Assembly: GCA_012523355.1 (NCBI GenBank)
Contig: JAAYIR010000050.1
Span: 1 to 37,444, forward strand
Direction of reading: 5' to 3'
DNA from: a candidate division WS1 bacterium
Lineage (GTDB): Bacteria > Armatimonadota > Zipacnadia > Zipacnadales > Zipacnadaceae
DNA: 37,444 nucleotides
Part shown: positions 1 to 37,444 of the stretch, piece after piece
How the letters are laid out: every line of letters starts with the position of its first letter
Position numbering within the stretch: position 1 is the first letter of the stretch
Position numbers and translations under genes: made by a program
Notes under the pieces: model-generated
What the model saw: only the letters and a program-made list of their open reading frames with translations
Databases searched by the model: none
Told to the model about the DNA's origin: nothing

Positions 1-1
1 C

Positions 2-436
2 AAGGCTCGAGCGGTGGCGGAACAGACGGGAGAGTGGTCGGTGGCCGACGACAGCGGACTGATGGCTACGGCCCTGGGCGGCGCGCCGGGGGTGCGCTCG
101 GCGCGCGTAGCCGCGGATGATCCCGCACGGATTGCGTGGCTGCTGGCGCAGATGGAAGCACTGCCGGAAGAACAGCGGGCAGCGGAATTCGTCTGCGCAC
201 TGGCGCTGGCGGAAGGCAGCGGCAAGGTACTGGGCAGGTGGGAGGGATGTGTGCGTGGGAGGATTTTACGCGAGCCGCGCGGGCACCACGGTTTCGGATA
301 TGATCCGGTCTTCCTCCATGAGCCATCCGGGAAGACCTTCGCGGAGATGACGCGGGAGGAGAAGTCGGCCGTCAGCCATCGGGGCCAGGCCTTGCGCCAG
401 CTTCGGGATTGGCTAGCCGGACAACTTGCGTCATGA
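2..436 (+). CDS. rdgB: XTP/dITP diphosphatase (RdgB/HAM1 family), 5' end outside window
   Basis: House-cleaning nucleotide pyrophosphatase that hydrolyses non-canonical purine nucleotides (XTP, dITP) to monophosphates in the cytoplasm. The reading frame is open from base 2, so the gene enters from the left and 144 residues are visible. The fragment begins KARAVAEQTG and continues into ADDSGL, the conserved metal/substrate loop of the family; GFGYDPVF and the terminal SHRGQAL motif are also present. An internal ATG at 14 would cut into the conserved KARA segment and is not a start. The TGA stop overlaps the next ATG (ATGA), implying translational coupling to the glycosyltransferase. Identification is secure from three family motifs in the right order. 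Confidence 0.95.
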   Translation, partial: KARAVAEQTGEWSVADDSGLMATALGGAPGVRSARVAADDPARIAWLLAQMEALPEEQRAAEFVCALALAEGSGKVLGRWEGCVRGRILREPRGHHGFGYDPVFLHEPSGKTFAEMTREEKSAVSHRGQALRQLRDWLAGQLAS

Positions 437-1491
437 CCGAGTCTGCACCCCCAAACACACCGCAACGAGTTCTTCTGGTGCGACGCAGTGCACTGGGGGA
501 CGTGATCGTCGGCTTGCCGGCGGCGGTGGCGCTGCGCCGGGCGTGGCCGCACGCCCATATCGCCTGGTTGGTGGAGGATCGGTTTGCTGATGTGGTTCGA
601 GGCCATCCATGCTTGGACGAAGTGGTGGTCATACGGCGGTACTCTGCACGTCGTGTTGGCGATTGGGTGCGAGAAGCCAAGCGCGTCGGGAGGGAGCTGC
701 GAGAGCGGAACTTCGACCTGGCGATAGACTTGCAGGGGCGGGCCAAGAGCGCGCTGATGTGCTACCTGAGCGGCGCGCCCCGGCGGGTGGGATTCGTCAA
801 CGAGTTCCGTGGGCTGCCGGGGATGCACATGATCAACGAAGTGGTGCCCCTGGAGGCGAACACGCCAGCAGTGGAGCGTACCCTGGTCATGCTGCGCTAT
901 CTGGGAGTGGATCCGGAGCCAGTGGAGTTCGGCTATCCTCTGCAAGGTCAGGCCCAGAGCTGGGCCAAGGGATTCCTGGAGGCGTGCGGGCTGGGCCGGA
1001 CACCTCTGGTGGCGATGGTGCTGGGGGCTTCCCGAGCCAACAAGTGCTGGCCCCCTGAGCATTTTGCCGTTCTGATCAACCAGTTGCGGGCCGAAGGCCT
1101 CGCTGAGCCCCTGCTGATCGGCGGGCATGCAGAGGCGGAGCGGGCCGAACTGGTGCAGGAGTTGTGCGAGGAGCGGTGCGTGAGTGCGGTGGGGCGGACG
1201 GATCTGCCGCAACTGGCGGCGCTGCTGGCGCGGGCGCGGGCAATCGTCGCAGGAGACACTGGGGCGATTCATATGGGTGTGGCTCTGGGTCGGCCGGTGG
1301 TGGGCCTATATGGGCCCACCAGTCCGGTGCTCACCGGTCCCTGGGGGCCTGACGCAGTGGTACTGTGGAACAACCCGCCCTGTGGTCCCTGCGTGCGCAG
1401 GCCGACCTGCCGCGATTACCACTGTATGCGCGAGATAGCTCCCGAACGAGTGAAAGCGGCGATCCGTGAGTTGCTGCGGAGGAAGCCATGA
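433..1491 (+). CDS. Glycosyltransferase family 9 (ADP-heptose:LPS heptosyltransferase-like)
   Basis: 352 residues, usual GT9 length. The family transfers heptose from ADP-heptose to lipid A-core, but homologues of other specificity are common. The N-terminal RRSALGDVIVGLPA (17-30) is the GT9 glycine loop, GASRANKCWPPEHF (198-211) is the nucleotide-sugar lysine motif, and GDTGAIHMGVALGRPVVGLY (274-293) is the signature. A cysteine-rich C-terminal segment (C317, C320, C326, C331) is frequent in this family. An upstream in-frame start at 409 exists, but ATG 433, which overlaps the rdgB stop, puts the N-terminus right before the glycine loop. Its own stop overlaps the FemAB start (ATGA). Together with the next gene it points to cell-envelope assembly. 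The exact sugar cannot be read from sequence. Confidence 0.9.
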   Translation: MTESAPPNTPQRVLLVRRSALGDVIVGLPAAVALRRAWPHAHIAWLVEDRFADVVRGHPCLDEVVVIRRYSARRVGDWVREAKRVGRELRERNFDLAIDLQGRAKSALMCYLSGAPRRVGFVNEFRGLPGMHMINEVVPLEANTPAVERTLVMLRYLGVDPEPVEFGYPLQGQAQSWAKGFLEACGLGRTPLVAMVLGASRANKCWPPEHFAVLINQLRAEGLAEPLLIGGHAEAERAELVQELCEERCVSAVGRTDLPQLAALLARARAIVAGDTGAIHMGVALGRPVVGLYGPTSPVLTGPWGPDAVVLWNNPPCGPCVRRPTCRDYHCMREIAPERVKAAIRELLRRKP

Positions 1492-2549
1492 TCCTGCCTG
1501 CCGAACGACGCGAAGAATGGAACGCGCTGGTGGCCCGGTGTCCGCACGGCGATGTCTTGCAGTGTTGGGAATGGGGGGAGCTGAAGTCGCGGACCGGCTG
1601 GACGCCGCTGGCGGTCGCGGTCGAGCGCCAGGGACGGCTGGCGGCAGGCTGCCTGGTGCTCAAGCGACCCTTGCCGATGGGGATGAGCTTGCTTTACGCG
1701 CCCCGGGGGCCCATCGTGGACTTCTCGTCACCAGGACTGTGGTCAGAACTGGCCGAGGAGTTGCGGGTAGTGGCGCGGCCGGAGAAGGCCTTGTTCTTGA
1801 AGGTGGACCCAGCGATCCCGGCCGAGGAGGAGAGAGTCGCAGAGGTTCTGCGGAGCGAGGGGTTCCGGCCAGCGGCCAGCGCTGAGACGGTGGGCGGGAC
1901 GCAGCCACGACAGGTGATGAAACTGGACCTGACCCCGTCAGAGGAGGACTTGCTGGCCTCCTTCGAGTCCAAGTGGCGGTACAACATTCGCCTGGCAGAG
2001 CGCAAGGGGGTGGAGGTCAGCGGTAATTGCCGGCGCGAGGAGGTAGAGGTCTTCTATGATTTGCTGAAGATCACAGCGCAGCGGGATGGCTTCACCGTAC
2101 GGGCCATCTCGTATTTCTATGACCTGTGGGATTTGCTGGTGGCGCGCGGATTGGGGCGGCTGTTCCTGGCGCGGGTGGGTGGGGTACCGGTGGCCGGCAC
2201 ATTGGCCTTCATCCTGCCCCCGCAGGCGTGGTATGTGTACGGAGCCTCCAGCAACGAGCATCGGAGTCTGATGCCCAACCATGCGCTGCAGTGGGCCATG
2301 ATGCGCTGGGCCAAGGCAGAAGGCTGTACGCTCTACGACTTCCGCGGGGTGGCGCCAGAGCGCGCGGGCGAGGCGCAGGGCCCTCTCGCGGGACTCAATC
2401 GCTTCAAACGAGGTTTCGGCGCCCGCTACGTGGAATATCTGGGGGACTATGACCTGGTGTTCCGCCCTGCCGGATACTGGGCCTTTCAGGAGCTCCTTCC
2501 CTGGGTGAGAGCTCGAGGAAGACGCAAACGGGCTCAAGAAGAAGTGTGA
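1488..2549 (+). CDS. FemAB/FemX-like aminoacyltransferase (GNAT-type peptidoglycan bridge family)
   Basis: 353 residues. FemABX proteins add amino acids from aminoacyl-tRNA to the peptidoglycan stem peptide; many Gram-negative relatives instead act on exopolysaccharide or are uncharacterised. Visible family features: an N-terminal FQ/W-rich start (LQCWEWGELKSRTGW, 24-38), YAPRGPI (70-76), the basic KWRYNIRLAERKGVEV segment (162-177), and the C-terminal half-GNAT with LYDFRGVAP (282-290). The start is fixed by the 4-base ATGA overlap with the GT9 gene. Position after a glycosyltransferase fits an envelope or polysaccharide role. Substrate unknown. Confidence 0.85.
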   Translation: MILPAERREEWNALVARCPHGDVLQCWEWGELKSRTGWTPLAVAVERQGRLAAGCLVLKRPLPMGMSLLYAPRGPIVDFSSPGLWSELAEELRVVARPEKALFLKVDPAIPAEEERVAEVLRSEGFRPAASAETVGGTQPRQVMKLDLTPSEEDLLASFESKWRYNIRLAERKGVEVSGNCRREEVEVFYDLLKITAQRDGFTVRAISYFYDLWDLLVARGLGRLFLARVGGVPVAGTLAFILPPQAWYVYGASSNEHRSLMPNHALQWAMMRWAKAEGCTLYDFRGVAPERAGEAQGPLAGLNRFKRGFGARYVEYLGDYDLVFRPAGYWAFQELLPWVRARGRRKRAQEEV

Positions 2550-2562
2550 AAGGCAAGAGACC

Positions 2563-3606
2563 ATGACTCCACGAGAGCGTATCCTGGCCGCCATTGAGTT
2601 CAAGGGACCCGATCGGTGCCCCATAAACCATTATCTGTTCCCGGGCGCCTTCTGGCGGCATGGGCAGAAGCTGTTGGACCTGCTGGAGAGGTATCCGGAT
2701 GACTTTGGCAACGCCATCATAGAGTCCAACAACACGCCCCCTCCGCCGCCAGATCAGCCGGTGGAGATGATTGAGGAACGCGATCCCTGGGGCTTCGTAA
2801 CCCGCCGGCGCAGTGACTACACCATCGGCGAGATCATCCAGCCGGCTTTGCCCACCTGGGAGGGCTGGAAGGACTACCAGTTCCCGGTTTTGCCGCCGGA
2901 CAGCCACTTTGAGGAGTTTGCCGCCCGCGTAAAGCGGGATCATCCCGAGAAGTTCGTCATGGGCAGCGGGGGGTCGTTATTGTCGCTGCCGGAAGCCATC
3001 CGCGGCCTCGAGAACTGGTATATGGACCTGGCGGAGGACAATGAACATGCGAATGAACTGGCCGACCGGTTAGTGGACCACTGGTTGTACCACATTGAGC
3101 GCTACGTGGCGGCAGGAGCCGATTGTATCGGCTTTGGAGAAGACTGGGGTTCACAAGACCGGATGCTAATCCATCCTGACACCTGGCGTAGATTCTTCAA
3201 GCCCCGCTATAGGCGAATGTTTGAGGTAGCACGTGACGCGGGGGCGCATGTCTGGTTCCATAGCGACGGGTGGATCCTGGAAATCCTGGAGGACTTCATC
3301 GAGATCGGCGTGACGGTGCTAAACCCGCAGCACAGCATCATGAACACTAGGCGGGTAGGGGAGATCGTCGGCGGACGGGTGTGTATCCGCACCGACATTG
3401 ATCGGCAGTGGACCATCCCCCAGGGGACTCCGGAGCAGGTCACAGAGGCAGTCAGGGAGGCCATCGAGGCCTTCGGGAATTTCGATGGTGGCTGTTTGCT
3501 GCATGGCGAGATCGGTCCGGAAGTGCCCTTCGAGAACATCGAGGCACTATACTCAGCGTTCTATGAGTACGGCAAGTACCCACTGGAGTGGATAGAGAGC
3601 AGCTAG
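2563..3606 (+). CDS. Uroporphyrinogen decarboxylase-like protein (UroD/MtaA superfamily), copy 1
   Basis: 347 residues, a (beta/alpha)8 fold family that includes HemE and cobamide-dependent methyltransferases such as MtaA/MtbA. It starts MTPRERILAAIEF, typical of the non-HemE branch, contains GFGEDWGSQ (190-198) and WFHSDG (231-236), and ends with a GEIGPEVP segment. The metal site that in MtaA reads His-x-Cys is here HSDG, so the zinc-thiolate chemistry of MtaA is not supported. It is not HemE: the arginine-rich HemE N-terminal signature is absent. It lies 13 bases after the FemAB gene, probably in the same transcript. No corrinoid protein is in the window, so its substrate is unknown. Confidence 0.82.
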   Translation: MTPRERILAAIEFKGPDRCPINHYLFPGAFWRHGQKLLDLLERYPDDFGNAIIESNNTPPPPPDQPVEMIEERDPWGFVTRRRSDYTIGEIIQPALPTWEGWKDYQFPVLPPDSHFEEFAARVKRDHPEKFVMGSGGSLLSLPEAIRGLENWYMDLAEDNEHANELADRLVDHWLYHIERYVAAGADCIGFGEDWGSQDRMLIHPDTWRRFFKPRYRRMFEVARDAGAHVWFHSDGWILEILEDFIEIGVTVLNPQHSIMNTRRVGEIVGGRVCIRTDIDRQWTIPQGTPEQVTEAVREAIEAFGNFDGGCLLHGEIGPEVPFENIEALYSAFYEYGKYPLEWIESS

Positions 3607-3667
3607 TCGTCAGCGTTCGCTAGCGGCAGAGCCTCAGTGGGACTGAAGTCATGTTTCCACATTCGAT

Positions 3668-5077
3668 ATGAGGAACCTCATTGAAGACATCTTGGAGGCG
3701 GCCAGAAAGGCCGGAGTGCAGTTCGCCGACCTGCGCATCGCGGAGGGCAGCAGTCTGAGCATCAGTGTTCAGGACGGGCTGACGGAACGCGTGAGCACGG
3801 GATCGGGCCGGTCTGCCGGCCTGCGTGTGCTGGTGGATGGCGCCTGGGGGTTTGCGCCGACCAGCGACGTGAGCAAGGCGGAGTTGCTCAGGTGTGTGGA
3901 GGAGGCCGTGGCTATGGCCCGGCTGGCTGCGCCCTCGGTGAGCGACCCGGGCAGGGTGGCCGAGGTGCCGGCGGTGGTGGATAGCGTCGCTGCGGAGTTC
4001 CGCATTGACCCACGCGGAGTGGCTCTCAAGGAGCGCGTGCAAGCGGTCTACGCTATGGAGCAGCGTGCGCGGGCAGAGGACAAGACGCGCATCGTCAATA
4101 CCGTGGCTCGCTACGGGGACGGCCGGGGAAAGCTATACCTGGGCAGCACTAACGGTACCTATCTGGAGCAGGAGTCGGTGCGCTGCCTGGCTGCGCTCTC
4201 GGTAGTCGCCCAGGAAGGCAACGTGCGGCAGTGGGCCTCCGAGAGCCGAGCTAACGGTCGCGGCTATGAGGTGTTTGCCGAGCTCGACCCGGAGGCCTTC
4301 GCGGGTCAGACGGCTCGGCGAGCGTTGGACCTGCTGCAGGCTGCGCCGCCCCCCGCTGGCAAGCTGGAGGCGGTGGTAGACCCCAAGATAACTGGTTTGC
4401 TGGTCCACGAGGCCTTTGGGCACAATTGCGAGGCCGATCTGGTGTGGGCAGGGGAATCCATCGTCTCGGACAAGCTAGGGCAGCCGGTAGCCTCGCCGCT
4501 GATCACCATCATGGACGATCCCACACTGGAAGGGCGCAACGGCTCTTACCGCTACGATAGCGAGGGGACGCCGGCGCAAGCGCATCCGCTGGTGGTGGAT
4601 GGCATCCTGCAAGGGTTCATGCATAGCCTGGAAACGGCGGCGCGGCTGGAGGCTACCCCCAACGGCGCGGCGCGGGCGGGAGGAGCCATGGACCCGCCGC
4701 AGGTGCGGATGAGTAACACCTTCATTGCGCCAGGCACGACCAGTCTTGCAGAGATGATCGCGGACATCGAGCACGGGATATATCTGACCGGTGGTAAGTG
4801 GGGGTATGTCGCCACCGAGCGCGGGCAGTTCACCTGTAACGCCGAACAGGGCTTTGAGATCTGCCAGGGGAAGATCGGTCGCCGCTACCGCAATGTGTCC
4901 TTCTCCGGACTGACCTTGGAAACGCTACGGCAGGTGACCGCCGTGGGGGCTGACCTGGAGTTTGAAATGGGCGGGATGTGCGGTAAGGGCGGCCAGGGAG
5001 TGCCGGTGGACACAGGTGGTCCGCACATGCGCATCGCTGAGTTGGTCATCGGCGGCCAGGAGGAGCCAGCGCCTTGA
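3668..5077 (+). CDS. tldD: TldD-type metalloprotease
   Basis: 469 residues. TldD with partner TldE/PmbA forms a zinc protease that degrades small unfolded peptides and, in some species, matures ribosomally made peptides or the CcdA antitoxin. The zinc motif HEAFGH lies at 247-252, and the C-terminal cysteine ligand is C438 in GMCGKGGQ, so the active site looks intact. The N-terminus (MRNLIEDILEAARKAGVQFAD) aligns with the family, but no convincing Shine-Dalgarno precedes the ATG. A 61-base gap separates it from the UroD-like gene. The stop overlaps the next start (TTGA). No TldE partner gene is visible in this window, which is unusual because the two are often adjacent. Confidence 0.92.
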   Translation: MRNLIEDILEAARKAGVQFADLRIAEGSSLSISVQDGLTERVSTGSGRSAGLRVLVDGAWGFAPTSDVSKAELLRCVEEAVAMARLAAPSVSDPGRVAEVPAVVDSVAAEFRIDPRGVALKERVQAVYAMEQRARAEDKTRIVNTVARYGDGRGKLYLGSTNGTYLEQESVRCLAALSVVAQEGNVRQWASESRANGRGYEVFAELDPEAFAGQTARRALDLLQAAPPPAGKLEAVVDPKITGLLVHEAFGHNCEADLVWAGESIVSDKLGQPVASPLITIMDDPTLEGRNGSYRYDSEGTPAQAHPLVVDGILQGFMHSLETAARLEATPNGAARAGGAMDPPQVRMSNTFIAPGTTSLAEMIADIEHGIYLTGGKWGYVATERGQFTCNAEQGFEICQGKIGRRYRNVSFSGLTLETLRQVTAVGADLEFEMGGMCGKGGQGVPVDTGGPHMRIAELVIGGQEEPAP

Positions 5078-5577
5078 GTACCCTGAGCGTCAACCTCGCT
5101 TTCGCCGGGATCATCCTCGTGGCCCTGGGCCTCATGACCGCTATCCTCTCGCAGGTGGCGCGGGCGTTGGGGCATTCGCCGAGCCGCATTCAGCGCCGAT
5201 TGGCGGTGTTGTGGCTCTCCGTACTACTGGCGGTGGTGATTGGCCTCGTGCTGCGGTGGGTATTCCCCGGCGGACTCTTCCAGGTCAACTTCGCGCACGG
5301 CCATGCAACCTCCTGGTTTGTGCTGTCAGGACGGGGCGCCGGAGTCTTCCTGGTTGTAGGGCTCCTGGCCATGGCTCTGTGCGCGGCGCTGGGATTGTGG
5401 GCGATTCGTGCGCTGCAGCGGCCGGCTGAAGACTCGGAGTCCAGTGCTGAGAGTCAAAAGCCGCTGAGAACGGCAAACGGTGCTGAAACGCCGCCCATGC
5501 AGACTCCGGAGGCACACCGCCCGCCTCTGTCCCCTCCCCCTCCTCCACCTCCCCCACCGGAGGGCGACGCCTCGTGA
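5074..5577 (+). CDS. Small membrane protein with proline-rich C-terminal tail
   Basis: 167 residues, not recognised as a named family. Start is a TTG whose TTGA overlaps the tldD stop. Three hydrophobic segments are visible (about residues 8-27, 46-66 and 91-115), the first two separated by a short basic loop. The polar tail ends in a run of nine prolines before EGDAS, encoded by a C-rich tract at about 5529-5560. Such a polyproline run normally needs elongation factor P for translation. It is locked between tldD and the phosphoesterase by 4-base overlaps on both sides, so it is very likely a genuine gene. Function unknown. Confidence 0.72.
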   Translation: MSTLSVNLAFAGIILVALGLMTAILSQVARALGHSPSRIQRRLAVLWLSVLLAVVIGLVLRWVFPGGLFQVNFAHGHATSWFVLSGRGAGVFLVVGLLAMALCAALGLWAIRALQRPAEDSESSAESQKPLRTANGAETPPMQTPEAHRPPLSPPPPPPPPPEGDAS

Positions 5578-6488
5578 TCCTCGCTGCAGTGATCCTCTGG
5601 ACACTGGTGGCATTGATGGTCTCAGTGGGGATCTGGGGGGTGTTCATCGAGCCCAACCGGTTGGAGGTGGCCGAGCTACGTGTGCCCATCCCTCGCCTCC
5701 CACAGTCGCTGGCGGGCTTGAAGGTGGCGCATCTGTCAGACTGGCACCTGTCGGGTCGCGGGAGCACGAGGGCCGTGGCCGAGCGGGCTTGCCAGCAGAT
5801 CATGAGCCGCGCGCCAGACCTGAGCTGCCTCACGGGGGATCTGGTCACGCAAGTCGTGCAGATGCCGGAGGCGATACCGCTGCTCAACTCCTTGCAGGCT
5901 CCCTTGGGCGTATACCTGGTGCTCGGCAACCACGACTGCAACGCCACAATGGAGGACATGCTCTACGGTCATGAGCCGCAGGATTGCGCAGAGGATACCT
6001 GGCGCACAGAGCTCTCCAGTGGGCCGGTGGCCCTGCTGGATAACGAAGCGCGCAGGGCGGAATGCGGAGACGCTCGGATCGTAGTAGCCGGGGTGGGGGA
6101 TGTTACCGCGGGACGTGATGACCTCCCGCGGACCATGTCCGTGGCCCCGGCAGGTGACCTGCATATTCTGCTCTCGCACTCGCCGGACATCCTGGATGAA
6201 CCAGAGGTGGAGTGGGCCGACTTGGTGCTCTGCGGCCATACCCATGGGGGGCAACTGGTCCTGCCGGGATATGGCAGCGTGTGGGCGCCGGTGTGGCGCC
6301 TACGACACCGTGCCAGCGGGCTGTGGCGTATGAATGGTACGCTGGCCTTCATTACTCGCGGAGTGGGTTCTGGCTTCCGCATGCGCATCAACTGCCAACC
6401 GGAGGTGGCCATGTTGGAGCTACACCCAGGCACAGCCGAGGACGTTCCTGAGACCCCACAAGTATCACGGGGGGAGGTCGGCGCATGA
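5574..6488 (+). CDS. Membrane-anchored metallophosphoesterase (YaeI/LpxG-like)
   Basis: 304 residues. One N-terminal transmembrane segment (about 2-24) precedes a calcineurin-like dinuclear metal phosphoesterase domain. All metal ligand motifs are present in order: SDWH (D56, H58), TGDLV (D89), GNHD (119-121), SHSPD (H202) and GHTHGGQ (222-228). The family member LpxG/YaeI-type acts on UDP-diacylglucosamine in some bacteria lacking LpxH/LpxI; others act on unknown phosphodiesters. The start is GTG in a GTGA overlap with the preceding stop; its own stop overlaps the next ATG (ATGA). A lipid A role would suit a diderm with GT9 nearby, but this is inference. Confidence 0.88.
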   Translation: MILAAVILWTLVALMVSVGIWGVFIEPNRLEVAELRVPIPRLPQSLAGLKVAHLSDWHLSGRGSTRAVAERACQQIMSRAPDLSCLTGDLVTQVVQMPEAIPLLNSLQAPLGVYLVLGNHDCNATMEDMLYGHEPQDCAEDTWRTELSSGPVALLDNEARRAECGDARIVVAGVGDVTAGRDDLPRTMSVAPAGDLHILLSHSPDILDEPEVEWADLVLCGHTHGGQLVLPGYGSVWAPVWRLRHRASGLWRMNGTLAFITRGVGSGFRMRINCQPEVAMLELHPGTAEDVPETPQVSRGEVGA

Positions 6489-6994
6489 GACTGCCTCGAT
6501 TCGGTCACAAGCCATCGCAGGCTGCCAGACCGGCCGTGACGCGGCAGCAGGCTCTACGCATCTATCCGGTCCGTAATCCCGGGTTGAAATGGAAGCTGGA
6601 TGAGCAGGGACTGGTGCGGGCGACGCTGGTGCGCCGCCGAGATCTGTGGGGGAAGCTCATCGGGGGGATACTCTCCACACCGGACGCGCGTGATCTGCAG
6701 CTTGACGAGATCGGCAGCTTCGTCTGGATGCACTGCGATGGCGAGCACACGCTGAACGATATAGTCGAGTCAATGATGGAGAAGTACAAGCTGGGGCGGC
6801 GGGAGGTAGAGGCCTCGCTGAACGAGTTTCTGCGCATGTTAGCCAAGCGAGGAATGATTGTGGTGGGAGTCCCCAAGGCTCTCATTGAGGAGATGGACTC
6901 TGAGGTAGTCAAGGGGATGGGGCTGATCGATCTGGAGACTCTGCAGAAACCCCCGGCCGAGGAGACCGACGACCCCGCAGACGAAAGTGCCTGA
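6485..6994 (+). CDS. PqqD-family protein (RiPP recognition element-like fold)
   Basis: 169 residues. Residues about 35-127 match the PqqD/HPr-rel-A winged fold: a three-strand start (LKWKLDEQGLVRATLVRR), then LQLDEIGSFVWMHCDGEHTL (71-90), NDIVESMMEKYKLGRREVEA and a final helix ending in KRGMIVV. PqqD itself binds the leader peptide of PqqA; the fold is the general peptide-recognition element of RiPP enzymes, but many stand-alone homologues have no known substrate. The C-terminal 40 residues are acidic and probably disordered. The start is fixed by a 4-base ATGA overlap. This is the last gene of the train; no radical-SAM enzyme or obvious precursor peptide is seen nearby. Confidence 0.78.
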   Translation: MRLPRFGHKPSQAARPAVTRQQALRIYPVRNPGLKWKLDEQGLVRATLVRRRDLWGKLIGGILSTPDARDLQLDEIGSFVWMHCDGEHTLNDIVESMMEKYKLGRREVEASLNEFLRMLAKRGMIVVGVPKALIEEMDSEVVKGMGLIDLETLQKPPAEETDDPADESA

Positions 6995-7114
6995 GTAACA
7001 CCGCTGCATGCCCCTCATAAGGCTTAGTATTGGTCTCTTGGCGTGTTCGAGCACACCTCCGTAGCCTGTGCCCTTCCGCAGCATACGGCCCCCAAGGCTC
7101 TCTTGATGGCCGGA

Positions 7115-7360
7115 CTACGACTTATTGAGCTTGGCCATGAGGCGAGACTTGCGGCGCGCGGCGGTGTGGGGGTGAATAACGCCGGTCTTGGCAGCCTTGT
7201 CGAGGGCCTTGTAGGCAGCGGCGACTTCCGGTGCGTCAGTACTCTCCTGCTCGCGAGCTGCTCGCACAGCCATCTTGGCGGCCCTCTTCTTAGTCAGGTT
7301 GCGCTCGTGGCGGGCTCGGGCCTTGCGCAGGTCTTTCTTGCGGGACTTTATCTGCGGCAT
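7115..7360 (-). CDS. rpsT: Small ribosomal subunit protein bS20
   Basis: 81 residues, normal S20 length, binding the 5' domain of 16S rRNA. It begins MPQIKSRKKDLRKARA, is strongly basic, and ends with the typical GVIHPHTAARRKSRLMAKL segment. It is a single-gene unit on the minus strand, convergent with the preceding operon, and stops at TAG. AGGAG sits upstream of the ATG. A strong extended -10 promoter and a 10-bp leader hairpin lie directly upstream (see separate entries). No clear intrinsic terminator was found in the 120 bases separating it from the PqqD-like gene. Confidence 0.97.
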   Translation of the reverse strand: MPQIKSRKKDLRKARARHERNLTKKRAAKMAVRAAREQESTDAPEVAAAYKALDKAAKTGVIHPHTAARRKSRLMAKLNKS

Positions 7361-7390
7361 CTAAGTGAACTCCTCAATAGGGAATGAAGC

Positions 7391-7415
7391 GCCGCTGTCC
7401 GAGAGGGACAGCGGC
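7391..7415 (-). promoter_or_regulatory. rpsT 5' leader hairpin (candidate autoregulatory or stabilising structure)
   Basis: A perfect 10-bp inverted repeat, GCCGCTGTCC / GGACAGCGGC, with a 5-base loop lies in the short rpsT leader. It starts about 7 bases after the predicted transcription start and ends about 30 bases before the ATG. No U-run follows, so it is not a simple intrinsic terminator. S20 synthesis is autoregulated in enterobacteria; whether this hairpin takes part here is inference. Confidence 0.7.
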
Positions 7416-7428
7416 TGCCTGTCTGAGG

Positions 7429-7457
7429 ATTATAGCAGAACCACGGATGACGGGCAA
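7429..7457 (-). promoter_or_regulatory. Sigma-70-type promoter of rpsT
   Basis: On the minus strand TTGCCC (7457-7452) and TATAAT (7434-7429) are separated by 17 bases, with an extended -10 TG one base upstream (TGCTATAAT). Predicted start of transcription is near 7422, giving a leader of about 60 bases. Confidence 0.75.
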
Positions 7458-7528
7458 GGGGTTCGGTGACGACTGTTGAGCTGGTAACCTGAATGGGTAA
7501 TGGAGGGAGGGACGGGGCCGGCGAGTAT

Positions 7529-8398
7529 TCACCCGGCTACCGGCGCGTCGCTGGGGACCGACTGGGGCCTGGCCCGCGGCGCCAGGCCTCCGGGCGGGGT
7601 CAGGGCTTGTGCCTCCAGCAGCGATCTGATCCGTCCCACCCAGTCGTCGGTCACGAGTGATTCGTAACCCGGCCGCACCACCACGACTTGCCTTAGCCCC
7701 GGCGCAACGGATCCTCCCCAGGCCGCCACCGGCCCGGTGTACAACACACGGGCGGGGAAGGCTTGCTGTATGGTCTGAGCGAGACTTTCCAGCACAGGCT
7801 GGAAGCTTTCCGCTGCTTCCTCGCTGGTCAGTGGGACGAGCAGCTCGAAACTGGCTTCGGGCGCGGGGTATACCGAGACAGCGGTTATTCCCCCGTTGGG
7901 GAAGTACTGGCGCTTACCGTCTGGAGTTTCCAGTACCGTCACACGGAAGCTGAGGCTCAATACACGCCCGAAGACCCCGTTGAGACTGACGTAATCGCCC
8001 TCGGTGTACTGCCCCTCCAGGAGCATGAACATTCCCGTGACCAAGTCCTTGACCAGCGATTGCGAACCGAAAGCAATGAGGGCGCCCAGAAAGCCCACGC
8101 CGGTGAGCACGGGGAGAGGATTGATGCCGATGGAGATGAGCACATACAGCAGCGCCAGCAGTAGCACCGCCCAGCGTAGGAGGCTGGCGATCACCGAGAT
8201 GGAGCTGACCATGGGACGCAGACGCGGGGCGGAAAGGCCGCCGATCTTCTCCATGCGGCGCTTCAGGCGCCTCTCGAAGAAGAATATGATGAGATACAGG
8301 ATCGCCGCCAAGGCGACGACACCAAGAACGGCGGCCAACTTGGCGGTCCAGCTCCCTGGCTCAGCAGCCTGTTCCAGCAGCGCTTTCCAGAAGCTCAT
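7529..8398 (-). CDS. Small-conductance mechanosensitive channel (MscS family)
   Basis: 289 residues from the ATG at 8398, which has a GGAG Shine-Dalgarno; a TTG 27 bases upstream is a weaker start. Inner-membrane channel releasing solutes on hypo-osmotic shock. Three hydrophobic helices at about 18-42, 66-90 and 94-120; the pore helix shows GVGFLGALIAFGSQSLVKDL with the alanine/glycine pattern of the family, followed by the beta domain (GDYVSLNGVFGRV) and the C-terminal alpha/beta cage. Length is like the basic MscS, with no extra sensory domains. The C-terminal 20 residues are proline-rich. It appears monocistronic; no strong promoter was found. Confidence 0.92.
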   Translation of the reverse strand: MSFWKALLEQAAEPGSWTAKLAAVLGVVALAAILYLIIFFFERRLKRRMEKIGGLSAPRLRPMVSSISVIASLLRWAVLLLALLYVLISIGINPLPVLTGVGFLGALIAFGSQSLVKDLVTGMFMLLEGQYTEGDYVSLNGVFGRVLSLSFRVTVLETPDGKRQYFPNGGITAVSVYPAPEASFELLVPLTSEEAAESFQPVLESLAQTIQQAFPARVLYTGPVAAWGGSVAPGLRQVVVVRPGYESLVTDDWVGRIRSLLEAQALTPPGGLAPRARPQSVPSDAPVAG

Positions 8399-8524
8399 GA
8401 TCAGCCACTCCGGTGTTGCTTTCAACGACGGGCCGTGCGTCTCTCAGTCTAAGATCTACCCGGCCGAGATGACACCGCTAACACTATTCGCGGAGTCTGA
8501 GCGTAGTGCGAGAGTGTGCTTGGG

Positions 8525-9583
8525 CTAGTACTGCCCGTACTTGTGCACCAGTTCCATTACATGTTGATACTGGGCAAAGCTCACGTTATCCGGGACGGAG
8601 TGGTCTGAGTGGTAGATGTACCCACCGCCCACCTTGGCTGCGCCGATCTTGGTGCGAATCTCTTCCTCGATCGGACTAGGGTCGGGCAAGGCCATCTTGC
8701 GGACGTCAATGCCGCCCATGAACGCGAGGACGTTGCCGTACTGTTTTTTCAGTTCGATAAGGTCCATCCCGGCCTTGACCTCCAGGGGCTGTAGACAGGC
8801 GAGACCTGCCTCGATGAGGCCGGGGATAAGCTCCTTCACGCAGCCGCAGGAGTGGAGAATGCACTTCAGGCCATGGGCCTTGGCGCAATCGTACAGGCGT
8901 TTGTGGTTGGGGAACTCAAAGCGCCGGAACATCGCCGGACTGAAGAGGCTCGCGTTACGGTAGCCCATGTCATCATAGGCGAACACCCCGTCCAGTTGGA
9001 CACCGGCGGCCAGGGTCTCCTCCAGAGCAATGCAACAGTGTTCGGCCCGGGTGTCGAACATGTCCTGGACCCAGTCGGGGTCGGTGGCCATGGCGGTGAG
9101 CAGACGCTCGGAACCGACAAGCGCCTGGATACCGTCGTAGCCGAAGATGCTGCTAAGGTAGAACCACTGGCCCGTCTCGCGACAGCGGGCCTCGGTCTCG
9201 CGGATGGACTGGAGGTCCAGACGATCGGCGGACCATTCCAGACGTGGCTTGTGCTCCTCCCATAACTCGCGGGTCGTGATGGTGAAGTCAATGCGCTCGG
9301 GTGTGGAGGTCATATGCTTCCAGTTCTTGTAGAGCGCGCCGTTGGCGTCGCGGACGATAACGTAGTCCTCCGTCTCCTCGACCGTTTCCTGGAGGAAACG
9401 GAAGCTGAGATCGGCGCCGACGCCCACCATTTCATAATGGAAGAAAGCGGCAGGGTCTACACCCTCCGGCAAGCCTTCTTTGTGCCAGCGTTCGATCGTC
9501 GTGCCCCAGGGGGAGTCGTGAAGAGCGATGCGGTCCGCTTCCTGGTGATCGAGGGCCAGAGCAATGCGTTCTTTGGAGGTCAT
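8525..9583 (-). CDS. Uroporphyrinogen decarboxylase-like protein (UroD/MtaA superfamily), copy 2
   Basis: 352 residues, with an AAGGAG ribosome site in front of ATG 9583. The barrel contains FAYDDMGYRNASLFSP and LKCILHSCGCVKELIPGLIE. Unlike the other two copies in this window it keeps cysteines right after the histidine (HSCGC), as in the zinc site of cobamide methyltransferases, followed by LQPLEVKAGMD and a C-terminal DHSVPDNVSF. A methyl-transfer role is therefore possible, but no corrinoid protein or activase is seen nearby. Downstream on the same strand is mscS, about 130 bases away; upstream is the PHP phosphatase gene. Confidence 0.82.
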   Translation of the reverse strand: MTSKERIALALDHQEADRIALHDSPWGTTIERWHKEGLPEGVDPAAFFHYEMVGVGADLSFRFLQETVEETEDYVIVRDANGALYKNWKHMTSTPERIDFTITTRELWEEHKPRLEWSADRLDLQSIRETEARCRETGQWFYLSSIFGYDGIQALVGSERLLTAMATDPDWVQDMFDTRAEHCCIALEETLAAGVQLDGVFAYDDMGYRNASLFSPAMFRRFEFPNHKRLYDCAKAHGLKCILHSCGCVKELIPGLIEAGLACLQPLEVKAGMDLIELKKQYGNVLAFMGGIDVRKMALPDPSPIEEEIRTKIGAAKVGGGYIYHSDHSVPDNVSFAQYQHVMELVHKYGQY

Positions 9584-9601
9584 GGAAGAAGCTCCTTGGA
9601 C

Positions 9602-9614
9602 GTAGGGGCAACCC
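9602..9614 (+). repeat. GTAG-headed short palindrome (REP-like), element a
   Basis: GTAG followed at once by GGG-CAA-CCC. It faces element b (9640-9658, minus strand), so the 57-base block 9602-9658 begins GTAGGGG and ends with the near-complement CTCCTAC, like a paired REP (BIME) arrangement. The stem is only 3 bp, so on its own this is weak. Confidence 0.35.
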
Positions 9615-9639
9615 TGTTCTCCCTCAAGCGCTACTTAGG

Positions 9640-9658
9640 ACAGCAGGCCCGCTCCTAC
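9640..9658 (-). repeat. GTAG-headed REP-like element b, overlapping a stop codon
   Basis: On the minus strand the sequence CTGTAGGAGCGGGCC begins at the last codon of the PHP phosphatase gene, so the TAG of GTAG is that gene's stop. The same 11-mer CTGTAGGAGCG recurs at the end of the esterase gene (26547-26557). It resembles the GTAGGAGCGGGC head of known pseudomonad REP elements, though the second stem arm is degenerate. Confidence 0.45.
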
Positions 9659-10371
9659 AGGTTTTCGCCGCTAAGAATCTTTCGGGGATATTCCTCCGTG
9701 ACTTGCTGAAACCTCTTCTCGCCTCCCAGGCCGCGGAAGGCCCGCCGAGCGACAGAGAGCAAAGGCGGCCGTTGCCGGGCATCATGCGCGTCGGTCGCCA
9801 GCACGCAATGCTCCACCTCGCGCAGGAAGCGTAGGGCCGTGGTGCGGGCTGGTCGGCCCCAGCGCCCGGCCACACTATCAGCGTTGAGTTGGAGCGGGCA
9901 GCCGCGTTCCGCCAGCTCCAGGAGGAGGTTCGGGTTTCGGTGAGCCAGTTGAGTGCGCTCGGGATGGGCCAGGACGGGTTGAAGACCTTTCACCTGCAGC
10001 GAAAAAACCAGTTGTGGTAGGTAGTCGGGTAGGCCGGCGAGCGGGACTTCCAGCAGCACATAACGGCGTTGCTCACCGAGGAAGGGTAGAGCCTGTGCGT
10101 GTTCCAGAGCCTCCCAGACAGCGGGGATTTCCGCGCCTGGAAGTATCTGCACGGCCAAGCCCGCGGTCGCCACTACCTCCTGGACTTGCTCCACACGAGC
10201 GGGGATAGACTCGGGGTGTGCGAGGTCCTCAAAAGAAAGGTGTGGGGTGGCAACGATGGTGGAGATGCCGTCGCCGAGAGCGACCCGGGCCATGTCCAGG
10301 ACTCCCTCGACACTTGCGGGGCCGTCATCAGGTGGCACGCGAAGAAGGATATGGCAGTGGAGGTCAATCAT
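9655..10371 (-). CDS. CpsB/YwqE-type PHP-fold tyrosine-protein phosphatase
   Basis: 238 residues from ATG 10371, which opens directly with MIDLHCHIL; an upstream in-frame start would add an unaligned tail. The PHP metal motifs are in order: D3-H5-H7, ATPH (about 41-44), GAEI with its glutamate (about 78), LAHPERTQLAHRNP and the late DAHD. CpsB/YwqE enzymes are manganese-dependent and dephosphorylate bacterial tyrosine kinases controlling capsule export; a histidinol-phosphatase role is the main alternative in the same superfamily. The usual CHILPGIDDG reads CHILLRVPPDDGP here, a two-residue longer loop. No tyrosine kinase or capsule export gene is visible next to it. Confidence 0.82.
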   Translation of the reverse strand: MIDLHCHILLRVPPDDGPASVEGVLDMARVALGDGISTIVATPHLSFEDLAHPESIPARVEQVQEVVATAGLAVQILPGAEIPAVWEALEHAQALPFLGEQRRYVLLEVPLAGLPDYLPQLVFSLQVKGLQPVLAHPERTQLAHRNPNLLLELAERGCPLQLNADSVAGRWGRPARTTALRFLREVEHCVLATDAHDARQRPPLLSVARRAFRGLGGEKRFQQVTEEYPRKILSGENL

Positions 10372-10482
10372 GACGGCAGCCTGAGCATCAGCGCAGTGAC
10401 CGCACAACGACACCAAAAACGGCATCCTGACGCAACTCGCGATCTGCCTCTGAGCTGTCTGTGTGCTGCCGTTGGGCTGTCG

Positions 10483-11304
10483 TTACCGCCTGAAGCTAAC
10501 ATACAGGCGGTCCTCGTCGGTGTTCCAGTGTGTGGGGAGACCGAGGACCTCGCAGAGAGACTGCACGGGGACGAAGGTGCGTTGGTCAATGCGCAGGGCC
10601 GGCGCTGCCAGGCTGCGCGCCTGGCCGTTGACATATACCCGGCGGCTGCCCGGGATGACCCGGATGGTCAGATCGTTGCGGTGCAGTTCAATCCAGTTGT
10701 GGGTAGGTCCCCAGACAATTGTGCCACCGATGTGGCGGAACAGATCCGCGGCGGTAATGTAGATCTGGCCGGAGCGGCGGAAGCCATGTCGTTCCAGATC
10801 GCCCTCGCGGCCGTTGAACCAGACAATCTCCCGGGGAATGACCCGGCGGTAGATAATCTGGAACACAGGCGCAGGTTTCAGCGCGGTGGCAGCGATCTGT
10901 TCCTGGAGCGCGCCGGGAGCGTTGGCCACATTGAGCAGGATAGTGCTGGCGCTGGCCAGTCGGACGCCTTCCACGTCCTGAGTCTCAATGCTCAGCTTGT
11001 GCTGGCCGTCGGGCAGGGTACGGGTATTGAGGTTGAGCCGGGGCTCACGATCGTTGGAGACCAAGGCCGGTTGCCCGTTGAGATAGACGAGCGTGAGGCC
11101 GGGCTGGTGGACAGGGCGCTGCACCTTGAACAGCACCTGGTCCGCCACCGCCACGCCCTGGTCGAGGGGCAAGACGCCGGCGGAGGATTGTACTACCACC
11201 TGAAGAGCATCGTATACCAGGGTAATCTGAGTAGCGGCGGCAGCCGACACTAGAAGTGGCAGCAGCACCGCAGTCAGGATTGCCGTCAAAATGGCTCTGG
11301 ACAT
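10483..11304 (-). CDS. Secreted protein with C-terminal copper-amine-oxidase N-domain-like (stalk) module
   Basis: 273 residues from ATG 11304, which has a strong GGAGGGG site five bases away; the ORF reads 15 bases further upstream but would absorb that site. A signal peptide (MSRAILTAILTAVLLPLLVSAAAA) is followed by a region of beta-strands about residues 25-130 with PDGQHKLSIE, resembling an Ig-like fold. The last 110 residues carry the stalk-domain pattern: YITAADLFRHIGGTIVW, then VYVNGQARSLAAPALRIDQR, TFVPVQSLCEVLGLPTHW and a final strand. Such modules are abundant in Firmicutes and Armatimonadota and are thought to be surface scaffolds. No catalytic residues are recognised. Confidence 0.75.
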   Translation of the reverse strand: MSRAILTAILTAVLLPLLVSAAAATQITLVYDALQVVVQSSAGVLPLDQGVAVADQVLFKVQRPVHQPGLTLVYLNGQPALVSNDREPRLNLNTRTLPDGQHKLSIETQDVEGVRLASASTILLNVANAPGALQEQIAATALKPAPVFQIIYRRVIPREIVWFNGREGDLERHGFRRSGQIYITAADLFRHIGGTIVWGPTHNWIELHRNDLTIRVIPGSRRVYVNGQARSLAAPALRIDQRTFVPVQSLCEVLGLPTHWNTDEDRLYVSFRR

Positions 11305-11358
11305 AGAAACCCCTCCCATGCCGTGGCCGAAGCTGTATCACATGCTACGACTGGTGCA

Positions 11359-11387
11359 AGTATACAAGCAGCAGCCGTGCTTGTAAA
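11359..11387 (-). promoter_or_regulatory. Promoter of the stalk-domain protein gene with embedded palindrome
   Basis: Minus strand TTTACA (11387-11382), 17-base spacer, TATACT (11364-11359). Predicted start near 11352, leader about 48 bases. Between the two boxes lies the perfect 8-bp inverted repeat TACAAGCA-N7-TGCTTGTA (11363-11385), well placed for a repressor or activator. Confidence 0.72.
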
Positions 11388-11489
11388 GGACGTTCGGCGG
11401 TAGGTCCCAGGTTCGGGAGACGATTTAGGGTTCTCCGCGTTGAGGGAACGTGGTACTATGGCAGACCATAACGTCGGGCTGGGGCAGTG

Positions 11490-13037
11490 ATGATGCTGGT
11501 GAACTCACGACAAATCCTGAGCACGCTGATCGTGGTTCTGCTGGTGGTGGCAGGGCTGGAGTGGGCGCGGCAGGAGAGCTTTCTGCTTTTCCACTCGCTG
11601 GCGGAGATCTTCAGCGTGGTGATCGCCTGTGCCGTCTTCCTCCTGGCCTGGAATTCCCGCGATTTCGTGCGCAATTACTATCTGCTCTGGGTAGGCATTG
11701 CGTACCTGTTCGTGGCCGGACTTGACGTGGTGCATACCCTGACCTTCAGGGGCATGGGCGTATTCCCCGATCTGGAGACTGATACGCCAACGCAACTCTG
11801 GGTGGCGGCCCGTCTTCTGCAAGCTGTGGCCCTGGTGGTAGCTCCGGCATTCATCCGGCGCCGGCCCGCGATCCTGCCCACCTTTGCCGGGATGGGTGCG
11901 TATGCGGTGTTGGTGCTGCTGGCTGTGTTCCGCTGGAAGGTGTTCCCGGTCTGCTACATCGACGACCCCCAGGTTGGCTATCCCCTGACAGCGTTCAAGA
12001 TCTATGCTGAGTGGACCATCTGCGCCTTGCTGGCAGTGGCGATCTACTTGCTGTGGCGGGTGCGAGCGGCCTTCGAGCCGGCGGTGCTGCTCTGGTTAAC
12101 CGCTGCGCTAGTCACCATCATTGTCTCGGAGATTTGGTTTACGACTTACCGGGATGCCTATGCAGTCCCTAACGCATTGGGACACTACTTCAAGATTCTG
12201 GCCTTCTACTTCACCTATCGGGCGCTGGTGGATATCGGTTTCCGACGGCCCTATCAACTGCTACTGCGAGAGCTGAAGCAGAGCAGGGATAGTCTGGGAG
12301 ATCTCAACGATTCGCTGGAGATACGTGTTAGAGAGCGTACGGCGGAGGTGGAGCAGCGGGCGGACCAACTACGTTCGCTGGCACTGGAGTTGACCCGGGT
12401 AGAGCAGAGGGAGCGGCGGCGGCTAGCGGAGATGTTGCATGATCACTTGCAGCAATTGTTGGTGGCGGCGCGCCTGCGGCTGCAGCTGGCGCAGGACGGG
12501 GTTTCTCCGGAGGAGGTGCAGGTCGAGCTGCAGAAGGCGGAGGAGTACCTGGAAGAAGCCATCCGAGGTTCACGCTCGCTAACCGTGGAGCTAAGCCCAC
12601 CGATGCTGCATGAAGGAGGCCTGGGGGGCGCCCTGCGCTGGTTGGGACGCGAGATGAACGAGAAGCATGGGTTGCAGGTGAGCGTGGAGGTGGCATCCGA
12701 AGTGGATCCGGGCACGGAGGAAGCCGAGGAATTCCTGTTCCAGGCGGCCCGGGAGCTGTTGTTTAATGTGGTGAAACACGCACAGACGCCACGGGCCTGG
12801 GTCCGCCTGACGCCAAGCGGAACGGGAGCACTGGAGCTGGCTGTGCGCGACGACGGCGTGGGGATTGATCTTTCACGCCTGGCGCGACCCAGTGCGGAGG
12901 ACGGACATTTCGGGCTGTTCAGCCTGCGGGAGAGACTGGAGGCCTTGGGCGGGCATCTGACCATTGAGAGCGCGCCGGGGCAGGGCACGGAAGTGCGTTT
13001 GCTGATGAGCCAGAGCGACTCCACCAGGGATGAATAG
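11490..13037 (+). CDS. Orphan sensor histidine kinase with MASE3 membrane domain (NarL/DegS-type kinase core)
   Basis: 515 residues from ATG 11490; GTG 11487 and ATG 11493 are neighbouring alternatives. Residues about 10-250 form seven hydrophobic helices and match the MASE3 sensor: YLLWVGIAYLFVAGLDVVHT (65-84) and TFRGMGVFPDL. A coiled coil (about 255-300) leads into a HisKA_3 dimerisation domain with ERRRLAEMLHDHLQQLL, where the phospho-accepting histidine is about residue 317, then a HATPase_c domain with LLFNVVKHA (N box), DDGVGI (G1) and FGLFSLRERLEALGG. HisKA_3 kinases usually pair with a LuxR-type regulator, but none is adjacent; the next gene is rpsE. Signal unknown. Confidence 0.9.
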   Translation: MMLVNSRQILSTLIVVLLVVAGLEWARQESFLLFHSLAEIFSVVIACAVFLLAWNSRDFVRNYYLLWVGIAYLFVAGLDVVHTLTFRGMGVFPDLETDTPTQLWVAARLLQAVALVVAPAFIRRRPAILPTFAGMGAYAVLVLLAVFRWKVFPVCYIDDPQVGYPLTAFKIYAEWTICALLAVAIYLLWRVRAAFEPAVLLWLTAALVTIIVSEIWFTTYRDAYAVPNALGHYFKILAFYFTYRALVDIGFRRPYQLLLRELKQSRDSLGDLNDSLEIRVRERTAEVEQRADQLRSLALELTRVEQRERRRLAEMLHDHLQQLLVAARLRLQLAQDGVSPEEVQVELQKAEEYLEEAIRGSRSLTVELSPPMLHEGGLGGALRWLGREMNEKHGLQVSVEVASEVDPGTEEAEEFLFQAARELLFNVVKHAQTPRAWVRLTPSGTGALELAVRDDGVGIDLSRLARPSAEDGHFGLFSLRERLEALGGHLTIESAPGQGTEVRLLMSQSDSTRDE

Positions 13038-13040
13038 GCG

Positions 13041-13069
13041 TTGACAAGGCCGGGGCAGTGTGGTATTCT
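13041..13069 (+). promoter_or_regulatory. Strong sigma-70-type promoter of rpsE
   Basis: TTGACA (13041-13046), 17-base spacer, TATTCT (13064-13069), directly after the histidine kinase stop. Predicted start near 13076. This rules out the longer upstream reading of rpsE beginning at 13060, which would start inside the promoter. Confidence 0.85.
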
Positions 13070-13078
13070 CCCCCAACA

Positions 13079-13102
13079 CGCCTCCCGTCGAGCCGGGAGG
13101 CG
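13079..13102 (+). promoter_or_regulatory. rpsE 5' leader hairpin (candidate regulatory or stabilising structure)
   Basis: A perfect 9-bp stem, CGCCTCCCG / CGGGAGGCG, with a 6-base loop begins about three bases after the predicted transcript start. The right arm contains GGGAGG, itself Shine-Dalgarno-like but about 32 bases before the chosen GTG. No U-run follows. Its placement mirrors the rpsT leader hairpin. Confidence 0.7.
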
Positions 13103-13134
13103 GTGACATTCTGGGCTGGAGGCCTGAGAGTACT

Positions 13135-13866
13135 GTGCTAGCGCAACGCGAGCAACTCGCAGAAGAGCAATTTGAGGACCGCGTCATTCGCATTGACCGA
13201 ACCCGCAAGACGGTTAAGGGCGGACGTATCTCCTCCGCACGGGTGGTCGTCGCCATCGGCGACGGCAAGGGGCGTGTGGGTCTGGGAGTAGGCAAGGCTC
13301 TGGCCGTGCCGGATGCGATCAACAAGGCCATCAAGCAGGCGCGCAAGAACGTCATCCGCATTCCGCTTGACGGCTACACGATTCCCCATGAGATCACGGC
13401 GAAAGTGGGCGGAGCCAGGATTCTGCTCAAGCCGGCCTCGCGTGGCACGGGGGTCATTGCCGGTGGCGCCACCCGGCAACTCATCGAGTTGTCCGGGATT
13501 CGCGATATCTTGACCAAGTCGCTGGGCAGCGGCAATGTCTTCAACCGCGCCCACGCCTGTTTCCGGGCACTGCAGCTCCTACGTGATCCCAAGGAAGTTG
13601 CGGAGATGCGCGGTCAGAGCCTGCAGGACCTGATTGGGCGCGACATCGTGGACGCCTATGAGGAACAGGAGCGGCAGGAGGCCTTGGCTGCGGAAGCTGC
13701 TAAGGCTGCGCCGGCGGATGGGGCAGGGCGGGAGGCCCCGGCTGAGGCGGAGGTAGCCGAGGAAGCCCCGGCGGTGGCAGAGATCTCTGCGGAGAAGGGT
13801 GAAACAGAGTCTGAGGGGCCCTCGCAGGACGAGGCAGCAACCAAAGAAGCTGCTCCCGAGGCCTAA
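13135..13866 (+). CDS. rpsE: Small ribosomal subunit protein uS5, solitary, with Ala/Glu-rich tail
   Basis: 243 residues from GTG 13135; S5 is usually about 160-210. The start gives MLAQREQLAEEQFEDRVIRI, aligning with S5 N-termini; GGAGG lies 12 bases upstream. The dsRNA-binding N-domain (14-78) contains KTVKGGRISSARVVVAIGDG and GRVGLGVGKA; the C-domain carries KVGGARILLKPASRGTGVIA and a final RGQSLQDL. About 65 terminal residues are acidic and rich in Ala, Glu and Pro, probably disordered. S5 sits normally in the spc operon between L18 and L30; here it has its own promoter, leader hairpin and terminator, and neighbours unrelated to translation. S5 contacts 16S rRNA and helps decoding accuracy. 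Confidence 0.95.
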   Translation: MLAQREQLAEEQFEDRVIRIDRTRKTVKGGRISSARVVVAIGDGKGRVGLGVGKALAVPDAINKAIKQARKNVIRIPLDGYTIPHEITAKVGGARILLKPASRGTGVIAGGATRQLIELSGIRDILTKSLGSGNVFNRAHACFRALQLLRDPKEVAEMRGQSLQDLIGRDIVDAYEEQERQEALAAEAAKAAPADGAGREAPAEAEVAEEAPAVAEISAEKGETESEGPSQDEAATKEAAPEA

Positions 13867-13892
13867 ACCCGGCCAATCCAGAGAAAAATGCT

Positions 13893-13922
13893 AACGGCCC
13901 CGGTGAGAATCGGGGCCGTTTT
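13893..13922 (+). terminator. Intrinsic terminator of rpsE
   Basis: Perfect 10-bp stem AACGGCCCCG / CGGGGCCGTT with an 8-base loop, running into TTTT, 26 bases after the rpsE stop. Confidence 0.88.
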
Positions 13923-13940
13923 GGCAACTGGTGTCGCTTG

Positions 13941-13961
13941 TCCAGGAAGTCCGTTCCTGGA
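13941..13961. repeat. Intergenic hairpin between rpsE and UroD-like copy 3
   Basis: Perfect 8-bp inverted repeat TCCAGGAA / TTCCTGGA with a 5-base loop. A second, smaller stem GCCGG-N7-CCGGC follows at 13975-13991. Neither has a U-run; they lie in the leader region before the next gene, whose start is at 14092. Confidence 0.5.
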
Positions 13962-14091
13962 GGAAGAGGTATTTGCCGGCGCAAGACCGGCCTTTCCTCA
14001 AGGTCTGCGTCCGCGGCAGAGTAGGGGTGTCCGTCATGCCGGGCGCTCCAGAGGCGCGAGCGGCGTAAAAGCTCACGAAGGAGGGGTAAGC

Positions 14092-15180
14092 ATGGACCGC
14101 AACCCGCACTCGGATCGTGAGATGTCCAAGCGTGAGCGTGTCGTGGCCACGCTGCGGCACCAGCCGGTGGATCGTGTCGCTCTGCTGGAGCAGCTCAGCT
14201 ACAATCCGCGCGTCATCGCCGACTGGACCGGCAAGGCGATTACGGGGTTCGACTACACAGTGGACGATATCTGCGAAGTCATTCGCCAGACGTGCGATCT
14301 GGCTATGCCGCCGGTGGCTCCGCGGGGGACGGCGCGCGTCACCAGCGAAGACGGCTTCGTAACTCAGAATGACAACTGGACCAGCTGGTGCGTCAGCAAG
14401 CCCTTCTCTGATGAACACGGTGCCCGGCAGTGGCTTCTGGGGCTCATCCAGAGCCTGCGTGAGCGTTCCTGGGACCCGGTACGGGCGCGGGCGGAGTATC
14501 GCGACACCATGCTCGCTCTGCAGGCGAAGATCGGTGAGACGGTGATACTGAACTACAGCTGGACGGGGTTCTGCGCCGCCTACAGCGGTATGGGCCTGGA
14601 GATCTTCTCTTATTTCATGGCCGAGTGGCCGGAGCTGATGACTGAGTACATGAAGCTCTCGACGGCGCGCGAAGTGGCGCGCATACAGGCGGTAGGAGAC
14701 TCCGGGCTGTCGCCCGTGATCCTCGTCCCGGAGGACCTCGGCACCAAGCACGGCCCCATTTTCTCTCCGGAGTTCCTGCAGGTCTATCACTTCCCGTACG
14801 TGCGGCAGGTGGTGGAAGCCTGGCAGGAGCAGGGGATAGCCGTCATCTACCATAGCGACGGAAACTACCGGAAGGTCATCCCTGACCTGAGGGCTTGTGG
14901 GGTGGATGGCTTCTATTGCCTGGAGCCAAATTGTGGCATGGATATCGTGGAGCTAAAGAACACATGGCCGGAGATGGTGTGGGCCGGGGGCGTGGACGGG
15001 GTGGACCTGATGGAACGCGGGAGTCCGGAGGAGATAGAGGCGGAGGTCTGGCGGCAGACTCGCGAGACCCAGGCGCTGGAGACTGGAGGCATGTTCGTGG
15101 CGACGTCTGGTGAGGTCAATCCGCCGATTCCGCCGGAGAACTTCCGGGCTATGGTTGAGGCAGTGAGAACCGCGAGGTAG
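14092..15180 (+). CDS. Uroporphyrinogen decarboxylase-like protein (UroD/MtaA superfamily), copy 3
   Basis: 362 residues from ATG 14092, which has the strong site GAAGGAGGGG; the frame is open upstream to 13888 but that stretch overlaps the rpsE terminator. The barrel shows REMSKRERVVATLRHQPVDR near the N-terminus, LVPEDLGTKHGPIFSP, then VIYHSDGNYRKVIPDL where the metal position reads HSDG as in copy 1, and GFYCLEPNCGMDIVELK. The C-terminus has GGMFVATSGEVNPPIPPENF. It is not HemE. Monocistronic, convergent with the histidine kinase that follows. Substrate unknown. Confidence 0.83.
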   Translation: MDRNPHSDREMSKRERVVATLRHQPVDRVALLEQLSYNPRVIADWTGKAITGFDYTVDDICEVIRQTCDLAMPPVAPRGTARVTSEDGFVTQNDNWTSWCVSKPFSDEHGARQWLLGLIQSLRERSWDPVRARAEYRDTMLALQAKIGETVILNYSWTGFCAAYSGMGLEIFSYFMAEWPELMTEYMKLSTAREVARIQAVGDSGLSPVILVPEDLGTKHGPIFSPEFLQVYHFPYVRQVVEAWQEQGIAVIYHSDGNYRKVIPDLRACGVDGFYCLEPNCGMDIVELKNTWPEMVWAGGVDGVDLMERGSPEEIEAEVWRQTRETQALETGGMFVATSGEVNPPIPPENFRAMVEAVRTAR

Positions 15181-15191
15181 AGACGTTCGGC

Positions 15192-16856
15192 TCAGGCCGC
15201 TCTCTCCCCGGACGGGTTGCAGTTCCCGGAGAGGTCCAAGGGGGCCGTGGCCGACGCAGGGTTGAGGGGCAGCTCAATGGTGAAGGTGCTGCCGTGGCCG
15301 ACCTCGCTATGAACGGTGATTGTGCCTCCATGTATCTCAGCAATTCGCCGCGCGATGTATAGCCCCAGTCCCAGGCCCTCGAGGGCTCCGGCGCCACGCG
15401 CTCCGCGGTGTGCGACGCCGCGAACGTAACGGTCAAAGATCCGCTTGTGTTCCTCCGGGGCGATCCCCATGCCGGTGTCTGTCACCGAGAGACAGAGGCT
15501 TTGCCCATGGGACTCGGCAGCGAAGGTGATGGCCCCGCCGTGAGGTGTGTATTTCAGAGCATTCTCGGCCAGATTCCCCAGGGCCATACGCAGGCGGGTC
15601 GGGTCGGCTACAACCTCAGGCAGATCGGAGGGGATCTCGCAGCACACCTCTATAAGGCGGGCGGCTGCGCGCTGCCAGAGGGTCGCTGCCACGGCAGTGA
15701 CCAACTCTCTGGGGTCCACTGGCTCCGATTCCAGGGCTACGGTCTCGCGCTCGAGGGCGTTCAGATCCATCAACTTGGCAACGACATCGCTAAGACGCCT
15801 GGTTTCAGTAGCCAGAGCCTGAAGCATCTGGGCCCGCTGTTCATCGCTGAGACCGGCCCCAAGATGGACCAGAACATGGGAGACGGCACGCAGGGTGGCC
15901 AGAGGAGAGCGAAGTTCATGGGAGGCGATCGCCAGGCTCTCCTCCTTATCCCGCAGCTCGGCCTGCAGGTCCGTGACATCCTCGAGCAGGACGACCCAAC
16001 CCACGGGAGTTTGGCCCCCCGCGCGGCAAGGAATGGTGTGCACGCGCAGGTCGCGGGGAGTCTCGCCGCCCAGTTCCACGGGTCGCAGAGTATACTCGCG
16101 GCGGCCGGCAAGGATCTCCTCGGTCACCTGGCGCAGTGGCTCCCGCTGACCGCCGCTGGTGAGCTCGGCGAGTTGCCTACCGGCAAGCGATTGCAGTGGC
16201 AGCTCCAGAAGTCCCTCGGCGCGTTCGTTCGCCAGGACCAAGAAGCCGACGTCGTCGAGAAGAATCAGGCCCTGGCTCAGTCGCTCGATGACATGCGCAT
16301 TGGTCTGGCGTTCGCGCTCCAGTACGGAGGTCATGGCCCAGCAGAGCCAGCCCAGGGCGACCGCGGTGAGTAGTTGGCCGCCCAGGAACCAGGTGGTGCT
16401 TTCATCCACGCCGTGGGCGGCCGCGGCCAGAGTGAGATAGGCGACCACGACCACGGTGACGATGGGGAGGGCCAAAGGCAAGGAAGTGAAAAAGATGCCG
16501 GCAAAAAGGATCACCACCATCAGGAGCATGGAGAAAGGGCTGGCAAAGCCGCCTGTGCCGGCAACGAAGGTGGTCAGCCAGGCCAGGTCAGCCATGAGCA
16601 CGAGGGCGGAGGCGACATGCAGACGTCCCTCGAGCTCCAGACGTTCCCAGTTAACGAAGAAGCGGGTAATGAGGGTGGCGACCGCCGCCAGAGCCAGACC
16701 GGACCAGGCGGTGCCCAACTCGGGCAGCCTGCTTGCGGGCGTGGCCAGAAGAAAGAGCCCCGCGAAGATGATCAGCACGGTGCGAACCTTGTCCGCCTCC
16801 CGGAGCAGATTCTGGTCGCGCTTGAGAGTTAGGTGTGGAAAGGCTTTGGGAGTCAT
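15192..16856 (-). CDS. Orphan sensor histidine kinase with multi-TM sensor and PAS domain
   Basis: 554 residues from ATG 16856, preceded by GGGGGAG; the longer frame to 16934 is not favoured. Residues about 25-200 contain six hydrophobic helices; then a PAS domain (RLSQGLILLDDVGFLVLANE), a HisKA domain with the H-box ASHELRSPLATLRAV, and HATPase_c with NLAENALKYT (N), DTGMGI (G1), RIFDRYVRG (F) and GLGLGLYIARRIAEIHGG (G2). All kinase boxes look intact. No response regulator is adjacent, so its partner is encoded elsewhere. It is convergent with the UroD-like gene, 11 bases from its stop. Confidence 0.92.
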   Translation of the reverse strand: MTPKAFPHLTLKRDQNLLREADKVRTVLIIFAGLFLLATPASRLPELGTAWSGLALAAVATLITRFFVNWERLELEGRLHVASALVLMADLAWLTTFVAGTGGFASPFSMLLMVVILFAGIFFTSLPLALPIVTVVVVAYLTLAAAAHGVDESTTWFLGGQLLTAVALGWLCWAMTSVLERERQTNAHVIERLSQGLILLDDVGFLVLANERAEGLLELPLQSLAGRQLAELTSGGQREPLRQVTEEILAGRREYTLRPVELGGETPRDLRVHTIPCRAGGQTPVGWVVLLEDVTDLQAELRDKEESLAIASHELRSPLATLRAVSHVLVHLGAGLSDEQRAQMLQALATETRRLSDVVAKLMDLNALERETVALESEPVDPRELVTAVAATLWQRAAARLIEVCCEIPSDLPEVVADPTRLRMALGNLAENALKYTPHGGAITFAAESHGQSLCLSVTDTGMGIAPEEHKRIFDRYVRGVAHRGARGAGALEGLGLGLYIARRIAEIHGGTITVHSEVGHGSTFTIELPLNPASATAPLDLSGNCNPSGERAA

Positions 16857-17110
16857 TTCACTCCCCCGATTGATACCACGCAGGCAGCGTGAAGGTTTCA
16901 TATCCTGTATCGGTCTGGCAAGGCCCCAAGACAAGGGACAGGCGCAGAACAGGGCAGGTGAGGAGCTAGGGAATGCGGAACGGAGAAGAGACAGGAGTTA
17001 CAGAGATGAGGGCACAAAATGGCGGGTGGCGGGGTCTATTATAGAAGACCCGGTGTTGGAAGAATTACCGAAATCGTGTTTCTGTTTGATGCCAACCGGA
17101 TACCTCATGG
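16857..17110. other. Non-coding gap before the amidohydrolase remnant
   Basis: No intact gene is seen between the kinase start and the remnant. The stretch contains a 6-bp palindrome, GGGTCT-N8-AGACCC (17032-17051), enclosing TATAAT on the minus strand, possibly part of the kinase promoter, but no good -35 box was found at the right distance. Confidence 0.4.
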
Positions 17111-17347
17111 GTGCACACGCACCGGGGTATTGAGCTATTCGCCGAACGCCATGGGGCTGAGAGGCTCGTGTTCGGGAGCGGTTTCCGGGCGCACATGGGT
17201 GTGAGCCTGGCGATCTTGGCACTGACGGACCTGGAACAGACCGAGCGCGAGCAGATCGCGCATGAGAACCTGGAATGGCTGCCGGGCCTCGCGCCGTTGG
17301 AGATAGGTCTGACCGAGGCCGAGGCGGCGCCGGCCCTGGCCCCGTAG
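17087..17347 (+). pseudogene. C-terminal remnant of an amidohydrolase (TIM-barrel metal-dependent hydrolase)
   Basis: About 85 residues remain open after a TGA at 17087. They read PDTSWVHTHRGIELFAERHG, then AERLVFGSGFRAHMGVSLAI and a region of the form REQIAHENLEWLPG. This is the usual C-terminal end of amidohydrolase-2 proteins: the conserved ERLVFGS strand with its metal or substrate loop, and the final AHxNLE helix. The first 200-plus residues of the barrel, with the metal-binding histidines, are absent, and the frame upstream is closed by stops. The usual proline after GSGF is arginine here. Most likely a decaying gene; a short independent protein is less likely. Confidence 0.6.
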
Positions 17348-17466
17348 TGGGGCAAGCTGTTGCGCGGTGAGAGTCGGGCTGCGAACAGAAGGATGCGTGG
17401 GCAGTAATGGAGGGCTCCAGGCAACCCACGTGGCGAGGGGAGAACACTGAGGCTGAGAGGCTGGAT

Positions 17467-20079
17467 ATGAAGAAATTCTGGCTCGTAACAGTTGTGGGGT
17501 TGGCCGGGGCGCTGATCGGACCAGTGGCGCAGGCGCAGGATGAGCTGGTGCCTATCCAACTGAGTTACGTGCGTGCGCTGACCCAGCAGGCACGCTATCA
17601 GGAGGCCCTGGCGGTGGCGACACAGGTCCTGGAAACCCACCCGACTTCCGCGCCGGCGCTGGTATTGCGCGCCCGGGTGTATATGGTTCTGGAACGGCCG
17701 GAGCTGGCCATGGGCGACTTGGCCGGTGCTATCCAGGCCCAGCCGGATTATGCGCCGGCGTATGTCACGAGGGCGCAACTGCGGCTGCGGCTGGGGCCGG
17801 GATCGGTCGCGGCAGCGCAAGATGACTTCCGTCAGGCGCAGGAGCAGGCTACACTCGCCATCCGCAAGAACCTCAATGACCTGGAAGCGCTGCTGGCGCG
17901 AGCGATGGCACTGGAGGGCCTGGGCCAGCCTGAGGAGGCGCTGAAGGACCTCGACGCGGCGCTGGCCACTAACCTGTGGCTGGCGGAGGGGTACTTCTTG
18001 CGCGCGCAGGTGCAGGAGCGACGAGGCAAGCGCGATCTGGCGTTGCAGGACTACGCTAAGGCACTGGAGGCGAATTCGCTGTACGCCGAGGCCTACCTGA
18101 GCCGAGGCTTGCTCTTCCAGATGGAGGGCGATGCGGAGCGCGCGGAGCAAGATTTCACTCATGCGTTGGAAGTCAGTCCGGGGTGTGCGGCAGCATATCT
18201 ATTGAGGGGAAACCTGAGCGCGCAGCAGCACCCGGGCCTGGCTGCCTACCGGGATTGGCAGCAGGCTGCGGCGCTTGACCCTCAGGGAGCAGTGGGAAGG
18301 GCGGCGCAGCAGGCCCTTGCGGTAGCCGAGGCCGAGGCAGAGCAGGAGGTGGCGGGTGAGGAGTTGGAGGAGCTACTTGCGCGAGCGGAAGGGCTGTGGT
18401 TGCAGGAACGGTACTACGACCTGCTGCGCCTGACCACGGCGGCACTGGCCCAGCACGGTGACTCGACGGAGATGCTGGTTTGGCGGGGCCGAACCCAGAA
18501 CGCGTTGCGTCGGTACCTGGAGGCACAACGGGACTTTACCCAGGCGCTGACGCCACGGGCGGACTACGCCGCGGCGTATCTGGGACGGGGCCAAAGCTGG
18601 GCCGCGCTGGGGGAGCCAGCGCAGGCCGAGGCCGACTACGCACAGGCTCTCAAGCTGGCAGACACGGCGCTGGCGGATGACCCGCAGAACGCGGCGGCGC
18701 TAGTGGTGCGCGGGCGCACGCACGCAGCCCAAGGCAAGAACGAGTTGGCGGTCGCGGACTTCACGGCGGCGCTGAAACTACATCCTGAGTTGATTGCCGC
18801 GTTGATCGGGCGCGGCTGGGTGTACCTGGATCTGGGTCAACCCGAAGCGGCGGTGGCTGACTTCACACAAGCGCTGAAGCTGAAGCCGGAGGCGGCCAGC
18901 GCCTGGCTGGCCCGGGGCGTCGTCAGCCAAGAAGGACGACAGCAACTGGACCTGGCGATTGAGGACTTCACACAGGCAGTGACGCTAAACCCTGAATGTG
19001 CCGAAGCCTACTTCCGCCGAGGCACTGCCTGGGAGAGGCAGGGCAAGTTGGAGCAGGCACTGGCCGATTTCGGCATGGCGATTCGGGCGGACCCCGGTGC
19101 GACTGAAGCCTACAACAACCGGGGAGCGCTGCTGCACGCCATGGGTGATCTGCGGCGCGCACTTGTGAATCTCAATCAGGCGCTGAAGCTTCAGCCGGAC
19201 TATCCGGACGCGCTCCACAATCGGGCCCTGGTGTGGCGCGAACAGGGCGCTTTCGACGCGGCTTTGGCCGACCTCACACGACTCATTGAGCTGAGGCCGC
19301 AAGACGCGGGGGCATACAATGAGCGAGGCATTACCTATGCTCTGGGTAAGCTGGACTACGATAAGGCGATAGCAGACTTCTCGCACGCGCTTCAACTGGC
19401 CCCCGACCATGCGGAGGCCTACGCCAACCGGGGCAGCGCGTACCGGGACAAAGGCGAGTATGGGCCCGCCCTCGAGGACTACACCAGAGCGATCGAACTG
19501 GATCCACAGGCGGACCTCACTTACGAAAGCCGGGGCAGGACATACCACCTGGCAGGGCAGCTGGACGCGGCGCTACAGGACCTGACCAAAGCGCTGGAGA
19601 TGAATCCGCAGAATGATAGTGCGTATGCGGCGCGGGGGTTGGTTTACGCCTCACGCCAGCAGGCGCCGGAGGCACTGGCAGATCTTAACCAGGCAGTAGC
19701 GATCAATCCCCGTAACGCTGATGCCTACTACAATCTGGGATTCATCTACGGACGGTTGAAGAATAACGACTTGGCACTGCAGAATTACAGCCAGGCGCTG
19801 GAGCTGGTGCCCACCTGGGGGCGTGTGTGGTACCTGCGGGGCGCGATCTACTCCGGTCTGCAGAACTGGCCGTTGGCGATCTCTGACTACAATCAAGCGG
19901 TAGCTCTGGGGTACGCGCCGCCGGAGCTCTACGTCAATCGGGGCTACGCTCACAATGCGCTCCAACAGTGGGTACAGGCGCGGGTGGATTGGCAGCAAGC
20001 CCTGGCCATGGATCCCCAGGGCCAGGCAGGCGCGGTGGCGAGAAAGAATCTCGAGGACCTGGCGCGAAGAGGATACTAA
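17467..20079 (+). CDS. Secreted TPR-repeat protein, about twenty repeats
   Basis: 870 residues from ATG 17467, placed so that the protein opens with a signal peptide (MKKFWLVTVVGLAGALIGPVAQAQ); the frame extends 60 bases upstream without a better site. From about residue 30 to the end it is an almost uninterrupted array of 34-residue tetratricopeptide units with the usual G/Y/A pattern (for example AYLSRGLLFQMEGDAERAEQ and AYNNRGALLHAMGDLRRALV). A short non-TPR linker rich in Ala/Glu lies near residues 280-300. TPR solenoids are scaffolds for protein complexes; the export signal suggests the periplasm or cell surface. The next two genes follow on the same strand after 66 bases. Confidence 0.9.
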   Translation: MKKFWLVTVVGLAGALIGPVAQAQDELVPIQLSYVRALTQQARYQEALAVATQVLETHPTSAPALVLRARVYMVLERPELAMGDLAGAIQAQPDYAPAYVTRAQLRLRLGPGSVAAAQDDFRQAQEQATLAIRKNLNDLEALLARAMALEGLGQPEEALKDLDAALATNLWLAEGYFLRAQVQERRGKRDLALQDYAKALEANSLYAEAYLSRGLLFQMEGDAERAEQDFTHALEVSPGCAAAYLLRGNLSAQQHPGLAAYRDWQQAAALDPQGAVGRAAQQALAVAEAEAEQEVAGEELEELLARAEGLWLQERYYDLLRLTTAALAQHGDSTEMLVWRGRTQNALRRYLEAQRDFTQALTPRADYAAAYLGRGQSWAALGEPAQAEADYAQALKLADTALADDPQNAAALVVRGRTHAAQGKNELAVADFTAALKLHPELIAALIGRGWVYLDLGQPEAAVADFTQALKLKPEAASAWLARGVVSQEGRQQLDLAIEDFTQAVTLNPECAEAYFRRGTAWERQGKLEQALADFGMAIRADPGATEAYNNRGALLHAMGDLRRALVNLNQALKLQPDYPDALHNRALVWREQGAFDAALADLTRLIELRPQDAGAYNERGITYALGKLDYDKAIADFSHALQLAPDHAEAYANRGSAYRDKGEYGPALEDYTRAIELDPQADLTYESRGRTYHLAGQLDAALQDLTKALEMNPQNDSAYAARGLVYASRQQAPEALADLNQAVAINPRNADAYYNLGFIYGRLKNNDLALQNYSQALELVPTWGRVWYLRGAIYSGLQNWPLAISDYNQAVALGYAPPELYVNRGYAHNALQQWVQARVDWQQALAMDPQGQAGAVARKNLEDLARRGY

Positions 20080-20145
20080 GAAGGGGTAGCTGGAGGGAAG
20101 CCAAGCCCCTGGACCCGGTGGGTGAAGAGGAGCGGAGCTATCCAG

Positions 20146-20928
20146 ATGGGTGAAAGCCCGTACATTCTGTATCGGGAGTTGCCGGCACGGGCCCTGACTG
20201 CCCGGAACCTCGAGGACTACGCCCTGTGTCCCCAGAAGTACTTGCTCTCCTTTTTCCAGCCCCCTGGAGAAACGGAACGGACCCTGGGAGGCCCGGCGGT
20301 GCTGCACCAGGCCGTGCGGGCAGCCCTGATCGAGCTGTACCGGCAGGGCGGGCCACCCGCGATTCCGCCAGAAAAGCTTAAGGAATTATTTGAGGCCCGT
20401 TGGGATGGCAGGGCCTGTGCGGACAGCCGAGAGGAAGAGGAGCTGCATCGGCTGGGGCTCAGAATCTTGTGTCAATATCATGAGCGACATGTCGCTGAGC
20501 CTGTGCAAACCCTTGCCTCGGATTTGCGGATGGAGGCGGAGATTGGCGGGTACCGGTTTGTGGCGGTCGCCGATCGTGTGGATGAGCAACCCGAGGGGAA
20601 CGTGACGCTGCTGCGCTACAGGACCACCCTCAGACCCCCCGGGGCAGGAGAGCTGTCCCGGGATCTGTCGGCGCGAATGCTGTGGCTGGTTGGGGAGCGG
20701 CATTGGGGACGTCCAGTGCGCGTGGCGGCGGAGGCCCTGCGCCGAGGGAAGGTAATATTAGCGGAGTTCCCAGCCGCGGTCAGGAGAGAAACGGAAGAGA
20801 GGCTGGTGCGGCAGGCGCAGGAGATTCGGCGGGCAACGGACTTTCCTCCGCGTCAGGGGAAGCATTGCCGCCATTGCCGCTCCCGACCCCGGTGCCCGGC
20901 CTGGCAAGGGGCAAGGGAGAGGCCGGCG
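20146..20928 (+). CDS. PD-(D/E)XK nuclease-like protein (AddB/Cas4-type Fe-S domain) with altered catalytic residues
   Basis: 261 residues from ATG 20146 (GGAG eight bases upstream; a GTG at 20122 is possible); the TGA occupies 20929-20931. The layout is that of the RecB-family nuclease domain of AddB: NLEDYALCPQKYLLSF with C28, a GGPAVLHQAV helix with H54, VADRVDE (D143, D146), and the Fe-S cysteines C241, C244 and C250 in KHCRHCRSRPRC. In active enzymes the strand after the DRVD motif reads D-Y-K-T; here it is R157-Y158-R159-T. The acidic residue and the lysine are both replaced, so nuclease activity is doubtful while the four cluster cysteines are kept. Possibly a DNA-binding or structural relic. 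It overlaps the next gene's GTG. Confidence 0.72.
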
Positions 20929-21899
20929 TGAGAATGCGGCGCGGACACGCGGGGGTTCTTTGTGTGCTGGCAGTCCTGAGCCTCCTGCCACTGGTCACGG
21001 CAGTAGCGGCCGAACAGCAGCACCGGTTGGTGGCGCGCGACTTCCGACTCTACTACTGGACGGGGCAAGAGGCAACGGCGGAGGCCGTGACCCAGGTAGC
21101 AGAGACCTCTCTGCCGCGGCTGCGGGAGATCCTGGGGCTGGAGCAGAGTGAGCGAATTGACCTGTACCTTGCGCGCACTGGTGAGGAGTTCAGGCAATTG
21201 ACCGGAGGCTCTGATCCCACTCGTGTGCTGGGCGTGGCTCTCCCCCAGCGGCGAATCGTGGTACTTCAGCCGATGCGCGGCGCGTTCCTGCGGGACCTGG
21301 TGGCACATGAGCTGACCCATGTGCTGCTGATGGACCGCGTCGGCAACCTCGAACTGCCGCGCTGGGTGCATGAAGGGGTGGCGAAGTATGCGGCAGGAGA
21401 CTTCAACCCCAATGATCGGGCGATCCTCATCGAGGCCATCAACCGTGGTGGCTTCATTCCCCTCGAGCGGCTGGAGGCGGCCTTCGAAGGACCACCGGAG
21501 CAGGTGAGCCTGGCCTACGCGGAGGCCTATACGCTGGTGGAGTTCCTGGCCGGGCGGCATCCTCAGGAGGGGCTGGCGCCCTTCCTGCGTGAACTCCAGG
21601 CCGTGGGTGACCCCTCGCGGGCGCTGCTGCGAGCGTATGGGTTGACGGCCGCGGAGATTGGGCAGCACTGGCAACAAGTGGTGTGGACGGAGTACCTGGG
21701 TAGGAGTAACGTGGAGCAGGTGACGCCGCTGATCTGGGCGGGGATGGTGGTTTTGTTCCTGGTGGTCTTCTTGGTGAACCTGCGGCGCCGGGCGATCATT
21801 CGACGTCGTCTGGAGGCGGAAGAGGAAGACGGGATGCACGGAATGCAGGACGCAAGGGGACGCTATGCCCGAAGGCGGCATCACCGGTTCAAAGACTAA
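20928..21899 (+). CDS. Membrane-anchored gluzincin metallopeptidase (peptidase MA-like)
   Basis: 323 residues from GTG 20928, which overlaps the preceding stop (GTGA) and has GGGAGAGG five bases upstream; ATG 20934 is an alternative. A signal peptide (about 1-28) is followed by an N-terminal domain and the zinc motif HELTH (127-131) with the third ligand E149 in WVHEGVAKYA, typical of the peptidase_MA-like family. One transmembrane helix near residues 265-288 and a basic, then acidic, tail suggest the catalytic domain faces the periplasm. Position with an exported TPR protein suggests a shared envelope role. Its TAA overlaps the convergent stop of the LigD-type gene by three bases. Confidence 0.84.
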   Translation: MRMRRGHAGVLCVLAVLSLLPLVTAVAAEQQHRLVARDFRLYYWTGQEATAEAVTQVAETSLPRLREILGLEQSERIDLYLARTGEEFRQLTGGSDPTRVLGVALPQRRIVVLQPMRGAFLRDLVAHELTHVLLMDRVGNLELPRWVHEGVAKYAAGDFNPNDRAILIEAINRGGFIPLERLEAAFEGPPEQVSLAYAEAYTLVEFLAGRHPQEGLAPFLRELQAVGDPSRALLRAYGLTAAEIGQHWQQVVWTEYLGRSNVEQVTPLIWAGMVVLFLVVFLVNLRRRAIIRRRLEAEEEDGMHGMQDARGRYARRRHHRFKD

Positions 21900-22501
21900 T
21901 CCGTGTCCTTCAATTCCTCGATCGTCTTGCCGCTGAGGACGGACTCGGGACGCGCATTCACGACGTCCTCCTCCGGGTCCATCTCCTGATCCTTGCTGCT
22001 CTTGATGAGCAGCCAGTTCTTGGGGTTGCCGCCCAGCTTGCTGTTGATGAGCGCGAAGCCTCCACGCAGCTTTTGTCCTTCTAACCATACGAGGAGGTGA
22101 CCGCGCTCGAAGGCCTCTTCCAGAGATACATCCTGTCCGTGCCGCGGACCGTCGTTCCGGAAGGTGCCGCGGTCCCAGAGCAATACGGTGCCCGCGCCGT
22201 ACTCTCCCTCAGGGATGCTCCCTTCGAAGTCCGCATATTCCAGGGGATGGTCCTCAGTGGCTACGGCCAGGCGTTTGTCGGCAGGATTGCCGGAGGGGCC
22301 TTTGGGAACAGCCCAGGATTTGAGCGTGCCGGCAATCTCTAGGCGAAAATCCCAGTGCAGACTGCGGGCCGCGTGCATCTGTACGACGAATATGGTCTCC
22401 GGGGACTTGTGCTCGGAGGATTCGCCGGCAGGTTCGGGCGTGCGGTCGAAGTCGCGCTTATCGCGGTAGGTGCGGAGGGCGTCGTGGGCAGGTTTCTTCA
22501 T
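21896..22501 (-). CDS. Stand-alone LigD-type 3'-phosphoesterase domain protein
   Basis: 201 residues. The phosphoesterase (PE) module of bacterial ligase D trims 3'-phosphates and ribonucleotides at breaks before end-joining. It has FVVQMHAARSLHWDFRLE (38-54), in which H43, H49, D51 and R53 match the catalytic set; LKSWAVPKGPS; H85 in EDHPLEYADF; and IPEGEYGAG with WDRGTF. The polymerase and ligase parts of LigD are not fused to it. The polymerase part is the gene at 24456 on the opposite strand. The first 30 residues are charged and probably flexible. Confidence 0.9.
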   Translation of the reverse strand: MKKPAHDALRTYRDKRDFDRTPEPAGESSEHKSPETIFVVQMHAARSLHWDFRLEIAGTLKSWAVPKGPSGNPADKRLAVATEDHPLEYADFEGSIPEGEYGAGTVLLWDRGTFRNDGPRHGQDVSLEEAFERGHLLVWLEGQKLRGGFALINSKLGGNPKNWLLIKSSKDQEMDPEEDVVNARPESVLSGKTIEELKDTD

Positions 22502-22528
22502 GCTGACTCCAGGAATTGCACAAGAGAT

Positions 22529-22562
22529 TTTACCCCGCTCGCTGGGCGGCGAGCGGGGTAAA
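22529..22562. other. Perfect 14-bp hairpin between secreted gene and LigD-PE gene
   Basis: Inverted repeat TTTACCCCGCTCGC / GCGAGCGGGGTAAA with a 6-base loop. On the minus strand the stem is followed by ATCTCTTG, not a U-run, so its terminating strength is uncertain. It would separate transcription of the secreted pair from the LigD-PE gene. Confidence 0.6.
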
Positions 22563-22651
22563 GATCACCGTCATGTAGTCCGAACCGGTCGCGCCTTCGG
22601 CTGCGCCCGGGAGTAACCAGGCGCTCGGGCGGTCCTTCTGGTCTTTCCGGG

Positions 22652-23128
22652 TTACAGGCGGAAGGACACGACAGCCGAGATGCCGACGCCGTCCACGCCC
22701 TTCACGCTGGAGGTAAGGTCGCGGTCGGTCGTGACCGGCACCAGATAGCGTCCGCGGAACTCGCCGGGGGACCACTCGATCTGCGCTACCGCCCTCACAG
22801 TCTTGACCTGGGCTTCTGGTCCCATGACCTGCGCCGCGCCCACGGCCGTGCCGCCGCCGACGCCGACGTTCAGGATAGGCACTACCTTGGTCATGCCCTG
22901 GACACCCAGCTCACGCTGGTCCAGGAAGTTGTTGATGGCGTTGTTGATATCGTTGCTGAAGTGTGAGACGACCCAGCCAATCCCGAAGACTTTGAGCAGG
23001 TCGCCGAGCAGGCCACTGAAGAGATTCAGAGCGTGGGCCTCAGTTGTGGCCCAGGGCATCAGGCCGGCGAGAAAGCACACCGCAATCAACAGCGCCAGGA
23101 TCTTGTGTTTCTTCTCCGTGCGGTACAT
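22652..23128 (-). CDS. Secreted protein sharing a C-terminal domain with its upstream neighbour
   Basis: 158 residues from ATG 23128, eight bases after GGAGG; the first ATG at 23134 lies only two bases from it. An N-terminal hydrophobic segment (ILALLIAVCFLAGLMPW) acts as signal peptide or anchor. A helical region rich in Asn (FSNDINNAINNFLDQREL) follows. The last 75 residues align with the end of the upstream gene: VPILNVGVG, VGAAQVMGP, VRAVAQIEW, YLVPVTTDRDL and GVDGVGISAV. No family is recognised. Its ribosome site overlaps the previous stop codon (TAAGGAGG), so the two are coupled. Confidence 0.7.
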   Translation of the reverse strand: MYRTEKKHKILALLIAVCFLAGLMPWATTEAHALNLFSGLLGDLLKVFGIGWVVSHFSNDINNAINNFLDQRELGVQGMTKVVPILNVGVGGGTAVGAAQVMGPEAQVKTVRAVAQIEWSPGEFRGRYLVPVTTDRDLTSSVKGVDGVGISAVVSFRL

Positions 23129-23141
23129 GGTCATATCCTCC

Positions 23142-24266
23142 TTAGCGCACCACCCGGATGTCGGCCAGACCAGTCAGGCCGACGCCCTGGACGCGCGATA
23201 GCTTGCTGAGGGACTGCGTGTCGATGGGCACGTAGACGTTGATGGTGGCAGCCTTTTGAAAGGTGAACTCCAACTGGGCCACGGCCTCGACTTGGTGAAC
23301 CAGAGAATACGGCCCCTGGACTTGTGCCACGCCAACCCGAACCCCGCGCAAGACACTGAGTACGGGCACGAGTTTCTGATCATAGCGTTCAGCGGGGGTC
23401 CAGGTCTCGCCCGGGGTGGAGCTGATCGGGGCCTCACCGTAGAGAGCCTCGCTCAGGCCATACAGCCAGGTGTCGGCCAGACGCTGAGGCGTGAGGTCCC
23501 GCCGGTCAGCCTCCTGTTGGTTGGCCGTGATCAACGTGGTGTCGCCTGCCACAACGGCCCACACACCGTCAACTTGCCTGGCGACCAGCTCGCGGCGCTG
23601 CAGGCCCTGGTCAAGAGCCTGGTTGAGGCGCCGGGTCACCGCGTCGGCGCGCTCATAGGGGCTGAAGCCGCCGGCCGGAGTCCAGATCTGCATGGCTGTT
23701 GCCTCGCCAATAAGAACTACCGCAACCTCCTGGTTGTTCACCGTCTGGAGTTCAGCCCTGATCGGGGGTCGAGGAAATCCTCCACCGTAGGCCTCAAGGG
23801 CAGTGGCGATGGCTGTAGCCCATGCTTGCGCCAGAGACGCGGGAGTCGTGTACTGCGCCGCAGCCTCCTCCCCGCTGGCGGTGGCAATCAGGACATTCGC
23901 CATCCGCACGACGGCCTCGTTGCCGTGCATCTCCCAGTAGACCTGCGGGCTGCCGGCGCCAAGGGCCAGTGCCTGCTGCAGCCTTCCGGCGATCACCTCC
24001 GCTCGCTGAGCAGGCGTGGCGCCTGTCGTGGCGGCGCGCAATTCCACGACGGTCTGGTTGTCAATCTTCACCACGCCGCGCTCCTGGTCGCCCACCATTT
24101 GTCTCTCCCAGGTGATACCGGGAGAATTCGCTACCTCATCCGCCCAGGCTACGGGAGTGATTCTCAGCGGGGTAGCATTGCGCAACGCTATCCCGGCAGC
24201 GAAGGCGCAGACACACACCAACACTCCTGGTAGCCATCTGCGCCAACTGAATTGGCGTTTTCTCAT
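23142..24266 (-). CDS. Secreted protein with two internal repeats and shared C-terminal domain
   Basis: 374 residues from ATG 24266 with GGAGAGGAG upstream; the open frame to 24602 is not needed. The signal segment WLPGVLVCVCAFAAGIAL (11-28) is followed by two copies of a roughly 95-residue unit. Copy 1 (67-158) and copy 2 (177-276) both show a VV strand, TPAQRAE or SPYERAD, an RLxQAL helix, a later AVV strand and TPxxLAxxW. The TPAERA-x-RL helix resembles periplasmic domains of some mechanosensitive channel relatives. Residues 297-374 match the C-terminus of the next gene. Function unknown; probably periplasmic or surface. Confidence 0.72.
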   Translation of the reverse strand: MRKRQFSWRRWLPGVLVCVCAFAAGIALRNATPLRITPVAWADEVANSPGITWERQMVGDQERGVVKIDNQTVVELRAATTGATPAQRAEVIAGRLQQALALGAGSPQVYWEMHGNEAVVRMANVLIATASGEEAAAQYTTPASLAQAWATAIATALEAYGGGFPRPPIRAELQTVNNQEVAVVLIGEATAMQIWTPAGGFSPYERADAVTRRLNQALDQGLQRRELVARQVDGVWAVVAGDTTLITANQQEADRRDLTPQRLADTWLYGLSEALYGEAPISSTPGETWTPAERYDQKLVPVLSVLRGVRVGVAQVQGPYSLVHQVEAVAQLEFTFQKAATINVYVPIDTQSLSKLSRVQGVGLTGLADIRVVR

Positions 24267-24376
24267 GGCTCTCCTCTCCTTCAGTCGTCGATTCTTGGAT
24301 CTAGCAATGTCACTGGCACTAGAGACGCCGTCCCTGACGGAGTAGTTCTGTGCCTTGTGCTTTCCTACAAGAAACA

Positions 24377-24415
24377 ATGTCTGCAGAAGATACGTCCGTC
24401 TGAGTATGTCTGCAG
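24377..24415. promoter_or_regulatory. Tandem 10-bp direct repeats in a divergent intergenic region
   Basis: ATGTCTGCAG occurs twice, at 24377-24386 and 24406-24415, 29 bases apart, each with the palindromic core CTGCAG. They sit between divergent genes (24266 minus, 24456 plus) and could be binding sites for one regulator of both units. No clear promoter boxes were fixed. Confidence 0.4.
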
Positions 24416-24455
24416 TCTTGGCTGATCGGTGGCGGCCAGAGGAGGCAATGATGTT

Positions 24456-25373
24456 GTGAGTGGAAAGAAGAGGCAAATCACGGTCGCGGACCAAGAACTG
24501 ACTGTGTCCAATCTTGACAAAATATTCTACCCGGCTACGGGCTTCACCAAGGGCGACGTGATTGACTACTACCTCGCCATTGCCCCGCTGATGATGCCGC
24601 ATCTGGTCGGGAGGCCGATCAACCTCAGACGCTACCCCGATGGCGTGGAGGGCGAGTCATTCTTCCAGAAGGAGTGTCCTCTCCCGGGTCCGGAGGGGGT
24701 GACCATTTCTCCACGGTATAGCGAGTACAAAGACGACGAAGTTAACTACTGCGTAATCCAGGATGCGGCGGGATTGGTGTGGGTGGCGAATCTGGCCTCC
24801 ATTGAGGTGCACACCTACCTGGCGCGTGCCAGCAACTGGGAGCGGCCGACGCAGATGGTCTTCGATCTGGACCCTGGCGAGCCAGCAGGGCTGCTGGACA
24901 GTGCGCGTGTTGCCCTGCGGCTGCGGGAGGAACTGGCAGAGATGGACTTACAGGGCTTCGCCAAGACCTCCGGGGGAAAGGGGATACACCTCGCGGTGCC
25001 ACTCAACACGTCGGTTACCTATGAACAGACGAAAGAATTCGCCCGGGCCTTGGCGGGGCGTCTCGCGGATGCGGATCCCGAACACGTGGTGATGAACATG
25101 CGCAAGGACCTGCGAGAGGGTAAGGTGTTGGTGGACTGGAGCCAGAACGAAGTACACAAGAGCACGGTCTGTGTTTACTCTTTGCGGGCGCGGGAGCGCC
25201 CAACCGTCTCAACGCCGCTCGCCTGGGAGGAACTGGAGGAAGCAGTGGACCAACAGGAGGCCCGGCGGGTGGTCTTTGAAGCGCAGGAGGTCCTCAAACG
25301 GGTGGAGAGACTTGGGGACCTGTATAAACCCGTGCTGAAGCTGCAACAGAAACTGCCGAAAATGACGGACTGA
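24456..25373 (+). CDS. Stand-alone LigD-type NHEJ polymerase (primase-polymerase domain)
   Basis: 305 residues from GTG 24456, ten bases after GGAGG; the frame also opens at 24429. The archaeo-eukaryotic primase fold polymerase of bacterial NHEJ fills gaps with ribonucleotides. VSNLDKIFYPATGFTKGDVI (17-36) is the usual N-terminal entry, QKECP at 71-75, the metal-binding FDLDP has D137 and D139, TSGGKGIHLAVPL (171-183) binds the nucleotide, and the third acid is D227 in LVDW. All catalytic residues look intact. Ligase and phosphoesterase modules are not fused, and no Ku gene is in the window. Confidence 0.93.
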   Translation: MSGKKRQITVADQELTVSNLDKIFYPATGFTKGDVIDYYLAIAPLMMPHLVGRPINLRRYPDGVEGESFFQKECPLPGPEGVTISPRYSEYKDDEVNYCVIQDAAGLVWVANLASIEVHTYLARASNWERPTQMVFDLDPGEPAGLLDSARVALRLREELAEMDLQGFAKTSGGKGIHLAVPLNTSVTYEQTKEFARALAGRLADADPEHVVMNMRKDLREGKVLVDWSQNEVHKSTVCVYSLRARERPTVSTPLAWEELEEAVDQQEARRVVFEAQEVLKRVERLGDLYKPVLKLQQKLPKMTD

Positions 25374-25396
25374 CGTGCAGGCGACCTGGTATGGAG

Positions 25397-25414
25397 CGAG
25401 GTCAAATAACCTCG
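25397..25414. other. Small hairpin after the LigD polymerase gene
   Basis: 6-bp stem CGAGGT-N6-ACCTCG, 24 bases after the stop, without a U-run. Weak as a terminator. Confidence 0.3.
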
Positions 25415-25478
25415 GTGCCGAAGACAGGTATTGGGGCAGGCGGGGGTGAAGAGGGGCCAAGATTCTTGAGGAAGGAAG

Positions 25479-26552
25479 ATGACCATGCCCGAGGAGCCGC
25501 TCTATGAAGAAGACCTGGTTGCCTCTATGCCGATTCGTGTCCGTCACTGGGAGCAACTGGAGGCCTATGCTGAAAACCTGCGCAAGCTAGCCGCGGAGCG
25601 GGAAGTCTACCCCGCGGAATTCAGCGACCTTGCCGCCTATGAGCGCAGCATGGAGCCTCTGCGAGCACTGCTGCGGGAGCGGATTGGCTACCCGCCGCCG
25701 GGGTGTTTTGAGCGCGGCGGTAACCCGCGGCTAGAGCCGGTGGCCGAGGACGCCACCGCTACTTACTACCGGTGCTGGATTCCGGTCTCTCCGGAGCTGG
25801 AGACGTATGGCCTGTATCTGGTCCCCAAGGGCGTAGAGTTGCCCGCCCCACTGGTGATCAGTCAGCACGGCGGGGGTGGTACGCCAGAAGCAGCGACCTT
25901 CCGTGGCGGGTCCAACTACCATGACATGGTTCGGGGGGCAATCGCAGAGGGGTATGTAGTGTTCTCGCCGCTGCAGATCTTCAACCACTTCAGCGACCAG
26001 GATCAGCCTTCGCCGGTACCGGCGGATATTCGCTCCAAACTGGACGCGCGGCTGCGGCTCTTCGGCACCAGCCTGGGTGCGCTAGCGGTAGCCAAGATTT
26101 CGCGGGCCTTGGATACGCTGTTGGAGCGGCCGGAGGTGCAACCGGAACGCGTAGCGATGGTCGGGCTGTCCTACGGCGGGTATTTCACGCTGTACACCAT
26201 GGCGTTAGAGCCACGGATCAAGTGCGGTGTGTCCGCCTGTTACTTCAATGATCACGAACCTGCTATGGCTGCGGACAAGCCCCATGCCTGGGCTGACTGG
26301 CGGCCTCTGGGACGGTTCAGTGATCTGGACGATCCAGAGATCGTGGCCTTAATCTGTCCGCGGCCTATGCAGGCACAGGTGGGGCGGCAGGATGAGCTGT
26401 TCCCGGTCGCAGGCGCGCAGAAGGCCTCCGTGCGCGCTGCGGAGTATTACCGGCGGTTAGGGATTGAGGAGCGCTTCGAGTTCGTGGACTTCGAAGGCGG
26501 GCACGAATGGTACGGGGAGAGCGCGTGGCCGTTTCTGAGGAAATGGCTGTAG
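25479..26552 (+). CDS. Alpha/beta hydrolase (acetyl-xylan-esterase/dienelactone-hydrolase-like)
   Basis: 357 residues, cytoplasmic (no signal). Catalytic triad candidates are S231 in GLSYGG, D305 in VGRQDELFP and H342 in EGGHEWYGE; the oxyanion loop is QHGGGG (129-134). The long N-terminal region (1-115) has no known domain but contains RIGYPPPG, seen in sugar-ester hydrolases of this superfamily. ATG 25485 is an alternative start. Its stop TAG lies inside a GTAG-headed repeat (CTGTAGGAGCG). The opposite-strand neighbour is a carbohydrate-type propeller protein, so a carbohydrate-ester substrate is plausible but unproven. Confidence 0.8.
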   Translation: MTMPEEPLYEEDLVASMPIRVRHWEQLEAYAENLRKLAAEREVYPAEFSDLAAYERSMEPLRALLRERIGYPPPGCFERGGNPRLEPVAEDATATYYRCWIPVSPELETYGLYLVPKGVELPAPLVISQHGGGGTPEAATFRGGSNYHDMVRGAIAEGYVVFSPLQIFNHFSDQDQPSPVPADIRSKLDARLRLFGTSLGALAVAKISRALDTLLERPEVQPERVAMVGLSYGGYFTLYTMALEPRIKCGVSACYFNDHEPAMAADKPHAWADWRPLGRFSDLDDPEIVALICPRPMQAQVGRQDELFPVAGAQKASVRAAEYYRRLGIEERFEFVDFEGGHEWYGESAWPFLRKWL

Positions 26553-26573
26553 GAGCGTTTGCCGGCCCCCGCA
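26549..26573 (+). repeat. GTAG-headed REP-like element c, overlapping the esterase stop codon
   Basis: CTGTAGGAGCG at 26547-26557 is identical over 11 bases to element b at the end of the PHP phosphatase gene and likewise supplies the TAG stop. It is followed by TTTGCCGGCC and a G/C-rich stretch. Confidence 0.42.
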
Positions 26574-26618
26574 GGTTCGCGTACCGCGACACTCTGGCTT
26601 GGGCGCCCTCCTGCGGAC

Positions 26619-26641
26619 GGCGGGCCACCTGGGGGCCCGCC
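26619..26641. other. Hairpin between convergent esterase and propeller genes
   Basis: Perfect 8-bp stem GGCGGGCC / GGCCCGCC with a 7-base loop ending one base before the minus-strand gene's stop. There is no U-run on either side; possibly a bidirectional, Rho-assisted stop. Confidence 0.4.
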
Positions 26642-28114
26642 TCACAAACCGCGGTCCTCGAACCTGAGGCTATACAAGTCGGCGTCGGAGAGCACCACTC
26701 GCAGGCGGACAGGCCTCCCGGCCAAAGCGCTCACGTCGGGGCCGGACTTCCACTGCACCGTGTAGTCCAGCGTGTCGCCGATGATGTCCCAGCAATCGTC
26801 CAGGGCATAGCCGGGGAGGGATTGTCCCGCGGCGTCCTGAAGCTCTACCCGCGCGTGTCCGGCGGCGGAAGTGGAAATATTGAGTGAGAGGCGACGGCCC
26901 GCGAAGGTCAGCGGCTTGGTAAGCATCTCACCCCCGGATAGGGGCGCGCAGAGAGACACAAAGCCGTCAATCCGCAGCGTGAAGCGCCGGAAGGCCGCCA
27001 TCTCGCGCCGCCAGTAGCCCTCGCTGGCGTAGAAGGAGAGCTCCTTCTCGCCGCCGGGCAGGGCCGAGTCGGTCTCCAGCATCCCCCAGGCCACGTAGTT
27101 GTCCCCGTAGGTCCAGTTACCCTCTGATCGCAAGCCTGGACGGAGAAAGGCCTCGCCCCAACGGCGGAAGCTCAGCCCGTCGCGGCTGGACATGAACAAG
27201 GCGTCGGTAAGAGCAGCCCCATAGCGTGGGGACTTCCCGGCACGCAGGCGGCGGTGCTCTAGCTCGGGCAGCGCCTCGATGGAGGAGGACCACTCGCGTT
27301 CGACATAGCGGGTAGGTAAGCCTAGCCACAGATGTGCCGCACGGTAGTAAGACGCGACGCCATTGGTGTAGAGCTGCTCGAAGGGGGCGCCGGGGTACTC
27401 CAGGACGATGGGCTCGCTCCAGGTGCGCAAGTCGGGGGAAGTGGCGGTCATGATGGTGCGCCCCCCGGCATACGGCCTCTCCGTCCAGTGGCGGAAGTAG
27501 GCGCGGTACTCGCCGCGCAGGGCGTCCCACTGCACCGTGTTGTGCGAGTCGAGGGCGTAACCGGAGAAGAGTGGATTCGCATCTGACAGGCTCCAGCGTA
27601 AGCCGTCCGGTGAAGTGAGCAGGTACAAACCTTTCTCGGTGTGCGCCCAGCCGCCGCCAACAGCCTTCCAGCGTTCCGTCGGCGGGCAGTCAGGGTTGGC
27701 GTCCAGGAAGGGCGAGAAGCCGTGAACCCCCCACAGTTCCTCGCCGTCGCCGAGCCAGACGATGTTGTTGGCCCCCTGACCCTGGTACGCGTATAAGTCC
27801 AGTTCGGGGCGCTCCCAGTGGAGGCCGTCCTCGCTCTCAGCCACGCAGATCGCCGGCGGGTGCTCCGCGGCCTCGTCGGGCTTTTCGGTGGTGAGGTCGA
27901 GAGCCCACGCCGTGTAATAGAGGCGGAAGCGATCCCCTACGCGGAGGACGGTGGGGTAGCTGAGCATGTTGCCCTCCCAGGGGCGCTCGGACCGGAGGAC
28001 AACCTCCTGCGGCACGGGATGATGAAGCCGAAGCCCAACATTCTCAAGGTGGTCGAAGAGGAAATCGTCTACCAGTAATTCGCGACGGCTGCCAAGATCA
28101 AGGGGAGCAGGCAT
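26642..28114 (-). CDS. Cytoplasmic GH32/43-like five-bladed beta-propeller protein
   Basis: 490 residues, ATG 28114 with CCGGAGGA upstream, no signal peptide. It opens with RRELLVDDFLFDHLENVGLR, typical of a large uncharacterised group in Planctomycetes and Armatimonadota, then shows repeated blades with the pattern aromatic-YY plus SEDGLHWERP, SPDGLRWSLS, SPDLRTWSEP and SRDGLSFRRWG. These SxDGxxW units are typical of glycoside-hydrolase-like propellers (GH32/43/130 clans). Catalytic carboxylates cannot be assigned with confidence. A C-terminal beta-sandwich (about 370-490) ends with YSLRFEDRGL. It follows larA by 45 bases and is probably cotranscribed. Likely carbohydrate-related. Confidence 0.72.
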   Translation of the reverse strand: MPAPLDLGSRRELLVDDFLFDHLENVGLRLHHPVPQEVVLRSERPWEGNMLSYPTVLRVGDRFRLYYTAWALDLTTEKPDEAAEHPPAICVAESEDGLHWERPELDLYAYQGQGANNIVWLGDGEELWGVHGFSPFLDANPDCPPTERWKAVGGGWAHTEKGLYLLTSPDGLRWSLSDANPLFSGYALDSHNTVQWDALRGEYRAYFRHWTERPYAGGRTIMTATSPDLRTWSEPIVLEYPGAPFEQLYTNGVASYYRAAHLWLGLPTRYVEREWSSSIEALPELEHRRLRAGKSPRYGAALTDALFMSSRDGLSFRRWGEAFLRPGLRSEGNWTYGDNYVAWGMLETDSALPGGEKELSFYASEGYWRREMAAFRRFTLRIDGFVSLCAPLSGGEMLTKPLTFAGRRLSLNISTSAAGHARVELQDAAGQSLPGYALDDCWDIIGDTLDYTVQWKSGPDVSALAGRPVRLRVVLSDADLYSLRFEDRGL

Positions 28115-28159
28115 GGGTTGTCCTCCGGGAGAGCCAGATGGCAGGGCGGAACCTGTGCT

Positions 28160-29479
28160 TTAACGCATCATATCGTCTACGGAATGTTCAGCAAGGTACT
28201 CGCCCTTCAGACAGGGCAGTACATAAGGTCCCTCCGGTATGACGGCGATGGTGGCGTCAGGACCTAGCGTCGCCAGGGCCTGCTCGACTCCGGCCTCGAC
28301 GCTTTCGATGGGCTCCACCAGCAGGCGTTGGTGCAGGTCACGTGGCAGGCTGGAGTAGTTGAGCACTCGTGCCTGGCGGAGCGGCATCTCAATCTGGTGA
28401 ATCGCCCAACCGTCCACCTGGTGAGGGCCGCCCTGCTCCAGGGCGCACTGCACCCAGGCGTGGCATTCGTCCACGGACAGAATCAGATCCGCGAACTCCT
28501 CATTGCCTAGTCCCTCCTCGTTCTCCTGGGCCACAATGATGATGCCACCGGGCCGCACGATGCGCCCGCCGACGGTGATGGCTTTGAGACCTTGGTAGAA
28601 GACGCGGTCGAGGGGGTAGCCGGCGTTGGAGGTCACCACGACATCCACCGGCTCATCAATGACCACCTTGGAGGCGCGTTCGGACTCGCGCATGCCGGCG
28701 ATTTGCGTTTCGCGGGTATCGCCGGCCCAGACGCCGGTCACGCGCCGCTCCTCGTCTAGAGTGCAGGCGAGGCTGAAAGCAGCCCCTCCCGCGAGGTGAT
28801 AGGCCTCCCAGGCCTCCTGATCAGTGGGGTTGTCATGGACCAGGCCCATGGCAGACTTGGACTGCTCAATCAGCTCCGGGGAGTGGAAGTGGCAGATGGT
28901 CTCTTCAGAGGCCAGGCCGGGGAGGATCATCTTGCGCCCGCCGGAATAGCCGGCGAAAAGGTGCGGCTCAATCAGGGAGACCAGCAGGCGCAGGTCAGCC
29001 TCCAGGTAGCGATGATCTATCCAAAGTGAGGTGCCCCGGCGGGAGCGCCCCACGCAGGCGTGGCTCTCGGTATCGCGGGCCTGGTGGGATTCGATGCGGT
29101 AGCCGGTGGAGACAATCTCGGGGCCGAGCATCTCCAGGAGGTCGGCCTCCGTGGCGACGCGGTGCAGTCCGGTGGCGATGAGCAGCAGGATCCTCTCCGG
29201 CCCGACACCGGCCCGCGCCAGTTCTTCGAGGATCGGCGGCAGGAGTGTTTTACAGGGCAGAGGGCGTGTGTTGTCTGGTAGGACGAGGCAGACCTTCCCA
29301 CGTCCGGCGGCCAGCTCACGCAAAGGCTTCGCCCCCAGGGGCTGACGCAGAGCATGACGGGTGGCCGCAGTAACGTCGGGCAGGGGTGGCGCGGGATTGA
29401 GCCGCAGAACGTGCCGGACATTTTTATCGGGCAGACGCGCAATCAGGCCCCGGCGGCCATAGCGCAGGGGGATGTCCAT
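28160..29479 (-). CDS. larA: LarA-family nickel-pincer racemase/epimerase homologue
   Basis: 439 residues. LarA uses the pincer cofactor NPN to racemise lactate; many homologues act on other 2-hydroxy acids. Cofactor and catalytic residues seem conserved: DNTRP (69-73), ATGLHR with H106, EPHLFAGYSGGRKMILPG with H173 and K183, and the HFH pair at 197/199. These match the L. plantarum positions D72, R75, H108, H174, K184 and H200. No larB, larC or larE for NPN synthesis is in this window. It follows ilvN by 11 bases, an unexpected pairing, with only a weak AGG as ribosome site. The substrate may not be lactate. Confidence 0.88.
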   Translation of the reverse strand: MDIPLRYGRRGLIARLPDKNVRHVLRLNPAPPLPDVTAATRHALRQPLGAKPLRELAAGRGKVCLVLPDNTRPLPCKTLLPPILEELARAGVGPERILLLIATGLHRVATEADLLEMLGPEIVSTGYRIESHQARDTESHACVGRSRRGTSLWIDHRYLEADLRLLVSLIEPHLFAGYSGGRKMILPGLASEETICHFHSPELIEQSKSAMGLVHDNPTDQEAWEAYHLAGGAAFSLACTLDEERRVTGVWAGDTRETQIAGMRESERASKVVIDEPVDVVVTSNAGYPLDRVFYQGLKAITVGGRIVRPGGIIIVAQENEEGLGNEEFADLILSVDECHAWVQCALEQGGPHQVDGWAIHQIEMPLRQARVLNYSSLPRDLHQRLLVEPIESVEAGVEQALATLGPDATIAVIPEGPYVLPCLKGEYLAEHSVDDMMR

Positions 29480-29490
29480 AAGAAGACCTG

Positions 29491-29976
29491 CTAGGTGGGC
29501 TGCATGCCGCGGACCAAGACGATCTTGCCGGTACGGACGAGTTCCTCAATGCCATGCTCAGCCATTAGTTGCGCGAAGGCATCAATTTTCTCTGTATCAC
29601 CCGTCAGCTCAATGATCAGGTTACCCGGACCGACGTCCACGACTTCGCCCCGGAAAATGTTGGCGATCTGGACAACCTCATGACGTGTGCGGCGATTGAC
29701 CTTTACCTTGATGAGGCATAGCTCACGCTCAACAATGACATCGCGGGTGTGGTCCAGGACCTTGATCACATCCACCAGCTTCTCGAGCTGATGACAGATC
29801 TGCTCGAGCACGCGGTCGTCACCAGTGACCGTGAGCGTCATACGAGAGACTTGAGGGCTTTCAGTCTCACTTACGGCCAGGCTGTCGATGTTGAAGCCGC
29901 GGCGCGCAAACAGCGCAGCGGAACGTGTCAGTACGCCGGTCTTGATCTCCACCAGGGCTGAGATGGTATATTTCAT
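29491..29976 (-). CDS. ilvN: Acetolactate synthase small (regulatory) subunit
   Basis: 161 residues, normal length. An N-terminal ACT domain begins MKYTISALVEIKTGVLTRSA and contains FARRGFNIDSLAVSETE (valine feedback site region); the C-terminal domain contains RTRHEVVQIANIFRGEVVDV and ends with GIEELVRTGKIVLVRG. It activates and confers valine inhibition on the IlvB catalytic subunit in branched-chain amino-acid synthesis. ilvB normally precedes it; here it is first in its unit, with a promoter directly upstream, and is followed by larA. GGGAGG precedes the ATG. Confidence 0.96.
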   Translation of the reverse strand: MKYTISALVEIKTGVLTRSAALFARRGFNIDSLAVSETESPQVSRMTLTVTGDDRVLEQICHQLEKLVDVIKVLDHTRDVIVERELCLIKVKVNRRTRHEVVQIANIFRGEVVDVGPGNLIIELTGDTEKIDAFAQLMAEHGIEELVRTGKIVLVRGMQPT

Positions 29977-30009
29977 GGTGTGTGCCTCCCAGGGCCGGGA
30001 TTTGCCGGC

Positions 30010-30018
30010 ATTATAGCA
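30010..30018 (-). promoter_or_regulatory. Extended -10 promoter of ilvN
   Basis: TGCTATAAT on the minus strand, identical to the rpsT promoter core; transcription would begin near 30003, 27 bases before the ATG. The -35 position (TTCTGC with 18-base spacing) is poor, as expected for an extended -10 type. Confidence 0.65.
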
Positions 30019-30055
30019 CAGGTAAGAGCAAAGGCAGAAGACCAGGCTTCCCGAA

Positions 30056-30072
30056 GGGGTGGCTCCCCCTAC
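30056..30072 (-). repeat. GTAG-headed REP-like element d, overlapping the hisD stop codon
   Basis: On the minus strand GTAG is followed by GGGG-AGCCA-CCCC. The TAG is the hisD stop codon. The stem is 4 bp, weaker than element e. Confidence 0.4.
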
Positions 30073-31358
30073 AGGAGGTCGAGCCTCCTTCGGACGGCTG
30101 CGGCGTGGGCCGTCAATCCCTCAGCCTTAGCCAGCGCAATGGTGTCTGGCCCTATCCGCTCCAGGGCTTCCGGCGAGACGCCCACCAGCGAGGTGCGCTT
30201 CATGAAGTCCACCACCGACAACGGCGAGGAGAAACGCGCCGTGCCGCCCGTGGGGAGGACGTGGCTGGGCCCCGCAGCATAATCACCCAGCGGCACCGTG
30301 GCCCAGTGGCCCAGGAAGATGCAGCCGGCGTGCTTCACCTGCGCGGCGAGAGTCTCGGGATGCTCCACGGCAAGTTGCAGGTGCTCTGGCGCAATCGCGG
30401 AAGCCAAGGAGGCGGCCTGGGCCAGATCGCGCGTCAGGGCCAGTGCGCCATGTTTCCCGAGAGACTCGGAGATGAGCGCCGTACGCTCAAGCTTGGTCGC
30501 CTGCTTCTCCGCCTCGGCGGCCACAGCATCGAGCAGGCGCTCGGAGGGCGACAACAGGATCACCATGTTGTCGCCAGCATGCTCGGCCTGGGAGAGGAGG
30601 TCGGCGGCGACCAGCGCCGGGTCAGCGCTGTCGTCGGCGATGATGGCTGACTCGCTGGGGCCGGCAAGCGAGTCAATGCCGACGGTGCCGAAGACCTGGC
30701 GCTTGGCCTCGATGACCCACTGGTTCCCGGGGCCAACAACCTTGTTCACACGGTGCACGGTGGCTGTGCCGTAGGCCAGAGCAGCAATCGCTACGGCACC
30801 GCCGAGTCGATAGACCTCATCCACACCACACTCCCGAGCGGCCACCAAGGTCAGAGCGTCGAGGCTGCCGTCCTTGCGGGGTGGGGTGCAGACGGCCAGG
30901 CGGCGGACGCCGGCGACGGCGGCGGGGACAGCGCACATGTAGAGGCTGGAGGGGAGGGGAGCCTGCCCCGCGGGGGTGTAGATGCCCGCCGAGTCCACTG
31001 GAGTAAAGCGACTCCCGAGGCTAAGCCCCTCGCGCTCGGTTTCCCAGGACCGAGGCTTGTCCTGTTCGTGGAAGGCACGGACGTTCTCGATGGCCCGCCG
31101 GAGTGCGGCCAGGAGCTCTGGAGCGACCTGGTCGTAGGCGGCGTTAGTCTGGGCCTCCGGAACGCGAATATCCTCCACCGTGTAGCCAGACCAATCAAGC
31201 TGCCGCTCGAGGCGGACCAGCGCCGCGTCGCCCTCCTCGCGGACGGCCTCCAAGATGGTGCTCACCTGCGCAGCTAGCTCTGGCCCGGGTTCAGAGGCAG
31301 TAGCGCGGAGCTTGCCCAGAACCGCAGCCTCCTGCTGACGGGCATCGAACACCATCAT
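30069..31358 (-). CDS. hisD: Histidinol dehydrogenase
   Basis: 429 residues, usual length. It catalyses the last two oxidations of histidine synthesis (histidinol to histidine, NAD-dependent, zinc enzyme). GIYTPAGQAPLPSSLYM, VVGPGNQWVIEAKRQVFG and GIDSLAGPSESAII are conserved, the zinc ligands Q257 and H260 lie in SQAEHAGD, the aspartate is in GDYAAGPSHVLPT, and the final histidine in GLTAHAAAV. The start ATG 31358 overlaps the stop of the preceding dnaE 3' portion (ATGA), with GAGGAG upstream. No other his gene is in the window. Confidence 0.97.
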   Translation of the reverse strand: MMVFDARQQEAAVLGKLRATASEPGPELAAQVSTILEAVREEGDAALVRLERQLDWSGYTVEDIRVPEAQTNAAYDQVAPELLAALRRAIENVRAFHEQDKPRSWETEREGLSLGSRFTPVDSAGIYTPAGQAPLPSSLYMCAVPAAVAGVRRLAVCTPPRKDGSLDALTLVAARECGVDEVYRLGGAVAIAALAYGTATVHRVNKVVGPGNQWVIEAKRQVFGTVGIDSLAGPSESAIIADDSADPALVAADLLSQAEHAGDNMVILLSPSERLLDAVAAEAEKQATKLERTALISESLGKHGALALTRDLAQAASLASAIAPEHLQLAVEHPETLAAQVKHAGCIFLGHWATVPLGDYAAGPSHVLPTGGTARFSSPLSVVDFMKRTSLVGVSPEALERIGPDTIALAKAEGLTAHAAAVRRRLDLL

Positions 31359-31924
31359 GAACTGAGCTCCTCTTCCCAGACCTCGGAATCCTCAGTGACC
31401 TCAGGAACTGGTACAGCGGGTACAGGGCGCATGGGGACAGGTGGAGATTCCTCGTAGATGGACAACACAGGGGTAAGCTGCCGCGCCACCACGGGGAAGT
31501 CTCCGTGCAGGTTGACCTGGTGACGGGGGCCGAGCGCGACACGCCGATAGTGGCCATCCGCCAGGAGGCGCAGGATTACCTCCTGCGAACCGGCGAAGCG
31601 TGCTATAAGGTCTTGCAGGTCCTGGAGGTCCTCCGGGATAAGTCCCAGTGCGTCGAGTTCAATCACCACGATTGGCGGTGGGGGTGGTGGGGGCTTGGAC
31701 TTCTCTTCCTGATAGCGGCGGCGTTCCTGCTGGGCCTTCTCGATGGCCTTCTTGGTTACGCGCGGAGCTTGCCCGAGGGGGTAGGCAGCGTCGCAGAGGA
31801 GACGGGGCGTGCCATTGTCCTCATCCCCATTGCGGCCGCGCTCGATCTTGCCGGTGACCACCACAAGTTCACCGGATTGCAGAACCGGAGCACCGGTGTC
31901 GTGAGCGGACTGGAAGACTGTCAC
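31355..31924 (-). CDS. dnaE: DnaE C-terminal portion (rest of OB-fold and tau-binding domain) downstream of an in-frame amber codon
   Basis: 189 residues if translation restarts at GTG 31924. It is in the same frame as the upstream dnaE ORF, separated only by TAG and two codons (V-E). GELVVVTGKIERG completes the OB-fold, then come a charged linker with seven prolines and the C-terminal domain (LQDLIARFAGSQEVILRLLA, LGPRHQVNLHGDFPVVARQL), which in other DnaE proteins binds the tau clamp-loader subunit. An acidic proline-rich tail of about 33 residues follows. The upstream sequence AGGTAGAA is only a weak ribosome site. The stop overlaps hisD (ATGA), indicating that ribosomes normally reach this end. 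Confidence 0.85.
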   Translation of the reverse strand: MTVFQSAHDTGAPVLQSGELVVVTGKIERGRNGDEDNGTPRLLCDAAYPLGQAPRVTKKAIEKAQQERRRYQEEKSKPPPPPPPIVVIELDALGLIPEDLQDLQDLIARFAGSQEVILRLLADGHYRRVALGPRHQVNLHGDFPVVARQLTPVLSIYEESPPVPMRPVPAVPVPEVTEDSEVWEEELSS

Positions 31925-31930
31925 TTCTAC

Positions 31931-34900
31931 CTAGGAGGCCACTCTCACCAGAGTTGCGTACATCATGAGAGCGCCGTTCTTGGTGACATGGCGCCGGGAT
32001 TCCTGAACCAGTCCGGCGACAGCCACCGGGGCGCGGTGAGGAAATTCGGGAAGGTCCTCGAGGCGCGCTGTAGTGTGGCGGCGGATGACATCTTCATTCT
32101 TCTCCAGCGGATGGGCTGACACGTACAGCCCCAGGACCTGGCGTTCCATCTGCAGCTTCTCCTGCTCCGACAGAGGGGGAACACTCGGCAAAGTCGGCTC
32201 GGCAAGGGCCTGGTCTGAAGGCTCTTCCTCGATCGGGCCAAAAAGCGAGATGCGACCCACGGCCTGGTCGAGTTGGTGTCGCTGGCCGGCACTGGCGGCT
32301 TGTTCGCAGACCGTCAGGAGAGCATTACGTTCGCCGAATTCGTCAAAGGCTCCGGCCTCCACCAGCAGCCGCACACCAGCTTTGGTGACCTTATCAGCGG
32401 GCAAGCGGCGGCAGAAGTCCCCGATCCCCTGGAAGGGACCGTTAGCCCCACGTTCCGCAACGATCGCCTCGGCACTCTGTACGCCGAAGTTCTTGATAGC
32501 GCCCAGGCCGAAAGTGATCTGGCCCTCGAAAACGTCGAAGGTGGCCTCACTGCGGTTGATCGAAGGCGGAAGAACGCGCAGACCTAGACGGCGGGCGTCA
32601 GCGACAGCCACGGCCACCTCCTCGCTCCTGTCCATGACCGTGGACAGGTGGGCAGCCAAGAACTCGGCGGGGTAGTTGGCCTTCAGGTAGGCGGTCCAAT
32701 AGGCGATCAGTCCGTAGCCGGCGGCATGCGATTTGTTGAAGCCGTAGTTGGAGAAAGTCTCCATGCGATGGAAGAGCTCTTCTGCTATGGATCGCTCCAG
32801 CCCGCCAGCGACGCAGCCCTCTATGAACTGTGGTTTGAGGCGGGCCATCTTCTCGGCGTCCTTCTTGCCCATGGCACGCATGATGACTTCGGCCTGGGTC
32901 ATGGGGAAGTCGGCCATTACCTGGGCGATCTGCATGACCTGTTCCTGATAGAGGATGACCCCGTAGGTCTCCTCCAGGATGGGGCGCAGGCGTGGGTCGA
33001 GATATTCAACTGTGGCCCCGTGGCGGCCAGCGCAGAAGGTCGGCGCATGCTGCATGGGGCCGGGGCGGTAGAGGGCCACCGCGGCGATGATGTGCTCGAA
33101 CTTCGCCGGCTGCAGGTCGCGGAGCAAGGCACGCATGCCCTCGCTTTCAAGCTGGAATACAGCTACGGTATCCCCGCGACTGAGCAGCTCATAGGTCTTG
33201 TGATCATCCAGAGGCAAGTGGTCGAGGTCTATTGCCACTCTGTGGTTGCGCTGGATGGATTCTAGAGTCCTGGAGATGACGGTAAGCGTCTTGAGCCCCA
33301 GGAAGTCCATCTTCACCAAGCCCACGTCTACTACCGGGTCCATGGCATACTGAGTGCAGACCACACCGTCCTTGTCGCCGCGGAGGGGCACATACTCAGT
33401 GAGAGGACGGTCCGAGATCACCACCGCTGCCGCATGGACGGAAGCATGGCGGGCGACGCCCTCCAACCGTCGGGCCAGGTCCAGTACCCGGGCCACCTGG
33501 GGGTTCTCACGTGCCAGAGCCTGCAGATCAGGGACCTGTTCCAGGGCCTGAGCGATGGTGGTTTTGACGCCAGGTATCAGCTTGGCGACGCGATCTACCA
33601 GCTCAAGCGGCACCCCCAGGACGCGGCCAACGTCGCGGATAGCGGCGCGCGCGCCCAGGGTATTGAAGGTGCCGACTTGCGCGACCTGCTCGCGTCCATA
33701 CTTTTCGGTCACATACTCCAGAATTTCCTTGCGCCGGTCGTCCGGAAAGTCCATGTCAATGTCCGGTGGACTGACTCGCTCAGGGTTGAGCAGGCGCTCG
33801 AAGATGAGATTGTAGCGCAGGGGGTCCACGTCAATGATGCCGAGCAGATAGGAGACGATGCTGCCAGTCGCGGAGCCGCGGCCTGGACCGAGCAGCATAC
33901 CGCGGCGCTTGGCCTCCTGGACAAAGTCGGCGACGATCAGGAAATAACCAGAGTAGTTGGTTTGCTCGATGATCTGGAGCTCATAGTCTAGCCGCTCAAT
34001 CGCCTCCCTGGGCACCGGGGTGCCGTACCGAACGGGGAGTTGCTCCTCGCAGAGATGCCGGAGGTAGCCGCCGAGGTCATAGCCTGCCGGGACCTCGAAA
34101 TGCGGCAGCATGAGTTTCCCAAGCTGTAGCTTGACAGTGCAACGGTCTGCCACTTCCAGCGTGTTGGCCAGCGCCTCAGGACAATCGGGAAACAGCGCGG
34201 CCATCTCGGACGATGACTTGAGGTAGAACTCCTCGCTGCCGAAGCGCATGCGGGTCGGGTCGCTCAAGTTGGCCTGCGTCTGAATGCAGAGCAGGATATC
34301 GTGGGCCTCGGCGTCCTCACGGTTCAGGTAGTGCGCATCGTTGGTGGCCACGACCGGGATGCGTAGTCGTTCCGACAGTTCACGCACTGCCGTGTTGACT
34401 CGCGGCTGCTGTGGCAGGCGATGGTCCATCAGCTCCAGGTAGAAGTTGCCGGCGCCAAATAGCTCCCGGAGCCGGGCCGCTTCCCGTTCCGCGGCTTGCT
34501 CGCCCTGCTCCAAAATGGCCTGGGCAACGGCGCCCTGCAGACAGGCGCTCATTCCGATCAGGCCCTCGCGGCAGTCGTTGAGCAGCTCGAAGTCCACGCG
34601 CGGCTTGTAGTAGAAGCCCTCCAGGTGGGCCTGGGACACCAGGCGGAGCAGGTTGCGGTAGCCCTGGGGGTTCTCAGCGAGGAGGGTCAGATGCGTACTG
34701 GTACGATCCTGGGGTTCCCGGTCATGCCGAGAGCGCGCGGCGACGTAAACCTCGCAGCCCAGGATCGGTTTGACCCCCGCCTTCTCGCATGCCTTATAGA
34801 AATCAATGGCGCCGTACATGACGCCGTGGTCAGTGATGGCCAGAGCAGGAATCTCCAGCTCAGCGGCGCGGGTGGCCAGGTCGGCAATGCGGCAGGCTCC

Positions 34901-34954
34901 GTCGAGTAGGCTGTATTCAGTATGTAGATGCAGATGAGCAAATGGCGCAGGCAT
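31931..34954 (-). CDS. dnaE: DNA polymerase III alpha subunit, main portion, ending at an in-frame TAG
   Basis: 1007 residues before the stop; with the downstream part the frame spans 1199 codons, normal for DnaE1. The PHP domain opens HLHLHTEYSLLDGA (7-20), the polymerase core has GPGRGSATGSIVSYLLG (357-373) and the catalytic PPDIDMDFPDDR (D400, D402; third acid in KMDFLG), then YNKSHA-type region (GFNKSHAAGYGLIAYWTAYL) and a helix-hairpin-helix near FGLGAIKNFG. The OB-fold starts (VAVAGLVQESRRHVTKNGAL) and is cut at TLVRVAS by TAG (31931-31933). Without the rest it would keep catalysis but lose the tau-binding end. GAGGA precedes the ATG. Confidence 0.95.
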   Translation of the reverse strand: MPAPFAHLHLHTEYSLLDGACRIADLATRAAELEIPALAITDHGVMYGAIDFYKACEKAGVKPILGCEVYVAARSRHDREPQDRTSTHLTLLAENPQGYRNLLRLVSQAHLEGFYYKPRVDFELLNDCREGLIGMSACLQGAVAQAILEQGEQAAEREAARLRELFGAGNFYLELMDHRLPQQPRVNTAVRELSERLRIPVVATNDAHYLNREDAEAHDILLCIQTQANLSDPTRMRFGSEEFYLKSSSEMAALFPDCPEALANTLEVADRCTVKLQLGKLMLPHFEVPAGYDLGGYLRHLCEEQLPVRYGTPVPREAIERLDYELQIIEQTNYSGYFLIVADFVQEAKRRGMLLGPGRGSATGSIVSYLLGIIDVDPLRYNLIFERLLNPERVSPPDIDMDFPDDRRKEILEYVTEKYGREQVAQVGTFNTLGARAAIRDVGRVLGVPLELVDRVAKLIPGVKTTIAQALEQVPDLQALARENPQVARVLDLARRLEGVARHASVHAAAVVISDRPLTEYVPLRGDKDGVVCTQYAMDPVVDVGLVKMDFLGLKTLTVISRTLESIQRNHRVAIDLDHLPLDDHKTYELLSRGDTVAVFQLESEGMRALLRDLQPAKFEHIIAAVALYRPGPMQHAPTFCAGRHGATVEYLDPRLRPILEETYGVILYQEQVMQIAQVMADFPMTQAEVIMRAMGKKDAEKMARLKPQFIEGCVAGGLERSIAEELFHRMETFSNYGFNKSHAAGYGLIAYWTAYLKANYPAEFLAAHLSTVMDRSEEVAVAVADARRLGLRVLPPSINRSEATFDVFEGQITFGLGAIKNFGVQSAEAIVAERGANGPFQGIGDFCRRLPADKVTKAGVRLLVEAGAFDEFGERNALLTVCEQAASAGQRHQLDQAVGRISLFGPIEEEPSDQALAEPTLPSVPPLSEQEKLQMERQVLGLYVSAHPLEKNEDVIRRHTTARLEDLPEFPHRAPVAVAGLVQESRRHVTKNGALMMYATLVRVAS

Positions 34955-34993
34955 GGTGTGTCCTCAGCGGCGTCTGCTTGGCGCCCAGGTTCG

Positions 34994-35017
34994 GTAGCAC
35001 AGGCTTGTCAGCCTGTG
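34994..35017 (+). repeat. GTAG-headed palindrome (REP/RAYT-like), element e
   Basis: GTAG (34994-34997) followed directly by the perfect 8-bp hairpin CACAGGCT-TGTC-AGCCTGTG. This is the classic architecture of REP sequences mobilised by RAYT transposases: a GTAG tetranucleotide at the foot of a stem. It lies between dnaE and the lipoprotein gene. No RAYT gene is in the window. Confidence 0.6.
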
Positions 35018-35028
35018 GGAAGGGTGTC

Positions 35029-35922
35029 CTAGTTTGTCGGCGGTGTTGGTGGGGCGGCAATTGCAGGCGCGGCTGCAGCTTCAGGGGTAGCCGGCTGAGC
35101 CGCCGCCGGGGCTGTTGCCCCTTGCTCCGGTTGCGCTGGCGCCAGCGGAGTGATAGCGCCCTCGATCTTCTGCTGCAGCTCAGAGAGGACCTGATCCATA
35201 TAGTCGAGTTGCGCCTGGAGAATGCCCAGGGCGGAGAGGTCCAGCGCGCTCTGCGCCATGCGCGCGGCGGCCAGAGCCCGGTCCGCGGAGTGCACGCTCT
35301 CCTCGTTCGTCAGCCGTTCGAGAATGGACAACAGGCTGTCGCGGGCTGCGCCAAATTCTGAACGATCAACCTGCGCCTTGGCGCTTTCGATATCCCGAAT
35401 GACCGTAGGGGCGAGGGTCGGCGGGGCCTTCATGGCGATGTCGGTCGCCTGCAAGAGGCTGCGCGAGGCCACGCTCTGGGCATCCTGTGGCTGGTAGGAC
35501 TCCATGGCTTGCAGGGCGCGCTCAATATGCTCCGCCATGCGGGCGGCGGGTAGCATGGCCCGCAGCGATGTGAGAGCCGGGATGAGCCGTCGCAGCGCCT
35601 TGCCGACGGGGGGAAGGGTCTTCTCGCTCGCCGCCTTACGGGCCGCACCCACCAGGGCTTTGCAGACGCGTACGTCCTCCTTCAAAGCCTTGATTCCGCC
35701 AGGGTCGTCCTCCGTGGCGCGCAGCTCGCGAATCTCATTGCGTAACTCATCAAGGGAAGCGTCCTTCTCCTTTAGATAAGCCATGATCTCCGCCATCTGC
35801 TGCTCCTGTTGACCTGACACCTGAGAGGGGCCCGCAGGCGGCTCAGAACTGAGACGGCAACCGATGAGGGAAAGCAACAAAATAGTGGCAAGGCTGGTGG
35901 TTACGGCTAATCGCACGCACAT
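35029..35922 (-). CDS. Putative lipoprotein with helical, coiled-coil-rich body
   Basis: 297 residues from ATG 35922 (TAGGAGGGCG upstream); the frame is open to 35970 but that lies in the leader. A lipoprotein signal ends LLLSLIGC with C22 as the lipidation site. The mature protein is almost all alpha-helical: QQEQQMAEIMAYLKEKDAS and LDELRNEIRELRA suggest a coiled coil (about 35-75), followed by Ala/Leu-rich helices, and the last 45 residues are an Ala/Pro-rich disordered tail. No family recognised. Own promoter, so regulated apart from dnaE. Confidence 0.75.
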   Translation of the reverse strand: MCVRLAVTTSLATILLLSLIGCRLSSEPPAGPSQVSGQQEQQMAEIMAYLKEKDASLDELRNEIRELRATEDDPGGIKALKEDVRVCKALVGAARKAASEKTLPPVGKALRRLIPALTSLRAMLPAARMAEHIERALQAMESYQPQDAQSVASRSLLQATDIAMKAPPTLAPTVIRDIESAKAQVDRSEFGAARDSLLSILERLTNEESVHSADRALAAARMAQSALDLSALGILQAQLDYMDQVLSELQQKIEGAITPLAPAQPEQGATAPAAAQPATPEAAAAPAIAAPPTPPTN

Positions 35923-35969
35923 CGCCCTCCTACGGGAGACTGGCTCAGAGAGGATCCGAGACAACGGCA

Positions 35970-35998
35970 ATTATACGCGAGGGGAGGGCAAAAGGCAA
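35970..35998 (-). promoter_or_regulatory. Promoter of the lipoprotein gene
   Basis: Minus strand TTGCCT (35998-35993), 17-base spacer, TATAAT (35975-35970). Predicted start near 35963, leader about 40 bases. Confidence 0.78.
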
Positions 35999-36022
35999 GG
36001 TGAGTTCAGAAGCAACGGTCCA

Positions 36023-36038
36023 AGCCTCGTGGGAGGCT
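36023..36038. other. Small hairpin between the lipoprotein promoter and the multi-TM gene
   Basis: 6-bp stem AGCCTC-GTGG-GAGGCT. It lies after the minus-strand multi-TM gene and may help end its transcript, but no U-run follows. Confidence 0.35.
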
Positions 36039-36069
36039 CCAGAGCGTGATATCGGCCTGCGCCGCGCCA

Positions 36070-37444
36070 TTACGGACGAGGTCCGACCACCCCCTGTGGC
36101 AGATCCAATCTACCGGTTCTTGCCAGGTCAATGATCCTCTGGTTCGGTCCATCCTTGCGCGCGAACAGCTCGGCGGTCCCATCTTTGTAGACCGAAACGT
36201 ACTCTCCCTCGTCCCCCAGCGCCGTCGCCGGTGGCTTGCCCGGCTTGAGCATCAGCCACTCAACCCCGTACCGCTTCAGCGTCTCTCGCCAGCCCGGTTG
36301 CTGGTGGTAAACGCGGAGGTAGTCGTTAACGAGGTCCTTGCCATACACGTCGGCGCGGCCATCCACGAAGACCTTGTACTCCGGCCACAGATTCCAGATC
36401 AGATAGCCGCCCCACTCGTAGATGTTGAACATGGGGCCCTGGAAGTGGTTGAGTCGCACTACTTCGGTGGCGCGGGTAGGCGGCACGTCGAGCAGCATCA
36501 CCCGGTCGGGCGCATTACTGCGCGGAGCGACGACGACCAGTAGAACGAGTAGAACCAGGAGGGCGAGCGCCGCCATCGGCGGTCGTACGACCTCCCGGGC
36601 CGCGGTGTCATCTCCGAGCCAAGGCCAGCGCGTGGTGCGCAGACAGGCGCTGAGGTGATGCGCTAGGATCGGAGTGCAGAATACGGCCAGCAGTGCGCCA
36701 TGGCGCACCTGGTGCAGGAATATCAGGCTGCCGCCCAGCACCAGTACCAGCTCAAACAGGCTGGCGCCGCGCGGGGAGAGAATCATCACCACCAGCGTCA
36801 TGAGGAGCAGCACTTCCAGGGCCAGGAAGGCGGGTTGGTGGAAGTCCGGGGAGGTGAACTCGAGCACTATGCCGCTGTAGTAGGCGTTCTCACCGATCAA
36901 GTAAGTGAAGGGGTACAGCACGCCCTGCAGGAAGTTCGGATTGAGCAGGCAGACAACGATGGCGGCGGACAGGGGCAGGACCAAGGGCTTGATCACCCCG
37001 GGTTGCAGCCGAAAGAAGCGGCGCCGGGAATCGTCACCGGGCGATTGCAGCCAGCGGCAGAGACCGTAGAGCGCCACCAGCACCCAGCCCGCGGGGAAGG
37101 CGCCGTGGGTGTTGACCCACAGCAGGAACACCAGCGGAAGCCACCATAGCGCCCGCGGCCGGCCCTCCTGGTAGGAGGTCAAGAGGTGCAGGATCACAAG
37201 CACGCCAATCATGTCCAGCATCTGGGGGCGGGCATTGACCCACGGGCCCAGGGCATAGCCGAGCAGCGTGGCGGCGACCAGCGCCGGAATCAGAGCGGCG
37301 CCCCAGCGAATCGCTAGATAGGCCGCCAGCAGGGTGGTGACACCGACCATCAGCGCCTGGAGGCAGATGATGCCCGCCCATCCTGCGGCAGCATAGGCCA
37401 GGTAGAGCAACACCTCGTAACCCCACTCATGCGCTGTCCAGGGC
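36070..37444 (-). CDS. Multi-spanning membrane protein (GT-C-glycosyltransferase-like), 5' end outside window
   Basis: Open through the right edge, reading PWTAHEWGYEVLLYLAY from about base 37443, so at least 457 residues with the N-terminus missing; GTG 37413 is not the true start. About ten hydrophobic helices are visible. NARPQMLDMIGVLVI and LLWVNTHGAFPAGWVLVALY match a recurrent pattern in a large family of putative dolichyl-phosphate-mannose-type (GT-C) membrane proteins with WxxxHE near the start. A soluble C-terminal domain (about the last 130 residues) contains FNIYEWGGYLIWNLWPEYKV and FVDGRADVYG. Function uncertain: probably glycan assembly or export; it could also be an uncharacterised membrane protein. 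Confidence 0.65.
   Translation of the reverse strand, partial: PWTAHEWGYEVLLYLAYAAAGWAGIICLQALMVGVTTLLAAYLAIRWGAALIPALVAATLLGYALGPWVNARPQMLDMIGVLVILHLLTSYQEGRPRALWWLPLVFLLWVNTHGAFPAGWVLVALYGLCRWLQSPGDDSRRRFFRLQPGVIKPLVLPLSAAIVVCLLNPNFLQGVLYPFTYLIGENAYYSGIVLEFTSPDFHQPAFLALEVLLLMTLVVMILSPRGASLFELVLVLGGSLIFLHQVRHGALLAVFCTPILAHHLSACLRTTRWPWLGDDTAAREVVRPPMAALALLVLLVLLVVVAPRSNAPDRVMLLDVPPTRATEVVRLNHFQGPMFNIYEWGGYLIWNLWPEYKVFVDGRADVYGKDLVNDYLRVYHQQPGWRETLKRYGVEWLMLKPGKPPATALGDEGEYVSVYKDGTAELFARKDGPNQRIIDLARTGRLDLPQGVVGPRP

Follow-up and report, generated by a model that had tools for sequence, protein, structure and literature searches.

The closest described counterpart of the genes considered here lies in Veillonella parvula. 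According to the available part of an outer-membrane proteome report (PMC5491611), Vpar_0645 and Vpar_0646 turned up in the outer-membrane fraction and among surface-exposed proteins, and their genes lie upstream of that for the LptD homologue Vpar_0647; the authors found no homologues of the two proteins and proposed that they act with the Lpt system or as equivalents of LptE. It is the only paper that we found on the locus tags Vpar_0645-0647. LptE is the outer-membrane lipoprotein partner of LptD, and the place beside LptD that the same part of the report proposes for Vpar_0645 and Vpar_0646 (PMC5491611) is possibly equivalent to that of LptE. Then, how does a pair of unnamed exported proteins from the Armatimonadota compare with these genes?

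The pair, termed A and B here, is encoded on contig JAAYIR010000050.1 of a candidate division WS1 bacterium (GCA_012523355.1; Armatimonadota, Zipacnadaceae), and "the window" denotes the whole stretch of 37,444 nucleotides that was analysed. An earlier note, made from the letters of this DNA, had described two secreted open reading frames with coupled stop and start, and both the reading frames with their coordinates (Table 1) and the TAA-GGAGG junction are confirmed in the sequence. A is upstream of B, and the GGAGG follows directly behind the TAA of A. The spacing from this GGAGG is 2 nt to the ATG listed as the start of B (23134) and 8 nt to a second ATG in the same frame (23128), and one relative of B (L003) starts at the position equivalent to the latter. 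Therefore, B probably starts at 23128, which gives a protein of 158 aa. The signal peptide of A, as judged by eye, would be cleaved at AWA-DE. In the AlphaFold model of B (mean pLDDT 79), the signal helix and the long helix are followed by five strands within residues 81-159. In the model of A (pLDDT 86), the two alpha/beta units come after a signal helix and are joined, by a linker of low confidence around residue 285, to a five-strand domain as in B. Over residues 48-73, the hydrophobic moment of the B helix is 0.36 (mean over 32 homologues) against a shuffled mean of 0.16; since 54 of 5000 shuffles equalled it, the helix is graded as moderately amphipathic.

Table 1. Features of the A-B gene pair, in positions of the window.
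Feature	Position	Strand	Description or basis
Gene A	23142..24266	minus	374 aa; signal sequence, then two alpha/beta units of ~110 aa, a linker and the shared C-terminal beta domain
Gene B	22652..23134	minus	160 aa; signal sequence, then a long conserved amphipathic helix and the shared beta domain
Unit 1 of A, residues 49-161	23784..24122	minus	unit profile 49-159, iE 4.8e-28; alignment with unit 2
Unit 2 of A, residues 166-278	23433..23771	minus	unit profile, iE 1.8e-40
Shared C-terminal domain of A, residues 298-374	23145..23375	minus	alignment and profile; modelled five strands and short helix
TAA stop of A and GGAGG, likely ribosome-binding site of B	23137..23144	minus	read from sequence
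Predicted long helix of B, residues 42-73	22916..23011	minus	AlphaFold model
Shared C-terminal domain of B, residues 83-160	22655..22888	minus	alignment, model, profile comparison

The C-terminal domain of A had been said to match the end of B, and alignment statistics bear out the homology of the two. Residues 298-372 of A and 83-160 of B share 37% identity over 78 columns (BLASTP E 2e-9), their Smith-Waterman score is 98 against a shuffled mean of 26.7 (SD 4.5), with none of 5000 shuffles as high, and the profiles of the two domain families align with an hhalign probability of 99.4 (E 1e-20). Among the common motifs claimed, VPxLxV, VGxAQVxGP, VxAVAQxE and VxGVGxxxxxxxR are present, whereas YxVPxxT is approximate only. 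The remark that no family is recognised for the domain stands for Pfam and NCBIfam: neither A nor B matched a family in NCBIfam or in Pfam (E up to 10), and 33 homologues of A and 32 of B gave only scattered weak Pfam matches, each confined to one or two members. In addition, profile searches of PDB sequences returned nothing credible, and Foldseek searches of the PDB with both models gave no match at E 0.001 or better. B nevertheless belongs to a widespread family, whose Veillonella member is, to judge from gene order and size, a protein of the outer-membrane proteome.

The internal duplication of A is also confirmed, by a shuffle test of residues ~61-161 against 178-277 (score 106, shuffled mean 30.6, none of 5000 shuffles as high) and by a unit profile that places the copies at 49-159 and 166-278. 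Two units are present in 4 of the 33 aligned A proteins (that of the window, L033, L035 and L040) and one unit in the other 29; two other genomes of the window's genus (L034, L048) have one unit each. Single-unit relatives align to unit 2 of the window's A. The unit is also found in many other exported proteins of Armatimonadota, and it had no clear structural match in a second look at the models. Another lead, that the unit is the outer domain of an MscS channel, was rejected, since the unit profile, searched at E up to 10, matched none of the ORFs at 30 MscS loci of relatives. An MscS-type mechanosensitive-channel gene occurs in the window itself at 7529-8425, and an ORF of 490 aa in the window, at 26642-28114, matched nothing in Pfam at E 0.001. 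A second unnamed exported family of about 590-850 aa begins with one A-type unit and ends with a conserved GSNYP/GSAYP-like stretch; it was seen in the same phylum at L203, L204, L206, L207, L208, L209, L211, L212, L213, L214 and L220. At another locus (L294, 2415-3272 and 4199-5158), tandem paralogues that carry an A-type unit behind a lipoprotein-like signal flank a pilin-like gene.

A search with 32 aligned B proteins showed that 262 of the 391 candidate stretches from named genomes encode a relative of B, whereas a single A sequence searched against the contigs of named genomes found no relative. The best 80 of the 262 were kept; they belong to Armatimonadota, Negativicutes, Synergistaceae and "ANGP1", or come from bins that carry only Bacillota or "bacterium" as a title. 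The Negativicutes carriers are Veillonella, Acidaminococcus, Megasphaera, Dialister, Negativicoccus and Pectinatus. At the level of genomes, a B match is present in 238 of 291 Armatimonadota (those listed for G265 and G235 contain stops), in 60 of 100 Synergistota and in 7 of 249 Bacillota, the phylum of Veillonella; one of these 7 is the centre of the draw, and the counts ignore relatedness. All 7 are among the 64 Bacillota genomes with an Omp85 match. The other 57 of the 64 have no B match, which rules out B as a marker of every outer membrane, and B is therefore not essential to having one. In a tree of 66 B proteins, grouping by phylum is stronger than in shuffles; the deep branches are weak, and 21 rows fall in no named group.

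What adjoins B outside the Armatimonadota? In 8 of 12 named Negativicutes loci (L125, L126, L127, L131, L135, L137, L139, L141), B is followed by a protein of about 400 aa and then by an OstA/LptD-type protein; the row is absent at three Acidaminococcus loci (L111, L118, L121) and one of Pectinatus (L140). Among seven further loci from the Bacillota draw, the ~400-aa family was found within 1.5 kb of B at L187 only, which is from the same Veillonella genome. The window's B and the Veillonella homologue align over residues 1-160 with 39% identity (E 8e-24; profile E 9.7e-42). Full-length homologues of B head, in Veillonella, a three-gene row of ~3.3 kb like that of Vpar_0645; the row measures 3.30 kb here, and the region given in the available part of PMC5491611 is 3.26 kb. 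By gene order and size, the Veillonella B is Vpar_0645, as far as that part of the report describes it. Unlike Vpar_0645, the window's B adjoins A and LigD genes, with no LptD-type gene. Pfam LptD_N matched the Veillonella LptD-type protein at 3.2e-4, above its cut-off, and that of a Synergistaceae locus below the cut-off; the Negativicoccus protein (L131) had no LptD_N match. At the latter locus, a secretin gene lies two genes past the LptD-type gene in the same orientation (9022-10248). In the ANGP1 locus (L105), the ORF beside B matches the LptD-type profile at 9.6e-13, with a Pfam match below the cut-off.

The ~400-aa partner, of the type of Vpar_0646 (L126, 5547-6728, and relatives), has a conserved glycine-rich C-terminal part, and its members at L126, L131 and L130 matched nothing in Pfam. 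It adjoins B in 11 of 12 Synergistota loci, one of which is the centre of the search. The family, mainly its C-terminal part, is also present in 108 of 291 Armatimonadota genomes, but none of the genomes listed for it is of the window's genus or family. At L289, a gene of this family stands just before B, and a single-unit exported protein stands before that.

Within the best 80 B loci, A adjoins B in 51 (50 by a stricter adjacency rule), always on one strand, with A first in 40 and B first in 11. The two genes are separated by 3-34 nt in 40 of the 51 and overlap in the other 11, some probably through a misassigned start. Moreover, three genomes of the window's class (G248, G249, G250) have these parts in one protein: one or two units, a domain of the shared type and, after it, a second, B-like segment. 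This second segment matches the helix and domain of B at iE 2.6e-8, 6.8e-4 and 7.1e-7, the weakest of which is marginal on its own. These genomes have no clear separate B, the only match in G248 being at E 0.0085. The earlier note had supposed that the two proteins assemble together; one-strand adjacency in both orders and the three fusions speak for this, and physical binding is what we infer from them.

Where A is lacking, another neighbour recurs. Twenty Armatimonadota loci, none showing an A unit, were hand-picked across families from the table of B matches, and in 11 of them (L296, L297, L300, L303, L304, L306, L307, L309, L310, L312, L313) B lies directly downstream, on the same strand, of a gene like those of the OmpM/SlpA outer-membrane tethers; in the other 9 this neighbour is absent. 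These genes were recognised with four BLAST references, of which L106 and L293 have SLH matches, L133 and L293 have a sub-threshold match to the SlpA barrel, and L104 has no Pfam match; note that L313 is, to judge partly by its match, the same record as L133. A and B themselves differ from such tethers, as they have no SLH match and their models contain no barrel of that size. Genes for lipopolysaccharide assembly are also found. At L312, an OstA/LptD-type gene stands on the side of B opposite the OmpM/SlpA-like gene; at L134, B is followed by an OstA/LptD-type gene (profile 9.4e-138, L134 itself being in the profile; Pfam matches below the cut-off); and at L292, which is, to judge partly by its neighbours, the same record as L106, LptF/G, an ABC ATPase and an LptC-domain protein lie beyond the SLH protein near B. 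LptD_N-domain proteins are present in 28 of 31 genomes, including the window's own. In the window, no outer-membrane gene adjoins the A-B pair. B occurs across Armatimonadota, Synergistota and some diderm Bacillota with recurring LptD-type or OmpM-like neighbours.

As far as can be read from sequence, A and B are a conserved, unnamed envelope pair with homologous domains and natural fusions. Because the B family adjoins outer-membrane-building genes in related two-membraned bacteria, the pair probably helps to build or support the outer membrane, with the proviso that this link is drawn from gene neighbourhood and neighbourhood is not function. More specifically, B would be an exported accessory of outer-membrane assembly in diderm Terrabacteria, and A its partner in the Armatimonadota, a reading that we regard as about evenly poised. 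B would reside in the periplasm or on the inner face of the outer membrane, where its long amphipathic helix, joined to the compact five-strand domain, may rest on the membrane or on a partner. There it would work beside outer-membrane beta-barrels. In Negativicutes and Synergistota these would be the LPS translocon of the LptD type, and in Armatimonadota tether porins resembling OmpM/SlpA, with LptD as well in places; help with barrel assembly would be the simplest common ground between LptD and OmpM. In A, a flexible linker would connect the B-type domain to the exported alpha/beta units, of which there are one or two. The two proteins would be made together and probably bind each other through their related domains, so that B would help to assemble or hold barrels and A would bring extra units via the linker. 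For the species of the window, we infer the location, the A-B contact and the role in assembly or support. A further step, which we put forward tentatively, is that the B family is of old origin and serves LptD and OmpM barrels as an accessory that is not a lipoprotein, and that the A-B pair is an Armatimonadota elaboration, with a duplicate of the domain placed on a periplasmic adaptor. A comparison with LptE has its limits, as B has no Pfam match to LPS assembly and is also found beside OmpM-like genes; a conserved lipobox cysteine was not seen by eye in the 32 aligned B proteins, and the model of B shows no barrel of its own.

The same observations could be arranged differently. A and B may form a complex, secreted or at the surface, that has a role of its own, such as in a surface layer, adhesion or polymer binding, with outer-membrane genes nearby through general clustering of envelope genes. 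The export signals on both proteins, the many loci where B has no outer-membrane neighbour and the detection of Vpar_0645 in the surface-exposed fraction as well, in the available part of PMC5491611, are consistent with it. However, B adjoins two specific kinds of genes, LptD-type and OmpM-like, in separate phyla and in conserved order, and its presence in most genomes of the phylum is, in our judgement, broader than expected of an adhesin; we therefore hold such a complex to be rather unlikely. The flanking genes in the window offer another association. As the earlier note had it, the pair is enclosed by split LigD genes, and Pfam confirms both of them: LigD_N, a phosphoesterase, at 21896-22501 on the minus strand, and Prim-Pol, a primase-polymerase, at 24429-25373 on the plus strand. 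The adjacency in the window could tie the pair to LigD and end joining, but both A and B carry export signals and no LigD gene was seen in the neighbourhoods of homologues read by eye. Consequently, the enclosure looks coincidental, and a functional tie to LigD is highly improbable.

The fold of the common domain bears on a third reading, in which this domain is of the YbbR type (PF07949) and the pair serves a membrane enzyme in signalling or regulation, in the way that YbbR/CdaR partners the c-di-AMP synthase. In the structural second look, a YbbR protein was the top row for both models (Z 5.8, rmsd 3.5, 73 aligned; Z 5.2, rmsd 3.4, 71 aligned), where a Z below 8 may, by the warning of the tool, reflect merely a common arrangement. 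The next rows include ribosome chains around Z 3, in what we take to be the L25-type position. The B domain aligned to 29 YbbR domains of relatives with an hhalign score of 21.3 (maximum of 100 shuffles, 12.9), and with more sequences the score was 23.7 (maximum of 150 shuffles, 14.1); the alignment covers 72-73 columns with the conserved Gly-Pro region in register and stands above all column shuffles, whose maxima span 10.5-14.1, although the hhalign probability is just 13-24. The A domain alone scored 7.4 and 11.7, which is inside the shuffle range. The common domain may thus be a distant YbbR-like fold, to judge from this weak similarity of model and profile. Differences remain, since the profile alignment needs a gap of about 7 residues before the Gly-Pro region, YbbR is absent from the Pfam matches of the 33 A and 32 B homologues (E up to 1), and B adds the long helix and A the alpha/beta units. 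In addition, the window's genome has a separate, clear YbbR protein, and no diadenylate cyclase was recognised beside the pair. A role as signalling partner seems improbable to us.

The available text of PMC10665443 leaves open whether non-homologous proteins take the place of the outer-membrane lipoproteins that V. parvula lacks (LptE, BamB-E). The available part of PMC5007114, the only paper that we found on Armatimonadetes with an outer membrane and LptD, describes no clear LptD/E in diderm Firmicutes. The link of B to the outer membrane suggested here is new beyond the earlier sequence-only note, Vpar_0645 itself having been placed in an outer-membrane proteome before, in the part of PMC5491611 available. 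The assignment also provides a family for a protein of 238 of 291 Armatimonadota genomes, whose member in the window matches no Pfam or NCBIfam model. Small, unnamed and kept beside LptD-type or OmpM-type genes in several phyla, the B family is a concrete candidate for the missing components, and if the reading is true, it would be a stand-in for lipoproteins such as LptE or BamB-E. The main interest of the pair thus lies in the B family as a candidate outer-membrane accessory in Terrabacteria.
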